Source: Rhabdothermincola sediminis (lineage in GTDB: Bacteria > Actinomycetota > Acidimicrobiia > Acidimicrobiales > Acidimicrobilacustridaceae). Taken from it: a stretch of DNA of 64,000 bases. The DNA lies in contig NZ_JACFSZ010000001.1 in assembly GCF_014805525.1 (NCBI RefSeq), positions 124,001-188,000 on the forward strand. The letters are read 5' to 3'. This document shows, one piece after another, positions 1 through 64,000 of this stretch. The position numbers were made by a program, and so were the translations under genes. The notes under the pieces were generated by a model that saw only the letters and a list, made by a program, of their open reading frames with translations, was not told the DNA's origin and did no database searches. Position 1 is the first letter of the stretch. Each line of letters begins with the position of its first letter.

Positions 1-2
1 TC

Positions 3-38
3 CGCGCCGAGCAGGAGGCGGGGCGAGACCACGCCTGA
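3..38 (+). CDS. Possible 3' end of an upstream gene
   Basis: One plus-strand frame is open from the window edge and ends in TGA at 36-38, giving a charged tail RAEQEAGRDHA. Its stop lies in the left arm of a hairpin whose right arm holds the bioD stop, which is the arrangement expected of two convergent genes. Only eleven codons are visible, so no product can be assigned and the reading is tentative. Confidence 0.3.
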   Translation, partial: RAEQEAGRDHA

Positions 39-59
39 GCGGTGGGCTGCGGCTCAGGC
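33..59. terminator. Hairpin over two convergent stop codons
   Basis: GCCTGAGC (33-40) and GCTCAGGC (52-59) are perfect 8-bp inverted arms with an 11-nt loop. The arms contain the plus-strand TGA (36-38) and the bioD stop on the minus strand (54-56). There is no T-tract on either side, so its role as a bidirectional terminator is inferred from position. Confidence 0.5.
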
Positions 60-743
60 CAACCGGGCGGCCAGCTCGCCGATCCCGGTCACCACCTCTG
101 AGCCGGCCCGGTCAGCCAGCCACCGGCGGTTGCGGCGGTGCAGCTCGACGTGCTCGTCGAAGCGGTTGAGGTGCACGATCAGGCGGGCCTGGTGGGCGCC
201 GCGCTCGAGCGCCTCCACGGTGAGCCGCACCGCGTTGATCGTGCCGAGGCCGGCGTCGGCGACCACCACGACCACGTCGGGTCGCAGGGCCTCGACCAAC
301 GTGATCGAATCCCCGTCGACCGCGAGCGGTGAACGCACCCCTCCCGCGGTCTCGACCACCGCCACCCGCGGGCTGGGCCACTGCCAGTGGATCTCGGCCA
401 CCAGGTCCGCGATCGTGAAGGCCGGCCGCCCGAGCACCTCGGCGGCCATCGGTGGCGCCATGGGCACCTCGTACCAACGATGCGGCGGGCACACCGATGT
501 CGGGTCCTCGCCGGATGCCGCCCCCAGCAGGTGAGCGTCGGTCTCGGGGTCGCCTGGGTCGAACGACTGGGCGGGCTTGCGCGCCGCCACGGTGGTGCCA
601 CCGGCGCGCAGCTCCTGCAGCACCCGCGCCGCTACCCAGGTCTTGCCGACCTCCGTCCCGGTCCCGGCCACGACCACCAGCCGCTCGGGCCGCGCGCCCG
701 GGGCCCCCGGGTCGTGCTCATGCCGGGAGGGGACGGAGGTCAT
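54..743 (-). CDS. bioD: Dethiobiotin synthase BioD
   Basis: This cytoplasmic ATP-dependent enzyme closes the ureido ring of dethiobiotin from 7,8-diaminopelargonic acid and CO2, the penultimate biotin step. The 229-residue product has the P-loop variant GTGTEVGKTW at about residues 27-36 and the usual BioD length. Its ATG at 743 overlaps the bioF stop by 4 bp (ATGA), so it is probably translationally coupled as the last gene of a five-gene operon. bioB is not in the window. The short N-terminal extension before the P-loop is polar and probably disordered. Confidence 0.93.
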   Translation of the reverse strand: MTSVPSRHEHDPGAPGARPERLVVVAGTGTEVGKTWVAARVLQELRAGGTTVAARKPAQSFDPGDPETDAHLLGAASGEDPTSVCPPHRWYEVPMAPPMAAEVLGRPAFTIADLVAEIHWQWPSPRVAVVETAGGVRSPLAVDGDSITLVEALRPDVVVVVADAGLGTINAVRLTVEALERGAHQARLIVHLNRFDEHVELHRRNRRWLADRAGSEVVTGIGELAARLA

Positions 744-1876
744 GGCGTGGACACCGCCAGGCCGAGCTCGTCGAGCGCAGCACGCAGCCGGAGGACCTGC
801 TCACCGGTGTGGGCCGCGCTCAGGGCGACGCGCAGCCGGCAGGTCCCCGGCGGCACCGTCGGCGGCCGGATGGCGGGCACCAGCAGGCCGCGTTCGGCGA
901 GGGCGGTGCTGGCCGCCACGGCGTCGGGCTCATCGCCGATCACGACCGGCAGGATAGGAGTGGGGTGGCCGGGTGCGACCACCCCGATGTGTTCCCGCAG
1001 CCTGCGGCGCCGCGCCTCGCCCTCCGCCGAGCGGAGGATCTCGAGCGCGGCCAGGGCCGCGGCGGTGTCGGCCGGGGTGAGGGCGGTGGTGAACACGAAG
1101 GGCCGTGCCCGGTTGACGAGCAGCTCGACGACCCGTCGGCTCGCGGCCACGAAGCCGCCGAGCGAGCCGAGCGTCTTGGACAGGGTGCCCACCCGCACCA
1201 CCTCGACACCGCCGAGGTCCGCGCCGACGTCGAAGACCGCGTGCGCGTCGTCCACGACCAACAGCGCGCCGTGCGCCCGGCACACGCCAGCGATAGCGCC
1301 GAGCGGAGCCACGTCACCGTCCATCGAGAAGACCGTGTCGGTGACGACCAGCGCTCGGCGGCCGTCCAGGCCGGCGAGCTGCGCCCGCAGGTGCTCGGGA
1401 TCGGCATGGCGGTACACGCGCACCTCGGCGCCGCGTCGGCCGGCGAGCCGGCAGCCGTCGATGATCGACGCGTGGTTGAGCTCGTCGGAGCACACCACCG
1501 TCCCGGGGCCGGCCAGCGTCGCCAGAGTGCCGGTGTTGGCGGCGTAGCCGGTGGGGAACACCAGCGCGGCCTGCGTGCCCCGCCACGCCGCGAGCTGCGC
1601 TTCCAGCTCGTCGTGGATCGGGCGGGAGCCGACGATGAGTCGCGAGGCGCCCGCGCCGGTGCCCCACCGCTGGATGGCCTCGATGGCGGCCGCCTTCACT
1701 GCCGGGTGCTGCGAGAGACCGAGGTAGTCGTTGGACGCGAACGACACGACCGGCACGCCGGTGCTCGTGATGGCAGTCTCGGGCGCCCCGCCGTCGAGCG
1801 CCCGTAGCGTCCGCCACCGTCCGGCCTGCTCGATGAGCCGGCACTCGCCGTCCACCCACTCGGCCCACCCGGTCAC
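740..1876 (-). CDS. bioF: 8-amino-7-oxononanoate synthase BioF
   Basis: This PLP enzyme of the alpha-oxoamine synthase family condenses pimeloyl thioester with alanine to give 8-amino-7-oxononanoate. The 378-residue protein shows the SNDYLGL motif (48-54), the cofactor-contacting DDAHA (about 209-213), and the lysine expected to bind PLP in TLSKTLG (K234). It starts with GTG at 1876, overlapping the upstream hydrolase stop (GTGA), and its own stop overlaps the bioD start. Close relatives such as KBL or CqsA are possible by fold, but the bio operon context settles the assignment. Confidence 0.93.
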   Translation of the reverse strand: MTGWAEWVDGECRLIEQAGRWRTLRALDGGAPETAITSTGVPVVSFASNDYLGLSQHPAVKAAAIEAIQRWGTGAGASRLIVGSRPIHDELEAQLAAWRGTQAALVFPTGYAANTGTLATLAGPGTVVCSDELNHASIIDGCRLAGRRGAEVRVYRHADPEHLRAQLAGLDGRRALVVTDTVFSMDGDVAPLGAIAGVCRAHGALLVVDDAHAVFDVGADLGGVEVVRVGTLSKTLGSLGGFVAASRRVVELLVNRARPFVFTTALTPADTAAALAALEILRSAEGEARRRRLREHIGVVAPGHPTPILPVVIGDEPDAVAASTALAERGLLVPAIRPPTVPPGTCRLRVALSAAHTGEQVLRLRAALDELGLAVSTP

Positions 1877-2943
1877 GGGCCGGCACCCCGGTGCGATCGG
1901 CGCCTGGCGATGGCGATGGCGATCACGAGCGCGGTCGACAGCACGGCAGCGGCGACGGCGAGCAGGAGGGCGCGGCGGTCACGGCCGGTGAAGTCGATCG
2001 GCTCCGGCTCCGGAACCCCGAGCCGGGACGCCAGGAAGGGCATCATGTCGTTCCACGCCGACGGGGTGTAGGCGGAGGCGTGCGCCGAGCCGGGCACGAC
2101 ACGCAGGTGCACGTCCACGCCGAGTCGCTCGAGCGCGTCGTGGAGCGACTGGGCCTGGGACATCGGCACCATCTCGTTCGTGGCGTTGGCGATGAACGTC
2201 GGCGGCGTCGCCCTCGTCACCTGCTCGACGGGCGATGCGGAGCGGTAGCGCTCCGGACACTGCTGGGGCGTGCAACCGAGGAAGTCCGCCACCAGCGGCA
2301 TCGACCACACCTTCTCGCAAGCGGTGTTGCCCGCGCAGCCCGGTGGGCTCTCGGAGCCGTCGGGTGTCAGCGCGACGAGATCCGTGGGCGCGGACCACAC
2401 AGCCAGCGCCCGCACGCCACTGGTGCCGTCGGCGGCGGCGAGCGCGGCGAGATGCCCGCCGGCGGACATCCCCACCAGGGCGATGTGGTCGCGATCGACG
2501 CCGTGGTCGGGGGCATGCTCCACGACCCACGTCACCGCCGACCGGACCGCGTCGACCTCGGCCGGCCAGGCGCCACCGCCCGTGCCCAGCTGGGCCGTGG
2601 TGGGGTAGTCGACGTTGAACACCGTCCAACCCTGCGAGGAGGCCAGGCGTGCCCGGGCATCCTCCTCGGCGCGGGTGCCGCCCGCCCAGGCACCCCCGTG
2701 GACCAGGACCAGCGCGGGGCTCCCTTCCGCCGGCTCGACCGGACGCCACACGTCGAGCTGGCGAGCCGGGTCGTCCGGGGCGCCGTAGGGCACGTCACGC
2801 TCGACGACGACCTGCCCTCGATCGGTGCGCACCAGCATCGTCGACCCCTGGGCCCCGGCGGTGGCAGTGGCGGCCGTGACACCCGCAAGGGCGCCGATCA
2901 TGGCCGCCCACCGGCGCACGTCGCCCATCCCCACGCTGCTCAT
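1873..2943 (-). CDS. Exported, C-terminally anchored alpha/beta hydrolase in bio operon
   Basis: This 356-residue esterase-like protein has an N-terminal hydrophobic segment that may be a signal peptide (about 10-32). It carries an HGGAW oxyanion motif (82-86), the nucleophile elbow GMSAGG (S160), and a terminal transmembrane helix (about 325-346) followed by an Arg-rich tail. The catalytic acid position appears to be E257 in NEMVPM, where Asp is usual, with His288 in GSAH. It sits between bioA and bioF with 4-bp overlaps on both sides, so it is made with the biotin enzymes. Export argues against a BioH role, because pimeloyl-ACP methyl ester is cytoplasmic. Its substrate is unknown. Confidence 0.8.
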   Translation of the reverse strand: MSSVGMGDVRRWAAMIGALAGVTAATATAGAQGSTMLVRTDRGQVVVERDVPYGAPDDPARQLDVWRPVEPAEGSPALVLVHGGAWAGGTRAEEDARARLASSQGWTVFNVDYPTTAQLGTGGGAWPAEVDAVRSAVTWVVEHAPDHGVDRDHIALVGMSAGGHLAALAAADGTSGVRALAVWSAPTDLVALTPDGSESPPGCAGNTACEKVWSMPLVADFLGCTPQQCPERYRSASPVEQVTRATPPTFIANATNEMVPMSQAQSLHDALERLGVDVHLRVVPGSAHASAYTPSAWNDMMPFLASRLGVPEPEPIDFTGRDRRALLLAVAAAVLSTALVIAIAIARRRSHRGAGP

Positions 2944-4223
2944 CCCGTGCAGACCACGTCGATGGCCTCCGCCAGCACATCGACGATGCGGCGGAGCTCG
3001 TCGGGGGTGGTGGTGAGGATGGGCATCAGCACCACCACGTCGCCGAGCGGCCGCAGCAGCACCCCGCGATCGACGGCCGCGGCGCAGGTGCGCCGACCCC
3101 AGCGCAAACCGTCCTCGGGTGGGGCCAGCTCGACCCCGACCATCAGGCCCCGCTGGCGTACCTCCCGCACCGCGGGGAGTGGGGTGATGCGCTCGCGCAG
3201 CAGCTCCGCCAGGAGCGCGGCCCGCTCACGCACGCCCGCGATCACCTCCCACTCGTCCATCAGCTCGAGGTGCCGGCGGGCCACCGCGCATGCCAGCGCG
3301 TTCCCGCTGTAGGAGTGCCCGTGGTAGAAGGTGCGCTCCCCGAGGTCCGGGCCGAGGAACGCCTCGTAGACCCGCGGCGAGGCGGCGGTGGCCGACAGGG
3401 GCAGGTAGCCACCGGTGATCCCCTTGCCCATGCACGCCAGGTCGGCGCGGACTCCGCACTGCTCGGTGGCGAAGAGGCTGCCGGTGCGCCCGAAGCCGGT
3501 GGCCACCTCGTCGACGATCAGCAGCACGTCGGCCCGGTGGCAGGCCTGCGCGACCCGGCGGACGGATTCGGGATCGGTGACCAGGATGCCGGCCGCGCCC
3601 TGCACGAGTGGCTCCAGCACCACCGCGGCGAGCTCGGGCGCGTGCTCCTCGATCAGCGACACCGCGGTGTCGGCCCACGACGGGTCGTCGTAGCCCGGCG
3701 AGCGCCGGACCGGGAAGCGCAGCGGGTCGAACACGTCGGTGCCGAACCCGCCGGCACCGAGCGAGATCGAGCCCACGGTGTCGCCGTGGTAGGCCTGACC
3801 GAGGGCCAGGTAGGTGGTGCGCCCCCGCACCCCCTGGTTCGCCCAGAACTGGAAGGCGATCTTGAGGGCCTGTTCCACCGCGGCGGCCCCGTCGGAGGCG
3901 AACAGGAAGTGCGGGTCCTCGACGGGCACCCGCGGCGCCAGCGCTTCGGCCAGCTCGATCGCGGCCCGGTTGCCGTTGCCGAGCAGCGTGGAATGGGCCA
4001 CCCGGTCGAGTTGCTCGCGCACGGCGCGGTCGAGCTCGGGGACCCGGTGCCCGAGGGTGTTGACCCACAGCGAGGAGATGGCGTCGAGGTAGCGGCGGCC
4101 CTCCACGTCGATCAGCTCCCGCCCCTCGGCTCGCTCGACGATGACCGGAGCGTTCTCCGCGAAGCACGACATCTGGGTGAAGCCGTGCCAGACGACCGCC
4201 TCGTCGCGCGCCACCCAGCTCAT
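2940..4223 (-). CDS. bioA: Adenosylmethionine-8-amino-7-oxononanoate aminotransferase BioA
   Basis: This class III PLP aminotransferase makes 7,8-diaminopelargonic acid, with S-adenosylmethionine as the usual amino donor. The chosen ATG (4223) gives 427 residues beginning MSWVARDEAV and overlaps the ABC1 kinase stop as ATGA. An upstream in-frame extension would lie inside the kinase gene and is rejected. Visible landmarks are the FTQM region near the N terminus, the PLP-contacting DEVATGFGRTG (238-248) and the Schiff-base lysine in GKGITGG (K267). Confidence 0.94.
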   Translation of the reverse strand: MSWVARDEAVVWHGFTQMSCFAENAPVIVERAEGRELIDVEGRRYLDAISSLWVNTLGHRVPELDRAVREQLDRVAHSTLLGNGNRAAIELAEALAPRVPVEDPHFLFASDGAAAVEQALKIAFQFWANQGVRGRTTYLALGQAYHGDTVGSISLGAGGFGTDVFDPLRFPVRRSPGYDDPSWADTAVSLIEEHAPELAAVVLEPLVQGAAGILVTDPESVRRVAQACHRADVLLIVDEVATGFGRTGSLFATEQCGVRADLACMGKGITGGYLPLSATAASPRVYEAFLGPDLGERTFYHGHSYSGNALACAVARRHLELMDEWEVIAGVRERAALLAELLRERITPLPAVREVRQRGLMVGVELAPPEDGLRWGRRTCAAAVDRGVLLRPLGDVVVLMPILTTTPDELRRIVDVLAEAIDVVCTG

Positions 4224-5716
4224 GCCACGGCTCCCTCGCGGCGGGCTCGCCACGCTTCGATCTCCTCGCCCATCGGCGTGGCGGGTGGACCGGCGACGAA
4301 GGGCCAGATCTCCTCGGCCAGCCGCCGCCAATTGCCGGTGGCTCGCATCTCGCCGAACAGCGCGTACAGGCCGAGGTTGATGCGCTGGATGATGACCATG
4401 CTCGGTGGCACGTTCGCGGCCTTCATGATCTCGCCGTAGGGGCCGCTCTTGTCGAAGAACCGCCGCACGGTCTCCGATGCGTATTCGGGGGTGATGGTGC
4501 ACACCCCGTCGTGCATCACGAACTCGTAGAAGTGGCCGAAGTAGTCGACGATCTGCTCGTCGGTGAAGTCGGTGCCGGTCTTCAGCAGGCCGATGCGCTC
4601 ACACACCCGACGGAACTCGGCCGGGTCGTGGTCGATGACCATGGCCACGATCATGTCCTCGAACTGCTGGATCTCCTCGGCGGTGAAGTGCTTGACCAAC
4701 CCGAAGTCGAGGAAGGTGACCCGGCCACCGGGGCGGAAGAGGTAGTTGCCCGGGTGGGGGTCGCCGTTGAACATGTGGAGCCGGTACAGGCTGCCGAACG
4801 CGAACCGGTAGATGGTCTCCGCGGCGAGGTCCCGTTCGCCCTGGTCCCAGGTGAGCATCTCGTCCCAACGCACCCCCTCGGCCAGCTCGGTGGTGAGCAC
4901 CCGCCGGGTCGAGTACCGGTCGAGGACCTCCGGTACGTGGATGGTGGGGTGACCGTCGTAGTACCGGGCGAAGGCCCGCTGGTTGGCAGCCTCGAGCCGG
5001 TAGTCGAGCTCCTCGCGCAGGCGGCTCCGCAGCTCTTCCACCAGCGGGCCGTGCTCGAGGCCGGGGAAGAGTTGAGCCATCCCGGCGAACAGCAGCCCGA
5101 CGTTGTCGAGGTCCGCGCCGAGCGCCTCCTCCACGCCCGGGTACTGCACCTTGACGGCCACCGCTCGGCCTTCCCGGGTGATCGCCCGGTGGACCTGGCC
5201 GATCGACGCGGAGGCGATCGGGTGCGGATCCCATTCGAGGAACAGCTCGGTGGGATCCGCGCCCAGCTCGCGCCGGATCGTGCCGGCGGCCAGTTCCGGG
5301 CTCATCGGTGGCGCGTTGTGCTGGAGCTCGGCCAGCGCGGCGCGAACGTGCTCGGGCAGGCCCTGGTCGAGGTAGCTGGCCATCTGGCCGAGCTTCATGA
5401 GCGCACCCTTCATGTGTCCCAGGGCTTCCGCCACCTGCGCCGCGGTCCGCATCTCGAACGCCGTGTCGAGGCGCTCGCGGGTCGCCGCGTCGGCGAACAC
5501 CCGGCGTGCCCGGTGGAGGGCGTAGTCCCGCCCGGCTCTGGCACCGACCTTGACCAGCCGGGCGTTGCGTGCTCCTCGACCGAGGTGGCGCACGGCATGT
5601 CCCGGCGGTGATACCGGCTCGCTCGGTGTGGTGGCCCTCGTCGATCGCCACCACCGCGCCGCCGCAAGGGTCGTGGCCGCGGCTGCCGCGGTGGCCAGGA
5701 GCGTCGCCCGTCTCAC
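4220..5716 (-). CDS. ABC1/UbiB/AarF family atypical kinase
   Basis: This member of the UbiB-like protein-kinase-like family has about 498 residues from GTG 5716. One hydrophobic segment lies near the N terminus. It is followed by the family KxGQ motif (KLGQMASYL), the Ala-rich nucleotide loop (ASIGQVH), a VAVKVQYPG lysine, NGDPHPGN in the catalytic loop and FLDFG. Relatives act on isoprenoid lipids and quinones as ATPases, but the target here is unknown. It is the first gene of the biotin operon and overlaps bioA. The start is set by a -10-like TAGCCT exactly 7 nt upstream, which implies leaderless mRNA. Confidence 0.85.
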   Translation of the reverse strand: MRRATLLATAAAAATTLAAARWWRSTRATTPSEPVSPPGHAVRHLGRGARNARLVKVGARAGRDYALHRARRVFADAATRERLDTAFEMRTAAQVAEALGHMKGALMKLGQMASYLDQGLPEHVRAALAELQHNAPPMSPELAAGTIRRELGADPTELFLEWDPHPIASASIGQVHRAITREGRAVAVKVQYPGVEEALGADLDNVGLLFAGMAQLFPGLEHGPLVEELRSRLREELDYRLEAANQRAFARYYDGHPTIHVPEVLDRYSTRRVLTTELAEGVRWDEMLTWDQGERDLAAETIYRFAFGSLYRLHMFNGDPHPGNYLFRPGGRVTFLDFGLVKHFTAEEIQQFEDMIVAMVIDHDPAEFRRVCERIGLLKTGTDFTDEQIVDYFGHFYEFVMHDGVCTITPEYASETVRRFFDKSGPYGEIMKAANVPPSMVIIQRINLGLYALFGEMRATGNWRRLAEEIWPFVAGPPATPMGEEIEAWRARREGAVA

Positions 5717-5723
5717 GGCCGAC

Positions 5724-5729
5724 AGGCTA
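5724..5729 (-). promoter_or_regulatory. -10 element of the ABC1-bio operon
   Basis: TAGCCT on the minus strand is separated by 7 nt from GTG 5716, so transcription should begin at or next to the start codon. No other promoter-like site is evident within the operon, whose genes all overlap. Confidence 0.5.
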
Positions 5730-5780
5730 GGCGGGCGCGATCGGTGTCCCGGCAGGGCGGAGGTTGAGGGATACTCGGGC

Positions 5781-6587
5781 GTGACCTGGTACGTGGCGCT
5801 GGCCGTGTTCGCCCTGGGCGTGAGCGCCGGCGTCCTATCGGGCATGCTGGGAATCGGCGGTGCGGTGATCACCACCCCCGGCATCCGGGTTCTCGGCGCC
5901 ACGCCGCTCGAAGCCGTCGGCTCCACGGTGCCGGCGATCCTGCCCAGCGCGTTGTCGGGTACCTGGCGCTACGCCCGGGCGGGGATGGTCGACTGGCGGA
6001 TCGGGGGGATCTGCGGCGTGGCCGGGTCGGTACTGGCGGTGGGCGGCGCTTGGGTCTCCGATCTCGTCAACCCGCACCTGCTCATGGTGCTCACGGCGAT
6101 CCTCCTGGGATGGAGCGGCGTGTCGACCGTCCGGTCGGGGAGGCGGGTGCGAGCTCAGCCCGAGCCGGAGCCCGCTCTCGTGCCCCGCGAGCCGATCATC
6201 ACCACCACCCGGGCGCACACCGGTACGGCAATGCTGACGCTGGTGGGATCAGCAGCGGGGTTCCTCGCCGGGCTGCTCGGGGTGGGCGGGGGCATCGTGT
6301 TGATGCCCGCGTTCACGGTGGTGCTGCGCATCCCGATCAAGGAGGCAGTGGCCTCGAGCCTGGTGGCGGTGGCCATCTTCTCCGTGCCGGCGCTCGTGAC
6401 CCACGTGGCGCTCGGTCACGTCAACTGGTGGTATGCGCTCCTGCTGATGGCCGGCGGGGCCCCCGGTGCCCAGATCGGCTCGCACCTGACTCTCGGAGCG
6501 TCCGACCGGACGGTACGCCTGGTCTTCGGTGCGTTCATGGTGGTGGTGGCTGCGATCTATGGCACGGCCGAGCTGCTCGCCCTCTGA
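5781..6587 (+). CDS. TauE/SafE-family membrane transporter
   Basis: This integral membrane protein of about 268 residues has roughly eight hydrophobic helices in two homologous halves. Each half begins with the Gly-rich family motif (SGMLGIGGAVITTPG near residue 17, then AGLLGVGGGIVLMPAF near 170), separated by a hydrophilic loop rich in Pro and Arg. Family members export sulfite, sulfoacetate or related anions, but the substrate cannot be read from sequence. GTG 5781 is preferred because hydrophobicity begins immediately after it and a GATACT lies 5 nt upstream. It is divergent from the bio operon with about 64 bp between starts. Confidence 0.82.
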   Translation: MTWYVALAVFALGVSAGVLSGMLGIGGAVITTPGIRVLGATPLEAVGSTVPAILPSALSGTWRYARAGMVDWRIGGICGVAGSVLAVGGAWVSDLVNPHLLMVLTAILLGWSGVSTVRSGRRVRAQPEPEPALVPREPIITTTRAHTGTAMLTLVGSAAGFLAGLLGVGGGIVLMPAFTVVLRIPIKEAVASSLVAVAIFSVPALVTHVALGHVNWWYALLLMAGGAPGAQIGSHLTLGASDRTVRLVFGAFMVVVAAIYGTAELLAL

Positions 6588-6673
6588 TCGGTTCCGGCGC
6601 GTTCGCCACGTGCCGGCGATGTCGTTGGTCCGTGGCATACCGACCCGCCGATCGGGCGCGACGCACCCGCGGG

Positions 6674-7198
6674 TCACCTGCCGATGAGCGCCTTGGCCCG
6701 CTCGCGGATCTGGGCCGGCGCGTCGAGCAGGTCGATGCGCGCGGTGAGCAGATCACGGTCGACGATGCCCGCCGCGAGCAGCGCCCGTGCAAACTCGACG
6801 TCTTTGGGTCGCCCCGCGGCGAGCTTGGACGCCACGAGGTCGTGAGGCTCGAGGCACCAGGCGGTGACCCCGCCCGTGTTCTCGTTGTGGAGGGGAACGA
6901 GTCGGTCACGCCAGCCCTCCGGCAGGATCGCCGCGGTGAGCGAGACGCCCTGCGCGTAGATCCCGTGCGTCTCCTCGAACAGCGACGCCTCACCGATGGA
7001 GCCGTCGATCAGGTCGGCCTTGCGCTCGTCGGGATCGTTCATGGGGACGATATCGGCTTCGATCGAACGGGTCGCCTCGGGCGGTAGACCTGATCGCACC
7101 GACCCCAGGATCGCCTGGCTGCCGATGACGATCAGCTCGTCGTCGCCGGTGATCGCGCCGGCAGCGCGGACGAGGTGCTCGAGCTGTTCACGACGCAC
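6674..7198 (-). CDS. DUF6036-like nucleotidyltransferase, putative toxin
   Basis: This 174-residue protein resembles the minimal nucleotidyltransferase family DUF6036/AbiEii. It has a Gly-Ser loop (VIGSQAILG, about 24-32), an acidic pair SIEADIV near 46-52 matching the metal-binding strand, and a DLVASKLAAGRPKD segment (about 120-133) common to this group. It overlaps the upstream XRE regulator by 11 bp. In related pairs the regulator is the antitoxin and the nucleotidyltransferase modifies RNA, often tRNA. Toxicity here is inference. It could instead be a chromosomally domesticated member. Confidence 0.7.
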   Translation of the reverse strand: MRREQLEHLVRAAGAITGDDELIVIGSQAILGSVRSGLPPEATRSIEADIVPMNDPDERKADLIDGSIGEASLFEETHGIYAQGVSLTAAILPEGWRDRLVPLHNENTGGVTAWCLEPHDLVASKLAAGRPKDVEFARALLAAGIVDRDLLTARIDLLDAPAQIRERAKALIGR

Positions 7199-7763
7199 GG
7201 CGGCCGTCCCGGCGGAATCGACGGTAGAGGTCCCACCGCTGCTTCGCCGGTAGGACTCCCGCGAACGGGGAGGTCTGCCGGAGCTCGCGAGCGTGGGGTG
7301 TCGGCGAGACGAGGACGTCTGCGATGATCTCGACCGGCAGGCCGACTATCAGCTCCCACTCGTCGAGCCGGCGTGACACCGACCCGTCCGGATGCGCCGC
7401 CCGGAAGTGATCGAGGGTGGCACGGGCGCGCCGCAGCACGGTCGCAGGCTCGCGCCGCAGCTCGTCGAGGATCGCCGCGTGCAAGGCGATGCTCCGGGCC
7501 TCGTGGCGGTCGCGGGCCGCTTGCCGGGTGTCGGGGGTCGACGCCGGCGCCGATCCTTCCTCGACCAACGACGCGCCACATTCTCGGAGCAACCGCAGCG
7601 CGGTCGACAGGCGGGGGTCGCGCTTGCCGGTCTCGTACTCGGCGAGGGTGCCTCTCGACGTCCCGGCCCGCACCGCCAGCTCACGTTGGCTCAGTCCGGC
7701 ACGGCGCCGGGCCCCGGCCAGCAGCCGGGCCCCGGCCGGCCGGTCGTTCGAGTGGGACTCCAT
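7188..7763 (-). CDS. XRE-family regulator, putative antitoxin
   Basis: The 191-residue protein has an N-terminal Cro/C1-type helix-turn-helix (about residues 14-65; core SQRELAVRAGTSRGTLAEYE) and a C-terminal helical domain with no recognised fold. It is translated just ahead of the nucleotidyltransferase, with overlapping reading frames, which is the normal order for antitoxin and toxin. ATG 7763 is supported by TAACCT 6 nt upstream. A perfect 7-bp inverted repeat occupies the expected -35 region and is the likely autorepression site. Confidence 0.8.
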   Translation of the reverse strand: MESHSNDRPAGARLLAGARRRAGLSQRELAVRAGTSRGTLAEYETGKRDPRLSTALRLLRECGASLVEEGSAPASTPDTRQAARDRHEARSIALHAAILDELRREPATVLRRARATLDHFRAAHPDGSVSRRLDEWELIVGLPVEIIADVLVSPTPHARELRQTSPFAGVLPAKQRWDLYRRFRRDGRRAS

Positions 7764-7769
7764 GGGGGC

Positions 7770-7801
7770 AGGTTAGCAGCATCGCTCTCTGATAAGAGAG
7801 C
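7770..7801 (-). promoter_or_regulatory. Promoter and operator of the XRE/nucleotidyltransferase pair
   Basis: GCTCTCT and AGAGAGC form a perfect inverted repeat around GATA (7784-7801). On the minus strand TAACCT (7770-7775) lies 6 nt before ATG 7763 as a leaderless -10, so the repeat covers the -35 position. This suits repression by the XRE protein. Confidence 0.6.
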
Positions 7802-7933
7802 AGGAGACGGGGACGACCGGATCGGGCAGGGCGCCCGGACCGTCCGCGGCGGTCAGGTGGTCGTAGGATTCCGGGAACCGGCGCGGGACGGACCACCACT
7901 TGACTGTCCGGCCGGAACCTGAGCTGCGCGACC

Positions 7934-7939
7934 TAGTGT
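7934..7939 (+). promoter_or_regulatory. -10 element for the anchored secreted protein
   Basis: TAGTGT is followed by 7 nt and then ATG 7947. It picks this ATG from three closely spaced candidates (7938, 7941 and 7947). Confidence 0.45.
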
Positions 7940-7946
7940 GATGGCC

Positions 7947-9185
7947 ATGGCGAGGGGAGTGAGGCGGCGAGGCCCTGCACTCGCGCTCACCCGGGCGTCG
8001 ACGCTGGCTGCGCTGGTAGCGCTCATGGCGCTGGCCGTCTCGACCGTCGGTGCGCCGGCGGGCGCCGGCCCCGCTCCCGCCGGGCGTGGCTTCCCGTCCC
8101 CCCGCTTCGCCCCGGTGCAAGCACCATCCGCGCCCGGTGCGGCCGCGCTGGTCGCAGTCGGCGACGACGGGGGGCGGCCCGTGCTCCGCTTCGCCCCGGG
8201 CGCGCCTGCGGAGCTGTCCGCGACCGCGGAGGTCGTGATCGGGGTGCCAGGGGAGGAGACGGTCGCGTTCCGTCCGGGGAGCACGCCGCGGGCAGTTCCC
8301 GCCGGGAGCGGGTTGTGGGTCATGGCCGGGACGACCCAGCTCTCCGCGGTCTTCGACGCCTCGGCGTTGCTCGGCCCGGACGCCGGGCCGGAACGGTCCA
8401 TAGCCGGCAATCGCTGGGGGGCGGTGCAGCGCGACGGCGTGCCGCTCCTCGGTGCGGTGGACACGGGCATCACCGCGCCGGCACTGTCGATGGACAACCG
8501 GGCGCTCGTGCTCGCAGCCGCGGACCGGCCGCCGGCGCGCATCGAAGGGGCGCCGGTGGTCGCCGTCGACGACTTCGTCCGGCTGGCCCCGAGTGAGCAG
8601 GCGGCCAGCGGGGGGACCGACTTCATCCGCGTCGATCGCACCGCCGGGCGCATCCAGCTGCTCGAGACCAGCAGCGGGACGCTCGCGGACGTCACTGGTG
8701 ACGGCAGGTGGGTCATCGAAGGCCTGCCCCCAGAGGATCCCACCGCCCCGGGGGTGGTCGCGTTCGACCTCGAAGCCGCGGCCCGGGCCGTGGGGTTGGC
8801 CGCGGGTGCGGACCAGCTCGCGGTGTCCGTCGATCGCCGGTACACGCTGGCCGACGGGCGCGTGGTCACGGTCTACGGAGTGGCCGCCACCGTCGGTTGG
8901 TTGACGGGAGCGGGGGAAGCTCGAGCCGCGACCACGGTCACCCTCCCGGCGCGTGACGAGTCAGCCGTGCCGGCACAGGCCGCCTCGACCGGGGGTGGCT
9001 CGGGCGCGCTGGTGGGTGGCGCGGTGGCAGCAGGGCTGGCGCTCGTGGTGGTGGCGATCGTGCTGGTCGTGCGCACCCGCCGCCCCGGCCCGGCGAGGCG
9101 CAGCCCCGAGCAGGCGCTCGCGGCCCTCGAGTCGCAGATCAGCGAGCTGAGGCGAGGGCGGTCGGGACCGCCCGCGCCCCGCTGA
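7947..9185 (+). CDS. Secreted protein with C-terminal membrane anchor, unknown function
   Basis: The 412-residue product has an Arg-rich start and a hydrophobic signal peptide (about 14-36) followed by an Ala/Pro segment. A roughly 300-residue extracytoplasmic part follows with no motif I recognise. It ends in a Gly/Ala-rich transmembrane helix (near 350-375) and a short basic, then coiled, cytoplasmic tail. It is monocistronic, divergent from the XRE pair and followed by a hairpin repeat at 9251-9293. The layout matches an exported structural or sensing protein, but nothing specific can be claimed. Confidence 0.75.
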   Translation: MARGVRRRGPALALTRASTLAALVALMALAVSTVGAPAGAGPAPAGRGFPSPRFAPVQAPSAPGAAALVAVGDDGGRPVLRFAPGAPAELSATAEVVIGVPGEETVAFRPGSTPRAVPAGSGLWVMAGTTQLSAVFDASALLGPDAGPERSIAGNRWGAVQRDGVPLLGAVDTGITAPALSMDNRALVLAAADRPPARIEGAPVVAVDDFVRLAPSEQAASGGTDFIRVDRTAGRIQLLETSSGTLADVTGDGRWVIEGLPPEDPTAPGVVAFDLEAAARAVGLAAGADQLAVSVDRRYTLADGRVVTVYGVAATVGWLTGAGEARAATTVTLPARDESAVPAQAASTGGGSGALVGGAVAAGLALVVVAIVLVVRTRRPGPARRSPEQALAALESQISELRRGRSGPPAPR

Positions 9186-9250
9186 GCTGCCAGATCGCCA
9201 CCGTCGCCCCTCCCCCTTCCACTCCCTCTCCCCCCGACAGCGCTCCTGTT

Positions 9251-9293
9251 CTGTTCATCGATCCGCGGTCGACGGGCGCGCCGCGCTGAACAG
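9251..9293. repeat. Dispersed hairpin repeat (CTGTTCA/TGAACAG family)
   Basis: CTGTTCA (9251-9257) and TGAACAG (9287-9293) bracket an inner CGCGG/CCGCG pair (9264-9268 and 9281-9285). The left half, CTGTTCATCGATCCGCGG, differs at only two positions from the unit repeated three times at 39.64-39.82 kb. It lies just after a gene end, in a 166-bp gap. Confidence 0.6.
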
Positions 9294-9339
9294 GTCGTGC
9301 CCGAGCAGGTGGTTACCGCCGGAATCAGGCGGGGGTGGT

Positions 9340-9345
9340 TAGGGT
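9340..9345 (+). promoter_or_regulatory. -10 element for the GNAT operon
   Basis: TAGGGT is followed by 6 nt and GTG 9352, consistent with a leaderless transcript for the GNAT-hydrolase pair. Confidence 0.5.
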
Positions 9346-9351
9346 GCGGGC

Positions 9352-9951
9352 GTGCAGCGGGGTGAGGTGCGGGTCAGGGACGCGGCACCCTCCGATGAGC
9401 CCATGCTGGCCGACGTGCTGGCCCGGTCGTTCCTGGACGACCCGATCATGGAATGGCTGGTCCCAGACGACGCGAATCGGTACCGGCGCCTGCTGCCCTT
9501 CTACCGGGCCGAGCTCGGCGTGGCCCGGCGGTGCGGTCGGGTGCTCACCGACACCGACGTGAGCGGCACCGCGCTCTGGTATCCCCCGGGTCGATGGAGA
9601 CAGCCCACCATCGAGGTGCTGCGCTCGGCTCCCCGCATAGTCCGCAGCCTGGGCCGTCGGCTGTCGCGGGGATTGCAGCTCATCCGCGAGGTCGATGCGG
9701 CCCATCCCCGGGAGCCGCACTGGTACCTGGCGATCCTCGGCACCCACCCCGATCGCCAGGGTCGGGGGGTGGGCGCCGCGGTGATCACGGCGATCACGGA
9801 TCGCTGCGACCGGGAGGAGACACCGGCATACCTCGAGTCCTCGAAGGCAGAGAACATCCCCTATTACGAACGGTTCGGTTTCTGGGTCCGGTCCGAGGTC
9901 GCGGTGCCCGGCGGACCCACCTTGTGGACCATGTGGAGAGACCCAGCATGA
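9352..9951 (+). CDS. GNAT-family N-acetyltransferase
   Basis: This 199-residue acetyl-CoA-dependent acyltransferase shows the family's core. A LAILGTHPDRQGRGVGAAVI stretch (about 126-145) contains the pyrophosphate-binding Q/RxxGxG/A loop, and a late YLESSKAENIPYYERFGFW segment matches motif B. The acceptor substrate is unknown. GTG 9352 is chosen because the conserved fold starts at once and a -10-like TAGGGT lies 6 nt upstream. Its stop overlaps the next gene (ATGA), so the two are co-translated. Confidence 0.88.
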   Translation: MQRGEVRVRDAAPSDEPMLADVLARSFLDDPIMEWLVPDDANRYRRLLPFYRAELGVARRCGRVLTDTDVSGTALWYPPGRWRQPTIEVLRSAPRIVRSLGRRLSRGLQLIREVDAAHPREPHWYLAILGTHPDRQGRGVGAAVITAITDRCDREETPAYLESSKAENIPYYERFGFWVRSEVAVPGGPTLWTMWRDPA

Positions 9952-11204
9952 TCGTCCAGCAGCTGCGCGGGCTCGAGAAGGCATTGGCGAGGGTGCCACC
10001 CTTGCGGATGCTCAAGGCGCTACCCGAGACCGGGGGGTTCGCCATCCGCACCCTGGTGCGCCAGCGCACCTCCCGGCTCCCCGACGGGTTGCCGGACACC
10101 CGCCTGACACCGTCGTTGCTCGCGCACGTCGCGCTCGACGAGGCGATCCTCACCGCGGCGATGGGCCCCGACCGGTTCCCTCGCCGGGCCGATTACGAGC
10201 GAGTGGGGGCGGAGCTGGCCGCGGCCCGGGAGCTGTTCGACCGGCGAGGCTGGCTGGGCGATCCCCGCTCCTACCACTCGGATCCCCCACCGTTGACCCA
10301 CGTACAGGTCGGAGGTGGCTGGGCGCACCGTCTGCGCTACGAGCGGCTCGTCTGGGAGAGCGGCTTCGAGCCCCGAGCCGAAGAGCCCGGTGCCGACCGG
10401 TGGCTCGGCTACCAGTCGAACCGGCTCGCGGGGGCGTGGATGCTGCGTCATCCCGGCGACGAGCCCCGGCCCTGGCTGGTGTGCCTCCACGGCTTCGGCA
10501 TGGGGTACGCGTTCATGGATTTCCCGGCCTTCCACGCCGCCCACCTCCACCGGGACCTGGGGTTGAACCTCATCGGGCCCACGTTGCCGCTGCACGGCCG
10601 CCGGAAGGTGGCTCGCATGAGCGGCGACCAGTTCCTCGGCTTCGACCTGGTCAACACGGTGCACGGGCTGGCGCAGGCGGTGTGGGACGTGCGGCGCGTG
10701 CTGGGCTGGCTGCGCGAAGTGCAGGCCGCACCAGCCATCGGCCTCTACGGGGTCTCGCTGGGGGCGTACACGGCCGCGCTGGTGGCCGGGTTCGAACCGG
10801 ACCTGGCGCTGGTGCTGGCGGGCATCCCGGTCTCGGACTTCCCGTCGATGTTCCGCTCGCAGAGCCCGCTGCCCATCGCCCGGCGGGCCGTGGAGCACGG
10901 GATCCTCGGTGGGCCGGCTGAGGACGTGCACCGCGTGGTGTCGCCGCTGACCATCGAGCCCGCGGTGCCCCTGGAGCGCCGGTTCATCTTCGCTGGGTTG
11001 GCGGACCGCATGTCCCACCCTCGGCAGGCGCACGCGCTCTGGCAGCACTGGGGGCGTCCCCGGATCCGGTGGTACCCCGGCAACCACGTCGGCTACCTCT
11101 GGTCGTCCACGGTCACGGCCTTCGTCGACGAGGTCCTCGTCGGATCGGATCTCGCTCGGCCAGGGGATTCCGTTCAACGTGAGCGGGTTCCGGCCGATGG
11201 GTAG
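9948..11204 (+). CDS. Alpha/beta hydrolase family protein
   Basis: This 418-residue cytoplasmic-looking protein has an N-terminal helical region of about 165 residues before the hydrolase core. The core shows the oxyanion strand LVCLHGFGMG, the nucleophile elbow GVSLGAY, a candidate acid in AGLADRMSHP and a terminal histidine in GNHVGYLW. The large N-terminal part and a lid-like segment between core strands are unusual for simple esterases. The ATG overlaps the GNAT stop. Function, perhaps lipid or ester metabolism together with the acyltransferase, is inference. Confidence 0.8.
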   Translation: MIVQQLRGLEKALARVPPLRMLKALPETGGFAIRTLVRQRTSRLPDGLPDTRLTPSLLAHVALDEAILTAAMGPDRFPRRADYERVGAELAAARELFDRRGWLGDPRSYHSDPPPLTHVQVGGGWAHRLRYERLVWESGFEPRAEEPGADRWLGYQSNRLAGAWMLRHPGDEPRPWLVCLHGFGMGYAFMDFPAFHAAHLHRDLGLNLIGPTLPLHGRRKVARMSGDQFLGFDLVNTVHGLAQAVWDVRRVLGWLREVQAAPAIGLYGVSLGAYTAALVAGFEPDLALVLAGIPVSDFPSMFRSQSPLPIARRAVEHGILGGPAEDVHRVVSPLTIEPAVPLERRFIFAGLADRMSHPRQAHALWQHWGRPRIRWYPGNHVGYLWSSTVTAFVDEVLVGSDLARPGDSVQRERVPADG

Positions 11205-11218
11205 GGCGAACGAGGTCT

Positions 11219-11818
11219 GTGACCCAACCTGTTCAGGAGTCGACCTTCCGCATGCCCTCGGCCGAGTCCTCCCCGCCCCGCCGCTCCCCGGACGAGCCCC
11301 GGTTGTCGTTCAAGGAGCGGGAGATGCTGACGGCGCTGCGCCGGCTCGCCAACGCGCGCTTGCAGCTCTCGCAGCTCGAGGAGAAGCTCGCCGCACAGCA
11401 GCAGCGTGACTCGTGGGATCCCGGTGACCTCGAGCGGGTCGAGGAGCTCCAGCGAGAGCTCGACAAGCTTCGCCAGAAGGCCCAGAGCCGCTTCGGTGGC
11501 GGCTCGGCCCGCGAGCGGCTGGCCAAGGCGGAGCTCGAGCAGCGGCTGATCCTGGACCGGCTCGGGGTCGGGTCCGTCGAGGAGCTCGAGGCCCTGCGGC
11601 GGTCACCGGCCAGCACGGGTGACGACGTCGATCCGGTGTTCGTGCAGTTCGCCCGCCGGGAGCTGGCCGCCGCCGAGGAGGCTTACCAGCAGGTGCTCTT
11701 GCTGCCCGACGACGCTCCGGCCGCTCCGGGGAGTGGAGACGAGGAGCTGCTCGGTGACCTGCCCGAGATCCCCGATTACCCCCCACCGATCGATCTCACC
11801 CACCCCGAGGGCTCCTGA
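11219..11818 (+). CDS. Coiled-coil protein with IDLT tail (paralogue 1)
   Basis: This 199-residue soluble protein is rich in Glu, Leu, Arg and Gln, with strong heptad-like helices over about 30-110 and 138-162. The tail is acidic, contains PPPIDLTHPEG, and follows a Pro/Asp linker. It is clearly related to the product at 15718-16209: both share a LxRLAxA helix start, a G-S-x-x-E turn followed by paired Arg, an ARREL/ARREH AAA helix and a terminal IDLT. No known domain was recognised. It starts at GTG 11219, 14 nt after the hydrolase, and may belong to that transcription unit. Confidence 0.7.
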   Translation: MTQPVQESTFRMPSAESSPPRRSPDEPRLSFKEREMLTALRRLANARLQLSQLEEKLAAQQQRDSWDPGDLERVEELQRELDKLRQKAQSRFGGGSARERLAKAELEQRLILDRLGVGSVEELEALRRSPASTGDDVDPVFVQFARRELAAAEEAYQQVLLLPDDAPAAPGSGDEELLGDLPEIPDYPPPIDLTHPEGS

Positions 11819-11837
11819 CGCCGTCCCCCTTCGAAAC

Positions 11838-11996
11838 GAACTGGCATGTCAAACGCGTGCTGGGGCACGCGTTTGGCCGGCCGGTTGGTGGTGGTGGGTG
11901 GTGGGGGGTGGCGGGAGGCGGTTCCTCGAGCGAAGGGTTCCTCGAGCGAACTGGCATGTCAAACGCGTGCTGGGGCACGCGTTTGACATGCCAGTT
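11838..11996. repeat. Two-copy hairpin element, one copy a perfect 22-bp palindrome
   Basis: The second copy has perfect 22-nt arms (11949-11970 and 11975-11996) beginning AACTGGCATG and ending CATGCCAGTT, with a TGGG loop. The first copy (11838-11875) repeats about 38 nt of it but loses the outer right arm, keeping only an 11-bp stem. They lie 110 bp apart between the convergent coiled-coil gene and queD. A terminator role is possible, but duplication suggests a mobile or recombinogenic hairpin. Confidence 0.7.
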
Positions 11997-12052
11997 GGAG
12001 GGGGAAAGCGAGTTGGGGCTTGGACTGGGGCTGGGAGTGGGGTCGGAGCGGT

Positions 12053-12421
12053 TCAGGCGCCGGGGTCGGGGCCGCGGTACTCGACACCGGAGGTGCAGGT
12101 CTCCCGCACCACGACGCGGCTCAGCCCTGGTAGGGCGGTGGCGAGGCGCTCCCAGATCCAGGCGGCCAGCACCTCGCTGGTCGGGTTCTCAAGTCCCTCG
12201 ATCTCGTTGAGGTACCGGTGGTCGAGCGCCTCACGCACCGGACCACACGCCTCGGCCACGTCGGCGAAGTCGGTGACCCACCCCGTCGTCTCGCCCACGG
12301 GTCCCTCGACGTACACCCGTACCCGGAACGAGTGACCGTGCAGTCGCGCACACTTGTGCCCGTCGGGGACGTTGGGCAGGCGGTGGGCGGCCTCGAATCC
12401 GAACTCGCGGAAGATCTCCAT
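12053..12421 (-). CDS. queD: 6-carboxytetrahydropterin synthase QueD
   Basis: This PTPS-family enzyme converts 7,8-dihydroneopterin triphosphate to 6-carboxy-5,6,7,8-tetrahydropterin in preQ0 synthesis. The 122-residue protein has the zinc histidines in FEAAHRL and the LHGHSF pair, plus the catalytic cysteine in [10 protein letters not shown] later LDHRYLNEI segment and the PTSE motif are typical. It follows queE by 20 nt as the last gene of queC-queE-queD. Confidence 0.93.
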
Positions 12422-12441
12422 GGGCGCTCAGGCTGGACGGC

Positions 12442-13095
12442 TCACGGGATGCCGAGCAGCTTGTGGGTCTGCACGCTCAGTCGCCACCGAGGATGGTCGA
12501 GGCAGTAACGGATGGCCAACTCGGTGTTGGCTCTGATGTCGGGACCGTCCATCGGCTGCAGGAAGAAGTGGTCGAAGTCGAGATGCGCGAAGCGATCGGG
12601 CTCGGCCCCCTCCTGGGGAAACACCAGCTTGAGCTCGTCGCCGCCGGCGACCACCAGCTCGGTGCCGGCCTTGGGGCTCACGCACACCCAGTCCACGCCC
12701 GGGGGAACCGGCAGGGTGCCATTGGTCTCGATGGCCACCTCGAATCCGTGCTCGTGGAGGGCGTCGACCAGCGGACGGTCGAGCTGCAGCAGCGGTTCGC
12801 CGCCGGTGCACACCACGTAGCGGCTGTCGCTCCCGCCCGGGTGGTCGGCAGGCGCGGGCCAGGTCGCCGCCACGTGCTCGGCGAGCGCGCTCGCACTCCG
12901 GAAGACGCCACCCCCGGGCCCGTCGGTCCCGACGAAGTCGGTGTCGCAGAAGCGGCAGGTGGCGCGGGAACGGTCACGCTCGAGACCACTCCAGAGGTTG
13001 CAGCGGGCGAACCGGCAGAACACCGCCACCCGGCCGGTGCGCGCCCCTTCGCCCTGGAGGGTGGCGAAGACCTCTTTGACGGCGTACGTGCTCAC
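12442..13095 (-). CDS. queE: 7-carboxy-7-deazaguanine synthase QueE
   Basis: This radical SAM enzyme performs the ring contraction of 6-carboxytetrahydropterin to 7-carboxy-7-deazaguanine. In the 217-residue product the cluster cysteines are spaced C-x14-C-x2-C (FARCNLWSG then TCRFCD), the widened spacing known for one QueE subtype. Other landmarks are a substrate-binding [10 protein letters not shown] near the N terminus and CTGGEPLLQ for SAM binding. The GTG start at 13095 overlaps the queC stop. Confidence 0.93.
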
Positions 13096-13829
13096 GCGTC
13101 GAGGGTATCGGCGACCCCGCTCGCATAGCGGGTGGGGTCCTCCACCCCCGCCTCGTGGAAGCCCTTGGCTCGCAGCCGGCAGCTGTCACACCGGCCGCAC
13201 GCCGCGCCATCCGCCGCGGGGTCGTAGCAGCTGATGGTCGAGGCGTGGTCGACGCCGAGCTCGACCCCGCGGCGGATGATCTCCGCTTTCGTGAGGTGGA
13301 TCAGTGGGGTGTGGATGGTCACCGGCGAGCCCTCGATCGCGGCTCGGGTGGCCAGGTCGGCCATCCGCTGGAAGGCTTCGATGTACTCGGGCCGGCAGTC
13401 CGGGTAGCCGGAGTAGTCGAGGGCATTGACGCCGATGAAGATGTCCTGTGCACCCCGCACCTCCGCCAGCGCCAGCGCCAGCGAGAGGAAGACCGTGTTG
13501 CGTGCGGGCACGTAGGTGACGGGGATGCGCTCGCCGCTCTGCACTTCGCTGGCGACGCGTGTTGCGTCGCGCGTGCCGTGCTTCGGCACGGCGAGGCGGC
13601 GGTCCGTGAGGGCGGACCCCCCGAAGGCGGCGAGGTCGATGTCGATCACGACGTGCTCGACCCCCGCGGCGGCGGCGATCCGGGCCGCGGCCCCGAGCTC
13701 GACGTGGTGCCGCTGGCCGTAGCGGAAGCTCAACGCCACACACTCGAAGCCGGCGGCCTGCGCGATGGCCAGGCAGGTGGCGGAATCGAGCCCCCCGGAG
13801 AGGAGCACGACGGCGACGGGTGCGGGCAC
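13092..13829 (-). CDS. queC: 7-cyano-7-deazaguanine synthase QueC
   Basis: This ATP-dependent enzyme makes preQ0 from 7-carboxy-7-deazaguanine and ammonia. The 245-residue product has the PP-loop [10 protein letters not shown] near the N terminus and a C-terminal zinc cluster [20 protein letters not shown] (C-x8-C-x2-C-x2-C type). GTG 13829 is selected because it sits six residues before the PP-loop strand and has TACGCT 7 nt upstream. It heads the queC-queE-queD operon. No queF, tgt or DNA-modification gene is nearby. Confidence 0.93.
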
Positions 13830-13836
13830 GAACCGC

Positions 13837-13842
13837 AGCGTA
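13837..13842 (-). promoter_or_regulatory. -10 element of the queCED operon
   Basis: TACGCT on the minus strand, 7 nt before GTG 13829. The leaderless arrangement leaves no room for a preQ1-type riboswitch. Confidence 0.5.
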
Positions 13843-13903
13843 ACGGCGGGGAGCGAAGCGCGATCCGGTGGACTCGCTCGACGCGCGGCGCTACACATCG
13901 TCC

Positions 13904-15637
13904 ATGCACGATCTGATCGTTCGAGGGGGCACGATCGTCGACGGCACCGGGGGGCCGCCCTACCACGGCGATGTCGCGGTCACCGACGGGTTGATCACGG
14001 AGGTCGGTCCCTCGGTGGAGGGCCGAGCCCGGCGGGTGATCGACGCCGCCGGCCTGCTCGTGACCCCGGGATTCGTCGACATCCACACCCACTACGACGG
14101 CCAGGCCACGTGGGACCCGTTGCTCACCCCGAGCTGCTGGCACGGGGTCACGACGGTGGTGATGGGCAACTGCGGTGTGGGCTTCGCCCCGGTGCGGGCC
14201 TCCGAGCGCGAGTGGCTGATCGGTCTGATGGAGGGTGTGGAGGACATCCCCGGCACCGCCCTGCACGCGGGCATCCGCTGGGGGTGGGAGAGCTTCCCGG
14301 AGTACCTCGACTTCCTGGACGCCGCGCCCCACGCGCTCGATGTCGGCACGCAGGTGCCACATGGCGCCGTCCGGGCGTACGTCATGGGCGAGCGCGGAGC
14401 GGACAACCAGCCGGCGGCCCCCGATGACATCTCGGCGATGGCCCGTCTGGTCCGGGAGGGGCTCGATGCGGGGGCCCTCGGCTTCTCGACCTCCCGCACG
14501 ATCATGCACATGGCCGTCGACGGTCGTCCGGTGCCCGGCACGTTCGCGGCCGAGGACGAGCTCTTCGGCCTCGGCGACGCCCTGCGGGCCGCGGGGGTCG
14601 GGGTGTTCGAGCTGGCGCCGGCGGGGGTGATGGGAGAGGACCTCGACGCGCCGGAGCGGGAGATGGCCTGGATGCGGAGGCTGGCGGCCCGCACCGGCCG
14701 GCCGGTGTGCTTCGCACTGAGCCAGAACCACCAGGCGTCGCAGGATTGGCGGCGCATGCTCGAGCTGTCGGCGGAGGCCGAGGCCGAGGGCGCGGTCGTG
14801 CGGCCCCAGGTGCATGCTCGCACCGTCTCGCTGCTGCTCGGGTTGTCCACGTTGCACCCCTTCATGTTCGTGCCGAGCTGGCAGGAGGTCGCCGGCCGTC
14901 CGGTACCTGCGCAGGTCGCGCTGTTGTCGGACCCGCACCGCCGCCAGCGCCTCGTCGCGGAGATGGCCGCGATGGGCGACGATCCGATCGTGGTCGGGTT
15001 CATGAGCCCCACCCGCGTGTTCCCGATGGGCGATCCGCCCGACTACGAACCGGAGCCGTCCTCGAGCGTCGCCGCGCAGGCGGCCCGCGAGGGCGTGTCG
15101 CCCTGGGAGAAGCTCTACGACCTGTTGCTCTCCGGCGAAGGCCGTGAGCTGTTGAACTCGCCGGTGTTGAACTACGCGGACGGGTCGCTCGATCCGACCT
15201 ACGAGATGCTCGCCAGCCCGGTCACGGCGTTCGGTCTCGGCGACGGCGGTGCGCACGTCGGGCAGACCTGCGATGCGAGCAGCACCACCTTCATGCTCAC
15301 CCATTGGGTGCGCGACCGCCGCCGCGGTCCCCGGCTCCCGCTGGAGCTGGCGGTGCACAAGATCACCGGCGCCACCGCGGACCTCTACGGGCTGGGCGAT
15401 CGGGGTCGGCTCCTGGCAGGGCTGAAGGCCGATCTGAACCTCATCGACTTCGATCGGTTGCAGCTCCGGCGCCCGGAGCTGGTGGAGGACCTGCCAGGGG
15501 GTGCCAGGCGGCTGGTGCAGCGTGCCGACGGGTACGTGGCCACCGTGAACGCGGGTGAGGTGATCATGGCGGAGGGGGAGGACACCGGCGCCCGCCCGGG
15601 GCGCCTCATCCGCGGGGCGCGAGCCGCGTGCAACTAG
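13904..15637 (+). CDS. N-acyl-D-amino-acid deacylase-like amidohydrolase
   Basis: This 577-residue member of the amidohydrolase-3/D-aminoacylase family hydrolyses N-acyl or cyclic amide bonds at a metal site. The beta-sandwich segment [11 protein letters not shown] opens the protein, followed by the metal HxH in DIHTHYDGQ (H61, H63). A late GDGGAHVG carries the expected catalytic Asp, and the C terminus returns to the sandwich ([10 protein letters not shown]). ATG 13904 begins exactly at the sandwich strand. It is divergent from queC with about 74 bp between starts. The exact substrate is unknown. Confidence 0.85.
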
Positions 15638-15717
15638 GGCCGCGGAGGTGCAGCTCGTTGCGGGCTTCACGGGGCGCAGCCAGAATGTGTGCCAGGTGCC
15701 ACGAGGAGGGGCAGGTG

Positions 15718-16209
15718 ATGGCGACCATCGACACGTGGCGATCGATCGGTGACGACCCGGAGCTGCGCGTCGGGCCGAGCGATCGTGAGGTGATCGAGGT
15801 GCTCCAGCGGCTCGCGAGCGCCAAAGCCCACTTGGTGCACGCCGAACGCGAGGTGCAGGCCGCGCAATGCTCCCGAGGTGGGGAGGAGCAGGTGCGGGTG
15901 ATCGAGCAGGCCCACGCCGAGGTCCTGTGGGCCCAGGCCGGTCTGCTGGCCACACCGAAGGCCAAGCAGGCGCGTCAGGCGTTCGAGGTGGCCCGAGCTC
16001 GTGAGGAGGCGCTCCTGCGTCGCCACGGCTACGGCTCCTTCGCCGAGTTCCGTGCTCGCAGGCGGGCCGTGCCGACCGCCGAGCTGCACCTCGAGCTGGC
16101 TCGCCGGGAGCACGCGGCGGCGCTGGAGGCGTGGGAGCAGCTCCAGTCGGCCATGGCGCCCACGCTGATCATCGACCTCACGGGCGACGAGCCCCGAGTC
16201 CTTCGCTGA
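15718..16209 (+). CDS. Coiled-coil protein with IDLT tail (paralogue 2)
   Basis: This 163-residue, highly helical protein is rich in Ala, Glu and Arg. Its helix pattern matches the product at 11219-11818: VLQRLASAKAHL, then a central Ala-rich helix, GYGSFAEFRARRR, LARREHAAALEAWEQL, and a final LIIDLTGDEP. The shared C-terminal tail suggests a conserved docking peptide. ATG 15718 has a strong GAGGAGGGG ribosome-binding site 6 nt upstream. Neither paralogue has a transmembrane segment or a known domain. Confidence 0.75.
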   Translation: MATIDTWRSIGDDPELRVGPSDREVIEVLQRLASAKAHLVHAEREVQAAQCSRGGEEQVRVIEQAHAEVLWAQAGLLATPKAKQARQAFEVARAREEALLRRHGYGSFAEFRARRRAVPTAELHLELARREHAAALEAWEQLQSAMAPTLIIDLTGDEPRVLR

Positions 16210-16300
16210 TCCCTTCCCTGCACGGATTCGACGCCGTGTCGGTCGCCGGCGCGAGCCTGCTTCCGCGCCACGTATCCGACCCTCGCGGATGGCATCGTTC

Positions 16301-16306
16301 TACCCT
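16301..16306 (+). promoter_or_regulatory. Possible -10 for the lipoprotein-PBP unit
   Basis: TACCCT lies 33 nt upstream of ATG 16340, giving a short leader. No convincing -35 was seen, so the call is weak. Confidence 0.25.
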
Positions 16307-16339
16307 TGCCCATCGGGCGGGGGTGACGACCGACTGCCG

Positions 16340-17467
16340 ATGACCCATCTCGATCGAACCCACGATTCGCCTCGCCCCTCGAGGTTCGCTGTCGCGGCGA
16401 TCACGGTCGCGATCGCCGCGGCCAGCGCGTGCTCGGGCGGGGCGGGCGAGGCCACCACGACCACCACCTCGACCGCCCTGGTGCTCGCGCCACCCCCGAG
16501 TGACGTGACGCCGGTGAGCGTGCCCGACGGTTTCGTGGTGCCCGACACCCGCACCGCGGTGCTGCTGCCCGTGAAGGGTAAGCGTCCGGGCAGTCCCGCA
16601 CCGCAGCTCTTCGGGGGCACCGCGCGCCTGGGGGGCACGGTCAGCGGGCCCGACGGTCCCGTGGGCGGCGCCACGGTCCGCGTGGAGCGGGTGGTCGGCG
16701 ACCGGGTGGCATCGACCGATGTGACCACGGCCGATGACGGCACCTTCGCCGTCTCCGGCCTGCTCGGTGGCCACTTCCGGGTGCGGGCCTGGCTGCGGCC
16801 CTCGCTGGCGTCGACGCAGGCGGCGGCCACGTTCCTGGCCGCGGCCGGCGGCCGCGCGGACCTGCAGATCCGCCTGTCGCGCTTCGACGGCCGCCAGCTG
16901 CAGGCGGTCCTCGATTCGGCCGAGCCCCGGGTCGGCGAGACGGTGACCCTGCGGGCTCTCTACACCGAGCAGTCCGTCGACGAGAACGGGATCGTGACGG
17001 GGGAAGGCATTCCCGGCACCCAGGTGAGGGTGGAGCTCGACGGGGGGTTCCGCCTCGACGGCGATGCCACCACGACCACGGGTCGCGACGGCATCGCGAC
17101 GTGGCGGCTGGTGTGCACCCGCGAGGGTCAGCACGCGGCGACGGTGTCCACCCAGGACCTGAGCACCAGGGTGACGCTGCCCGGCTGCGGGCCGCGAGCG
17201 CCGACCACGACCACGCCGGCCGGCATCGACGTGCCGGACTTCCCGATCGGCGAGGAGTTCTCGGTTCCCCACAGCGGGGTGCTCCCTCCCGGCACCTACC
17301 GCACCTTCCTGCGCGGTTGTGCCACCACCTATCAGGTGTACGTCGACGGCCGCTGGCAGGAGGAGCGCCGGACCGCGACCGGACCGACCATCGAGCTGTC
17401 CACCCCCGCCCGCGATTTCCGACCCGCGAGCGGCACCGACGGGTGTCGCTACCAGCGCGTCACATGA
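16340..17467 (+). CDS. Putative lipoprotein with carboxypeptidase-regulatory-like domain
   Basis: The 375-residue product has a signal peptide ending in a lipobox-like ASAC (Cys31). A Thr-rich linker is followed by a transthyretin-like beta domain (GGTVSGPDGPVGGATVRVE to DGTFAVSGLLGG, about 95-155). A second beta domain (about 180-280) and a second Thr-rich linker precede a small C-terminal cysteine-containing domain. It is predicted to sit on the outer face of the membrane. Its stop overlaps the PBP start (ATGA), which suggests a cell-envelope role alongside peptidoglycan synthesis. Specific function is unknown. Confidence 0.72.
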   Translation: MTHLDRTHDSPRPSRFAVAAITVAIAAASACSGGAGEATTTTTSTALVLAPPPSDVTPVSVPDGFVVPDTRTAVLLPVKGKRPGSPAPQLFGGTARLGGTVSGPDGPVGGATVRVERVVGDRVASTDVTTADDGTFAVSGLLGGHFRVRAWLRPSLASTQAAATFLAAAGGRADLQIRLSRFDGRQLQAVLDSAEPRVGETVTLRALYTEQSVDENGIVTGEGIPGTQVRVELDGGFRLDGDATTTTGRDGIATWRLVCTREGQHAATVSTQDLSTRVTLPGCGPRAPTTTTPAGIDVPDFPIGEEFSVPHSGVLPPGTYRTFLRGCATTYQVYVDGRWQEERRTATGPTIELSTPARDFRPASGTDGCRYQRVT

Positions 17468-19602
17468 CCGGGCTGCGCAGACCTCGCTGGCGTCGTGGCG
17501 TGCGCCTGTCGTTGCGGGTGCTCGTGGTCATGGTCATCGGCCTCCCCGTGCTGGCGGTGGCCACCACAGCGTCGGGGTTCGGGCTGCTGCTGTTCGGGAA
17601 CCTCCCGGGGACCGTGCCCGAGGAGAACCCTCGCATCCAGGCCCAGCCGTCCTACGTGTATGACAGCCAGGGCAACCAGATCGGCGAGTTCCGCCAGTTC
17701 GATCTCACCGTGCCCATGTCCCGGGAGGACGTCCCCCAGGTGCTGAAGGACGCCACCGTGGCGGCCGAGGACCATCGCTTCTGGTCACACAAGGGCATCG
17801 ACCCCGAGGGGCTCGTGCGGGCCGCGCTCACCAACTACGAGCAGGGCGAGGTCGTCCAGGGCGGCTCCACGATCACCCAGCAGTATGTGAAGGCCGCGTA
17901 CCTCTCGCCGGAGCGCACGTTCTCGCGCAAGTTCAACGAGGCGCTGCTGGCGACCCGCGTGGAGCGAGAGCTCACCGAGCAGTTGGGTTCGGCTCGGGCC
18001 GCGAAGGAGGAGATCCTCTATCGCTACCTCGACGGGGTCTACTTCGGGAGCGGCGCGTACGGCGCTGGTGCGGCCGCGCAGACCTACTTCCATAAGAACG
18101 TCCGCGACCTGAACCTGTCGGAGGCGGCCACCCTCGCGGCCATCATCCCCTCACCGTCGAAGTTCAACCCTCGGGAGAACGTCTTCGTGGCCGAGACCCG
18201 CCGCCAGCAGGTCCTCTCCGACATGCTGCAACTGGGGTTGATCACCCAGGAGCAGTACGACGAGGCCCGTCCCGCGCAGCTCTGGCACCTGGGCTTCGGG
18301 TTGCCCCCCGAAGGGCAGCCCGCCACGCTGGTGTTCCCCCAGACCGATGCCGGCGCATCGGCCTATCCCTACTTCGTCGACTACGTCCGCCGGTACCTCG
18401 AGGAGCGGTACGGCGACGAGCAGGTGTTCAAGGGCGGGCTGCGGATCGAGACCACGATCGATCCTCGTCTGCAGTCCCTGGCGGAGGCGGCGGTGTCCGA
18501 TGCGCTGGCGGGCACCTCCTACCCGCGGGAGATGTCACTGGTGGCGGTCGAGCCGTCCACCGGGTTCGTGAAGGCCTTCGTGGGAGGCCGTGACTGGAAC
18601 GTCAGCCAGGTGAACCTGGGTCTCGGCGGCGAGACCGGCATGCAGGCGGGCTCCTCGTTCAAGACCTTCACCATCGCCGCGGCGCTGGAGCAGGGGTTCG
18701 GGCCCTCCACGACCTATCCGGGCGGCCCCTACAACGAACCGGGCTGCTTCCGGCGGGCGAACGTGCCCTGCGAGCCGCTCGGCGGCACGGGAGGCGACAT
18801 GCGCACCGCGACCGCCGCCTCGAGCAACGCCTACTTCGTCCAGCTCGCCCGTGACGTCGGCCCCAACCGCATCGCGGAGATGGCGAACCGGTTGGGGGTG
18901 ACGACCTGGATCACCCCGGACGGCTCCTACACCTCCCGCATCACCCTCGGGCAGTACAGCGTGTCGCCCCTCGACATGGCGACGGGCTACGCCACCCTCG
19001 CGAACCACGGGGTGCGCCCGAACGTCACGCCGGTGGTGAAGGTGACGGCCGCCGACGGGACGGTGCTCGAGGACAACACGGTTCCCGGGGGGACGCCGGT
19101 GCTCGATCCGGCGATCGCGGACACGACCACCGACATCCTGCGCGGCGTGATCGACGGGGGCACCGGTCGGCGGGCGAACATCGGGCGGCCCGCCGCGGGC
19201 AAGACGGGTACCACCGACAACAACACCGACATCTGGTTCGTGGGCTACACCCCGCAGCTCGTGGCGGCGGTGTGGATGGGGCACGCGGACGGTCAGCGCT
19301 CGTTGGGGAACGTGTTCGGCGGCGACACCGCGGCCCGCACCTGGGCTGCGTTCATGCGACCAGCGCACGACGGGCTCCCGGTGCTCGACTTCCCGGTGCC
19401 CGGACCGCTGCCGCCACCTCGTGGGGACGGCGAGGGGGGCGCGGCCCGTCGACCGCTGCGGCGGGCGCCGGCCGAGCTGCCCGTCGACTGCGGTGGACCG
19501 TGCGTACGCACGCCGTCGCTGCCCGCACCGACCACGACCACGACCACGACCACCACGGTGCCGGCGGAACCGCCGGCGACCACCACCACCACCGGCCGGT
19601 GA
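17464..19602 (+). CDS. Class A penicillin-binding protein (transglycosylase/transpeptidase)
   Basis: This 712-residue bifunctional peptidoglycan synthase has an N-terminal transmembrane helix (about 17-45) and a GT51 domain with the catalytic Glu in AAEDHRF (E102) and GGSTITQQY (133-141). The transpeptidase domain shows the SxxK motif SSFK (about 397), SSN and KTGTT (about 580). The C terminus is a Pro/Thr-rich tail. ATG 17464 overlaps the lipoprotein stop; a longer in-frame start would lie inside that gene. The degenerate protease gene follows 82 bp downstream. Confidence 0.93.
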   Translation: MTGLRRPRWRRGVRLSLRVLVVMVIGLPVLAVATTASGFGLLLFGNLPGTVPEENPRIQAQPSYVYDSQGNQIGEFRQFDLTVPMSREDVPQVLKDATVAAEDHRFWSHKGIDPEGLVRAALTNYEQGEVVQGGSTITQQYVKAAYLSPERTFSRKFNEALLATRVERELTEQLGSARAAKEEILYRYLDGVYFGSGAYGAGAAAQTYFHKNVRDLNLSEAATLAAIIPSPSKFNPRENVFVAETRRQQVLSDMLQLGLITQEQYDEARPAQLWHLGFGLPPEGQPATLVFPQTDAGASAYPYFVDYVRRYLEERYGDEQVFKGGLRIETTIDPRLQSLAEAAVSDALAGTSYPREMSLVAVEPSTGFVKAFVGGRDWNVSQVNLGLGGETGMQAGSSFKTFTIAAALEQGFGPSTTYPGGPYNEPGCFRRANVPCEPLGGTGGDMRTATAASSNAYFVQLARDVGPNRIAEMANRLGVTTWITPDGSYTSRITLGQYSVSPLDMATGYATLANHGVRPNVTPVVKVTAADGTVLEDNTVPGGTPVLDPAIADTTTDILRGVIDGGTGRRANIGRPAAGKTGTTDNNTDIWFVGYTPQLVAAVWMGHADGQRSLGNVFGGDTAARTWAAFMRPAHDGLPVLDFPVPGPLPPPRGDGEGGAARRPLRRAPAELPVDCGGPCVRTPSLPAPTTTTTTTTTVPAEPPATTTTTGR

Positions 19603-19684
19603 GGTCGGGGCACGGGAGGCGCGAGATGGGCATGAGCACCGGCACGGGTGAGGTGACGGGGACAGCAGGAGAGGGTGGGCGGCG

Positions 19685-20788
19685 ATGAGCACCGGGAGCG
19701 AGGATCGCCGGGGCGGCACGACCGGCCCGCTCGATCTCACCAAGCCGGTGATCGACGCCGAGCCGGTGACCGGCTCGCAGCCACTGGTGAGCCCCGGCGG
19801 GGCCGGGAGCGCGACCAGCGGCCAGCCAGCGGCCGGCGGCGCGATGTCGCGCCGCGAGCGGCGGCGCGCGTGGCGACGCGAGGACAAGGCCCGGCGGTAC
19901 GCGGCCCGCAACTCGGTGCGCTTCCCGATCTTCACCCGGTCGGTGCTGTTGTGGATGCTGATCTTCGCCCTCACGGGCGTGGCGTTCGGTGCGAGCGGCG
20001 CGTTCTGGTGGGCCAACTTCAACAGCCAGGTGAGCGATCTGCGATCGACGACGGAGGACTTCGAAGAGCGCTCGGCGGATGCGCAGGCGTCGATCGAGCA
20101 GCTGCGTGAGCAGGCGCTCACCGACATCAACGATGCGCTGGGCCCGCTGCAGGGCTTCCTCGCCGAGACCCAGGTGCTCCAGCTCGCCCAGCTGTTCTCT
20201 CCGGCCGTCTACAGCGTGGCCACCCTCGACGAGGAGGGGCGCCCGGCGGTCGGGACCGCCTTCGCGGTCATCAGCGACGACCGCGAGACCTATTTCGTCA
20301 CCTCGTACACGACGGTCAAGGCCGCGACCGTGATGCCCGGTCCGGACGTCACTATTCGCAAGGGCACCGAGGAGACGAGAGCCGAGGTCTGGAACTGGGA
20401 CCCTGAGCGCGACCTGGCCTTGATCCGGGCGCCCAAGGGTGGGGTCCAGGTGCTGGAGTGGATCAGCAACGACGCCGCGGCCAAGGCGCTGGGTGGGCGG
20501 ATCTTCCCGGTGAGCGGGCTTGGTGGCGCAGGCGCGAGCCTGACGACGGGCGTGGTGATCGATCAGTCGGCAGCTGGATTCCAGCACACCGCTCCCCTGG
20601 GACCGGCCTTCCAGGGTGGGCCGATCGTCACCGTCGACGGCAAGGTCCTGGGGGTGGCGTCACTGACCTACGAGCCACTCGGCTTCGACGCCGGCGAGAT
20701 CCACTTCGCGGTGCCGATCAACCAGGTCTGCCAGAAGCTGCTCCAGTGCGGCGGCGCCGACCGCACCCCGTCGCCGCGGGGAGGCTGA
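19685..20788 (+). CDS. Membrane-anchored trypsin-fold pseudoprotease
   Basis: The 367-residue protein has a disordered cytoplasmic N terminus, an Arg-rich stop-transfer stretch, one transmembrane helix (about 85-110), a coiled coil (about 113-170) and an extracytoplasmic trypsin/HtrA-like domain (about 172-355). The triad is broken. The strand that normally reads TNAHVV reads TSYTTVK without His, the Asp strand DLALI survives (D243), and the nucleophile segment reads GPAFQGGPI without Ser. It is therefore probably a binding or scaffold protein. Its position after the PBP suggests an envelope role. Confidence 0.75.
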   Translation: MSTGSEDRRGGTTGPLDLTKPVIDAEPVTGSQPLVSPGGAGSATSGQPAAGGAMSRRERRRAWRREDKARRYAARNSVRFPIFTRSVLLWMLIFALTGVAFGASGAFWWANFNSQVSDLRSTTEDFEERSADAQASIEQLREQALTDINDALGPLQGFLAETQVLQLAQLFSPAVYSVATLDEEGRPAVGTAFAVISDDRETYFVTSYTTVKAATVMPGPDVTIRKGTEETRAEVWNWDPERDLALIRAPKGGVQVLEWISNDAAAKALGGRIFPVSGLGGAGASLTTGVVIDQSAAGFQHTAPLGPAFQGGPIVTVDGKVLGVASLTYEPLGFDAGEIHFAVPINQVCQKLLQCGGADRTPSPRGG

Positions 20789-20880
20789 GCGCCCCCTCGC
20801 ACTCGCCGCCGTTCGGCCGCACGACCCCAGATGGGCGCGGGAGGCACTGACTCCGCGCTCGGCTGGGTAGAGCGGACAGC

Positions 20881-20918
20881 ATGTGGGTGTACCCACGCGA
20901 TGTGGGTGTACCCACGCG
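20881..20918. repeat. Two tandem 19-bp units, each holding a 14-bp palindrome
   Basis: The unit ATGTGGGTGTACCCACGCG occurs twice without a gap. Each contains the perfect palindrome GTGGGTGTACCCAC (20883-20896 and 20902-20915). They lie in the 245-bp gap between two convergent gene ends (20788 and 21034), and nothing else is recognised in this gap. Confidence 0.7.
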
Positions 20919-21033
20919 ATCGTCGCAGGTGGTCCGGGGCGGGCGCCTGGTACCGCCGCCACGCGGTGCCCGCAGACCCCGGCGGACCGGCCCACGGCGG
21001 TGTGGTGGCGTCGGGCCGGCGGGGCGGGAGTGC

Positions 21034-23595
21034 TCAGGAGTGGGCGGTCTGGGTGCCAGGGTGCGGGGCCCAGGCGATCCGCCCCAGCACCGCGGGGTTC
21101 GGCAGATCGGGGTGCGAGGGAACCACGCGCACCGTGAAGCCGAAGTTGCCGGCGCGGTCGAAGTCGATCTCGTGCTGGTAGCGCCGCCACCCGGGGTGCT
21201 CCCCGTCGCCCGCGAGCTCCATGGCCACCACCCGAGGCTGGCGGATCTCGTCCTCGAGGTCCACCTCCCCGTACACGAGCTGGACGGCGACGTCGCCGGG
21301 CTCGAGCTCGCCGAGCACGATCTGCGCGGTGACGAGGTAGGACGCGCCCTGCTCGGTCGGGAGCTCCTCGTAGGTCGTCGACCGAACCGCCACCGACGGC
21401 CAGGCCCGGTCGAGCTGGTGACGCCAGCGCACGAGGGCCTTGGCCCGCTCGTAGCCGCTCGCTGAGAGGTGCTCGGAGTGCACGGCGGCCGGCTCGTACA
21501 TCTCGGTGACGTACTCGCGCAGCATCCGGCTGGCCTCGACCTTGGGGGCGAGCCGCGAGATCGAGCGAGCGACCCGCTTGACCCAGTCGTTCGGCACGCC
21601 GTCGTCGTCGCGCCGGTAGAACATCGGGACGACCTGGCGTTCGAGGATGCTGTAGAGGCCGGCTGCCTCGAAGCGGTTGCGGGCCTCGATGTCGGGCTCG
21701 TCTTCCACGGAGGGGATCGCCCAGCCCACGTCGGGCTCGTACATCTCGTCCCACCAGCCGTCGAGCACCGAGCAGTTCAGCCCACCGTTGAACACCGCCT
21801 TCATGCCGCTGGTACCGCACGCCTCGTTCGGTCGCAGCGGCGTGTTGAGCCAGACGTCGGCGCCCTGGACCAGCATGCGGGCCACGCTGATGTCGTAGTC
21901 CTCGATCAACACCAGCCGGTGGCGGATGTCGAGGTCCGCAGCAGTGTTGGCGATCGTCTGGAGCAGGTGGTGTCCCTGCTCGTCGGCCGGGTGGGCCTTG
22001 CCTGCGAAGACGAGCTGCACGGGGCGTTCGGGATCGAGCAGCAGGGCCCGCAGGCGCTCGGGATCGCTCAGCAGCAGCACAGCCCGCTTGTAAGCGGCGA
22101 AGCGGCGGGCGAAGCCGATGGTGAGCACGTCGGGATCGAGTGCCTCCTCGGTCCACGCCACCTGGGGTTCCGACAGCCCGCGCCGCAGGCCCGACTGGCG
22201 CAGGCGGTGCCGGGCGTAGCTCACCAACCGCTCCCGGTTGGCGCAGCGCAGCTTCCACAGCTCCCTGGCCGGGACGTCCTCGATCGCTCGCCAGGCGGCC
22301 GGATCGGCTTGCGGCCAGTCCTCCCCGAGCACCTTCTCGTACAGGCTGCGGAACCCGGTCGAGGTCCAGGTCCGGGCGTGCACCCCGTTGGTGACCGAGG
22401 TGATGGGGACCTCGGCCAGCGGGACCTGGGGCCACAGCCCGGCGAACATCGCCCGGCTCACGGCGCCGTGCAGCTTCGCCACCCCGTTCGAGCGACCGGC
22501 GAGCCGCAGGCCCATCGTGGCCATGTTGAACACCTCGCCTTCGGGGGTGCCCGGCTCGTGACCGAGCGCCATCAGCTCGTCGAGGGTGACCCCGAGCTCG
22601 TGGCACCAGTTCCCGAAGTACTTCTCGATCAGCTCCCGCGGGAACCGGTCGATGCCGGCGGGGACGGGGGTGTGGGTGGTGAAGATCGTCGCCGGCCGGC
22701 TCGCGGCGCGAGCTTCGGCGAAGGAGAGCCCTTCGTCGAGCATCAGGCGGCGGATCCGCTCCAGGGCCAGGAATCCCGCGTGGCCCTCGTTCATGTGGAA
22801 CACCTGGGGCCGGGCTCCCAGCGCGTCGAGAGCCCGCACCCCACCGACGCCGAGGACAAGCTCCTGGCGGATGCGCTCCTCCGGGCCGCCCCCGTAGAGG
22901 CGGTCGCAGACCAGGCGGCTGTAGTCGTCATTGTCGTCGATGTCGGTGTCGAGCAGGTACAGCTCGATGCGCCCGATCTGCGCCTGCCAGAGGCGGGCGT
23001 GCACCGGCACGCCGGCGAGCTCGACCGTCACGGTGAGGTCCTTGACCGGCGAGAGTGCCATGGCCCGGGGGTCGAGGCGGGGGAAGCGCTCGACCTGCCA
23101 GCCGCGGGCGTCGAGCTCCTGGCGGAAGTAGCCGTGCCGGTAGAGCAGGCCGATGCCGATCAGCGGCAGTCCGAGATCGTCGGCGGCTTTCAGGTGGTCG
23201 CCGGCGAGCACGCCGAGTCCCCCGGAGTACTGGGGGAGCGCGGCCGCGATGCCGAACTCCGGTGAGAAGTAGGCCACCGATCGCAGCGGGGATCCCTCGC
23301 GGTGCTGGAACCAGCGGGGCTCGTCGAGCGTGCGGCGCAGCTCGCGATGGACGGTCGCGGCCAGCGATGTGAAGGCGGCGTCGGTGGCGAGCTGCTCGAG
23401 GCGCTCGGTGGACATGGTCGACAGCATCAGGGCCGGGTCCTGGCCCTCGAGTTCCCAGCCCTCGCGGTCGAGCCGGCGGAAGAGGTCCTGTGCCCGCTCG
23501 TCGTCGCTCCAGCCGAGGTTGAGGGCGACCTCCCGCAGCGGCTCCAGCGAGGGCGGGAGCTGGGAGACGACGGTGAACGTCTGGACGGCCTTCAT
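21034..23595 (-). CDS. glgP: Alpha-glucan (glycogen) phosphorylase
   Basis: This PLP-dependent GT35 enzyme releases glucose-1-phosphate from glycogen or maltodextrin. The 853-residue length, the N-terminal DUF3417 region (about 10-115) and motifs such as AYFSPEFGI and YSGGLGVLAGDHLK match the actinobacterial/archaeal-type phosphorylases. The PLP lysine lies in the conserved ACGTSGMKAVFNGG segment. A C-terminal beta-rich extension (about 720-853) is also typical of this type. ATG 23595 is supported by TACCGT 8 nt upstream. Confidence 0.9.
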   Translation of the reverse strand: MKAVQTFTVVSQLPPSLEPLREVALNLGWSDDERAQDLFRRLDREGWELEGQDPALMLSTMSTERLEQLATDAAFTSLAATVHRELRRTLDEPRWFQHREGSPLRSVAYFSPEFGIAAALPQYSGGLGVLAGDHLKAADDLGLPLIGIGLLYRHGYFRQELDARGWQVERFPRLDPRAMALSPVKDLTVTVELAGVPVHARLWQAQIGRIELYLLDTDIDDNDDYSRLVCDRLYGGGPEERIRQELVLGVGGVRALDALGARPQVFHMNEGHAGFLALERIRRLMLDEGLSFAEARAASRPATIFTTHTPVPAGIDRFPRELIEKYFGNWCHELGVTLDELMALGHEPGTPEGEVFNMATMGLRLAGRSNGVAKLHGAVSRAMFAGLWPQVPLAEVPITSVTNGVHARTWTSTGFRSLYEKVLGEDWPQADPAAWRAIEDVPARELWKLRCANRERLVSYARHRLRQSGLRRGLSEPQVAWTEEALDPDVLTIGFARRFAAYKRAVLLLSDPERLRALLLDPERPVQLVFAGKAHPADEQGHHLLQTIANTAADLDIRHRLVLIEDYDISVARMLVQGADVWLNTPLRPNEACGTSGMKAVFNGGLNCSVLDGWWDEMYEPDVGWAIPSVEDEPDIEARNRFEAAGLYSILERQVVPMFYRRDDDGVPNDWVKRVARSISRLAPKVEASRMLREYVTEMYEPAAVHSEHLSASGYERAKALVRWRHQLDRAWPSVAVRSTTYEELPTEQGASYLVTAQIVLGELEPGDVAVQLVYGEVDLEDEIRQPRVVAMELAGDGEHPGWRRYQHEIDFDRAGNFGFTVRVVPSHPDLPNPAVLGRIAWAPHPGTQTAHS

Positions 23596-23603
23596 GGCGA
23601 CCG

Positions 23604-23609
23604 ACGGTA
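23604..23609 (-). promoter_or_regulatory. -10 element for glgP
   Basis: TACCGT is followed by 8 nt and ATG 23595. The same 17-nt string, TACCGTCGGTCGCCATG, occurs at the DUF6790 gene start (39597-39613). Confidence 0.5.
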
Positions 23610-23645
23610 GCGGTGGTGGGCCCCTGCCCGTGCCGGTCCCGGGGC

Positions 23646-24101
23646 TCAGCTGCCGGAGCGGATCGTGGCCAGAGCTGCGTCGATGTGCTTGCGGGGGCGG
23701 AACTGGGAGCTGAACACCGAGCGGATCGTGCCTTCGGGGTCGATCACGTAGGTGACCCGGCCGGGTAGCAGGCCGAAAGTCCGACCCACCCCGAACGCCG
23801 AGCGGGCCGTGCCGTCGACGTCGGCCAGCAGGGTGAAGGGCAGCCGGTGCTTCTCCGCAAACTGCCGGTGCGATTCCACCGGGTCGGCGCTGATGCCGAT
23901 CACCTCGGCGCCGGCGTCGGTGAAGTCCTCGTAGGCGTCCCGGAAGGAGCAGGACTCAGCCGTGCAGCCGGGGGTGTCGTCGGCGGGGTAGAAGTAGACG
24001 ACGACCCAGCGCCCTCGCAGGTCACGGAGCGCGACCGGCTTCCCGTGCTGGTCCGGCAGGGTGATGTCCGGCGCGGCGTCGCCTGCTCTCAGCTCGGTCA
24101 C
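23646..24101 (-). CDS. bcp: Thioredoxin-dependent peroxiredoxin, Bcp/PrxQ type
   Basis: This thiol peroxidase reduces hydrogen and organic peroxides. The 151-residue product has APDITLPDQHG at the N terminus and the peroxidatic cysteine in PADDTPGCTAESCSF. The second Cys, five residues on, is the expected resolving cysteine of atypical 2-Cys PrxQ. GTG 24101 gives normal family length; a longer frame exists but runs into the parA gene. It is divergent from parA with 55 bp between starts. Confidence 0.88.
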   Translation of the reverse strand: MTELRAGDAAPDITLPDQHGKPVALRDLRGRWVVVYFYPADDTPGCTAESCSFRDAYEDFTDAGAEVIGISADPVESHRQFAEKHRLPFTLLADVDGTARSAFGVGRTFGLLPGRVTYVIDPEGTIRSVFSSQFRPRKHIDAALATIRSGS

Positions 24102-24142
24102 GTAGGTCCTCAAGGCGTGGGCGACGCCGCGTATTCCTGCAC

Positions 24143-24148
24143 TACCGT
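24143..24148 (+). promoter_or_regulatory. -10 element for the parA-like gene
   Basis: TACCGT is followed by 8 nt and ATG 24157. Confidence 0.45.
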
Positions 24149-24156
24149 TGGATCCC

Positions 24157-24996
24157 ATGTCCGGGCGCACGACGATCGCCGTGGTGAACCAGAAGGGCGG
24201 CGTGGGCAAGACCACGGTCGCGCTCGGGCTGGCCTCCGCGGCCGCTCACACCGGCCGGCAGGTGGTGGTGATCGACCTCGATCCCCAGGCCAACGCCACC
24301 ACCGGGCTCGCCGTGTGGGACCCGCCGGTCACCGTCGATCGGGCCCTCGAGGCCGAGCGCCCGGGCGTGCTCACCGAGGTGCTGTGCCCGTCGGGTTGGC
24401 CGGCCGATCTCGGCCGGCTGCCACTGGTGGCGCCCAGCTCGCCGGCGCTCGCCGCCCGGGAGCCCCAGCTGGCCACCGATCCGGTCGGGGCCCAGGACCG
24501 GCTCCAGGTGGCAATGGAAGGCCTGGCCTGCGAGCTGGCGATCATCGACTGCCCGCCGTCGCTCGGGCTGCTCACCGTCAACGGTCTGTTCGCGGCCGAC
24601 CAGGCGTTGATCGTCACCGAGCCCGCGGCCTGGGCCTCGGACGGGGTGCAGCAGATCACGCGCACCATCCACCGGATCAGCCAGCGCCGGGGCGGAGCGC
24701 TCACCATCGCCGGCATCGCGGTGAACCGCCTCGGCCGCACCCGGGACGCCCGCTACTGGCACGACCAGCTCGTCGAGCAGTACGGCGACGAGGTGCTCCC
24801 GCCGGTTCACCTGCGAGCCGCCGTGGCCGAAGCAGCCGCGCAGTCGCTGCCGATCCACGCGCTCGGCCACCGGCCGGGAGCGCCCGAGGCCGCCGCGGAG
24901 CTCGAGGCCGTCCTCGAGCGCATCCTGCCCACTGGAGCCCCTGATGCCGCAGTACGACCCGCAACGTTCGCGTCGCCGCCAGCCGCCGCCTCCTGA
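24157..24996 (+). CDS. ParA/Soj-family ATPase
   Basis: This 279-residue Walker-type partition ATPase has the deviant P-loop QKGGVGKTT (about 11-19), DLDPQANAT and the Walker B-like IIDCPPSLG. It is followed by a C-terminal helical region and a Pro/Ala tail. No parB is adjacent. Instead it overlaps by 53 bp a gene for a tail-anchored beta-repeat protein, so it may position a membrane or envelope component rather than the chromosome. That role is inference. Confidence 0.85.
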   Translation: MSGRTTIAVVNQKGGVGKTTVALGLASAAAHTGRQVVVIDLDPQANATTGLAVWDPPVTVDRALEAERPGVLTEVLCPSGWPADLGRLPLVAPSSPALAAREPQLATDPVGAQDRLQVAMEGLACELAIIDCPPSLGLLTVNGLFAADQALIVTEPAAWASDGVQQITRTIHRISQRRGGALTIAGIAVNRLGRTRDARYWHDQLVEQYGDEVLPPVHLRAAVAEAAAQSLPIHALGHRPGAPEAAAELEAVLERILPTGAPDAAVRPATFASPPAAAS

Positions 24997-25399
24997 CGAC
25001 GAGCCGGCTCCGGTCGACGCCCTGCTCGAACCCCCGACCAAACCGGCGGGGCCCGAGGGGGTCGACGGGGTCGAGCTGCCCCGCGGTGTCGAGGTCGAGG
25101 TCGTGGGGGGCGAGGTGGTCGTGCACACGGGTGAGGCCGACGTGGAGATCTCGCCCCGGGGCGACGACATCGTGGTGCACACCGACCAGGCCGATGTCGA
25201 GGTGCTCCCGACGGTCGACGAGGTGATCGTCAGCACCCCGGCCGAGGATGTCTACGTCGACACCACCAGCGGCGTCGTCGAGCACGCCGATGGGGCGGGG
25301 CGCCGCTCGCGCCGGGCCGCGCTGGCCGCGGTGATCCTGGCCGTGGTGATCGCCGCCGTGCTGCTGGTGCGCCGGTGGTCCGGTAAGCGCACCGGCTGA
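24944..25399 (+). CDS. Tail-anchored protein with three short beta repeats
   Basis: The 151-residue protein begins with a basic, Pro-rich segment. It then carries three related units, roughly GGEVVVHTGEADVEI, DDIVVHTDQADVEV and DEVIVSTPAEDVYV (residues about 54-103). A single C-terminal transmembrane helix (about 123-142) and a basic end follow. ATG 24944 lies inside parA and has GGAG about 6 nt upstream. The gene order suggests a membrane partner of the ParA ATPase. No family was recognised. Confidence 0.7.
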   Translation: MPQYDPQRSRRRQPPPPDDEPAPVDALLEPPTKPAGPEGVDGVELPRGVEVEVVGGEVVVHTGEADVEISPRGDDIVVHTDQADVEVLPTVDEVIVSTPAEDVYVDTTSGVVEHADGAGRRSRRAALAAVILAVVIAAVLLVRRWSGKRTG

Positions 25400-25413
25400 G
25401 CGACGGCCGTTGC

Positions 25414-25926
25414 TCAGCCCCCTGCCCGGCGGTCCCCCCGGCGGCGATCCTGGCCGCTGCGGCGCTCGGCGAAGACCTTCGTCCAGTCCTGGTGCTGGCG
25501 GCGGTCCTTGCCGGAGCGGCGCTCGCCGCCTACGCGGCGCTCCCCGGTCAGGAGCTGCTCACGCAGCCGGGCGAGCGCCCGCTCGAGCGTGGGCAGGTCA
25601 CCCCAGGGCACGGCCTCGCTGACGGAGGGATCGGCGGCGAGGAGCTCCAGGTCCGGTGAGGAGCTGGTGAGGATGACCTCGGGAGCTGCGGCACCGTCCT
25701 GGCTGGCCGGGGAACGCAGCTCCCGCGCCGCCTCCACGCCCGTCGTGCCGGGCAGCTCCTGGCGGGCCACCACCACGCTCGGGTGCACGTGCGCGAGCAG
25801 ACGCAGCAGGTCGACGGCGTTCGCCACCCGCCCGGCGACCGTGTAGCCCGCCGCCTCGGCGGCCGCCTCGACTGCGGTGGCAGCGAGGTCGTCGTGGTCA
25901 CACACCACCAAGCTCAATTCGCGCAC
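25414..25926 (-). CDS. Degenerate response-regulator receiver protein with RRSGxDRR tail
   Basis: From GTG 25926 the protein has about 170 residues. The N terminus resembles a CheY fold, with the acidic pair in VVCDHDD, but the segment that should carry the phospho-acceptor Asp reads VVVARQELPGTTG, so phosphorylation is unlikely. The C-terminal 50 residues are highly basic and repeat ERRSGxDRR-type motifs. It is convergent with the ParA pair and divergent from the lipase. It may act as a phosphorylation-independent adaptor. The exact start is uncertain. Confidence 0.65.
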   Translation of the reverse strand: MRELSLVVCDHDDLAATAVEAAAEAAGYTVAGRVANAVDLLRLLAHVHPSVVVARQELPGTTGVEAARELRSPASQDGAAAPEVILTSSSPDLELLAADPSVSEAVPWGDLPTLERALARLREQLLTGERRVGGERRSGKDRRQHQDWTKVFAERRSGQDRRRGDRRAGG

Positions 25927-25950
25927 GGTGACAGCGTGCCACTCTGCGCG

Positions 25951-25993
25951 TTGACAAGTGAACACCCCTCCTCTAGGGTGTGACTACGGTCAC
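25951..25993 (+). promoter_or_regulatory. Near-consensus promoter and inverted repeat for the lipase gene
   Basis: TTGACA (25951-25956), a 17-nt spacer and TAGGGT (25974-25979) match the vegetative sigma consensus. GTGAC-TACG-GTCAC (25980-25993) sits over the expected transcription start and may be an operator. The 5' leader to ATG 26056 is about 70 nt. Confidence 0.7.
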
Positions 25994-26055
25994 CCCGGGG
26001 CGATGGGAGGGGTGGCCTTGGACCGCCGCTCCCGCGGCATCTGGAGGAGGGACAG

Positions 26056-26811
26056 ATGCGTCGTAACCGCCGCACGCTCGTCGTGCTCGCGCTCGTGCTC
26101 GCCTTGCTCGGCATCGGGACGCCGTTCGTGGCGACCGCCGGAGCGACCACGACCAAGGATCCGGTCATCATCGTGGCGGGGACGTTCTCCCCGGCCATCG
26201 CCAACGAGCCGCTGGCGGCCCGGCTCCGCAACGACGGCTACAAGGTCTGGATCTACGAGCTGCCCGGCCTCGGCCTCGGCGATATCGGCCAGACCTCGAG
26301 GCCCCTGGCCACGCTCGTCGATCAGGTCCGTGCCCAGACCGGCTCGGCCAAGGTCGACCTCATCGGCCATTCGCAGGGCGGGCTGGTCGCTCGCTACTAC
26401 GTCAAGTACCTGGGCGGCTCGACCAAGGTCGACCGGGTGATCAGCCTCGGCGCCCCTCACTACGGCACCTATGTGGCCAACATCGCCGATTTCCTGGGAC
26501 TCGGGAGCTGCATCGGCATCATCGCCTGCGAACAGATGGCGATCGGCTCCGCGTTCTTGAACGACCTCAACGCCGGGCCCGACGTGATCGCTCCGGTGAA
26601 GTACACCAACATCTACACCGCCCAGGACGAGCTGGTCCGCCCGGTCACCAACGCCACCCTGCGTGACGGGGCCGAGAACGTGAAGGTGCAGGACCAGTGC
26701 TGGTTGCGGGTGGTCGGCCACCTGGGCTTGATCCTCGACGGGACCGTCTACGACGGCGTGCGCGACGCCCTGCGCAACGAGCCCGTGCGGTTCAACTGCT
26801 GGGCGCTCTGA
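26056..26811 (+). CDS. Secreted lipase/esterase (class 2 lipase-like)
   Basis: This 251-residue secreted alpha/beta hydrolase has a clear signal peptide (basic start, hydrophobic core about 8-28, ATAGA cleavage region). The nucleophile elbow GHSQGG lies near residue 98, the likely acid in AQDELVRP and the histidine in VGHLGLI near the end. It resembles small triacylglycerol lipases. Four cysteines in the second half may form disulphides. ATG 26056 has a strong GGAGGAGGG ribosome-binding site 4 nt upstream, and a consensus promoter and a strong hairpin bracket the gene. Confidence 0.87.
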   Translation: MRRNRRTLVVLALVLALLGIGTPFVATAGATTTKDPVIIVAGTFSPAIANEPLAARLRNDGYKVWIYELPGLGLGDIGQTSRPLATLVDQVRAQTGSAKVDLIGHSQGGLVARYYVKYLGGSTKVDRVISLGAPHYGTYVANIADFLGLGSCIGIIACEQMAIGSAFLNDLNAGPDVIAPVKYTNIYTAQDELVRPVTNATLRDGAENVKVQDQCWLRVVGHLGLILDGTVYDGVRDALRNEPVRFNCWAL

Positions 26812-26839
26812 CCGCGTCGATCACCAGGGGGTGGGGGAT

Positions 26840-26873
26840 CGAAGGGGACCGGTCGTGAGGCCGGTCCCCTTCG
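26840..26873 (+). terminator. Strong hairpin after the lipase gene
   Basis: CGAAGGGGACCGG and CCGGTCCCCTTCG form a perfect 13-bp stem with an 8-nt loop, 29 nt after the lipase stop. There is no T-tract, as is common at high GC. Confidence 0.7.
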
Positions 26874-26922
26874 CGTCCGCCCCGGAGTCGACCGCGACCG
26901 GGCGTCCCGCGAGGCAGCCGGT

Positions 26923-26928
26923 TACCGT
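26923..26928 (+). promoter_or_regulatory. -10 element for the alcohol dehydrogenase gene
   Basis: TACCGT is followed by 7 nt and GTG 26936, immediately downstream of the lipase terminator. Confidence 0.5.
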
Positions 26929-26935
26929 TCGCGGC

Positions 26936-27955
26936 GTGAGGCGTGCGATGCGGCTCAGCGATCCCGCGCCGGCGAGCGCGGGTCCGCTGGAGCTGGTCGA
27001 GGACCCGGACCTCGAGCCTGCTCCCGGTGAGGTGATCGTCGAGGTCGCGGCGTGCGGTGTGTGCCGGACCGACCTGCAGCTCTGCGAGGGTGATCTCCCG
27101 GCGCGGCGGCTGCCGATCGTGCCCGGCCACCAAGCGGTCGGCGTCGTGCGAGCAACCGGGGACGGCGTGGACCAGGCGCTCGTCGGCACCCGGGTCGGCG
27201 TGGCGTGGATCGCCGGTACCTGTGGGCGGTGCCGGTTCTGCCGCCGCGGTCGGGAGAACCTCTGCGAGCAGGCCACCTTCACCGGATGGGACCGCGACGG
27301 GGGCTTCGCCACCCAGCTGTCGGCCCGCGCCGAGTTCGTGCACCGCCTGCCGGACGGGTTCGCCGACCTCGACGCTGCGCCGCTCCTCTGCGGCGGCGCG
27401 ATCGGGTACCGCTCGCTGGCGGTGGCCGGGCTCGGGCCCGGATCGGCCGGGACTCGGCTCGGGCTGTACGGCTTCGGTGCGTCGGCGACCTGCGTGATCC
27501 AGGTCGCTCGCTACTGGGGGTGCGAGGTCCATGTGGTGACCCGCTCCACCGCGGAGCAGCAGCGGGCCCTCGACCTCGGTGCTGCCTGGGTGGGCGGCCC
27601 CGCCGAGCAGCCACCCGTGCCGCTGGACGCGGCCATCACCTTCGCGCCGGTGGGGGATGTCGTGGTGTCGGCGCTGCGGGCCCTCGACCGCGGCGGGATC
27701 GTGGCCGTCAACGCCATCCACCTGGACCGGGTCCCCGAGTACCCCTACGAACTGCTGTGGTGGGAACGCCAGATCCGTAGCGTGGCGAACGTGACCCGCG
27801 AGGACGTGCGCTCATTCCTTCACCTGGCGGCCGAGATCCCCGTGCGCACCACGATCGAGGTGCACCCCGTCGAGCAGGCCAACGAGGCCCTGCGCCGGCT
27901 GGCCGACGGCGAGGTCACCGGCTCGGCCGTCCTGCGTGTGTCTCGAACCGACTAG
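26936..27955 (+). CDS. Zinc-dependent alcohol dehydrogenase family protein
   Basis: This 339-residue medium-chain dehydrogenase carries the catalytic-zinc set (CGVCRTDLQLCEG, then GHQAVGVV). The structural-zinc cluster follows as CGRCRFCRRGRENLC, with four Cys at the usual C-x2-C-x2-C-x7-C spacing. The nucleotide-binding loop GFGASA is less Gly-rich than GxGxxG. It fits the AdhP-like zinc-binding alcohol dehydrogenase group. GTG 26936 is preferred on the basis of the -10 element; an internal ATG four codons later is an alternative. Confidence 0.86.
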   Translation: MRRAMRLSDPAPASAGPLELVEDPDLEPAPGEVIVEVAACGVCRTDLQLCEGDLPARRLPIVPGHQAVGVVRATGDGVDQALVGTRVGVAWIAGTCGRCRFCRRGRENLCEQATFTGWDRDGGFATQLSARAEFVHRLPDGFADLDAAPLLCGGAIGYRSLAVAGLGPGSAGTRLGLYGFGASATCVIQVARYWGCEVHVVTRSTAEQQRALDLGAAWVGGPAEQPPVPLDAAITFAPVGDVVVSALRALDRGGIVAVNAIHLDRVPEYPYELLWWERQIRSVANVTREDVRSFLHLAAEIPVRTTIEVHPVEQANEALRRLADGEVTGSAVLRVSRTD

Positions 27956-28140
27956 GCTTGCTGGGCCTCGCCCGCCGGACGCTGGCGGACAGGACGGGCT
28001 CGGGGCTCGACGGATGGGCCCACCGATGGGCCCGGACGAGACGATGGGCACGGCGGGCGGGACGGACCGGGCAGGCGGTCAGAGGGCAGTCGGTACGAGA
28101 GCAGCGTCCGCCAGGACCTGCTCGATCGAAGGGTGGGCAG

Positions 28141-30519
28141 TTGACGACGTGGAACCGGCGGCTGTCGGTCGCCAACCAACGTCAGCGACCGGCGTTCGCG
28201 AAGGACGACGTGCTGCGAGAGGCGGTGACCCTCGGCGTGCAGGCGGACGACCAGACCGCGCTGCTTGCGCTGGCCCGGGTAGCGGCGAACCGGCCCGGGT
28301 ACCGCACCACGCTGGTCGTGCGCACCGACGAGGATCGCCCGGTGGTCTTCGAGGTGATGCACACGCCGAGCGGCCCGGTCGCCCGGCCGAGCGGCGCGGC
28401 CCAGCCCATCGACGACGGTACGGCGGAGAGCCCGGGCGAGCGCGGGCAGGCTCAGCAGGATGAGCCCGCCGACGGCCCCGACATCACCCGGGTACTCACC
28501 GACACACTCGTCGAGACCCCGGACCTGGTGGCGGTGTTCGCATCGGTCGGGCACGAGGCGTTGTGGGCCAACGACGCGTTCGTCACCCTCGTGCCGATCC
28601 GCGCCGCGGACAAGATCTGGCTGGTCGAGCTGCTCGACGAGTGGTCCAAGGGTCACTACGAGGTGAAGGTCCTCCCCGCGCTGGTGAAGTACGGTCGGTG
28701 GCGCGGCCGGCTCACCCTGCTCGCGGGCGGCGGCGATCCGACGCCGGTCTCGGCGGTGCTCGTGGCCCACCGCGACCACCAGGGCGAGATCGAGGCCGTT
28801 TCGATGGTGGCCCGCAACCTGGCTGACCTGCTCGGGGCCGATCAACCTGCTGACACGAGCGAGACCCGGTTCGCGGCCCTGGTGGAGCACACCAGCGATG
28901 TGATCGCCGTGGTCGGCATCGACGGGGTGGTCCAGTTCGCCAGCCCGGCCACCACCCGCATCCTCGGGCATCCCGACGGCGCGCTCGAGGGGAGGAACCT
29001 GCTGGAGCTGGTCCACCCGGACGACGTCCCGGCCGATCTCGCTGCGCTGGCTCGGCCGGACGAGCAGGGCGTCGGCGCACCGGTCGAGCTGCGCCTGCAG
29101 GCAGCCGACGGCGGGTGGCGCCATCTGGAGATCATCGTGAGCGATCTCCGGGGCAACCCGGCGATCGGTGGGCTGGTGCTCAACGGCCGTGACGTCACCG
29201 ACCGTGTGGAGGCGGCGCAGGCGGTTGCTGCCCGGGCGTTCACCGACCAGCTGACCGGCCTGCCGAACCGTGTCCGGCTGCTCGACCGGCTGGCGCGGGC
29301 ACTACAAGCTGAAGAGGGGGCGACTGCCACGGTGGCGGTGTTGCTCGTGGACCTGGACCGTTTCCGGGCCGCGAACGAAGCCTTCGGCAAGGAGGTCGCG
29401 GACCAGGCGCTGGCCGAGGTCGGTTCCCGCCTCGCCGCCGCCGCTGGCCCGGGCACCACCACCGCCCGGTTGCGCAGCGACGAGTTCGCGGTGCTGCTCC
29501 CCGACGTCGGCGACCCCGCCGAGGCGGTGCGGGTCGCCTCGCGGCTGCTGGCCGCGGTGCGCGAGCCCCTCGGCGCGGGAGGCTCGCGGCTCGAGCTGAC
29601 CGCGAGCGTCGGCATCGCCTTCGGGGCGTCGGGCGACGAGTCCGAACAGCTCCTTCGCGACGCCGATCACGCCATGCAGATCGCCAAGGAAGCCGGCGGC
29701 GACCGCAGCGAGACCTTCACCGACGCGTTGGCCGAGCAGTCCTCGCGCCGGCGCGACGTCGAGCAGCGGTTGCGCGAGGTGATCGATGACGAGTCGCTCG
29801 TCGTCCACTACCAGCCGATCATCGACGTCGAGTCCGAGGCGGTGGTCGGGGCCGAGGCGCTCCTGCGGGTGGATGACGGCGCCGGCTCCCTGCTGTCCCC
29901 GGCCGAGTTCATCGACGCCGCCGAGTCGACCGGGTTGATCACCCGCCTCGGCTCCCAGGTGTTGGGTCTCACCTGCGCCCAGCTGGCAGCGTGGTCGCAG
30001 CTCCCGGACGGTCCGCACGAGGTGTCCGTGAACGTGTCGCCCCGGCAGCTCGCCGACCCCGATCTCCCCAACCACGTGCTGCACGCCCTCAACGCGTCGG
30101 GCGTCCCGGCCGACCAGCTGTGCCTGGAGATCACCGAGAGCATCCTGCTCGGCCACCAGGCGATCGTCGATGCCAGCATCTCCTATCTCCGCGCTCTCGG
30201 GGTGAAGGTCGGTCTCGACGAGTTCGGTGCCGGGCACTCGTCGCTGGGCTACCTCAAGCGCTTCCCACTCGACTTCGTGAAGATCGATCGCTCGCTCGTC
30301 GCCGGGCTCGGCACCGACGAGCAGGACACCGCCATCGTCCGAGCAACGGTCGAGTTGGCGCACAACCTGGGGCTCACGGTGGTCGCCGTCGGGGTGGAGA
30401 CCGATGAGCAGCTCGAGATGCTGCAGTTGCTCGGCTGCGACCGGGCACAGGGGTACCTGTTCGCGCCGCCCTCGTCCCCCGAGGAGCTCGTCAGCCGGAT
30501 AGCGGGGGGCGGCGCCTGA
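28141..30519 (+). CDS. PAS-GGDEF-EAL protein with degenerate cyclase site
   Basis: This large cytoplasmic signalling protein has an unassigned N-terminal region, a PAS domain (about 240-355), a GGDEF-fold domain and an EAL domain. The cyclase signature reads RSDEF (about 446), so cyclase activity is unlikely. The EAL motif is intact (GAEALLR, about 571), as are LEITES and KIDRS. However, the DDFG pair reads DEFG and EGVET reads VGVET, so phosphodiesterase activity is doubtful. TTG 28141 is tentative; the frame stays open back to 27958, leaving the 185-bp gap after the dehydrogenase ambiguous. Confidence 0.82.
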   Translation: MTTWNRRLSVANQRQRPAFAKDDVLREAVTLGVQADDQTALLALARVAANRPGYRTTLVVRTDEDRPVVFEVMHTPSGPVARPSGAAQPIDDGTAESPGERGQAQQDEPADGPDITRVLTDTLVETPDLVAVFASVGHEALWANDAFVTLVPIRAADKIWLVELLDEWSKGHYEVKVLPALVKYGRWRGRLTLLAGGGDPTPVSAVLVAHRDHQGEIEAVSMVARNLADLLGADQPADTSETRFAALVEHTSDVIAVVGIDGVVQFASPATTRILGHPDGALEGRNLLELVHPDDVPADLAALARPDEQGVGAPVELRLQAADGGWRHLEIIVSDLRGNPAIGGLVLNGRDVTDRVEAAQAVAARAFTDQLTGLPNRVRLLDRLARALQAEEGATATVAVLLVDLDRFRAANEAFGKEVADQALAEVGSRLAAAAGPGTTTARLRSDEFAVLLPDVGDPAEAVRVASRLLAAVREPLGAGGSRLELTASVGIAFGASGDESEQLLRDADHAMQIAKEAGGDRSETFTDALAEQSSRRRDVEQRLREVIDDESLVVHYQPIIDVESEAVVGAEALLRVDDGAGSLLSPAEFIDAAESTGLITRLGSQVLGLTCAQLAAWSQLPDGPHEVSVNVSPRQLADPDLPNHVLHALNASGVPADQLCLEITESILLGHQAIVDASISYLRALGVKVGLDEFGAGHSSLGYLKRFPLDFVKIDRSLVAGLGTDEQDTAIVRATVELAHNLGLTVVAVGVETDEQLEMLQLLGCDRAQGYLFAPPSSPEELVSRIAGGGA

Positions 30520-31915
30520 CCGTCCCCGTGGCCAGCATCGCGTCGATGTCACCGGCCGGCACCGGTGCACCGAACAGCTCACCGGTGCCATAGTCGCAGC
30601 GCATGCTCTGCATCAGCACGGCCTGGTGCTCGGTGTCCACGCCGTCGGCGAGCGCGGCCATGCCGAGTGCGTGGCACAGGCTCACGAGCTGCTCCACGAT
30701 CGCGTCGTCGGCACGGTTGGAGCCGATCGCCTGCACGAAGACCCGGTCGATCTTCAACAGGTCGAGCTGGAAGCGGCGCAGGTAGCGCAACGACGAGTAG
30801 CCCACCCCGAAGTCGGCCAGGCCGAGCAGGATGCCGGCCTCCTTCAGCGGCCGTAGGCGGGTCCAGGAGTCCTCCACCTGGGAGCCGTACGCCCATCCGG
30901 GGATCTCGAGGCAGAGGCGGTCAGGGGTGGCGCCGGCGCGGTCGAGGATCCGTAGCACCTGGTCTGCGAGATCGGCCTGCGCCAGCAGCCTCGGCGGCAC
31001 CCGGGCGATCGTGCGCAGCTCGATCGTGCCGAACCGGTCCTGCCAGTCACGGCTCTGGCGGCAGGTCTCCTCCAAGCCCCACCAGGCGACGGGCACCAGG
31101 AGCCCGGTGGCGTGGAGGCGTTCGACGAACGAGTGGTCGGTGACCGTTCCCCGGTCGGGGTCGTCCCAGACCAGCCTGGCTTCCACGGCGGCGATGCGGC
31201 CCGAGCCCAGCTCGACGACGGGCAGGTAGTGGAGCCGGAACTGCTCTTCGTCGACCGCTCGGCGTAGCCGCCGCTCGGCGTGGACGGGGGTGTCCCCGAC
31301 TCGGAGGTTCTCGTCGTAGATCGTGATCGTGGTGCCGGCGGAGCCGGCCGCGGCCGCCCGCTCGAGCGCCAGCCCGGCGTCCGCGAGCAGGTCTCCCACC
31401 GAGCGGTCGGCGCGGTCGTCGAGCACGGCCCCGATCAGCAGCGTCACCCGGATGTGGTCGTGGCCGATCGCGTACGGCACCTCCATCGCGGCGCCGATCT
31501 CGGCGGCGCGGCGCGCCAGCGCGTCGCGGTCCCGTACCCCGTCGAGCACGACCACGAAGGTCGGCCCGGCGTCGCGGGTGACCACCTCGCCAGGGCGGTC
31601 ACGCTCGAGGAGCTGGGTGGCCACGGCGCGGAGCAGCGCGTCACCCACCTCCGGCCCGTAGGTCTCGTTGACCAGCTCGAACCGGTGGAGGCGAGCGGCG
31701 ATCACCGCCACGTGCGTGCCACCGCGGCCCGCGCGCTCCCGGGCGGCGGTGAGCGTCTCGGCGATGACCGTCCGGTTCGGCAGGCCCGTGAGGCCATCCG
31801 TGCGGACGGTCCGCTCGAGCTGCCGCTGGGCGACGGAGGCGCGGCGCTGGCCGGCCAGCGCGGTCGTGACGGCCACGGCGGTGACCACCAGGAGCGCGAC
31901 GATGGCGAAGGCCAT
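30491..31915 (-). CDS. Membrane protein with degenerate GGDEF and EAL domains
   Basis: The 474-residue product starts with a transmembrane helix (about 3-25), then a GGDEF-fold domain with the conserved LTGLPNR strand but AGPTF at the signature. The EAL domain reads EARLVW, with LEIPGW, ADFGVGYSS and ADGVDT replacing key residues. Both activities should be absent, leaving a possible c-di-GMP-binding or protein-binding role. ATG 31915 has TATCGT 5 nt upstream. Its 3' end overlaps the other GGDEF-EAL gene by 29 bp on the opposite strand. It lies downstream of the sensor kinase on the same strand. Confidence 0.8.
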   Translation of the reverse strand: MAFAIVALLVVTAVAVTTALAGQRRASVAQRQLERTVRTDGLTGLPNRTVIAETLTAARERAGRGGTHVAVIAARLHRFELVNETYGPEVGDALLRAVATQLLERDRPGEVVTRDAGPTFVVVLDGVRDRDALARRAAEIGAAMEVPYAIGHDHIRVTLLIGAVLDDRADRSVGDLLADAGLALERAAAAGSAGTTITIYDENLRVGDTPVHAERRLRRAVDEEQFRLHYLPVVELGSGRIAAVEARLVWDDPDRGTVTDHSFVERLHATGLLVPVAWWGLEETCRQSRDWQDRFGTIELRTIARVPPRLLAQADLADQVLRILDRAGATPDRLCLEIPGWAYGSQVEDSWTRLRPLKEAGILLGLADFGVGYSSLRYLRRFQLDLLKIDRVFVQAIGSNRADDAIVEQLVSLCHALGMAALADGVDTEHQAVLMQSMRCDYGTGELFGAPVPAGDIDAMLATGTVRRRPPLSG

Positions 31916-31920
31916 GGTCA

Positions 31921-31926
31921 ACGATA
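31921..31926 (-). promoter_or_regulatory. -10-like element for the degenerate GGDEF-EAL gene
   Basis: TATCGT, 5 nt before ATG 31915, in the 62-bp gap after the sensor kinase. It would allow expression independent of the two-component operon. Confidence 0.35.
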
Positions 31927-31977
31927 AGCCGTCCGGGGCCGCCAGGACGCCTGTGTCGGCTGCGAGGTGGATCGGCT

Positions 31978-33381
31978 TCAGCGTGGCGGGGCGAGAGGGA
32001 GTCGCACGACGGCGTCGATGCCTCCCCCAGGTGCCTCCTCGAGGGTCAGATCCCCGTGGTCGGCCCGGGCCAGTTGGCTGGCGATCGAGAGACCAAGACC
32101 GCTCCCCCCGAGCTCGTCCCGGCTGGTGCCCGCCCGCCAGAAGCGGTCGAAGGCCCGCCCGCGCTGCTCCGGTGTGAGGCCGGGACCCTGGTCGATGACG
32201 TGGATGGCGACGGTGGCGGGATGACCGTCGGAACGGCCGCCGGGCTCGGCCCGCAGCTCGATGGTCGAGCCGCTCGGCGCGGCATCGAGGGCGTTGGCCA
32301 GCAAGTTGTCGAGGATCTGCATGAGGTGATCGGGCGTGGCCAGGGCCGTCAGCCCTGCCCCGTCGGCGTGGAGGCGGATGCCGCGCTCGGTGGCGATCGG
32401 CTCCCACGCCGCCGCTCGCTCGCCCAGCAGCTCGTCGAGGGACAGGACCTCGGCGGCCGACGCGTCTGGGCCGCGGTCGGCACGGGCCAAGGTGAGCAGG
32501 CCGTCGACCAGCCTGGCGAGCCGGCCCACCTCCCGGGTGGCGCCGGCGAGGTCATCGGCCGCCACCTCGTCGATGTGGTTCTCCATCATCTCCAAGCGCA
32601 ACCGCAGGGCGGTCAAGGGGGTGCGCAACTGGTGGGAGGCATCGGCCACGAACTGCCGCTGGGCGCCCACGAGTTGCTCGAGCCGAGCGGCCGTGGCGTT
32701 GAAGGCCCGAGCCAGCTCACGTAGCTCCGGGGGGCCGGAGCCGACCGGGGCCCGGGTCTCCAGCGCCCCTCCACCGAGTGCCGCGGCAGCCCGGCGCAAC
32801 TCGTCGATCGGTCTCGTGACCCACCGGGCGAACAAGGTGCCCACCCCGGCCGCCGCGGCCAGCGACACCGCGGCGATGGCCCCGAGCAGGAGCCAATATC
32901 GGTGGACCTGCTCATCGATCTGGGCGGTGGAGTAGCTGAGCCGGACTGCGCCGTGGATCACGCCCCCCGAGCTGACCGGCACCGCCACGTAGAGCAGCTC
33001 GGTGCCCAGCGTGTCGGACCATCGGCTCCCCGTCACGATCCGCTGTTCGAGCGCCTCGGCGATCTCCGGACGGCTCACGAAGGACCGCTGACCCTCACTG
33101 GGTGGATCCGAGTCGGCTTGCACCACCCCGTTCGCGTCGACGATGACCACCCGGGCCCCGGTGCGCGCCGTGTAGCCGTCGACCAACACTTGCTCGTCGA
33201 TGGGTCGGAGCCCTTCGAGCGAGTCCTCCACGAACGCTGCGAGGGTGAACGCGTCGCGCAGCAGGTTGGTCTCGAGCCGTTCCCGCTCCCGTTGCGAGTA
33301 GCTGACCGCGAGCGGGATCTCGAGCGCGGCGAGCACCAGCACCGTCAAGGCGAGGTAGGAGAGCAGGAGGCGGCGGCGCAA
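31978..33381 (-). CDS. Two-component sensor histidine kinase
   Basis: This 467-residue membrane kinase has a first transmembrane helix (about 7-27) and a periplasmic sensor of about 130 residues. A second helix (about 165-187), a HAMP-like linker and the dimerisation helix with phospho-acceptor DASHQLRTP (H about 249) follow. The ATPase domain shows the N box (DNLLANALDA), DQGPGL and GGSGLGLSI. The TTG start lies 3 nt after the response-regulator stop, so the pair is co-translated. The signal is unknown. Confidence 0.9.
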   Translation of the reverse strand: MRRRLLLSYLALTVLVLAALEIPLAVSYSQRERERLETNLLRDAFTLAAFVEDSLEGLRPIDEQVLVDGYTARTGARVVIVDANGVVQADSDPPSEGQRSFVSRPEIAEALEQRIVTGSRWSDTLGTELLYVAVPVSSGGVIHGAVRLSYSTAQIDEQVHRYWLLLGAIAAVSLAAAAGVGTLFARWVTRPIDELRRAAAALGGGALETRAPVGSGPPELRELARAFNATAARLEQLVGAQRQFVADASHQLRTPLTALRLRLEMMENHIDEVAADDLAGATREVGRLARLVDGLLTLARADRGPDASAAEVLSLDELLGERAAAWEPIATERGIRLHADGAGLTALATPDHLMQILDNLLANALDAAPSGSTIELRAEPGGRSDGHPATVAIHVIDQGPGLTPEQRGRAFDRFWRAGTSRDELGGSGLGLSIASQLARADHGDLTLEEAPGGGIDAVVRLPLAPPR

Positions 33382-33384
33382 GAC

Positions 33385-34044
33385 TCAACCCGGGGCACGG
33401 AGTCGGAACCCGACGCCGCGGACGGTCTCGACCAACGTCGGGTCTCCGAGCTTCTTGCGCAGCGAGGCGACATGCACGTCGAGGGTCTTGGTGGGGCCGT
33501 ACCAGTGGGCGTCCCACACCCGCTCGAGGATCTCGTCGCGAGTCCGGGTCGCTCCGGGATCCTCCGCCAGCAGGGCGAGCAGGTCGAACTCCTTGCGGGT
33601 CAGGACCACCTCCTCGCCTCCCACGTGCACCCGCCGCCGGCGGGTGTCGACCGACAGCGGGCCCAGCGTGAACACCCCGTTCGAGGGTGCAGCCAGAGTC
33701 GCCCGGCGGGTCACGGCCCGGATGCGGGCCACCAGCTCGCGGAACCCGAAGGGCTTGACCACGTAGTCGTCGGCGCCGAGCTCCAGCCCGATCACCCGAT
33801 CGACCTCGTCACCCCTGGCGGTGATGACGATGATCGGGACGGTGGATCGGGTACGCAGCTCGCGGCAGACCTCGTACCCGTCGATGTCGGGCAGCCCGAG
33901 GTCGAGGAGGATCACGTCGACCGGGTCGTGGGCGATGGCGTCGGTTCCGGTGCTGACCCGACTGACCGTGAAGCCTTCCCGCTCGAGGCCCCGCACCAGG
34001 GGCTCCGCGATCGCGTCGTCGTCCTCGACGAGTAGCACCTGCAC
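33385..34044 (-). CDS. OmpR/PhoB-family response regulator
   Basis: The 219-residue regulator has a receiver domain with acidic pocket VEDDD (7-11), phospho-acceptor Asp in LLDLGLPDIDG (about D48), Thr/Ser in VITARG and Lys in YVVKPFG. A winged-helix DNA-binding domain ends in VETVRGVGFRLR. It is the first gene of the RR-HK unit and is divergent from the secreted-protein/ApbE operon, which is therefore a candidate target. GTG 34044 is the only sensible start. Confidence 0.92.
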   Translation of the reverse strand: MQVLLVEDDDAIAEPLVRGLEREGFTVSRVSTGTDAIAHDPVDVILLDLGLPDIDGYEVCRELRTRSTVPIIVITARGDEVDRVIGLELGADDYVVKPFGFRELVARIRAVTRRATLAAPSNGVFTLGPLSVDTRRRRVHVGGEEVVLTRKEFDLLALLAEDPGATRTRDEILERVWDAHWYGPTKTLDVHVASLRKKLGDPTLVETVRGVGFRLRAPG

Positions 34045-34194
34045 GTCACCAGGCTGTCACGGCAGGGTCGGGCCGGGAGCGGACTTTGCCAGGACTTAAC
34101 CCGGCCCGAGCCTGGCGTTGGGAGGCCGACTCGTACGCTCGGACCATCGGAAGCCGGCTCCTCCCGGAGCCGCTGCTCGTCGAGAGGAGCACGC

Positions 34195-34665
34195 ATGGAT
34201 CGTCGGGTCGCACTCACCTTCGCCGGCGTCGGGGCGCTCACCGTCGCCGCCGGAGCGGCTGTCGTGGCGGCCAACCTCGGGATCCTCGGGATGGCCGGAG
34301 CGGACGGCGAGGTCGGGACGCTCGACGCGCAGACCGTCAGCGACCTCGCCGGTACCGTCCCGCCGACCACCGCCGGCCCCGGGGTGGTGGTGGTCGACGA
34401 GTACGTGGTCGAACCCGCCTCTGCACCCCCCAGCACCACCGGCGCCGGCGGATCGAGTTCCTCGGCCGGTGCGACCGGGGATGATCGATGGGAGCAGGGT
34501 GGGGCGAGCCTCGATCCGGCCGTGACGGGCGCGGGCAGCAGCGCCGCCTCGGCGTCGCCGACGACGACGACCCGGGTGCGTGTCGACGACGACCGTGAGC
34601 GGCACGGCGAGGACGACGACCTCGAGCACGAGATCGAACGGGAGCGGGACCCTGATGACGACTGA
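34195..34665 (+). CDS. Exported acidic protein with N-terminal hydrophobic segment
   Basis: This 156-residue product has a signal or anchor helix (about 5-30), an Ala/Val/Gly region, Ser/Thr-rich linkers and a strongly charged Asp/Glu/Arg C terminus. No family was recognised. ATG 34195 has a GGAG-type ribosome-binding site (GAGAGGAGC) nearby. It is the first gene of a unit leading to apbE and a membrane cytochrome, and its extracytoplasmic location fits a partner in that electron-transfer system. Confidence 0.6.
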   Translation: MDRRVALTFAGVGALTVAAGAAVVAANLGILGMAGADGEVGTLDAQTVSDLAGTVPPTTAGPGVVVVDEYVVEPASAPPSTTGAGGSSSSAGATGDDRWEQGGASLDPAVTGAGSSAASASPTTTTRVRVDDDRERHGEDDDLEHEIERERDPDDD

Positions 34666-35185
34666 CGAGCCGGCGAGGCAGGGTCCTCCGGTGCCTCCCC
34701 CCTCGCCTTCCTCGCCTCGAGCCTCCTCACCGCCCCGGCGTCGTCGACACCCCGCGGCCGCCGCGCGGGTCCTGGCCGGAGGTCTGAGCCTCACCGCGAC
34801 CGCGGCGCTGATGACGGCGATGGCCCTCCAGCGTGATCAGGCATCGAGCCAAGCGGTCCAGCTCGCCGTGAGCGGCCCCTCCAGCGGGTCCAAGGTGGTG
34901 GGGGACGATCCGGCCACCTCGTCGGGTCCTCCGGCCACCCTCGTCAGGCGGCGTCACCTGCTGGTCCCGGACGACGGGTCGCGCTCGACGGCCCGCAGCT
35001 CGACGGCGTCCAGCCGGGCGACCCCCGGACGTTCGAGCACGGTGGGGACGCCGGCGTCGTCGTCCGGATCCTCTTCGTCGTCATCGTCGTCCACCCTGTC
35101 AGGCTCGTCCTCATCGCCATCCTCGTCGTCATCGTCCTCGTCGGGATCGACCCGAGCCCCGGTGACGAAGAGCCGTGCGAGCTGA
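34655..35185 (+). CDS. Predicted membrane protein with Ser-rich tail; 3' frame uncertain
   Basis: From ATG 34655 (overlapping the previous gene by 11 bp) the frame gives 176 residues. They comprise a Pro-rich cytoplasmic segment, a transmembrane helix (about 32-53), a short extracytoplasmic part and a tail of almost pure Ser. Codon third positions are GC-rich in the first two thirds. From about 34980 onward another plus-strand frame, encoding a hydrophobic stretch, has even stronger C-ending codons. The tail may be genuine low complexity, or a frameshift may be present. Its stop overlaps the apbE start. Confidence 0.5.
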   Translation: MTTDEPARQGPPVPPPSPSSPRASSPPRRRRHPAAAARVLAGGLSLTATAALMTAMALQRDQASSQAVQLAVSGPSSGSKVVGDDPATSSGPPATLVRRRHLLVPDDGSRSTARSSTASSRATPGRSSTVGTPASSSGSSSSSSSSTLSGSSSSPSSSSSSSSGSTRAPVTKSRAS

Positions 35186-36086
35186 GCGGCGGTTCCCGGC
35201 CATGGGCTCGGAGGCCCACGTCATCGTGGTCGGCGTCGCGACCGAGCGGCTGGTGGAGCTCGCGGTGCGGGAGCTCGAGGCGCTCGAGGAGCGGTGGAGT
35301 CGCTTCCGCCCCGACAGTGAGCTGAGCCGTCTCAACGCCGTCGCCGGCACGCCGGTGGAGCTGAGCCCGGTGACCTTCGACGCCGTCCAGCGAGCGGTGG
35401 AGGCGTGGCGTGACACCTTCGGGTACTACGACCCCACCGTCCTGCGGGCCCTCGAGCGAGTGGGCTACGACCGCAGCTTCGAGCTGCTGACTCACGCCGG
35501 TCCCCGACCCCGGACCGACGCGCCACTGCCGTGCCCTGGCTGCGTGGGCATCGAGCTCGACCCCGCCAATCGGACCGTACGGTTGCCGGCCGGCGTGGCG
35601 ATCGACCTCGGCGGCATCGGCAAGGGTCTGGCGGCCGACCTGGTCTGCGAACACCTCCTGGATGCAGGTGCCGACGGCGCGTCGGTGAACGTCGGGGGCG
35701 ACGTGCGGGTGGCAGGCGCGTCCCCCTCCCCGGACGGGTGGGTCATCGACGTCGACGATCGGGCGGTCGTCAGCCTGGCCGAGGGTGCGGTGGCGACCAG
35801 CTCGACCACCCGGCGGCGCTGGACCGTCGGCGGGCGGGGCTACCACCACCTGATCGACCCGGCCACCGGCCTCCCGGCGGAGTCCGACCTGGTCACCGTG
35901 TCCGTCGTGGGAGCGACGGCGGCCTTCGCCGAGGTGGTCGGCAAGGCGGCGTTGATAGCGGGTGCGGCCGTCGGCACCTCGATCGTCGTGGAGCACCAGA
36001 TGGCTGCGCTTATGGTGGACGCCGACCGCTGCGTGTCGCGGGTCGGCGGTTTCGAGAAGTACGAACTCGCCGGGGCCTTGGCATGA
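35175..36086 (+). CDS. apbE: FAD:protein FMN transferase (ApbE family)
   Basis: This enzyme attaches FMN covalently to a Thr or Ser of target flavoproteins, outside the membrane in many bacteria. The 303-residue product shows the N-terminal ERRFPAMGSEAHV strand, a Gly-rich DLGGIGKGLAADLV segment, VNVGGDVRV and the metal/FAD site HLIDPATGLPA. No signal peptide or lipobox is visible. GTG 35175 is chosen because the conserved first strand starts immediately. No FMN-binding-domain substrate is encoded next to it. Confidence 0.88.
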   Translation: MRAERRFPAMGSEAHVIVVGVATERLVELAVRELEALEERWSRFRPDSELSRLNAVAGTPVELSPVTFDAVQRAVEAWRDTFGYYDPTVLRALERVGYDRSFELLTHAGPRPRTDAPLPCPGCVGIELDPANRTVRLPAGVAIDLGGIGKGLAADLVCEHLLDAGADGASVNVGGDVRVAGASPSPDGWVIDVDDRAVVSLAEGAVATSSTTRRRWTVGGRGYHHLIDPATGLPAESDLVTVSVVGATAAFAEVVGKAALIAGAAVGTSIVVEHQMAALMVDADRCVSRVGGFEKYELAGALA

Positions 36087-36661
36087 CCTCGGTGCTCGGC
36101 GCGACGCAAGTGTGGTGGCACCTGGCCCGCTCGAGCGGGCTGGTCGCCTGGGCGCTCTCCGCGCTCGCGGTGCTGTGGGGCCTGGCCCTGTCTACCCGGG
36201 CCCTCGGGCGGAGACCGAAGGCCCCGTGGTTGCTCGACCTCCATAGGTTCCTGGGTGGGCTCACGGTGCTGTTCGTCGGGGTGCACCTGCTCGGCCTGTG
36301 GGCCGACTCCTACGTCCAGTTCGACGCGGCCGACCTGCTCGTGCCCTTCGCCAGCTCCTGGCGCCCGGTGGCGGTGGCGTGGGGGGTGATCGCCTTCTAC
36401 TTCCTGCTGGCGGTGGAGGTCACCTCGCTGCTGATGAAGCGCCTCCCGAAGCGGTGGTGGGGGCGGATCCATCTCACGAGCTACCTGGTGTACGGGCTGG
36501 CGACCGTGCACCTGCTCACCACCGGGACCGATGCCACGAGCCGGGCGGTGTTCTGGGTGGTGTTGGCGTCGCTGGCCGGCGTGTCGTTCTTCAGCGTGTA
36601 CCGCTGGGTGGGCCCCGGTCGGCAGGGAAGCACGGGACGCATCGCGGGGTCGCCGGGCTGA
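36083..36661 (+). CDS. Ferric-reductase-like transmembrane cytochrome b protein
   Basis: This 192-residue membrane protein has about five to six helices in the arrangement of ferric-reductase-like/MsrQ (YedZ) proteins. Probable haem ligands are the paired histidines in LHRFLGGLTVLFVGVHLLG and IHLTSYLVYGLATVHLLT. ATG 36083 overlaps the apbE stop. With ApbE it suggests transmembrane electron flow to an extracytoplasmic flavoprotein, as described for other flavinylation loci. The terminal acceptor here is unidentified. Confidence 0.8.
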   Translation: MTSVLGATQVWWHLARSSGLVAWALSALAVLWGLALSTRALGRRPKAPWLLDLHRFLGGLTVLFVGVHLLGLWADSYVQFDAADLLVPFASSWRPVAVAWGVIAFYFLLAVEVTSLLMKRLPKRWWGRIHLTSYLVYGLATVHLLTTGTDATSRAVFWVVLASLAGVSFFSVYRWVGPGRQGSTGRIAGSPG

Positions 36662-36676
36662 GCCAGAATGGCTCGG

Positions 36677-37477
36677 ATGTACGCGAACGTGATCGTCCCC
36701 TTCGACGGCACGCTCCCGGCCCGGGCGGTGCTGGCACCGGCGGGCGACCTGGCGTGGCATTGTGATGCCCGGGTGGTCATCGTCAACAACACCGAGGCCA
36801 GCGACAAGGCCTCGAAGGCCGCGCTCAAGTCCCGGGCGATGTCGATGAGTGGCTCCGACGTCGACTTCTGGGTCGACCTCGACCACGACCTCGGCCGCGC
36901 GCTCATCGAGGCGGCCAGGCACCGGGCGGATCCGATCATCGCCATCCCGATCCGCACCAAGCCGGGAGGGTTGCGCCGCCGGCCGGTCATGGCCGCCATG
37001 CCCGCGCAGGTGCTGCTCGAGTCACCCGTCCCGGTGCTGGTCATCGGCCCCAAGACCGACGTGACCCGGGGCCTGCCCATGACCGAGTTGGTGGTGGCCC
37101 TCGACGGTTCGCCCGAATCCGAACAGGTGTTGCCCGTGGCGGTGCAGTGGGCCCGGGAGCTGAAGCTCGACCTGATCCTGGTGGGCGTGGTGCGGGCGGG
37201 CGGCGGGGGTGCCGGCGGGCACGAGGGCGAACGGCGCTACTTGGAGGAGCGGGTGGCGGCGGTTGGTGCCGAGGTGCCGAGGACCTCGTTCGAGCTGCTC
37301 GAGGCACCCGATCCGGCCACCGGCCTGTGCCGCTTCTTGGCCGACCACGAGGACGCGGTCATCGCCATGAGCACCCACGGCCGCAGCGGGCTCGACGACC
37401 ACCCGCTCGGCAGCGTCGCCCAGGGCGTGCTGCTGGAGTCGCCTCGGGCCATGCTCTTCGTGCGCCCCACTCGCTAG
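36677..37477 (+). CDS. Universal stress protein with two Usp domains
   Basis: The roughly 266-residue protein carries two tandem UspA folds (about 1-125 and 135-266). The first starts VIVPFDGT and lacks a clean ATP-binding signature. The second starts VVALDGSPESE and ends with the ATP-type MSTHGRSGLDDHPLGSVAQGVL region. ATG 36677 follows CAGAAT by 7 nt; an in-frame ATG three codons earlier is possible. It is monocistronic. Relatives respond to hypoxia and stasis. Confidence 0.88.
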   Translation: MYANVIVPFDGTLPARAVLAPAGDLAWHCDARVVIVNNTEASDKASKAALKSRAMSMSGSDVDFWVDLDHDLGRALIEAARHRADPIIAIPIRTKPGGLRRRPVMAAMPAQVLLESPVPVLVIGPKTDVTRGLPMTELVVALDGSPESEQVLPVAVQWARELKLDLILVGVVRAGGGGAGGHEGERRYLEERVAAVGAEVPRTSFELLEAPDPATGLCRFLADHEDAVIAMSTHGRSGLDDHPLGSVAQGVLLESPRAMLFVRPTR

Positions 37478-37513
37478 CCGGTCGCGGCCCGGCGCGCCCG
37501 TCGCGGACCGGGG

Positions 37514-38323
37514 TCAGGGCGTGAAGGCGAGCGAGGCGAGCACCCGCTCGCCGAGAGGGATGTCGCCTTCGATGGTGACGCCTCCGGCGGCGCGTGCCTG
37601 CTCGGCGTCCCAGCGCCCGCCCCCCAGGGCGACGAAGGTCTCGAAGGGCAGGGTGATCCGCACGGTCGGATCGTCGGGTGGTTGCTCGACCAGCCGGGCC
37701 CGGCCGTCCACTACCACCGGGAAGGTGATCCCGGGACCGCCAGTGGTCACGAGCACCACGGAGCTGCCCTCCGGGGCTCCAGCTCGCTTGCCGACGACGT
37801 AGCCCAGCGCGGCCCGGAAGCGCTCGAGGGCCACGTCCACCACCGGACCGGTCAGGTGACCCGGCCGGTCGAGCGCCCGCCGGATGTCCTGCTCGTGCAT
37901 CCAGCAGTCGAACACCCGCACGGCCATGAAGTCCCGGTAGGGCACCTCGCCGATGGGTGAGAGGCTCGGCCGATCGAACTCCTCGGTCGTCATGGCCCGC
38001 AGGTGCTCGAGCCGGCGGGTGATCTGCTCCCGGAACTCGGCGAGCAGCTCCGCACCGGGACGGGAACGGCGTTCCTCGACCCAGGTCTCGAGGCTGACGG
38101 CGAAGGCGTCCCGCAGGTAGGGGAGGTGGGAGACGTCGACGGACGGTTGCGGGTCACCCATGAGCATGCGCTCCACCCCGACGACGTGGCTCACGCAGTC
38201 CTTGACGGTCCAGCCGGGCAAGGCGGTCGGGGTCTGCCATTCCGCTTCGGTGAAGCCGTCGCAGAGCGCGTCGATCGAGGCCCACTCGTCGGCCAGCCGA
38301 TCCACCATCGGTTCGTCCGCCAT
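37514..38323 (-). CDS. Maleylpyruvate isomerase-type mycothiol-dependent enzyme
   Basis: This 269-residue actinobacterial DinB-like protein has an N-terminal metal-binding helical bundle. Candidate histidines lie in VSHVVGVERML (about 47) and CWMHEQDIRR (about 150), with a C-terminal sterol-carrier-like domain. The family includes mycothiol-dependent isomerases and S-transferases; the substrate is unknown. ATG 38323 is preferred because AGGAGG lies about 10 nt upstream, downstream of an earlier in-frame start. It follows the crotonase gene by 26 bp. Confidence 0.82.
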   Translation of the reverse strand: MADEPMVDRLADEWASIDALCDGFTEAEWQTPTALPGWTVKDCVSHVVGVERMLMGDPQPSVDVSHLPYLRDAFAVSLETWVEERRSRPGAELLAEFREQITRRLEHLRAMTTEEFDRPSLSPIGEVPYRDFMAVRVFDCWMHEQDIRRALDRPGHLTGPVVDVALERFRAALGYVVGKRAGAPEGSSVVLVTTGGPGITFPVVVDGRARLVEQPPDDPTVRITLPFETFVALGGGRWDAEQARAAGGVTIEGDIPLGERVLASLAFTP

Positions 38324-38349
38324 GCCCTCGATGCCTCCTGTGTTTCGGG

Positions 38350-39066
38350 TCACGGCTCGACGACGAACGCGGCGATGTCAGCCGCCAGACCGGCCCGGAC
38401 TCGCTCGGCCCGCTCGCCCCGCAGGTGCTCACGGGTTCGCCGGAACCCGGCTGGGTTGAGGGTGGTGGCGAGGGTGCCGGCGTGGTCCAGCGCGGCTTGC
38501 TCGACGTCGTCGGGTGAGACCACCTCGTCCAGGTAACCCGCATCGACGGCGGTGGTGGGGTCGTAGATCCGGGCGTGGTTCACTGCTGCGGTGAGGTGCC
38601 GGGGCGAGAGGCGATCCCGGGCGAGTTCGGTTGCGAACCGGGGGACTGGCATGCCGATCGCCACCTCGTTGAGGCCGATCTTGAACTCCCCCGCGGCGCC
38701 GATCCTCGTGTCGGCCGCGAGCAGCAGGATGGCGCCCATGGCCAGGGCGTGGCCGGTCACGCCCAGCACGACGGGTGCTGGGAAGGTGTAGATGCGCAGG
38801 GCGAGTTCGGCGCCCACCCGTAGCAGGTCACGGGCTTCGTCGATGCCGCTGCGCATGACGGTGAGGTCGAACCCGGCGGAGAACCGTCCGGGCCGGCCGG
38901 CGATGACCACCGCCCCGGCGGTGTCGGTCTCGGCCTGGGTGAGCCCGCGGTCGAGCTCGGCGGCGATGGCGTGCGAGATGGCGTTGGCCTTGCCGTCGTC
39001 GATGCGGATGACTGCCACGGAGCCGTCGAGCCGGTAGGTCACGGCGCCCTCGGTGCTCCCGGTCAT
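38350..39066 (-). CDS. Enoyl-CoA hydratase/isomerase (crotonase) family protein
   Basis: The 238-residue crotonase-fold product shows the oxyanion-hole segments RFSAGFDLTVM and GHALAMGAILLL and an ADTRIGAAGEFKIGLNEVAIGM region. The Glu there could be the single catalytic acid of isomerase-type members. It is shorter than canonical hydratases at the C terminus. ATG 39066 overlaps the stop of the membrane-protein gene upstream. The exact CoA thioester is unknown. Confidence 0.85.
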   Translation of the reverse strand: MTGSTEGAVTYRLDGSVAVIRIDDGKANAISHAIAAELDRGLTQAETDTAGAVVIAGRPGRFSAGFDLTVMRSGIDEARDLLRVGAELALRIYTFPAPVVLGVTGHALAMGAILLLAADTRIGAAGEFKIGLNEVAIGMPVPRFATELARDRLSPRHLTAAVNHARIYDPTTAVDAGYLDEVVSPDDVEQAALDHAGTLATTLNPAGFRRTREHLRGERAERVRAGLAADIAAFVVEP

Positions 39067-39599
39067 GCGCCCACACCTGCCCCCGCCTGCGCGGGTGTCA
39101 GACGGCCTGCCGGCCCGCTGGCCCGGCGGTAGGCGGCGAGCAGGATCACCGCCACCAACGGTACGCCGACGTCGGTCGGCAGCACCCACACGTTCGACGG
39201 TTCGTTGTTGTCGTGCGCGACCCACTCCATGACGTGCCCGATTGCGTCACCCCAGTAGAGGAGCGCCCAGCTCCAGACCGCAGCGGTCAGCCAGCCGTCG
39301 CGCCGCCAGATCGTGCCCACCCCGAGGGCCCCGATGGTGATGTCGGCCCAGCCGACCTCCCACTGGAACATGCTCGGGGCGTAGCCGATCTGCTCGGCGA
39401 TCTCGGTGGAGTTGGGACCGATGTGGCCGGTACCCCCGAAGATGCTCCACGCGCCGCTGCCGGCGGTGAGCCAGATCAGGTACAGCTCGATCGTCCGCCG
39501 GTGGGTCCCGCGGTCGAGGTGCTTGTCGAGCCGCACGTGGATGGTGGCTGCCACCACCACGATGACGACCGGGACGAGAAAGAACGCCAACGAGCCCAT
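39063..39599 (-). CDS. DUF6790-like integral membrane protein
   Basis: The 178-residue protein has about five transmembrane helices. Features I associate with DUF6790 are the FQWEVGWADITIGALGVG helix and the YWGDAIGHVMEW helix. It has no enzymatic motif, and function is unknown. ATG 39599 is supported by TACCGT 8 nt upstream, in a 17-nt string identical to the one at the glgP start. It overlaps and probably drives the crotonase gene. Confidence 0.7.
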   Translation of the reverse strand: MGSLAFFLVPVVIVVVAATIHVRLDKHLDRGTHRRTIELYLIWLTAGSGAWSIFGGTGHIGPNSTEIAEQIGYAPSMFQWEVGWADITIGALGVGTIWRRDGWLTAAVWSWALLYWGDAIGHVMEWVAHDNNEPSNVWVLPTDVGVPLVAVILLAAYRRASGPAGRLTPAQAGAGVGA

Positions 39600-39607
39600 G
39601 GCGACCG

Positions 39608-39613
39608 ACGGTA
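39608..39613 (-). promoter_or_regulatory. -10 element for the DUF6790-crotonase unit
   Basis: TACCGT followed by 8 nt and ATG 39599. Confidence 0.5.
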
Positions 39614-39642
39614 CCGCACCGGCCCGCCCCGCCGCCCCATCC

Positions 39643-39818
39643 CGAACTGTTCAGCGATTCGCGGTGTGCAGCCGCGTGCTGCTGAACAGTTCGCTCACCC
39701 CTTCCGAAGTGTTCAGCGATTCGCGGTGTGCAGCCGCGTGCTGCTGAACAGTTCGCTCACCCCTTCCGAAGTGTTCAGCGATTCGCGGTGTGCAGCCGCG
39801 TGCTGCTGAACAGTTCGC
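39643..39818. repeat. Three tandem 62-bp hairpin units
   Basis: Units begin at about 39649, 39711 and 39773, 62 bp apart. The first forms a 13-bp stem (CGAACTGTTCAGC 39643-39655 with GCTGAACAGTTCG 39681-39693) around an inner CGCGG/CCGCG stem. Units two and three carry one stem mismatch and are otherwise near-identical. The last copy runs up to the stop codon of the next minus-strand gene at 39819. This is the same family as the element at 9251-9293. Confidence 0.8.
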
Positions 39819-40655
39819 TCAGAAGCGGCGGGTCTTGGGCTGGAAGGCGGCCTGCAGCTCCTCCGAGCTGAACGCGGCCGGGGCCTGCCCTCCGGACGCG
39901 AACAGGTACAGCGCGGTGCGGTAGATGCCGTTGAGCGCGCTGAGCACCACCGAGGTGACCGCGATCCAGATGGCGGCGATGGCGATCCCGGCGATGGGGA
40001 TGGCGGGGACCACCACGAAGATGACGAGGAGCGCGGGCAGGACGACGAGCAGGCCGAGGATGCCGAAGCCGCCCTGGGCGACGAGGTTCTCACCCCAGGT
40101 CTGCTTGAACAGCGTGGCGGACCGCTTGAGGGAGTCCACCGGCCCGGTACCTTCGACGACCACGACCGGTACCGCCAGCCAGGTGACGATCTCCCAGGCC
40201 ATCCCGACGAGCCTGACGACGATCTGGCCCAGGAACCCGGCTCGGTCACGGAGGGCCTGGAGGATCAGTCCGACGGTGCCGGTGAGCATGGACCACAGGA
40301 ACAGCGGGCCGATCCGGGAGTTGGCTTGGCGGAACGCGCTGGCGAGTGTCGGGTCACCGCCGGTGAGCCGCTGATAGGCGCCCGAGACCAGCACCGCGGC
40401 GAAGAAGGTGACCACGAATGTGATGAGCAGGTACCCCACCGCGCCGACCACGTAGGTGAACGGCGTCGGGGTGACCTCGGTCTCACCCGCCTGGGAGGTC
40501 GGGTCGAGGGTGAGCCACGCGGCACCCCCGACGAGGGCCATGACCACGATTGTGCACACGAAGCTGATCACCGGGATCGCGGCGAGCTCCTTGTCGGTCT
40601 TGAGGACCGCCCAGGACGATTTGGCGAGGGCCCAGCTGTTGGCGATGCGCCGCAT
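39819..40655 (-). CDS. DUF6159-like multi-pass membrane protein
   Basis: This 278-residue protein has about six transmembrane helices. The opening MRRIANSWALAKSSWAVLKTDKEL and a central ATLFKQTWGENL segment are characteristic of the DUF6159 membrane family as I know it; function is unknown. ATG 40655 is favoured over an ATG six codons earlier because TACCGT lies 6 nt upstream. Its stop codon immediately abuts the triplicated hairpin repeat. It is divergent from carD. Confidence 0.72.
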   Translation of the reverse strand: MRRIANSWALAKSSWAVLKTDKELAAIPVISFVCTIVVMALVGGAAWLTLDPTSQAGETEVTPTPFTYVVGAVGYLLITFVVTFFAAVLVSGAYQRLTGGDPTLASAFRQANSRIGPLFLWSMLTGTVGLILQALRDRAGFLGQIVVRLVGMAWEIVTWLAVPVVVVEGTGPVDSLKRSATLFKQTWGENLVAQGGFGILGLLVVLPALLVIFVVVPAIPIAGIAIAAIWIAVTSVVLSALNGIYRTALYLFASGGQAPAAFSSEELQAAFQPKTRRF

Positions 40656-40661
40656 GGGACC

Positions 40662-40667
40662 ACGGTA
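40662..40667 (-). promoter_or_regulatory. -10 element for the DUF6159-like gene
   Basis: TACCGT followed by 6 nt and ATG 40655. Confidence 0.5.
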
Positions 40668-40803
40668 GGTCATCGCCGCCGACGATGGGAGGGATCGGTG
40701 ACCGGCGGCGGTCGCCGCGTCGCCGTCGGGGGTCGCCCGATGGTGTGAATCGGCGGTCGATGAGGCACACTGGATGGTCCGCCGTTCCAGTCGGAGGTCG
40801 TCG

Positions 40804-41316
40804 GTGCGCTTCAGAGTCGGTTCGAAAGTCGTGTATCCCGCCCATGGCGTAGCCAAGATCGTGGCCCGCGAGCCGAGGATGTTGGACGGCAAGAAGGTCA
40901 CCTATCTCGTCCTCTCGGTCCCGGAGCGTGGTTGGGGAACCTCCGGCGACATGAAGGTCTCGGTGCCCGAGGACCGGGCCGAGGACCTCGGGGTCCGCAC
41001 GGCGATCTCGGAGGAGGACGCCGCGGACGTCCTCCAGGTGCTCGCGGCCACCGATGTGCGGGTGCCCTCGAACTGGTCGCGCCGGTTCAAGAACCATCAG
41101 GAGAAACTCAAGTCCGGCGACGTCTACGAGTGCGCCGAGGTGGTGCGCAACCTGGCGCTGCGCCAGCGCAACGGCTCGCTGTCCACCGCCGAGAAGTCGA
41201 TGTACGCCAAGGCCCGGCACATCCTCACCTCCGAGCTCGCCGTGTCGTGGAAGGTCGACGACGAAGAGGCTGCCCTGCGGGTCGATCGGGCCCTCGGGCT
41301 CGTCCCCGAGAGCTGA
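40804..41316 (+). CDS. carD: CarD/CdnL-family RNA polymerase-binding regulator
   Basis: This 170-residue transcription factor stabilises open promoter complexes in actinobacteria. The N-terminal Tudor-like RNAP-interacting domain opens with FRVGSKVVYPAHGVAKIVA. The C-terminal helical DNA-binding domain includes WSRRFKNHQEKLKSGD and LSTAEKSMYAKARHIL. GTG 40804 has GGAGG 6 nt upstream, so unlike many neighbours this gene has a normal leader. It is convergent with the secernin-like gene, with only 13 bp between stops. Confidence 0.92.
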   Translation: MRFRVGSKVVYPAHGVAKIVAREPRMLDGKKVTYLVLSVPERGWGTSGDMKVSVPEDRAEDLGVRTAISEEDAADVLQVLAATDVRVPSNWSRRFKNHQEKLKSGDVYECAEVVRNLALRQRNGSLSTAEKSMYAKARHILTSELAVSWKVDDEEAALRVDRALGLVPES

Positions 41317-41329
41317 CAGCCGGACCCGC

Positions 41330-42550
41330 TCACACCCCGAGGCGGGCCAGCGCGCGGTCCACCCGCGTCCAGCTCTCCCCGACGAACGACGCCCAGCGTG
41401 CGGGGTCGGCCGCGACCTGTTCAGCCTCTTCCCACAGCTCGTCCTCGACCGGATCGAGCACCCCACGGATGGTCGCCAGCGCCTCGTCGGACGCGTCGCG
41501 GTCCCACGGATCGATCTCCACCCGCTCGCGAAGGGCGGCGAAGCGCCGGTAGGTGGCGACCTCCCCCAGCGCCGGGGGCACGAGGGGTGCTGGTCCCTGT
41601 CCGACGAACACCGGGAGGTACACGCTGGTGCATGGGCTGCCCATCGCTACCCAGGCCCGCACCGGCGGCTCGTCGCCGTCCGCTCGCAGCTCGGCGATCA
41701 TCGAGGAGGTCGTGCACTGGTAGCCGCGCACGTGCATGCACACCGTGATGCCGGTGCCATCGGCCTCGATGGCGGGATCCGGGAGGCCCCTGGTCGTCGT
41801 GGTGGGGATCGCCCGGGCTGGCTGCCCGTGATCGCGCAGCACCCGCCGGAGGTCCAGCGGTGACGGCGCGGGGCCCGCGGCGTCGACCACCGGGCAGGTG
41901 ACCGCGAGCCGCACGTCGGCCAGCCCGGTCCAGGCCTGCGGGTCGCGGAAGCGGTCCCAGTCATCGCCCGGTCGCAGATCGACCGAGGCCCGGGTCCAGT
42001 CGTCCCGGATGCCGATCCGGTTGGAGATCGCGGCGCCGGATCCGGCTGGCACGGGGCGGGCCGCCCAGCTGCGGCCACTGGTCTCGAGCACCCAGCCCGA
42101 TCGTGGATCCGCGATGAGGAACGACGAGAAGTACGCCTCGTCGTCGATGGCATCTGCGACCCCACCCTGGCCGTGGCGCTCCAGCAGCGCGGTCATCAGG
42201 TCGAGGGCGTCGTCCGCGGTCCCGGCCCGCTCGAGGCCGAGGCGCACGAGGTCCATGCCGATCAACGCAGGCGGCTCCCGCTCCGGATCGTCGGCGGTCC
42301 AGACCTTCTCGTTGCCGATGGCCACCCCGTGCTCGTTGACGCCGTGCTCGAAGCCCCACAGCCAGTCGGGCCGGGCGCCGATCAGGGCCGCGGCTCCCTC
42401 GTCGGCGAGGGACAGGTACTGGGTGTGCAGCTCGCCGCCGCGGTCGCGGCGGCGGTGCGCCTCGATGAGCTGCACCTCACGCACCGGTCGGTCGGAGTTC
42501 TTGGCGAACAGCGTGCGGCCGGGTTGGATGGAGCACAGCGTGTCGCACAT
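41330..42550 (-). CDS. C69-family dipeptidase/secernin-like Ntn hydrolase
   Basis: This 406-residue protein begins MCDTLCS. Cys2 would become the N-terminal nucleophile after methionine removal, as in peptidase family C69 and secernins. Other family landmarks are LFAKNSDRPVREVQ and GVNEHGVAIGNEKVW. Hydrolysis of dipeptides or other amides is expected but not specified. ATG 42550 is fixed by the required Cys2 and by TAGCGT 8 nt upstream. It lies just after the SRPBCC gene on the same strand. Confidence 0.85.
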   Translation of the reverse strand: MCDTLCSIQPGRTLFAKNSDRPVREVQLIEAHRRRDRGGELHTQYLSLADEGAAALIGARPDWLWGFEHGVNEHGVAIGNEKVWTADDPEREPPALIGMDLVRLGLERAGTADDALDLMTALLERHGQGGVADAIDDEAYFSSFLIADPRSGWVLETSGRSWAARPVPAGSGAAISNRIGIRDDWTRASVDLRPGDDWDRFRDPQAWTGLADVRLAVTCPVVDAAGPAPSPLDLRRVLRDHGQPARAIPTTTTRGLPDPAIEADGTGITVCMHVRGYQCTTSSMIAELRADGDEPPVRAWVAMGSPCTSVYLPVFVGQGPAPLVPPALGEVATYRRFAALRERVEIDPWDRDASDEALATIRGVLDPVEDELWEEAEQVAADPARWASFVGESWTRVDRALARLGV

Positions 42551-42558
42551 CGAGCGGG

Positions 42559-42564
42559 ACGCTA
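42559..42564 (-). promoter_or_regulatory. -10 element for the secernin-like gene
   Basis: TAGCGT followed by 8 nt and ATG 42550, in the short gap after the SRPBCC gene. Confidence 0.4.
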
Positions 42565-42588
42565 CCCGGGGTCGCGTGGCTGTGCGGA

Positions 42589-43065
42589 TCATCGAGCGTG
42601 GGCCGTCACCACCTGCTCGAACTGGCGGACGCCGGCTCGCACGATCTGATCGTGCGACCAGGCCAGGAGCGGCCGGGCCACTCGGGCCAGCCGGCCGATC
42701 GCGGGGTTGGTGGGGGTCAGTGCCCAGCACAGCCGGGCCCGACAGCCGCCGGGCACCTCGAGCAGCTCCAGGCGGGCCGGTCCTGTCAGGTCGCCGGCGA
42801 CCGTCGTTCCGACGACGGCTCGCTCCATCACCTCCACGACCTGGACCTCGAAGCGCAGGGTGTAGGGCAGGGGGGCGCGGATCTCGAACCGGGCCCGTGC
42901 CCCTCGATACAGGCCGTCGGCGTCGAAGGCGCGCAACCAGCGCCACCACTCTGGGAAGTCCTCGGTTCGCTCGATCATCGCCCAGAACGCGCCGGCCGTG
43001 ACGGGGAAGGTCCAGGTTCGGTCGAACCGGAACGGTGCGGCTGCCGCCGCTGGCGAGATCGCCAC
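42589..43065 (-). CDS. SRPBCC (START-like) domain protein
   Basis: The 158-residue product fits the polyketide-cyclase/START helix-grip fold. A first strand FRFDRTWTFPVT is followed by FWAMIERTEDFPEWWRWLRAF, central strands ending VAGDLTGPARLEL, and a long C-terminal helix (LARPLLAWSHDQIVRAG-like). These proteins bind hydrophobic ligands; the ligand is unknown. GTG 43065 is the best start, though no ribosome-binding site is evident. It lies 98 bp downstream of the ABC ATPase gene. Confidence 0.72.
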   Translation of the reverse strand: MAISPAAAAAPFRFDRTWTFPVTAGAFWAMIERTEDFPEWWRWLRAFDADGLYRGARARFEIRAPLPYTLRFEVQVVEVMERAVVGTTVAGDLTGPARLELLEVPGGCRARLCWALTPTNPAIGRLARVARPLLAWSHDQIVRAGVRQFEQVVTAHAR

Positions 43066-43163
43066 CGGTCCAGCCTCGCAGAGCGGTGCGGTCGCGTGCC
43101 GGGTCAGCCCGCCGGTCGCGCCGCGCCATGCCGAGGAGCGGCATACCTCCGGCGGAGCGGCGC

Positions 43164-43886
43164 TCAGGCACCGACGAGGGTGCGGATCTTCTCCGGGTTG
43201 GCCGGCCCGTCGTAGTGGAGCTGGCCGTCCTGCAGGCCGACGCAGCGGGTGGCCTTGGGGGCCAGGTCGAGCTGGTGGGTGGAGACGATGACTGCCGCGC
43301 CCTGCTCGGCCACGTCCGCGAGCACGTCCACCAGGGTCTCCTGGCCCGGGGTGTCGAGGCCGACGAAGGGCTCGTCGACCAGCAGCAGGCTGAACGGCCG
43401 GATCAGGCCGAGGATCAGCGCGGCCTTCTGGCGGAGGCCCCGGCTGAACTTCGCCGGTAGGTCGTCGGCGCGCTCGGTGAGGTTGAACATCTCGAGCAGG
43501 TCGTCGGCGTAGCTCTCCCAGTCCTGGGTGCCGTGCAGCCGGGCGATGTACTCGATGTGCTCGTTCACGCTGAGGTCGTCGTAGAGCACCGGCGCGTCGG
43601 GCAGGTAGGAGGTGGCCGCCCGGGCTTCGATGCTGCCGACGGGCTGGCCGAGCACGTAGGCGTGGCCCTCGTTCGCCTGGAGCAGCCCGGCGCACAGGCC
43701 GAGGAACGTGGACTTCCCCGCCCCGTTCGGCCCCACGAGCATCACCAGCTCGCCGGGCTGCACTACCAGGTCGACCGGGGAGAGGCCCATGCCGTCGCCG
43801 TAGTCCTTGGCGAGCCCGACGACCTCCAGCGCAGCACCCGGATGGGCCGCGGGCGGCGGGGGCGGGGCGGGCATGGCGAAAGTCAT
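43164..43886 (-). CDS. ABC transporter ATP-binding protein
   Basis: The 240-residue ATPase shows Walker A GPNGAGKST, signature FSRGLRQKAA (a variant of LSGGQ), Walker B LLLVDEP and the H loop in VSTHQ. It is preceded by a Pro-rich N terminus. ATG 43886 lies 7 nt downstream of the permease stop, so the two form an exporter-type ABC-2 system. The substrate is unknown. Confidence 0.9.
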   Translation of the reverse strand: MTFAMPAPPPPPAAHPGAALEVVGLAKDYGDGMGLSPVDLVVQPGELVMLVGPNGAGKSTFLGLCAGLLQANEGHAYVLGQPVGSIEARAATSYLPDAPVLYDDLSVNEHIEYIARLHGTQDWESYADDLLEMFNLTERADDLPAKFSRGLRQKAALILGLIRPFSLLLVDEPFVGLDTPGQETLVDVLADVAEQGAAVIVSTHQLDLAPKATRCVGLQDGQLHYDGPANPEKIRTLVGA

Positions 43887-43893
43887 GGCAGGC

Positions 43894-45447
43894 TCACAGG
43901 TGCTTGGGTTTGCGGTACCGGAGCCAGAGGAACGCTCCGAGCAGCGCGAACAAGCTATAGGTCGTGGCGCTCTGGACTGCCGGCAGGTCGAGGGCATCCG
44001 CGTCGCTGCCGGCCGCGAGCAACGGCAGCAGGCCGAGCACGACCAGGGCGGGGGGTAGCACTAGCCGCCCGAGCAGGACGAACCCCATCATGTCGGGTCC
44101 CAGCCCCGCCATCTGGGCCACGTCCGGGGCGCCCTGGGAGGTGCCGACGGCCGCTCCGAGGGCCGCCGCGCCCGCGGCCGTGACCATCGTCGCGGGTGCC
44201 AGCCGCACCACCACCTCGACGGGGACCAGCACCATCGACGACACCACCCCGATGACGTACACGATCGTCATCACCACGAAGGCTGCGGGCACGTGCTGGA
44301 GCAGCACCCTCCCCGGCTCCATGGGGAAGCTCTCCCAACGGGTGGGATGGTCGACCTCCTGGGCGATCGGCTCGGCCGCGTCGTACCCTGCGACGTAGAG
44401 GGCCAGGCCGCTCGCCACGATCATGGGGGTGACGCCGCGCCAGGCCGCGCCGGCGGCCAGGCCCGCGGCCACCCCGAGCAGCGCCAGGCGCACCAGGCGC
44501 ACGGCGGGGAAGCGGGCCACGCTCTGCCAGTCTCGCCGCCAGGCGGCCGGCAACCGGCCACCCCGCCGGAGGCGGATCCACGGCCTGGCTCGGGGTCGTT
44601 CCTGGGAGAGCTGCCGGCGTAGCAGGACGACGGTACGGACATCCTGCAGGGTGACGGCGAAGCGTAGCTGCGAGATCAGCCCGGCCCGCCGCATGGCCGC
44701 CTCGATCGAGAGGCCCCCGACGTTCGCCAGCCCGGCGAGAGGCACCGCGACCGCGACCGCGACGCCGACCAGCGCGCTCGGGGCGATCTCGATGGGCCAG
44801 AACGCCAACCGGGCCAGCAGGGTGAGCGGCGAGGTGGTGGTACCGGCGAGCAGGTCGAGCACCGACCATCCCACGATCGCCCCCGCGACCAGGTTGGCCG
44901 CCAGCCATCCGACCCGCCGGCCCGACAGCACCATGGCCACCCCGGCGGCGAGCACCGCGAGCAGAGCGAAGGTCACCGCGCAGGCGGTGATGGCCGCCGC
45001 CACGTTCACGGGTAGGCGCCGCGCCGCGAGCTCGCCGACGATGGCGCCGACCACGACCCCGGCGAAGGCCAGGAACCGGAGCTGTTTGAGCGCCGGGCCT
45101 CGCAGCGCCAGGTTGCGGTCGACCGGTGCGCCCAGCTCGTGCAGCACCACCGGTCCCTCCAGGACGAGGGGCCCGCCGCGCCCGCCAGATCGGGCGCCGA
45201 TACCGGCGGCCACCGCGAAGATCAGCCCGAGCACGGGAACCGAGTCGTGCAGGAACGTCAACGCCTCGTCGTTCGACAGCCGATCATCGGGCAAGCGACC
45301 CGCGGCGAACAGCACGAAGATCACCGCGGCCAGGGCCGCGATGTAGACCCGGTAGAGGGCGTCGACCCAGTGGACCTCGGCGAGGCGGTTGCGGCGCCGG
45401 GTCCGCCGCAGCTCGCGCAGCGCGTCGGCGAAGGCCGGGGAGGTCAC
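43894..45447 (-). CDS. ABC transporter permease, large multi-pass protein
   Basis: This 517-residue integral membrane protein has about twelve hydrophobic segments and long basic cytoplasmic loops (around 250-310). It is the only membrane partner of the ATPase downstream, so it probably provides both halves of the channel. No substrate clue is visible. GTG 45447 has TACATT exactly 7 nt upstream. It is divergent from cobF. Confidence 0.78.
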   Translation of the reverse strand: MTSPAFADALRELRRTRRRNRLAEVHWVDALYRVYIAALAAVIFVLFAAGRLPDDRLSNDEALTFLHDSVPVLGLIFAVAAGIGARSGGRGGPLVLEGPVVLHELGAPVDRNLALRGPALKQLRFLAFAGVVVGAIVGELAARRLPVNVAAAITACAVTFALLAVLAAGVAMVLSGRRVGWLAANLVAGAIVGWSVLDLLAGTTTSPLTLLARLAFWPIEIAPSALVGVAVAVAVPLAGLANVGGLSIEAAMRRAGLISQLRFAVTLQDVRTVVLLRRQLSQERPRARPWIRLRRGGRLPAAWRRDWQSVARFPAVRLVRLALLGVAAGLAAGAAWRGVTPMIVASGLALYVAGYDAAEPIAQEVDHPTRWESFPMEPGRVLLQHVPAAFVVMTIVYVIGVVSSMVLVPVEVVVRLAPATMVTAAGAAALGAAVGTSQGAPDVAQMAGLGPDMMGFVLLGRLVLPPALVVLGLLPLLAAGSDADALDLPAVQSATTYSLFALLGAFLWLRYRKPKHL

Positions 45448-45454
45448 GGCTGCG

Positions 45455-45474
45455 AATGTACCGAGCCGGCTCGG
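45455..45474. promoter_or_regulatory. -10 for the ABC permease and adjacent 14-bp palindrome
   Basis: On the minus strand TACATT (45455-45460) lies 7 nt before GTG 45447. Immediately upstream, CCGAGCCGGCTCGG (45461-45474) is a perfect palindrome placed between the divergent permease and cobF promoters and could be an operator. Confidence 0.45.
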
Positions 45475-45522
45475 AGGGGCCGAAGCCGGCGAGCCGCTGC
45501 AGCTCCGCGACACCGCGATCGG

Positions 45523-45528
45523 TAGGTT
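45523..45528 (+). promoter_or_regulatory. -10 element for cobF
   Basis: TAGGTT followed by 7 nt and GTG 45536. There is no space for a cobalamin riboswitch in an untranslated leader. Confidence 0.5.
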
Positions 45529-45535
45529 CACCCCG

Positions 45536-46315
45536 GTGGAGCGACGGACATCTGGCGTGACGGCGTGCACGGCGGTGGTGGTGGGCATCGGTCCGGGTGA
45601 TCCCGGGATGGTGACCGTGCAGGCACTCGAGGCGCTGGCGTCGGTGGATGTCGTGGTGGGATTCGACAAGGGCGAGCGGGCCGCCGAGCTGCTGGCGTTC
45701 CGCCGGGAGGTGCTCGACCGGGCGAGTGCTGGCACGCCGCCACGGTTGGTCACGTTGGACGATCCGCAGCGAGATGTCGACGGTGCCTACGCTCACGCGG
45801 TGCGGGACTGGCACCTGGCCCGCGCCGAGGTCCTCGAGCGATTCTTGGTCGAGGAGGTCCGGCCAGGCGCTCGGGTGGGTATGCCGGTCTGGGGTGACCC
45901 AGCGCTGTACGACAGCACGCTGCGGCTGCTCGACGAGCTGAACGCTCGGGGCCGCATCCGGGTCGATGTGGAGGTGGTCCCCGGTGTCAGCAGCCTGCAG
46001 CTCCTGGCCGCTCGCCACGGCATCGTGTTGCACCGGGTGGGGGGATCACTACTCGTGACGACCGGACGCCGACTGCGGGAGGGTCTACCCCCCGGCATCG
46101 AGGACGTGGCGGTGTTCCTGGACCGCTCGTGCAGCTTCACCGAGTTGGGGGATAAGGGCTGGCACATCTTCTGGGGGGCGTACCTGGGCATGCCGGGGGA
46201 GGTGCTGGTGTCCGGACCGCTCGGGGAGGTGGCCGAGGCGATCGTGCAGCGGCGTGAGGCCCTGCGGCGCGAGCGGGGCTGGATCTTCGATCTGTACCTG
46301 CTCCGCAGGCGCTGA
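45536..46315 (+). CDS. cobF: Precorrin-6A synthase (deacetylating) CobF
   Basis: This SAM-dependent C1-methyltransferase of aerobic cobalamin synthesis releases acetate during ring contraction chemistry. The 259-residue product has the tetrapyrrole methylase Gly loop GIGPGDPGMVT near the N terminus, PVWGDPALYD, VVPGVSSLQ and a CobF-like VFLDRSCSF stretch. GTG 45536 is chosen from the -10 element. It is separated by several kilobases from the two main cob units and stands alone between an ABC transporter and furA. Confidence 0.88.
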   Translation: MERRTSGVTACTAVVVGIGPGDPGMVTVQALEALASVDVVVGFDKGERAAELLAFRREVLDRASAGTPPRLVTLDDPQRDVDGAYAHAVRDWHLARAEVLERFLVEEVRPGARVGMPVWGDPALYDSTLRLLDELNARGRIRVDVEVVPGVSSLQLLAARHGIVLHRVGGSLLVTTGRRLREGLPPGIEDVAVFLDRSCSFTELGDKGWHIFWGAYLGMPGEVLVSGPLGEVAEAIVQRREALRRERGWIFDLYLLRRR

Positions 46316-46337
46316 CGAGTGGCCCCCGCACGTAGAT

Positions 46338-46371
46338 AAATCTGGACATAATCCAGATTTAGGTCTAGTCT
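46338..46371 (+). promoter_or_regulatory. Fur-type operator and leaderless promoter of furA-katG
   Basis: AAATCTGGA and TCCAGATTT form a perfect 9-bp inverted repeat around CATAA (46338-46360), unusually AT-rich for the region. It covers the expected -35 site. TAGTCT (46366-46371) is the -10, 7 nt before GTG 46379. This mirrors autoregulated furA promoters of mycobacteria. Confidence 0.8.
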
Positions 46372-46378
46372 TGATGTT

Positions 46379-49058
<2,680 letters not shown>

Positions 49059-49086
49059 CCGATCGGTCGGTGCTTGTCGGGCCCCG

Positions 49087-49134
49087 CCCCATCCTGCCCG
49101 GTGCGCCCTCCGGCTTCCACCGGGCAGGATGGGG
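49087..49134 (+). terminator. 15-bp hairpin after katG
   Basis: CCCCATCCTGCCCGG (49087-49101) and CCGGGCAGGATGGGG (49120-49134) are perfect arms with an 18-nt loop, 28 nt after the katG stop. The right arm reaches the DUF2203 start codon region, so it could also mask that start in read-through mRNA. Confidence 0.75.
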
Positions 49135-49136
49135 TG

Positions 49137-49547
49137 GTGAACCGCCGCCTGTTCAGCTTGGCCGAGGCCGAAGCGATGCTCGCCGAGGGGCGAGAGGCAC
49201 TCGCCGAGATCGTGGTCCTGCGTCGCCAGCTGGCAGAGGCGGTCGCCGCGCTCGAGGAGCGGGGCGAGCGGGGCGCGCTCCCCGAGGCGAAGAGCCTGGA
49301 GGCTCGGATCGGTGACCAGCTCGACTGGTTCGCCAGCCGGGGGGTGCAGGTGAAGGGCTGGGCGCCGTTGCTGTTCGACTGGCCGGCGGAGGTCGGCGGC
49401 CGCCTCGTGCTGCTGTGCTGGCTCGAGAACGAGGAGCGGATCGGGTGGTACCACGAACCGAACCTCGGGTTCCCGGGCCGCCGGCCACTGGCCGACTTGA
49501 TCGGCCGGGCCACCGGTGACGGGCCGGAACCCACCGAGCAGCGCTGA
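49137..49547 (+). CDS. DUF2203 family protein
   Basis: The 136-residue soluble protein matches DUF2203. An N-terminal helix pair starts RRLFSLAEAEAML, then comes VQVKGWAPLLFDWPAEVGGR. The C terminus, LCWLENEERIGWYHEPNLGFPGRRPL, carries the conserved LCW and WYHE elements. Function is unknown. GTG 49137 (or the adjacent GTG at 49134) follows CAGGAT by 6-7 nt, and that -10-like sequence lies within the katG hairpin. It is convergent with the cob operon. Confidence 0.75.
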   Translation: MNRRLFSLAEAEAMLAEGREALAEIVVLRRQLAEAVAALEERGERGALPEAKSLEARIGDQLDWFASRGVQVKGWAPLLFDWPAEVGGRLVLLCWLENEERIGWYHEPNLGFPGRRPLADLIGRATGDGPEPTEQR

Positions 49548-49599
49548 GGAGGCGCGGTCATCGGGCCAGGGTGCAGATTCAGCCGGTGCTACCCGGACG

Positions 49600-50523
49600 T
49601 CAGCTCCGGGACCGCCGGAGGCGGCTGGCCACGGTGCTCGTGACCACGGCTGCCAGCGTGGTCGCCGCGCTCGCCTGACGCCGCAGGCGCACGGCGCGCT
49701 CGACGTCGGTCGGTCCCGGTGGATCGCCGGCGCCGAGGACGCCGCGTTGCTCCACCCGGTTGCCGTAGCGGTTGGTCCCACCCAGTCTGATGCCGAGGGC
49801 GGCGGCGAACGCGGCCTCGATCACCCCGCCGTTCGGTGACGGGTGTGCCGGGGCGTCGTGGCGCACCGCGGCGAAGACGTGGGCGACACGATGGGGCCGC
49901 ACCGCGCAGACAGCGGCGACCGCGGCGCGCGCCGGCAGGTAGTTCGCCACGTCGTCCGCTCGCGCCGCCGCCCAGCCGAAGTGCCGGTACCGGTCGTCGA
50001 GGTGCCCGATCATGGCGTCGGAGGTGTTGACGGCCCGGTGACCGAGCGCGCCGACGGGTCCGGCGATCGCTCCCCACCACAGCGGGGCGATGACCGCATC
50101 GACCAGGTTCTCGGCCACCGATTCGACTGCGGCGCGGCACAGCTCACCGGCGTCGAGCCGGGAGGTGTCGCGCCCGACCAACGACCGGACCCGGTCGCGA
50201 GCCAGCTCCAGCTCTCCCTTGCGGACGTGGTCGGCCACGGCGAGCGCCTCGGCGTCGAGCATGCGCCCGCTCGAGGCCACGGCCACCGCGGCGACCGTGG
50301 CTCCGGTGCGACCCAACAGGCGGCCGAGGAGCCACCCGGCGGCGGCGGCGGCACCCACACCGGCGAGGAGGTGCAGGGCACCGGCCCACCGCCGGTCGCG
50401 GTAGGTGAGCCGCTCGAGCCGGGCCATGGCCGTGCCGTACCCGGCCACCGGATGGCACCAACCCGGTGGCTCGCCGGCGAGCTCGTCGACGAGCACCCCG
50501 GCAGCCGCGCCGAGCGCGCTCAT
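49600..50523 (-). CDS. cbiB: Adenosylcobinamide-phosphate synthase CbiB/CobD
   Basis: This integral membrane enzyme attaches the aminopropanol (phosphate) side chain to adenosylcobyric acid. The 307-residue product has several hydrophobic helices and family motifs ESVAENLVDAVIAPLWW, AVNTSDAMIGH and the SPNGGVIEAAFAAALG stretch. ATG 50523 overlaps the stop of the threonine-phosphate decarboxylase-like gene. That pairing makes sense because the neighbour supplies the aminopropanol phosphate. It is the last gene of the minus-strand cob operon. Confidence 0.9.
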   Translation of the reverse strand: MSALGAAAGVLVDELAGEPPGWCHPVAGYGTAMARLERLTYRDRRWAGALHLLAGVGAAAAAGWLLGRLLGRTGATVAAVAVASSGRMLDAEALAVADHVRKGELELARDRVRSLVGRDTSRLDAGELCRAAVESVAENLVDAVIAPLWWGAIAGPVGALGHRAVNTSDAMIGHLDDRYRHFGWAAARADDVANYLPARAAVAAVCAVRPHRVAHVFAAVRHDAPAHPSPNGGVIEAAFAAALGIRLGGTNRYGNRVEQRGVLGAGDPPGPTDVERAVRLRRQASAATTLAAVVTSTVASRLRRSRS

Positions 50524-51446
50524 GGCCCCACGCGGCCGAAGGCTGCGAGCACCGATTCGAACTGGTTCGGGTGAGGAACCGCCACCCGAGCCAGGCCTGC
50601 GAAGCCGAACGAGGTGGCGTCACGGACCACCACCCCCTCGGGCGCGAGGGCCTCCCGAAGCCCAGCCCGCTGGACCAGCACCCAGTTGGCCTCGGTGTCG
50701 ATCACCCTGAACCCCAACGCCCGGAGCTGTTCGACGAAGCTGGCCCGCACGCTGGCCACCTCGCGGGCCCATCGAGGCAGATCGGTGAGCTCCAGCAGGC
50801 GAGGCAGCGCGGCGAGTGCCAGGGCGTTCACCGACCATCGCGGCTGGGACTGCCTGAGTTGGTTCGCCTTTTCGACCGTCGGGGCGATCGCGTGGCCGAT
50901 CCGCAGACCCGGGCAGGCCCACAGCTTGGTCAGTGAGCCCAGCCGCCACGAGGTCCGGTCGCCCCGGCTCCACGCGCCGGTGGCGAGCGGGTAGAAGGCC
51001 TCGTCCCACACCGCCGCTCGCTCCTCGGGATCGGCGAGGCGGCCCAGCGGGTTCGATGGGTTCGAACGCCACCGGGGCGCCCCAGGACGAACCCGACGGA
51101 GGTGGCGCTCGTACAGCGAGAACTCGGGCCGCACCACCTCGCCGTCGGGCTCCAGCGCTGCCACCAGGGCGATCGCCTCAGCACCGCCGTTGGTGAGCAC
51201 GACCCGGTCGACGTCCTCGCCGATGGCTCGGGCCAGCAGGCTGGTGGCCTCCCGGTCGTCGGGATAGCGGCGGACGAGGTCCGGGCACTCGTCGAGCAGC
51301 CGGCGCAGCACCCGGGAGACCTCGGGGGCGAACGGGTTGAGACTCACCGAGAGATCGATCATCTCTGCCGGATCCCGCCCCAGCGCGCGTGCGAGGCGGA
51401 CCGCGTCCCCGCCGTGGGGACCGGGAGGGGGCACGCGAGTGACCAT
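50520..51446 (-). CDS. cobC: CobC-like PLP aminotransferase/threonine-phosphate decarboxylase
   Basis: This 308-residue class I/II PLP enzyme is probably a threonine-phosphate decarboxylase making (R)-1-amino-2-propanol phosphate. LSVSLNPFAPEV, TNGGAEAIALV and the PLP lysine in GSLTKLWACPGLRIG are visible. ATG 51446 lies 4 nt after the cobE stop, and its end overlaps cbiB. The alternative is a histidinol-phosphate aminotransferase-like activity, but the context is decisive. Confidence 0.87.
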   Translation of the reverse strand: MVTRVPPPGPHGGDAVRLARALGRDPAEMIDLSVSLNPFAPEVSRVLRRLLDECPDLVRRYPDDREATSLLARAIGEDVDRVVLTNGGAEAIALVAALEPDGEVVRPEFSLYERHLRRVRPGAPRWRSNPSNPLGRLADPEERAAVWDEAFYPLATGAWSRGDRTSWRLGSLTKLWACPGLRIGHAIAPTVEKANQLRQSQPRWSVNALALAALPRLLELTDLPRWAREVASVRASFVEQLRALGFRVIDTEANWVLVQRAGLREALAPEGVVVRDATSFGFAGLARVAVPHPNQFESVLAAFGRVGP

Positions 51447-51450
51447 CCGC

Positions 51451-51885
51451 TCAGCGCTCCCGCTCGGAGCGGTGACGGGGTGCGGGTCGGCCCTGGGCGG
51501 GCCGGGCGACCGCCGCGGTGGCGTACCGGCTTCGGCCCGCGGGCTCGAGCAGGCGCCCACCCGGCCCGGCCGCGAGCAGCGCAGCGGTCCGGGCCACCTG
51601 CGCGGGAAGACCCCGCCGACGGGACACGGGTGGACTCGCCGCGAGCAGCTCGTCGTCGTCGATGCCCACCACCGGGCAGCCGAGCGCCACGCGAGGGTCG
51701 GTGGCGAATCGTGTCCGGGTGGCGATCGCCCCCGGCGGGAACGGGAGGCCGTGGCGGGACAGCAGGTCCCGGACGAGCTGCTCCACCTCCTCCGCGCTCG
51801 CCCGGGAGGCGAGCCCGATGCCGACGATCACCTCTGGTCCATCCGCACGGCCGTCACGACGCCCGCTTCCCGGAGGCGAGCTCAT
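51451..51885 (-). CDS. cobE: CobE/CbiG C-terminal domain protein
   Basis: The 144-residue protein corresponds to the CbiG C-terminal (CobE) domain: VIVGIGLASRASAEEV, a helix with LRDLLSRHG-like spacing, then VGIDDDELLAA. Family members assist cobalamin synthesis, possibly binding an early precorrin, but their exact reaction in the aerobic route is unsettled. A basic tail follows the domain. It is embedded between cobL and cobC with a 4-bp overlap at its start. Confidence 0.8.
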   Translation of the reverse strand: MSSPPGSGRRDGRADGPEVIVGIGLASRASAEEVEQLVRDLLSRHGLPFPPGAIATRTRFATDPRVALGCPVVGIDDDELLAASPPVSRRRGLPAQVARTAALLAAGPGGRLLEPAGRSRYATAAVARPAQGRPAPRHRSERER

Positions 51886-53093
51886 CGCCGCGCCCGGCCG
51901 ACGAACACCGGGTTCGTCGGTTCCAGGCGGAGACCGGCGTTCCCGATCGGTACGGCGTGGTCGACGTGCAGCTGTACCAGCTCGTCGAGCACCGAGGTCG
52001 CGGCCAGCACGTGCTCGAGCACGGTGAAGGTGGCGGTCAGCACGCCGTCTTCCTCCAGGCGGTCCCAGGCAGCTCGCAGCACCGGCGGCCCACCGCCGCC
52101 GACGAAGATCCGGTCTGGTGCGGGCAGGCCGTCGAAGGCTTCGGGCGCGCTGGCCTGGATCACCTCGACCCGCGCGGCGACTCCGTGGGCGATGGCGTTC
52201 CGCCGGATCCGTTCGGCATCAGGCTCGGCACGCTCGATGGCGTACACCATGAGCTGCGGCTGGACCGTGGCGGCTTCGATCCCCACGGAGCCGCTCCCCG
52301 CCCCCACGTCCCACAGCACCCCTGCACCGCCCAGGTCCAGCTTCGCCAGCACCACGGCCCGGACCTCCGGCTTGGTGATCATCCCGTCGCGGTGTTCGAA
52401 GGCTCCCACGTCGGCTCCCCACGAGACACGGGGCCACCCCGGTCCGCAGCGCGGAGGGTCGGCATCAGCGAGCAGCAGCACCACCGACAACGGGTCGAAG
52501 CGGCCAGCGGCGAGCCCGTCGAGGTCGGTCCGCACCACCTGCTGGTCGGGCTCACCCAACCGGCTGGCCACCACCACCCGCCGAGGTCGACAGCCGGCAG
52601 CCACCAGCGCCGCGCCCAGGCGCTCGGGGGGGTGCTCGGGTGAGGTCAACACGGCGGCCTTCGGGCTACGCACGGCGCGCTCCACCGCCGCGGCCAGCGG
52701 GCGGCCGTGGGCGGAGATGACCTCGGCGTCGTCCCAGGACTCGCCCGCGGCCGCCCAGGCGAGCGACACCGACGACGGGGCGGGATGCACCGCCACCCGG
52801 GCACCGAACCGGCGGCGGGCTAGGCGAGCGAACCCGAAGAACCCGGGATCGCCGGAGGCCAGCACGCACACCCGGCGGTTCGCCGCCAGCGCTGCGGCGA
52901 TGCGGTCGAGCACGCCGTCCAGCGGGCCGGCCAGCTCGACGCGCTCGCAGGCCGCATCGGCGAGCTGCTCGGCGTGGGTGAGGTGCCGTGGTGCGCCCAC
53001 GAGCAGGTCGGCCTCCCGGAGGGCCTCCCGCGCCCGGGGTCCGAACACCTCCCCCCCGATCACGCCGACCATGTCGAGGTGCCCGCCGGTCAT
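51882..53093 (-). CDS. cobL: Precorrin-6Y C5,15-methyltransferase (decarboxylating) CobL
   Basis: This 403-residue bifunctional enzyme methylates C5 and C15 and decarboxylates the C12 acetate of precorrin-6B. The N-terminal CbiE tetrapyrrole methylase half (about 1-205) opens VGVIGGEVFG and includes LASGDPGFFGFA. The C-terminal CbiT half has a Rossmann SAM motif DVGAGSGSVGIEAA (about 260). ATG 53093 overlaps the cobM stop. Confidence 0.91.
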   Translation of the reverse strand: MTGGHLDMVGVIGGEVFGPRAREALREADLLVGAPRHLTHAEQLADAACERVELAGPLDGVLDRIAAALAANRRVCVLASGDPGFFGFARLARRRFGARVAVHPAPSSVSLAWAAAGESWDDAEVISAHGRPLAAAVERAVRSPKAAVLTSPEHPPERLGAALVAAGCRPRRVVVASRLGEPDQQVVRTDLDGLAAGRFDPLSVVLLLADADPPRCGPGWPRVSWGADVGAFEHRDGMITKPEVRAVVLAKLDLGGAGVLWDVGAGSGSVGIEAATVQPQLMVYAIERAEPDAERIRRNAIAHGVAARVEVIQASAPEAFDGLPAPDRIFVGGGGPPVLRAAWDRLEEDGVLTATFTVLEHVLAATSVLDELVQLHVDHAVPIGNAGLRLEPTNPVFVGRARR

Positions 53094-53926
53094 CGTGGCC
53101 CCTCCGCGACCGGGCCGGGCGACGGCGAGCGGTGGACCGGTGCGCCCCGAGCTGCGTCGACTCGGGACGCGCTCCGCCGGAACCGGGTGCCGTAGGTGGG
53201 ATCGTACACGTGGCTGCGGCGCCCACCCGCCGCCGCGAGCGCCGGGCCGACGAGGATCATGGTGGTGTCGGTGAGACCGGCCCGCGCCACGGTCGCGGCC
53301 AGCTCGCCGATCGAGGTGGTGAGCAGCTGCTCGTCGGCTCGGCTCACCCGTGACGCGACCACGACCGGGGTCGACGCCTCGTAGCCCGAACCGTCCGCCA
53401 GGAGCTCCTCCACCAACTGCTCCACGTGCCGCACCGAGAGGAACAGCGCCATGGTGGCCCCCGCGGTAGCGAAGGCGCGCACCGTCTCGCGCTCGGGCAC
53501 GGAGGCGGCGGTGCCCGCGGCCAGCCGGGTCAGGACCACCGACTGCGCCACCCCCGGCAGGGTGAGCTCGCAGCCCGCGGCCGCGGCGGCGGCGGTGAAC
53601 GACGAGACACCCGGGACGACCTCGAACGCTCGGTCATGGGCGACGCACCAGGCGATCTGCTCGCCGATCGCCCCGTAGAGTGTCGGGTCGCCGGAGTGCA
53701 GCCGCACGATGGCCGCGTCCGGGTGTGCGGCGAAGACCTCGCAGATCTCCTCGAGGGTCATGGACCGCGAGTCGTGGACGACCGCGTCGTCCCGGCAGTG
53801 CTCGAGCGCTTCCGGCGCGACGAGCGAGCCTGCCCACACGACCACGTCGGCGTTGCGCAGCCGGTCCACGGCCCGCACGGTGAGGAGGTCGGGCGCGCCC
53901 GGGCCGGCGCCCACGAACGAGATCAT
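53090..53926 (-). CDS. cobM: Precorrin-4 C11-methyltransferase CobM
   Basis: This SAM-dependent methyltransferase acts on C11 of precorrin-4. The 278-residue product shows VGAGPGAPDLLT (4-15), a VWAGSLV segment, LHSGDPTLYGAIGEQ and VVPGVSSF, all typical of CobM/CbiF. The last 40 residues are an extra basic tail (YGTRFRRS onward). The start and stop overlap its neighbours, placing it second in the operon after the RHH fusion. Confidence 0.92.
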   Translation of the reverse strand: MISFVGAGPGAPDLLTVRAVDRLRNADVVVWAGSLVAPEALEHCRDDAVVHDSRSMTLEEICEVFAAHPDAAIVRLHSGDPTLYGAIGEQIAWCVAHDRAFEVVPGVSSFTAAAAAAGCELTLPGVAQSVVLTRLAAGTAASVPERETVRAFATAGATMALFLSVRHVEQLVEELLADGSGYEASTPVVVASRVSRADEQLLTTSIGELAATVARAGLTDTTMILVGPALAAAGGRRSHVYDPTYGTRFRRSASRVDAARGAPVHRSPSPGPVAEGPR

Positions 53927-54801
53927 CGCCCGGTCGCAGCGCCGGCGAGGGCGGGGACGATGACGGCGCTCAGATAGGCGATCGGGCCGTCGGGAGCGCT
54001 GCGAGCCGGCACCATGCGCTCACCGGGCAGTCCGGTCAGCTCGGCGAGGAGCGCGTCGTCCCTCCCGGTCTCCTCGGCCAGGGTGCGCACCACCTCACCG
54101 GTGGTGTCGGCCTTGTGCAGGACCACGGCATCCCCGGCGCGGGCGGCGTCGGCGGCACGCCGGGGATCCGCGGTGACGACCAGACTCCCACCGCCCCCGC
54201 CGAGGGCGATCGCCGCCTCGGCCGCCGCCGCCTGGTAGGCGGTGATGCCAGGCACCGCGACGATCGGGACCGCAGGTCGGGCGGGGCGGATGCGCTGCAC
54301 GAGGTCGGGGAAGACGGTCCACTGCGCCGGATCGCCGAGCACGGCCACCGCGACGAGCTCGCCGACGTCGAGCGCCGCGGACACGGCGCCGACCAGCTCG
54401 GACATCGACCGCCCCCGGGCCTGAGGGTCGAGGTCGAAGGCGACGCGCTGGATGGCTGCCAGCGGGACCGTCGAGCGGACGACGGCTTCGGCCCGGCCGA
54501 TGGAGCGGGCGTCGGTGCTGACCGTGACCACCCGGTCGGCCTCGGCGAGCACGGCGACCGCCCGGCGGGTGATCAGCGACGGGTCTCCGGGGCCGACCCC
54601 CACGCCGACCAGGCCCGGGCGGGGAAGGGCGAGCGACGCTGGATCGCTGTCGGCCGGCGTGCCCGGCGCCGGCTGGTCCCGGCTCAGGAGGAGGGTGATG
54701 GCGTGGCGGATGAGGTCCGCCTCGGAGCGACCGGCGGCAGACGCCCGCTGCGAGAGCGCCTGTTTCAGATCGTCGGGGAGGTAGATCGACGACTTGTGCA
54801 C
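53923..54801 (-). CDS. Ribbon-helix-helix domain fused to CobI/CbiL-like methyltransferase
   Basis: The 292-residue protein starts with a complete CopG/Arc-type RHH domain (1-42: a SSIYLPDD strand, a helix to about 22, then GRSEADLIRHAITLLL). After a Pro-rich linker (43-62) comes a tetrapyrrole methylase with VGVGPGDPSLIT (about 65-76), VAVLGDPAQW, VPGITAYQAA and PIAYLSAVIV. The methylase is most like precorrin-2 C20-methyltransferases, but a separate full CobI lies at 61768. It heads the cob operon, overlaps cobM, and its promoter carries GTAGGGCA repeats. A regulator sensing a precorrin or SAM is proposed. Confidence 0.85.
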   Translation of the reverse strand: MHKSSIYLPDDLKQALSQRASAAGRSEADLIRHAITLLLSRDQPAPGTPADSDPASLALPRPGLVGVGVGPGDPSLITRRAVAVLAEADRVVTVSTDARSIGRAEAVVRSTVPLAAIQRVAFDLDPQARGRSMSELVGAVSAALDVGELVAVAVLGDPAQWTVFPDLVQRIRPARPAVPIVAVPGITAYQAAAAEAAIALGGGGGSLVVTADPRRAADAARAGDAVVLHKADTTGEVVRTLAEETGRDDALLAELTGLPGERMVPARSAPDGPIAYLSAVIVPALAGAATGR

Positions 54802-54807
54802 GCCCGG

Positions 54808-54854
54808 ACCGTACCGCAGGTAGGGCAGAGGTAGGGCAGGTGATGTCGCCTACC
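54808..54854 (-). promoter_or_regulatory. Promoter with tandem GTAGGGCA operator-like repeats
   Basis: TACGGT (54808-54813, minus strand) lies 6 nt before GTG 54801. GGTAGGGCA occurs at 54819-54827 and 54830-54838, 11 bp apart (about one helical turn), covering the -35 region. An inverted CCTACC lies at 54849-54854. The same octamer occurs in the cobB/cobG promoter. Confidence 0.65.
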
Positions 54855-54916
54855 AGGCGTGGCTTTCCTGGTGTCGCCCCATCGGGCGTCGGTCGGGTGG
54901 TGAGGCGCTTTGGGGA

Positions 54917-54945
54917 TTGCCCCGCGGGTGGGGGGTAGGTAGTGT
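54917..54945 (+). promoter_or_regulatory. Promoter of the RCC1-repeat protein gene
   Basis: TTGCCC (54917-54922), a 17-nt spacer and TAGTGT (54940-54945) give a sigma-70-like promoter. The leader to ATG 55007 is about 55 nt. Confidence 0.55.
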
Positions 54946-55006
54946 CCCGGCCGACCATGTGCTCGGCGCGGCCCGCATGGCGGACCCCGGACGAGGGAGG
55001 CGGGCC

Positions 55007-56551
55007 ATGACCGCACCACGAGACTACCCCCACCCCTGGCGTTCTTCTGCCACCCGTCGGGTCGTCATGGTGATCACCACCTTGCTCCTGGCTGCCCTGG
55101 CGGTACTGGTGCCTGAATCCCCAGTGCAGGGGTCGGGGTCGGCGGTGGCGTCGGTGGGCGACGTGTCGGTCGTCGAGGGTGACAGCGGCCCCCGGGTGGT
55201 GAAGGTGCCCATCACCCTCTCCGAACCCGCTCCTGGTCCGCAACATGTGGTCGCCACCGTCGCGGCGGGCACGGCCACGGTGGGCGTTGATTTCAAGAAG
55301 GCCTATTCCAAGACCGTTGCGTTCAAAGCCGGCCAGACCACCAAGAACGTGTCGGTCGGGGTGCTGCCCGACACCATCGCCGAGGGCGACGAGACCGTCA
55401 CCGTCACCCTGTCGTCCCCCAGCTCGGGGCTGACCATCGGCGTCGGCACCGCCACGGTCACCATCCGCGACGACGACACCCCGCCCCCACCGCCCCCCAG
55501 CCGCACCGTGTGGGCCTGGGGCCACAACACCTACGGGCAGCTCGGTGACGGGACGGCCACGAGCCGCAACGCTCCGGTGCAGATCGGCACCGGCACCGAC
55601 TGGGCGTCGGTCGCCGCCGGCGGCTACCACACGGTCGGGGTCCGCACCGACGGCACCCTGTGGGCCTGGGGCTACAACGCCGGCGGGCAGCTCGGTGACG
55701 GCACCACCACGAACCGTAACGCCCCGGTGCAGATCGGCACCGGCACCAACTGGGCCACCGTCGCCGCTGGCGGCTACCACACGGTCGCCGTCAAGACTGA
55801 CGGCACGTTGTGGGCCTGGGGCTACAACGCCTACGGGCAGCTCGGTGACGGGACGACCACGAGCCGCAACGCCCCGGTGCAGATCGGCACCGGCACCGAC
55901 TGGGCGTCGGTCGCCGCCGGCGGCAACCACACGGTCGCCGTCAAGACCGACGGCACGTTGTGGGCCTGGGGTTGGAACGCCGTCGGACAGCTCGGTGACG
56001 GCACCACCACGAACCGCAACGCCCCGGTGCAGATCGGCATCGCCACCAACTGGGCCACCGTCGCCGCCGGCGCGGCCCACACGGTCGGGGTCGGCACGGA
56101 CGGCACCTTGTGGGCCTGGGGCTACAACGCCTACGGGCAGCTCGGTGACGGCACCACGACGGACCGCAACGCTCCGGTGCAGATCGGCACCGGCAGCGAC
56201 TGGGCGTCGGTCGACGCCGGCGAGTCCCACACGGTCGCCGTCAAGACGGGCGGCACCCTGTGGGCCTGGGGCTACAACGGCTACGGGCAGCTCGGTGACG
56301 GCACCACGACGAACCGCAACGCTCCGGTGCAGATCGGCACCGGCAGCGACTGGGCGTCGGTCGCCGCCGGCGGCTACCACACGGTCGCCGTCAAGACGGG
56401 CGGCACGTTGTGGGCTTGGGGCTACAACGGCTACGGGCAGCTCGGTGACGGCACCACCATGAGTAGCAGTGCTCCGGTGCAGATCGGCACCGGCACCGAC
56501 TGGGCCACCGTCACCGCCGGCGCGTACCACACGGTTGCCGTCAGGACGTGA
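55007..56551 (+). CDS. Secreted Calx-beta plus seven-repeat RCC1 protein
   Basis: This 514-residue exported protein has a signal peptide (hydrophobic core about 17-38) and a Calx-beta-like domain (about 45-155: [21 protein letters not shown]). A Pro6 linker is followed by seven nearly identical 50-residue RCC1 repeats, each running from T-x-WAWG through GQLGDGT to HTVAV. Seven repeats suit a closed beta-propeller, but the last stops two residues short. No C-terminal anchor is present. ATG 55007 has GGGAGG 6 nt upstream. A binding or adhesion role is likely but unproven. Confidence 0.85.
55505..56548 (+). repeat. Seven tandem 150-bp coding repeats (RCC1 units)
   Basis: Units of 150 bp repeat with high nucleotide identity, including silent positions, which points to recent duplication or gene conversion. 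They encode the RCC1 blades of the host gene. Confidence 0.85.
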
Positions 56552-56666
56552 TCGTCAGCTCGATCGGCAGGCATGCATCGGGCTCCGGGAGGCTGCCGGG
56601 ACCCGGGCCGACCAGTCGGCTACCCTCTCGGCGCACCGATCCGTCGTCCTCGGCCCAGCTCGTTCC

Positions 56667-58505
56667 GTGCCCAGCTCGTCGTCATCGTCCGCCCTCGCTC
56701 GCCCAGGTTGGTCCGACCGCCGATCACGCTGGCTCAGCGTGATCGTGGCCGGTTTGGTGGCGCTCGCGATCGCGACCGGTCCGCTGGCGCTCGCGGCTCC
56801 GGGCGACCTCGATCCAGCCTTTGGAACGGCTGGCGTGCAGCTGCTGACGGAACCGGGCTTCCGGCTCGGGGGGATGGTCCGGCAGCCGGATGGGCACCTC
56901 GTGGTCGCCGGTACCGTGTACAACAGCCCGAACGTGACTGGTGTGGTCCTGCGCTTCACGAGCGAAGGCTCGCCGGACACCACCTTCGCCAGCGGCGGCC
57001 GCTTCGAGCTGCCGGACACGATCATCGAAGCGCTGGTCGCTCGGCCCGATGGATCGTTGCTGGCGGGTGGGGTCGCCTTCGACATCGACGGTTCGATGCC
57101 GGGATTGGTGATCGGCCTCACGTCGAGCGGGGACATCGATACGTCGTTCGGGGTCGGCGGGGTGGCCCAGATCGTGAAACCCGGCTTCAGCCTGACCGTG
57201 CGGGGACTGGCATTGACCTCGGACGGGGCCATCGTCGCCACCGGCTCCAGCAACCAGGACTACGGCTCGCAAGACGATGTGCTCCTCGCCCGGTTCAGTT
57301 CCACTGGTGTGCTCGATACGTCGTTCGGAGGCGGCGACGGGCTGGTGTTCACCAACGTCGATGACACCGACATCGGCATGGCGGTGGCCATCCAGAGCGA
57401 TGGCCGGATCGTGGTCGTCGGCGCCTCCGCACTGGACCTCACGAGCAACGACTGGATCGTGCTCCGCTACCTGACGGACGGGGCGATCGACAGCTCGTTC
57501 GGGACCGCCGGCGTGGTGAAGGTGAACCAGGGCGGGTGTTGCTCGGGAGACCTCGACTCCGGGGACGTCGCTACCGCCGTGGTGATCCAGCCGGACGGCG
57601 GGATCGTGGTGACGGGATTCGGTCAGCCGGTGAGGGGCTACCTGATCCGGCTTCTTCCCAGCGGCCAGTTCGACCCGACGTTCGGGGTCGGTGGACGGGT
57701 GGTCGTCGATCTCGGTGGTGGGCGGTTCGAGGACATCGCGCTCGACGGCACAGGGATCCTCGCCGCGGGGAGGGTGGTGCTGCCACCGGTGGGCCCTGGC
57801 TGTCCACGGGTGCAGTTCGTCCTCGCACGGTTCGAGGGCGATGGTGCCTTGGACCCCACCTTCGGCACCGCTGGGGTGGTGACCACCCCGGAAACGGGCT
57901 TCGGGAGCCAGGTACTCCTCGAGCCTTCGGGGCGGATCGTGGTGGGGGGTTCGGGGATCGACCCCCAGTGGTGCACGAGGTCTGATGTGGTGCTGGCGGC
58001 CTACGAAGGCGAGCAGGTCGAGCCGCCGACCACGACGACGACGACCACCTCCACGACGACGGTGGCGCCGACCACGACGACGACGACCACCTCGACCACG
58101 ACGACGGTGGCGCCGACCACGACGACCACCTCGACCACCTCGACCACCTCGACCACGACGACGGTTCCGCCCACGACGACGACGTCGACGACGTCCACCA
58201 CCACGACGACGGTGGCGCCGACCACGACGACCACCTCGACCACGACGACGTCGACGACGTCCACCACCACGACGACGGTGGCGCCGACCACGACGACCAC
58301 CTCGACCACGACGACGGCACCGGCGACGGGCGGCATGATGACGACGATCGGCGGTGCGACGGCGACGTCAGGGTCCCCCTCGAGCCTGCCCCGCACCGGT
58401 TCAGACCCGTCGTGGGCGGTGTTGACGGCGCTGGTGGCGATCGGTGGTGGCTCGGTCCTCGTGGTGCTGGCCCGGCGTAGCCTCGGCTCCCGCGCTCGCC
58501 GCTGA
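56667..58505 (+). CDS. LPRTG-anchored secreted protein with seven delta-60 repeats
   Basis: From GTG 56667 the 612-residue product has a signal peptide and a seven-repeat propeller-like domain of delta-60 units, recognisable by D-x-x-F-G-x-x-G (LDPAFGTAG, PDTTFASGG, IDTSFGVGG and so on). A roughly 100-residue Thr-rich linker encoded by ACC/ACG runs follows (58024-58330). The end is a sortase signal: LPRTG, a hydrophobic helix and an Arg-rich tail. It is probably cell-wall linked. TACCCT at 56621-56626 may be the -10; the start codon is uncertain. Confidence 0.8.
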   Translation: MPSSSSSSALARPGWSDRRSRWLSVIVAGLVALAIATGPLALAAPGDLDPAFGTAGVQLLTEPGFRLGGMVRQPDGHLVVAGTVYNSPNVTGVVLRFTSEGSPDTTFASGGRFELPDTIIEALVARPDGSLLAGGVAFDIDGSMPGLVIGLTSSGDIDTSFGVGGVAQIVKPGFSLTVRGLALTSDGAIVATGSSNQDYGSQDDVLLARFSSTGVLDTSFGGGDGLVFTNVDDTDIGMAVAIQSDGRIVVVGASALDLTSNDWIVLRYLTDGAIDSSFGTAGVVKVNQGGCCSGDLDSGDVATAVVIQPDGGIVVTGFGQPVRGYLIRLLPSGQFDPTFGVGGRVVVDLGGGRFEDIALDGTGILAAGRVVLPPVGPGCPRVQFVLARFEGDGALDPTFGTAGVVTTPETGFGSQVLLEPSGRIVVGGSGIDPQWCTRSDVVLAAYEGEQVEPPTTTTTTTSTTTVAPTTTTTTTSTTTTVAPTTTTTSTTSTTSTTTTVPPTTTTSTTSTTTTTVAPTTTTTSTTTTSTTSTTTTTVAPTTTTTSTTTTAPATGGMMTTIGGATATSGSPSSLPRTGSDPSWAVLTALVAIGGGSVLVVLARRSLGSRARR

Positions 58506-58520
58506 TGGCGGGCGACCCGG

Positions 58521-59924
58521 TCAGGATGGCGACTCGCCGGCGGTCGGTGTGACCAGCTTGCCGGTCCGGCAGGTCTCGACGAAGCGGGTGGCGAGATGCT
58601 CGTGACCCGCGAGGTGCAGGTGCAGGTACGACGCCAGCATCCGGGGGTTCCCGAAGCCGCCGGTGGTCACCCCCTCCCGTCCTCGCATCCGTAGCGCCTC
58701 ACCGGCGGGGCGCACGGCCGAGTAATGGAACTCGTGCCCGCGCAGTTCGGTCCCCGGCGGGCCGAACGGTGTCGGCATGCAGGTCGTCGCGGTGCGGTAG
58801 CCCAGGGTGGGTCGAGGGGTCATGGTCGCTTCGGCTTCCACCACAGCGGCCATCGGGTGCCCGTCGATGGCCCGGGTGAGCCACAGCAGGCCACCGCACT
58901 CGGCCCAGACCACGAGCCCGCGGCGGGTGCCGTCTCGCAGCGCGGCGTGCAGCTCGACGTTGCCGGCGAGCTCCGCGGCGTAGATCTCGGGGAAGCCGCC
59001 GCCTGCGTACAACCCGTCGATGGACGGCGGGAGTGAACGGTCGGCGAGCGGGTCGAAGGGGAGCAGCTCGGCCCCTGCCCGCTGCAGGACCTCCAGGTTG
59101 TCGGGGTAGCAGAAGCTGAAGGCCCGCCCGGTGGCCACGGCGATGCGCACCCGGGATGGCCGACTCGGCCCAGCTGAGCGCTCCTCACCACCGGAGTCCG
59201 GCACGGGGAACCGTGAGGCATGCGCAGCCAGCTCCCGCACGCCCCCCAGGTCGACCTGCTCGGTGATGGCGGCGGCCAGCGCCTCGAGGTTGCGCACCAG
59301 CTCGTGTCGCCGCTCGATGACCGGCACCAGGCCCAGGTGCCGGTCAGGCCAGTGAAGACGGTCGTCCCGCCGGAGGGCACCGAGCACGGGCACACCGGTG
59401 GGCGCCAGCGCGTCGCGCAGCATCCGCTCGTGGCTCTCGGTGGCCACCCGGTTGAGGATCACCCCCCCGACCCGGACCCGAGGGTCGAACGTGGCGAACC
59501 CGTGGACGGTCGCGGCCACCGACCGGCCGGTCCCTGCCGCATCCACCACCAAGAGCACCGGTGCGCCGAGCAGGGCGGCCACGTCTGCCGTCGACGACGG
59601 TGTGGCGTCCGCTGCACCGTCGAAGAGTCCCATCACCCCTTCGATCACCAGCAGGCCGCAGCCGGTGGCCGCCCGGGCGGCCACTTCGAGCACCGCGTCC
59701 TCCCCGCACATCCACGGGTCGAGGTTGCGTGAGGGGCGACCGGTGGCGAGCTCGTGGTAGCCAGGGTCGATGTAGTCCGGCCCGACCTTTGCCGCTGCCG
59801 TATGCACGCCCGCCCGAGTGAATGCGGCGAGCAGGCCGGTGGCGACCGTGGTCTTGCCCGCGCCGGAGCGGGTCCCCGCGATCACCACCCTCGGGGGGAG
59901 GACGCCCAGGCGATCGGAAGTCAT
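58521..59924 (-). CDS. cobB: Cobyrinate/hydrogenobyrinate a,c-diamide synthase CobB
   Basis: This ATP- and glutamine-dependent enzyme amidates side chains a and c. The 467-residue protein has the P-loop GTRSGAGKTTV (about 17-27), a central DTB-synthase-like domain with VIEGVMGLFDG and NRVATESHERML, and a class I glutaminase-like domain ending in WAECGGLLWL and the terminal HEFHYSAV motif. ATG 59924 is picked because TACGGT lies exactly 6 nt upstream, as for the RHH fusion gene; an upstream in-frame ATG falls inside the operator region. Confidence 0.92.
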   Translation of the reverse strand: MTSDRLGVLPPRVVIAGTRSGAGKTTVATGLLAAFTRAGVHTAAAKVGPDYIDPGYHELATGRPSRNLDPWMCGEDAVLEVAARAATGCGLLVIEGVMGLFDGAADATPSSTADVAALLGAPVLLVVDAAGTGRSVAATVHGFATFDPRVRVGGVILNRVATESHERMLRDALAPTGVPVLGALRRDDRLHWPDRHLGLVPVIERRHELVRNLEALAAAITEQVDLGGVRELAAHASRFPVPDSGGEERSAGPSRPSRVRIAVATGRAFSFCYPDNLEVLQRAGAELLPFDPLADRSLPPSIDGLYAGGGFPEIYAAELAGNVELHAALRDGTRRGLVVWAECGGLLWLTRAIDGHPMAAVVEAEATMTPRPTLGYRTATTCMPTPFGPPGTELRGHEFHYSAVRPAGEALRMRGREGVTTGGFGNPRMLASYLHLHLAGHEHLATRFVETCRTGKLVTPTAGESPS

Positions 59925-59930
59925 CGCCTC

Positions 59931-59975
59931 ACCGTAGGTCACGTAGGGTGCCATGCCCTACATAGGTGCTAGGGT
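59931..59975. promoter_or_regulatory. Divergent cobB/cobG promoter with TAGGG repeats
   Basis: Minus-strand TACGGT (59931-59936) serves cobB, and plus-strand TAGGGT (59970-59975) lies 9 nt before cobG ATG 59985. Between them GTAGGG (59943-59948) and CCCTAC (59956-59961) form an inverted repeat. TGCCCTAC (59954-59961) is the exact complement of the GTAGGGCA found upstream of the RHH fusion gene. TAGG also occurs at 59935 and 59963. Confidence 0.6.
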
Positions 59976-59984
59976 CCCGCAGCC

Positions 59985-61124
59985 ATGCGCAGCTCCACCC
60001 CGGTCCCCCCGGCAGTGCGCGGGTGGTGTCCCTCACTGGCCGAACCCCTCGCGAGCCGAGATGGCTGGTTGGTGCGCCTTCCGGTCGGCTGCCGACCGGT
60101 GAGCTCCGACCAGTGGCGGGTGGTCGCCACCCTGGCGGAGACCCGGGGCAACGGCCTGGTGGAGATCACCCGCCGGGGGAACCTGCAGGTGCGCGGCTTG
60201 GCGGTCAGGCACCTGGACCGAACGGCAGAGCTGTTGGCCGGGGCCGGGCTGGCCAACCGGAACCCGGCCGCCGACGGGCAGCGAGCCGTGGTCTGCGATC
60301 CGCTCCTTGACATCGGCGCGTCTCCCGACCGGGCCAGTGCCCGGCGCGAGGTGGTCCGCCGGCTGGAGCAGCTCGTGGTGGATCTCGGCGACGGTCTCCC
60401 AGCCAAGTGGTGGGCGGTGGTCGACGGCGGCGGGCCGTGGCCGGTTCCCACCTCATCGGCGGATGTGGCGGTGGTCGACCATGGGTCCTCCTGGCAGGTT
60501 CGGGTGGCAGGCGCCGTCGTGGCCAGCGCCGGCGACCCACTCGCCATCCTGCATGCGGTCGCAGCGGTGATCCGTCGCTGCGCCGACGCCGGTTGCCGGG
60601 CTCGGGACCTGCCCGGCGTGGCTGACGGGTGGGGCCCCATGCGGTCCGAACCCGTCGAGCGGGAGGCCTGGTGGGGGATCCGGAAGGTGGGTGATCGCGC
60701 CGTTGCGCCGGGCGCGCCGCCGCTCGGCGTCGCCACCGCCGATGCACTCCACCTGTTGGCCCGTGTCGCCGAAGGGCCGGTCTCGGTGCGACCCGAGCCG
60801 GGTCGAGGAGTGCTGCTCGTGGCCTCCGGCGAGGAAGCCGCCGACGCCGGGGCCGCCGAGCTCGCCGGTACCCTCGAACAGCTCGCCGCGGTGGGCTGGG
60901 TGGTCTCCCCGCGCGACCCCCGACGTTGGGTGTCGGCGTGCATCGGTTCGCAGGGCTGCCCCAGCGCGCTGGTGGATACCCACGCCCTGGCGCGTGCCCG
61001 TCTGGCCGACACCCGGGGCCGGCGGCTCCACATCTCGGGCTGCCCGAAGCGCTGCGGTGCCCCGCCCGGGGTGCGTGAGCTAGTGGCCACGCCCGATGGC
61101 CTTCACGTGGAGGAGGTTGGGTGA
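59985..61124 (+). CDS. cobG: Precorrin-3B synthase CobG
   Basis: This oxygen-using iron-sulfur monooxygenase hydroxylates precorrin-3A to precorrin-3B, the step that commits to the aerobic pathway. The 379-residue sulfite/nitrite-reductase-like protein has two ferredoxin-like half domains with VEITRRGNLQVRG. The cluster ligands are CIGSQGC and GCPKRCG near the C terminus (C-x5-C and C-x3-C). Its end overlaps cobH (GTGA). It is first in the plus-strand cobG-cobH-cobI-cobJ/U operon. Confidence 0.92.
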   Translation: MRSSTPVPPAVRGWCPSLAEPLASRDGWLVRLPVGCRPVSSDQWRVVATLAETRGNGLVEITRRGNLQVRGLAVRHLDRTAELLAGAGLANRNPAADGQRAVVCDPLLDIGASPDRASARREVVRRLEQLVVDLGDGLPAKWWAVVDGGGPWPVPTSSADVAVVDHGSSWQVRVAGAVVASAGDPLAILHAVAAVIRRCADAGCRARDLPGVADGWGPMRSEPVEREAWWGIRKVGDRAVAPGAPPLGVATADALHLLARVAEGPVSVRPEPGRGVLLVASGEEAADAGAAELAGTLEQLAAVGWVVSPRDPRRWVSACIGSQGCPSALVDTHALARARLADTRGRRLHISGCPKRCGAPPGVRELVATPDGLHVEEVG

Positions 61125-61771
61125 GCACCAGGCTCGAGTACGAGCGTGATGGCGCAGCGATCACCCGAGGGTCGTTCGCGCTGATCCGAGAGGAGCTCGG
61201 TGAGCGGCTGGCGTGCTTCGGTGTGCTCGAACCCGTGGTGGTGCGCATGGTGCACGCGGCTGGGGACACCGGGATCGTGGAGCTCCTCCAAGCCAGCGAT
61301 GGCTTCGTCGCCGAGGCCACGGGTGCCCTCCGGCGGGGGGCCACGGTGTGGTGCGACAGCGAGATGGTGGCCCGGGGCATCACCCGGGCCCGGCTCCCGG
61401 CCGGCGTGGACGTTCGCTGCGCGTTGGGCGACCCGGAGGTCCCGGAACTGGCCCGGCGTCTCGGCACCACCCGGGCCGCCGCGGCGGTCGAGCTCTGGCT
61501 CGACACCCTCGACGGCGGGCTCGCGGTGGTGGGCAACGCGCCGACCGCGCTGTTCCGGCTCCTCGAGCTCATGCTCGACGGCGTCGCCCGCCCAGCGGCG
61601 GTGATCGGGGTGCCGGTCGGCTTCATCGGCGCGGCGGAGTCCAAGGAGGCGCTGGCCACCCTGCCCCATGAGGTGCCGTACCTCACCCTCCACGGCCGGC
61701 GGGGAGGCAGTGCCATGGCCTGCGCGGCGGTGAACGCCCTGGCCGACGAGCGGGAGGTCGTGCCCCGATGA
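61121..61771 (+). CDS. cobH: Precorrin-8X methylmutase CobH
   Basis: This enzyme moves the C11 methyl to C12, giving hydrogenobyrinic acid. The 216-residue product has the catalytic histidine in VVRMVHAAGDTG (about 43-54), VWCDSEMVARGI, GNAPTALFRLLEL and the C-terminal GFIGAAESKEAL. All are signatures of CobH/CbiC. It overlaps both neighbours by 4 bp. Confidence 0.93.
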   Translation: MSTRLEYERDGAAITRGSFALIREELGERLACFGVLEPVVVRMVHAAGDTGIVELLQASDGFVAEATGALRRGATVWCDSEMVARGITRARLPAGVDVRCALGDPEVPELARRLGTTRAAAAVELWLDTLDGGLAVVGNAPTALFRLLELMLDGVARPAAVIGVPVGFIGAAESKEALATLPHEVPYLTLHGRRGGSAMACAAVNALADEREVVPR

Positions 61772-62541
61772 ACGTCACCCCCGCGGGACAGGGTGGCGGC
61801 GCAGTCGGCGACCCGGGCCGCCTCTACGGCCTGGGGGTCGGCCCGGGCGATCCCGAGCTCTTGACCCTCCGGGGGTTGCGGGTGCTGCAGAGCTGTCCGG
61901 TCGTGGCGTACGTGGCAGCCCGCGGTCGGAGAGGCCACGCCCGGTGCACCGTCGAGCAGTTCCTACGCCCGGGACAGACCCTGGAGCGGCTCGAGTACCC
62001 CGTGACCGTCGAGCCCGTGGGGGTCGAGGTCTACCGCTCACTGCTGGATCGGTTCCACGACGACGCGGCCGAGCGCCTCGCCGCCCACCTCGACGCCGGT
62101 CGCGACGTGGCGGTGCTCAGCGAGGGCGACCCGCTGTTCTACGGCAGCTACATGCACCTGCACATCCGGCTCGCGGACCGCTTTCGAGCCGAGGTGATCC
62201 CTGGCATCACCTCGGTCTCCGCAGCGTGTGGGCTGGCCGGTATGCCCCTGGTGTCCGGCGACGAGCGGTTCACGGTGGTGACCGCCACCATGCTGGCCGA
62301 GGACCTCAAGCAGGCACTGGCCGGTACCGAAGCCGTGGTGATCCTCAAGATCGGTCGCCACCTCCAGCGGGTGGTCGCCGCGCTCGAAGCCACCGGGCGG
62401 ATCGACGACGCGATCTACGTCGAGCGCGCCAGTCACCCAGACCAGCTCGTGATGCCCGTGCGCGAGATCGGCTCCCGCACCCCTCCGTACTTCTCACTGG
62501 TGCTCGTGCCCGGCCCTCGGCTGGCCGGGCTGGGACGGTGA
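61768..62541 (+). CDS. cobI: Precorrin-2 C20-methyltransferase CobI
   Basis: This SAM-dependent methyltransferase acts on C20 of precorrin-2. The 257-residue protein shows LYGLGVGPGDPELLTL (about 18-33), AVLSEGDPLFYGSYM, VIPGITSVSAACG and a final PPYFSLVLV, the standard CbiL/CobI series. It is the canonical version in the window, contrasting with the RHH-linked relative at 53923. Start and stop overlap cobH and cobJ/U. Confidence 0.93.
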   Translation: MNVTPAGQGGGAVGDPGRLYGLGVGPGDPELLTLRGLRVLQSCPVVAYVAARGRRGHARCTVEQFLRPGQTLERLEYPVTVEPVGVEVYRSLLDRFHDDAAERLAAHLDAGRDVAVLSEGDPLFYGSYMHLHIRLADRFRAEVIPGITSVSAACGLAGMPLVSGDERFTVVTATMLAEDLKQALAGTEAVVILKIGRHLQRVVAALEATGRIDDAIYVERASHPDQLVMPVREIGSRTPPYFSLVLVPGPRLAGLGR

Positions 62542-63947
62542 GCGCCCGGCCTGGGGCCCGGCGGCCCGGCCGGGTGAGCGTCGTCGGTATCGGGCCGGGT
62601 TCGGCGGACTGGTGCACGCCGGCGGTGCGCCGTCGAGTGCTCGAGGCCACCGACATCGTCGGCTACGAGCCGTACCTCGCTTTGCTCGCCGACATGTTCG
62701 GCAGGGCACTCACCGCCCGTCGCCACGGATCCGGGAACCGGGTAGAGGTCGAGCGGGCTCGGCTCGCGCTCGACCTGGCGGCCAGGGGCGGGGACGTCGT
62801 GGTGGCGTCCTCGGGGGATCCGGGGGTGTTCGGCATGGCCGCCGCGGTGTGCGAGCAGCTCGACGCCCACCCGGACGGCTGGCCGGGGGTGGAGGTGACC
62901 ATCGAACCGGGTATCAGCGCCGCCCAGGCCCTCGCCGCCCGAGTGGGGGCCCCGCTCGGTCATGATTTCGCGGTCCTGTCGCTGTCGGACGTGTTGAAGC
63001 CGTGGGCGGTGATCGAGTCCCGCCTCGAGGCCGCCGCCGCGGCAGGGTTCGTGCTGGCGCTCTACAACCCCAAGAGCCGGCACCGACCCTGGCAGTTCAC
63101 CCGGGCCCTCGAGGTCCTGCGACACCACCGGCCACCAGCGACGCCGGTCGTGCTCGGCCGGCGGATCGGCCGCAGCGGGGAACAGGTCGTGGTCACGACA
63201 CTGGGCGACGTCGATCCGGAGCCGGTCGACATGTCGACCGTGGTGATCGTCGGCTCCGCCACGACTCGCCGGGTCGACCGTCGGGAGCGAGCCTTCGTCT
63301 ACACCTCCCGTCGGTACGAGGATCCCACCGCCGAGCCCGAACCAAGGCCTTCCCCCGCCGGCGACACGGTCGCGGGTGAGGCCGTGTCCGCTGAAGCACC
63401 GGCCGTGGCAGGACGGTGGTTGCTGACCGGGGGGGCTCGAGCAGGCAAGAGCGCGTACGCCGAGCGGCTGGCGGCGTGCAGCGAGCGGCCCATCACCGTG
63501 GTGGTGACCGCGCAGCCCATCGACGAGGAGATGGCGGCACGGATCGCCGCTCATCGAGCGGCCCGACCGGCCGGCTGGGCCACGATCGAAGAACCACTCG
63601 ATCCCGCGTCGGCGATCGTGTCGGTTCCCGATGACGGTTGCGTCCTGCTCGACTGCCTGACGGTGTGGGTCGGGAACCTGTTCCACCACGGGGTGACGGA
63701 GGCGCAGCTGGAGGCGAAGGCCCGCCACCTCGCAGAGGTCTTGGCCCGGCGGAGCGGGCCGAGCATCGTGGTCACCAACGAGGTCGGCCTCGGGCTCGTT
63801 CCTGAGACCGACCTCGGTCGGCGCTACCGGGATGTCCTGGGTCGGGTCAACGCGACGCTGGCGGCCGGGGCCGATCGGGTGGTGTTGGTGTGCGCGGGCC
63901 GGGGGATCGAACTGCAGTCCCTCGATGTGATCCGTCGACTGCCGTGA
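62538..63947 (+). CDS. cobJ: CobJ-CobU fusion: precorrin-3B C17-methyltransferase plus cobinamide kinase/guanylyltransferase
   Basis: The 469-residue product joins two cobalamin enzymes. Residues about 14-262 are CobJ: VSVVGIGPGSADW, VGYEPYL, VVASSGDPGVFGMA, IEPGISAAQA and LYNPKSR. A Pro/Ala/Glu linker (about 263-292) leads to a full-length CobU with P-loop TGGARAGKSAYAE (about 296-308), a CVLLDCLTVWVGN strand and VTNEVGLGLVPE. CobJ acts in ring contraction and CobU activates adenosylcobinamide late in the pathway, so the fused steps are not consecutive. GTG 62538 overlaps the cobI stop; earlier in-frame starts lie inside cobI. Confidence 0.88.
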   Translation: MSARPGARRPGRVSVVGIGPGSADWCTPAVRRRVLEATDIVGYEPYLALLADMFGRALTARRHGSGNRVEVERARLALDLAARGGDVVVASSGDPGVFGMAAAVCEQLDAHPDGWPGVEVTIEPGISAAQALAARVGAPLGHDFAVLSLSDVLKPWAVIESRLEAAAAAGFVLALYNPKSRHRPWQFTRALEVLRHHRPPATPVVLGRRIGRSGEQVVVTTLGDVDPEPVDMSTVVIVGSATTRRVDRRERAFVYTSRRYEDPTAEPEPRPSPAGDTVAGEAVSAEAPAVAGRWLLTGGARAGKSAYAERLAACSERPITVVVTAQPIDEEMAARIAAHRAARPAGWATIEEPLDPASAIVSVPDDGCVLLDCLTVWVGNLFHHGVTEAQLEAKARHLAEVLARRSGPSIVVTNEVGLGLVPETDLGRRYRDVLGRVNATLAAGADRVVLVCAGRGIELQSLDVIRRLP

Positions 63948-64000
63948 CCGATGCGTCGCCCCGAGCAGGAGCGTGCAGCGACCTGCGGGCCGCGATCGGG
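63944..64000 (+). CDS. Start of next cob operon gene, truncated by window end
   Basis: GTG 63944 overlaps the cobJ/U stop as GTGA, the same junction used throughout this operon, and opens 19 codons ending SDLRAAIG at the window edge. After a CobU domain, cobT or cobS would be a natural next gene, but the visible residues cannot decide. Confidence 0.55.
   Translation, partial: MTDASPRAGACSDLRAAIG

Follow-up and report, generated by a model that had tools for sequence, protein, structure and literature searches.

A ribbon-helix-helix domain fused to a CbiL-type methyltransferase as a candidate autogenous regulator of cobalamin genes in Acidimicrobiia

The first gene of a cobalamin (cob) operon in Rhabdothermincola sediminis raises the question of whether its product serves as an enzyme of the pathway, as a regulator of the pathway genes, or as both. 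The window analysed here is the whole stretch of 64,000 nucleotides in which this operon lies. It had been predicted from its letters that the gene encodes a ribbon-helix-helix (RHH) DNA-binding domain joined to a CobI/CbiL-like methyltransferase, and that the protein may sense precorrin or SAM and regulate its own pathway.

The fused gene, its surroundings and its distribution

The domain assignment is borne out. The gene is a single uninterrupted frame of 292 residues, the frameshift regarded as a possible source of error did not materialise, and both Pfam domains lie above their cut-offs: RHH_1 (residues 5-39) scores 26.7 bits against a cut-off of 20.5, and TP_methylase (residues 64-266) scores 103.5 bits. 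The top NCBIfam match is cobI_cbiL (TIGR01467), with 121.5-122 bits, below its cut-off of 163.25. A structure predicted with AlphaFold2 from an alignment of 24 fused sequences (mean pLDDT 83.8) has helices at residues 10-23 and 27-41 and a methyltransferase domain, separated by a linker (about residues 41-60) modelled at low confidence; the closest solved structures to the predicted fold are the CbiL enzymes 8xj3, 2qbu and 2e0k. The fusion of an RHH domain to a CbiL-type methyltransferase is confirmed, and it is embedded in the following genes.

53923-54801, minus strand: RHH-CbiL fusion gene, 292 residues, GTG start, 5' of cobM and cobL
54676-54801, minus strand: RHH DNA-binding domain, residues 1-42 (Pfam, conserved columns)
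53953-54612, minus strand: CbiL-type methyltransferase domain, residues 64-283 (Pfam, fold prediction)
53090-53926, minus strand: cobM, its start sharing 4 nt with the stop end of the fused gene
51882-53093, minus strand: cobL (CbiE-CbiT), by profile match
58521-59924, minus strand: cobB, its probable start revised from 59954
59985-61124, plus strand: cobG, short of its equivalog cut-off (164.3 bits against 234.8)
61121-61771, plus strand: cobH, by profile match
61768-62541, plus strand: canonical cobI, 298.4 and 216.6 bits, both above cut-off

The linkage to cob genes thus holds, as does the claim of a separate canonical CobI at 61768. Past cobL lie a cobC-type gene and a cobD/cbiB gene, and a canonical CobF (270 bits) is encoded at about window positions 45575-46309. 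The interval between the fused gene and cobB is occupied by two frames that we take to carry RCC1-like repeats (54917-56551) and a long threonine-rich tail with LPRTG near its end (56469-58505); the ORF at 46743-49058 presumably encodes a KatG-type catalase-peroxidase. Beyond the end of the window are cobS and a cobT-type gene, followed by a cobalamin riboswitch (C1:191044-191234; L075:3044-3234) about 3 kb past that end and directly before cbiMN, the ATPase gene of an ABC transporter, a cobQ/cobB-type gene and cobN. Within the window, no Rfam family, the cobalamin riboswitch RF00174 included, matched at its gathering score. The cluster seems to be under two controls, with the RHH site acting on ring synthesis and the end-product riboswitch on cobalt uptake and the late steps.

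A search for the two-domain architecture across the class recovered full-length fusions in 12 of 395 genomes; a set of 99 genomes, comprising that of the window and others of its family and order, includes three other full-length matches (G077, G078 and G047). In a draw of 396 genomes from the phylum, 108 matched the fused protein at E ≤ 1e-20, only the window genome and G134, both of the same order, doing so from residue 2. A species scan (84,980 species, each represented by a single genome), in which fused loci were counted among the best 80 matches listed, added metagenome assemblies titled Acidimicrobiales, Acidimicrobiaceae, Acidimicrobiia, Actinomycetota or 'Actinomycetes'. At least 26 distinct fused loci were thus obtained, 14 in genomes of the same class and at least 12 in the species-scan records with actinobacterial titles, after exclusion of six duplicate fused rows (and three duplicate unfused ones). 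A second RHH-CbiL copy in G393 (C135:19260-20131), its match split in two, was left out of this count. Of 24 fused proteins, the window protein included, all contain TP_methylase and 23 have an RHH_1 match at E ≤ 0.001.

Another 21 genomes of the class match at E ≤ 1.9e-33 from residue 44 or later only, that is, without the RHH part. The concern that most homologues would lack the RHH domain and that the fused start would simply be misannotated is therefore correct in number (21 against 12) and wrong in its reason, since the fused rows form a tree group of their own and the unfused loci lack the candidate operator described below. In a tree of 82 rows, 22 fused rows form one group nested inside unfused CbiL, with a support of 81/86 that is below the starred level of the tool, and four canonical CobI sequences are placed apart from them; the branch leading to the window row is long (1.91), and the tree includes no CobF row. 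Rows left out were L089, L112, L018 and L109 (domain start not located), L129 and L132 (cut) and the duplicates L122, L131 and L141.

Candidate operators and promoters

Binding of the protein had been suspected at 54819-54854 and at 59931-59975, and a real repeat is present in each of the two intervals, a direct one in the first and an inverted one in the second.

54820-54838, minus strand: candidate operator, direct repeat TGCCCTACCTCTGCCCTAC (genome pattern search, upstream comparison)
54808-54813, minus strand: candidate -10 box of the fused gene, TACGGT, spaced 6 nt from its GTG start, in a putative leaderless promoter
59943-59961, no strand assigned: candidate operator in the cobB-cobG interval, inverted repeat GTAGGGTGCCATGCCCTAC
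59931-59936, minus strand: candidate -10 box of cobB, likewise TACGGT, 6 nt upstream of the putative ATG start at 59922-59924

The direct repeat, in the form TGCCCTAYSTN{3,5}CCCTAY, occurs once in the 3.29 Mb genome of the window. Its core, CCCTAY-N5/6-CCCTAY, lies within 150 nt upstream of the start at 22 of the 26 distinct fused loci, in forward orientation at 20 and reversed at 2. None of 58 distinct unfused loci has it in the 350 nt upstream (121 nt for L130), a difference with a Fisher p of 1.6e-16 for rows that are not independent; such small values overstate independence because the fused loci share descent. Random 150-nt windows of the loci, true sites included and 27 fused rows taken in (one a duplicate), contain the repeat in 49 of 20,000 cases. 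The 98 relatives contain five matches to TGCCCTAYSTN{3,5}CCCTAY, of which three precede fused genes. The stricter pattern TGCCCTACGTN{3,5}CCCTAY has 5 matches in the 395 class genomes, all of which precede an RHH start, three of fused genes and two of standalone RHH genes. The four fused loci without the direct repeat are L113 and L129, where the inverted repeat precedes cobB of the same gene run, L121, which is cut within cobB, and G047, in whose 19.9 kb neither repeat was found. One direct-repeat match among the 98 relatives lies in G078:C201.

The inverted repeat (GTAGGGN{6,8}CCCTAC) likewise has a single exact match in the window genome. In the form GTAGGG-N7-CCCTAY, it is situated at the divergent cobG promoter in the window, G007, G153, G185 (L126), L113 and L129, while L112 has a direct repeat instead of the inverted one, between cobG and the fused gene. 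The pattern GTAGGGN{6,8}CCCTAC was matched in 14 of 98 genomes, with the reversed control commoner in some; the surroundings were viewed in the window genome, G007 and G004. Matches with one mismatch are not enriched, the window genome having 5 in the forward pattern, the exact one included, against 27 in the control, and one such inverted repeat in this genome (G000), at G000:C14:83617, falls within a long coding frame and was discarded as a chance occurrence. In G007, which belongs to the same family, the inverted repeat lies between cobB and cobG (L043:497-515), and no RHH-CbiL or similar RHH was found in its 340 contigs (90% complete, the contig being cut in cobB). In G004 a similar inverted repeat with N8 (L074:5120-5139) stands at the start of a frame that we read as a MazF/PemK-type toxin. 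The window genome itself yielded no second RHH of the fused-gene type, the next match having an E-value of 0.06.

A natural control is provided by G438, which has the same cluster with cobI, without the fusion gene and without both repeats. The order at this locus (L234, G438:C77) is cobJ-cobI-cobH-cobG and, divergently, cobB-cobM-cobL-cobF; neither an RHH-CbiL gene between cobB and cobM nor either repeat was found in its 19.9 kb. The fused gene is therefore losable beside CobI and not indispensable, and the notion that RHH-CbiL is always kept beside CobI was dropped. Five clusters possess both genes (window, G153, G185, L112 and L129), a count that is biased because the clusters were located by the RHH-CbiL search.

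The positions of the repeats also bear on how they might act. A TANNNT box 6-8 nt before the start is found at 17 of the 26 fused loci, against 37 of 5,581 random ATG/GTG triplets in fused loci. The first possible start of cobB, at 59954, falls inside the inverted repeat; the ATG at 59922-59924, which TACGGT precedes by 6 nt, is likelier, and with this start both the fused gene and cobB would have TACGGT at exactly 6 nt and a repeat just upstream. A study of Mycobacterium tuberculosis describes TANNNT as the common -10 motif, with its centre 7-12 bp before the point where transcription begins, and the toxin-antitoxin genes of that species as mostly leaderless (PMC3898074). Given the spacing of the box, the repeat would cover a leaderless promoter, a geometry that would suit repression by occlusion. 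The conservation of the repeats across genomes, at fused as against unfused loci, supports the regulatory role that had been proposed for the fused protein.

State of the enzyme domain

The original prediction held that the fused copy is not needed for the CbiL step. This stands for the window, where CobI is present, and fails for the family: the fused copy is the sole CbiL above the TIGR01467 cut-off in 11 of 14 fused genomes, G078 (L003) among them, and therefore the fused protein is probably still a working CbiL in most of the fused genomes tested. A separate CobI above the cut-off occurs in the window genome, G153 and G185, whose fused copies fall below it (122, 149 and 160 bits, respectively), and cobI is also near cobG in L112 and L129.

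The sequence of the window copy has changed unevenly. Columns were taken as conserved if 23 other fused proteins agreed in them to at least 90%. Of the 63 such columns in the enzyme part (residues 64-292), 15 are changed in the window copy, against 0-9 in the other fused proteins by leave-one-out; of the 13 in the RHH domain, none is changed. The altered positions include T154, Y161, S162, Y229 and G232, and the motifs GDPNxYST and YKGG have become GDPAQWTV and HKAD. The median identity of the window copy to the other fused proteins is 50% for the RHH domain and 39% for the methyltransferase, the corresponding medians for pairs of the other proteins being about 52% and 54% (L129 and L132 were left out of the medians and the column counts). 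This pattern is consistent with an enzyme losing its catalytic function while its DNA binding stays under selection. The glycine-rich loop and the GDP motif are retained, so that the loss of catalysis is not certain. With a second CobI present and the enzyme part seemingly decaying while the RHH domain is kept, the window copy is probably now mainly a sensor.

Precedents, proposed regulation and alternatives

Two known systems are comparable. PutA, the trifunctional proline utilization A protein, likewise bears an N-terminal RHH domain on a metabolic enzyme and acts autogenously to repress the genes of its pathway (PMC5293562). The fused proteins similarly unite an RHH domain and a pathway enzyme in one chain, and conserved candidate repeats at the RHH-cbiL and cobB/cobG promoters may correspond to operators at own promoters; PutA differs in its unrelated enzyme and pathway and in its membrane switch. 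In CoaR of Synechocystis, a DNA-binding domain is likewise joined to a corrinoid-pathway enzyme fold, a probable tetrapyrrole sensor; its DNA-binding domain is MerR and not RHH, its enzyme part is CbiC/CobH-like and not CbiL, and it activates cobalt efflux and not B12 synthesis (PMC7689651). Neither MerR nor CbiC was matched in the fused window protein by Pfam at E ≤ 0.01. The earlier supposition that such fusions have no cobalamin precedent is contradicted by CoaR for DNA-binding domains in general; for the RHH domain, no description of an RHH-CbiL or other RHH-cobalamin enzyme fusion was found among the matches listed for open PMC papers. With an RHH-enzyme repressor and a DNA-binding corrinoid-enzyme fold already known, the RHH-CbiL pairing appears to be a new variant. 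The same domain as in the fused protein, by sequence and predicted fold, constitutes the CbiL/CobI precorrin-2 C20-methyltransferases (2qbu, 8xj3, 2e0k), which are without the N-terminal RHH and linker and whose family cut-off the window copy does not reach.

The RHH part has its closest solved relative in VapB26 (PDB 5x3t; E 2.5e-9 with a profile of four fused proteins), and the two standalone genes preceded by the same repeat as the fused genes encode RHH_1 proteins, each followed by a PIN-domain gene. VapB antitoxins, however, have a toxin-binding tail where the fused protein has CbiL, and the gene following the fused gene is cobM and not the PIN toxin of a VapBC pair. Neither exact repeat was found in 26 loci around other standalone RHH relatives, which weakens an antitoxin origin to two cases. 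From two shared operators and one structure match, the RHH domain, operator and leaderless start look like a cassette derived from a VapB-type antitoxin.

We propose that the fused protein is an autogenous repressor built on CbiL. The RHH domain would dimerise and bind CCCTAC/GTAGGG half-sites located on the -10 box of leaderless promoters or immediately before it, thereby shutting off its own operon (RHH-cbiL, cobM and cobL) and, in cobG-type clusters, also the promoters of the divergent genes cobG and cobB. The CbiL domain would couple the pathway to DNA binding, in a manner somewhat like PutA, with occupancy by precorrin-2 (the substrate), the product or SAM/SAH altering the binding. In most fused genomes tested the sole CbiL may be enzyme and regulator at once, and in the window the copy may be decaying as an enzyme and keeping its RHH domain to act mainly as a sensor beside the second CobI. 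The probability of the whole proposal is put at about 0.6, a value lowered because of G438, of the 26 standalone loci without the repeat, and of a ligand part that shares its odds with the first alternative below. DNA binding and autoregulation, taken without the ligand part, are very likely on the evidence, which is comparative throughout.

The strongest alternative, unlikely and yet a serious contender, is ligand-blind autoregulation, in which the RHH domain holds the level of the CbiL operon constant in the manner of an antitoxin and the enzyme domain senses nothing. An operator and an RHH domain suffice for this and resemble antitoxin modules, and the fused protein, as the sole CbiL above cut-off in 11 of 14 genomes, is needed as an enzyme anyway. 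However, cobG-type clusters carry an operator at the cobG promoter too, and the enzyme part of the window copy is changed and yet not deleted despite a canonical CobI; a sensor therefore fits somewhat better. It is decidedly improbable that the window copy serves as a second CbiL/CobI with full activity, its RHH domain being an unimportant appendage. Its glycine-rich loop, GDP motif and predicted CbiL fold would allow activity, whereas the conserved repeats beside the fused gene and at cobG, the unchanged RHH columns set against 15 changed enzyme columns, and the presence of the canonical CobI all argue otherwise. The placement of the fused gene before cobM in a cobG-type cluster might suggest that its product stands in for a missing CobF in C1 methylation, a reading with hardly any credence, as the canonical CobF of the same genome leaves no gap to fill and the fused rows fall among CbiL in the tree of CbiL and CobI rows. 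That a wrong start or a frameshift has merged separate RHH and methyltransferase genes, a thought prompted by the commonness of unfused CbiL in the class, has a negligible chance: the frame is single, the junction recurs in 26 distinct loci, and a repeat and -10 box are positioned for the RHH start.

Bacterial control of B12 synthesis is viewed mainly as riboswitch feedback by the end product. Repression by RHH-CbiL, if it occurs, would differ from that feedback in being intermediate-sensing control, exerted by a protein repressor that derives from an enzyme early in the pathway; it would also suggest how an antitoxin promoter-operator-RHH unit becomes a domesticated metabolic regulator, and would offer within one group a series from bifunctional enzyme-regulator to pseudo-enzyme sensor. 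A fuller reading joins three parts. A toxin-antitoxin cassette of leaderless promoter, operator and RHH would have been captured whole on a B12 enzyme, which then controls its own pathway from an early intermediate; beside the second CobI, the copy in the lineage of the window would be a catalytically dead precorrin sensor over both corrin-ring operons; and the B12 riboswitch next door would govern the adjoining cobalt-uptake, CobQ and CobN genes. All three together are offered tentatively, as somewhat doubtful, their odds being lowered by the 26 standalone loci without the repeat.

The cobalamin riboswitch RF00174 likewise occurs at B12 genes of this group, before some unfused cbiL genes and before cbiMN, and is an RNA element, unlike the RHH-CbiL protein. 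Matches of this type were found upstream of 6 of 24 unfused cbiL loci (a subset of the unfused loci) at E ≤ 1, two of them passing the gathering score, and directly before none of the fused cbiL genes in the 14 of 26 fused loci searched (Fisher p 0.067). Replacement of the riboswitch by the RHH domain is only suggestive. At the fused locus L090, a riboswitch lies about 1.4 kb away on the other strand, and in each of four fused genomes searched riboswitch matches occur elsewhere.
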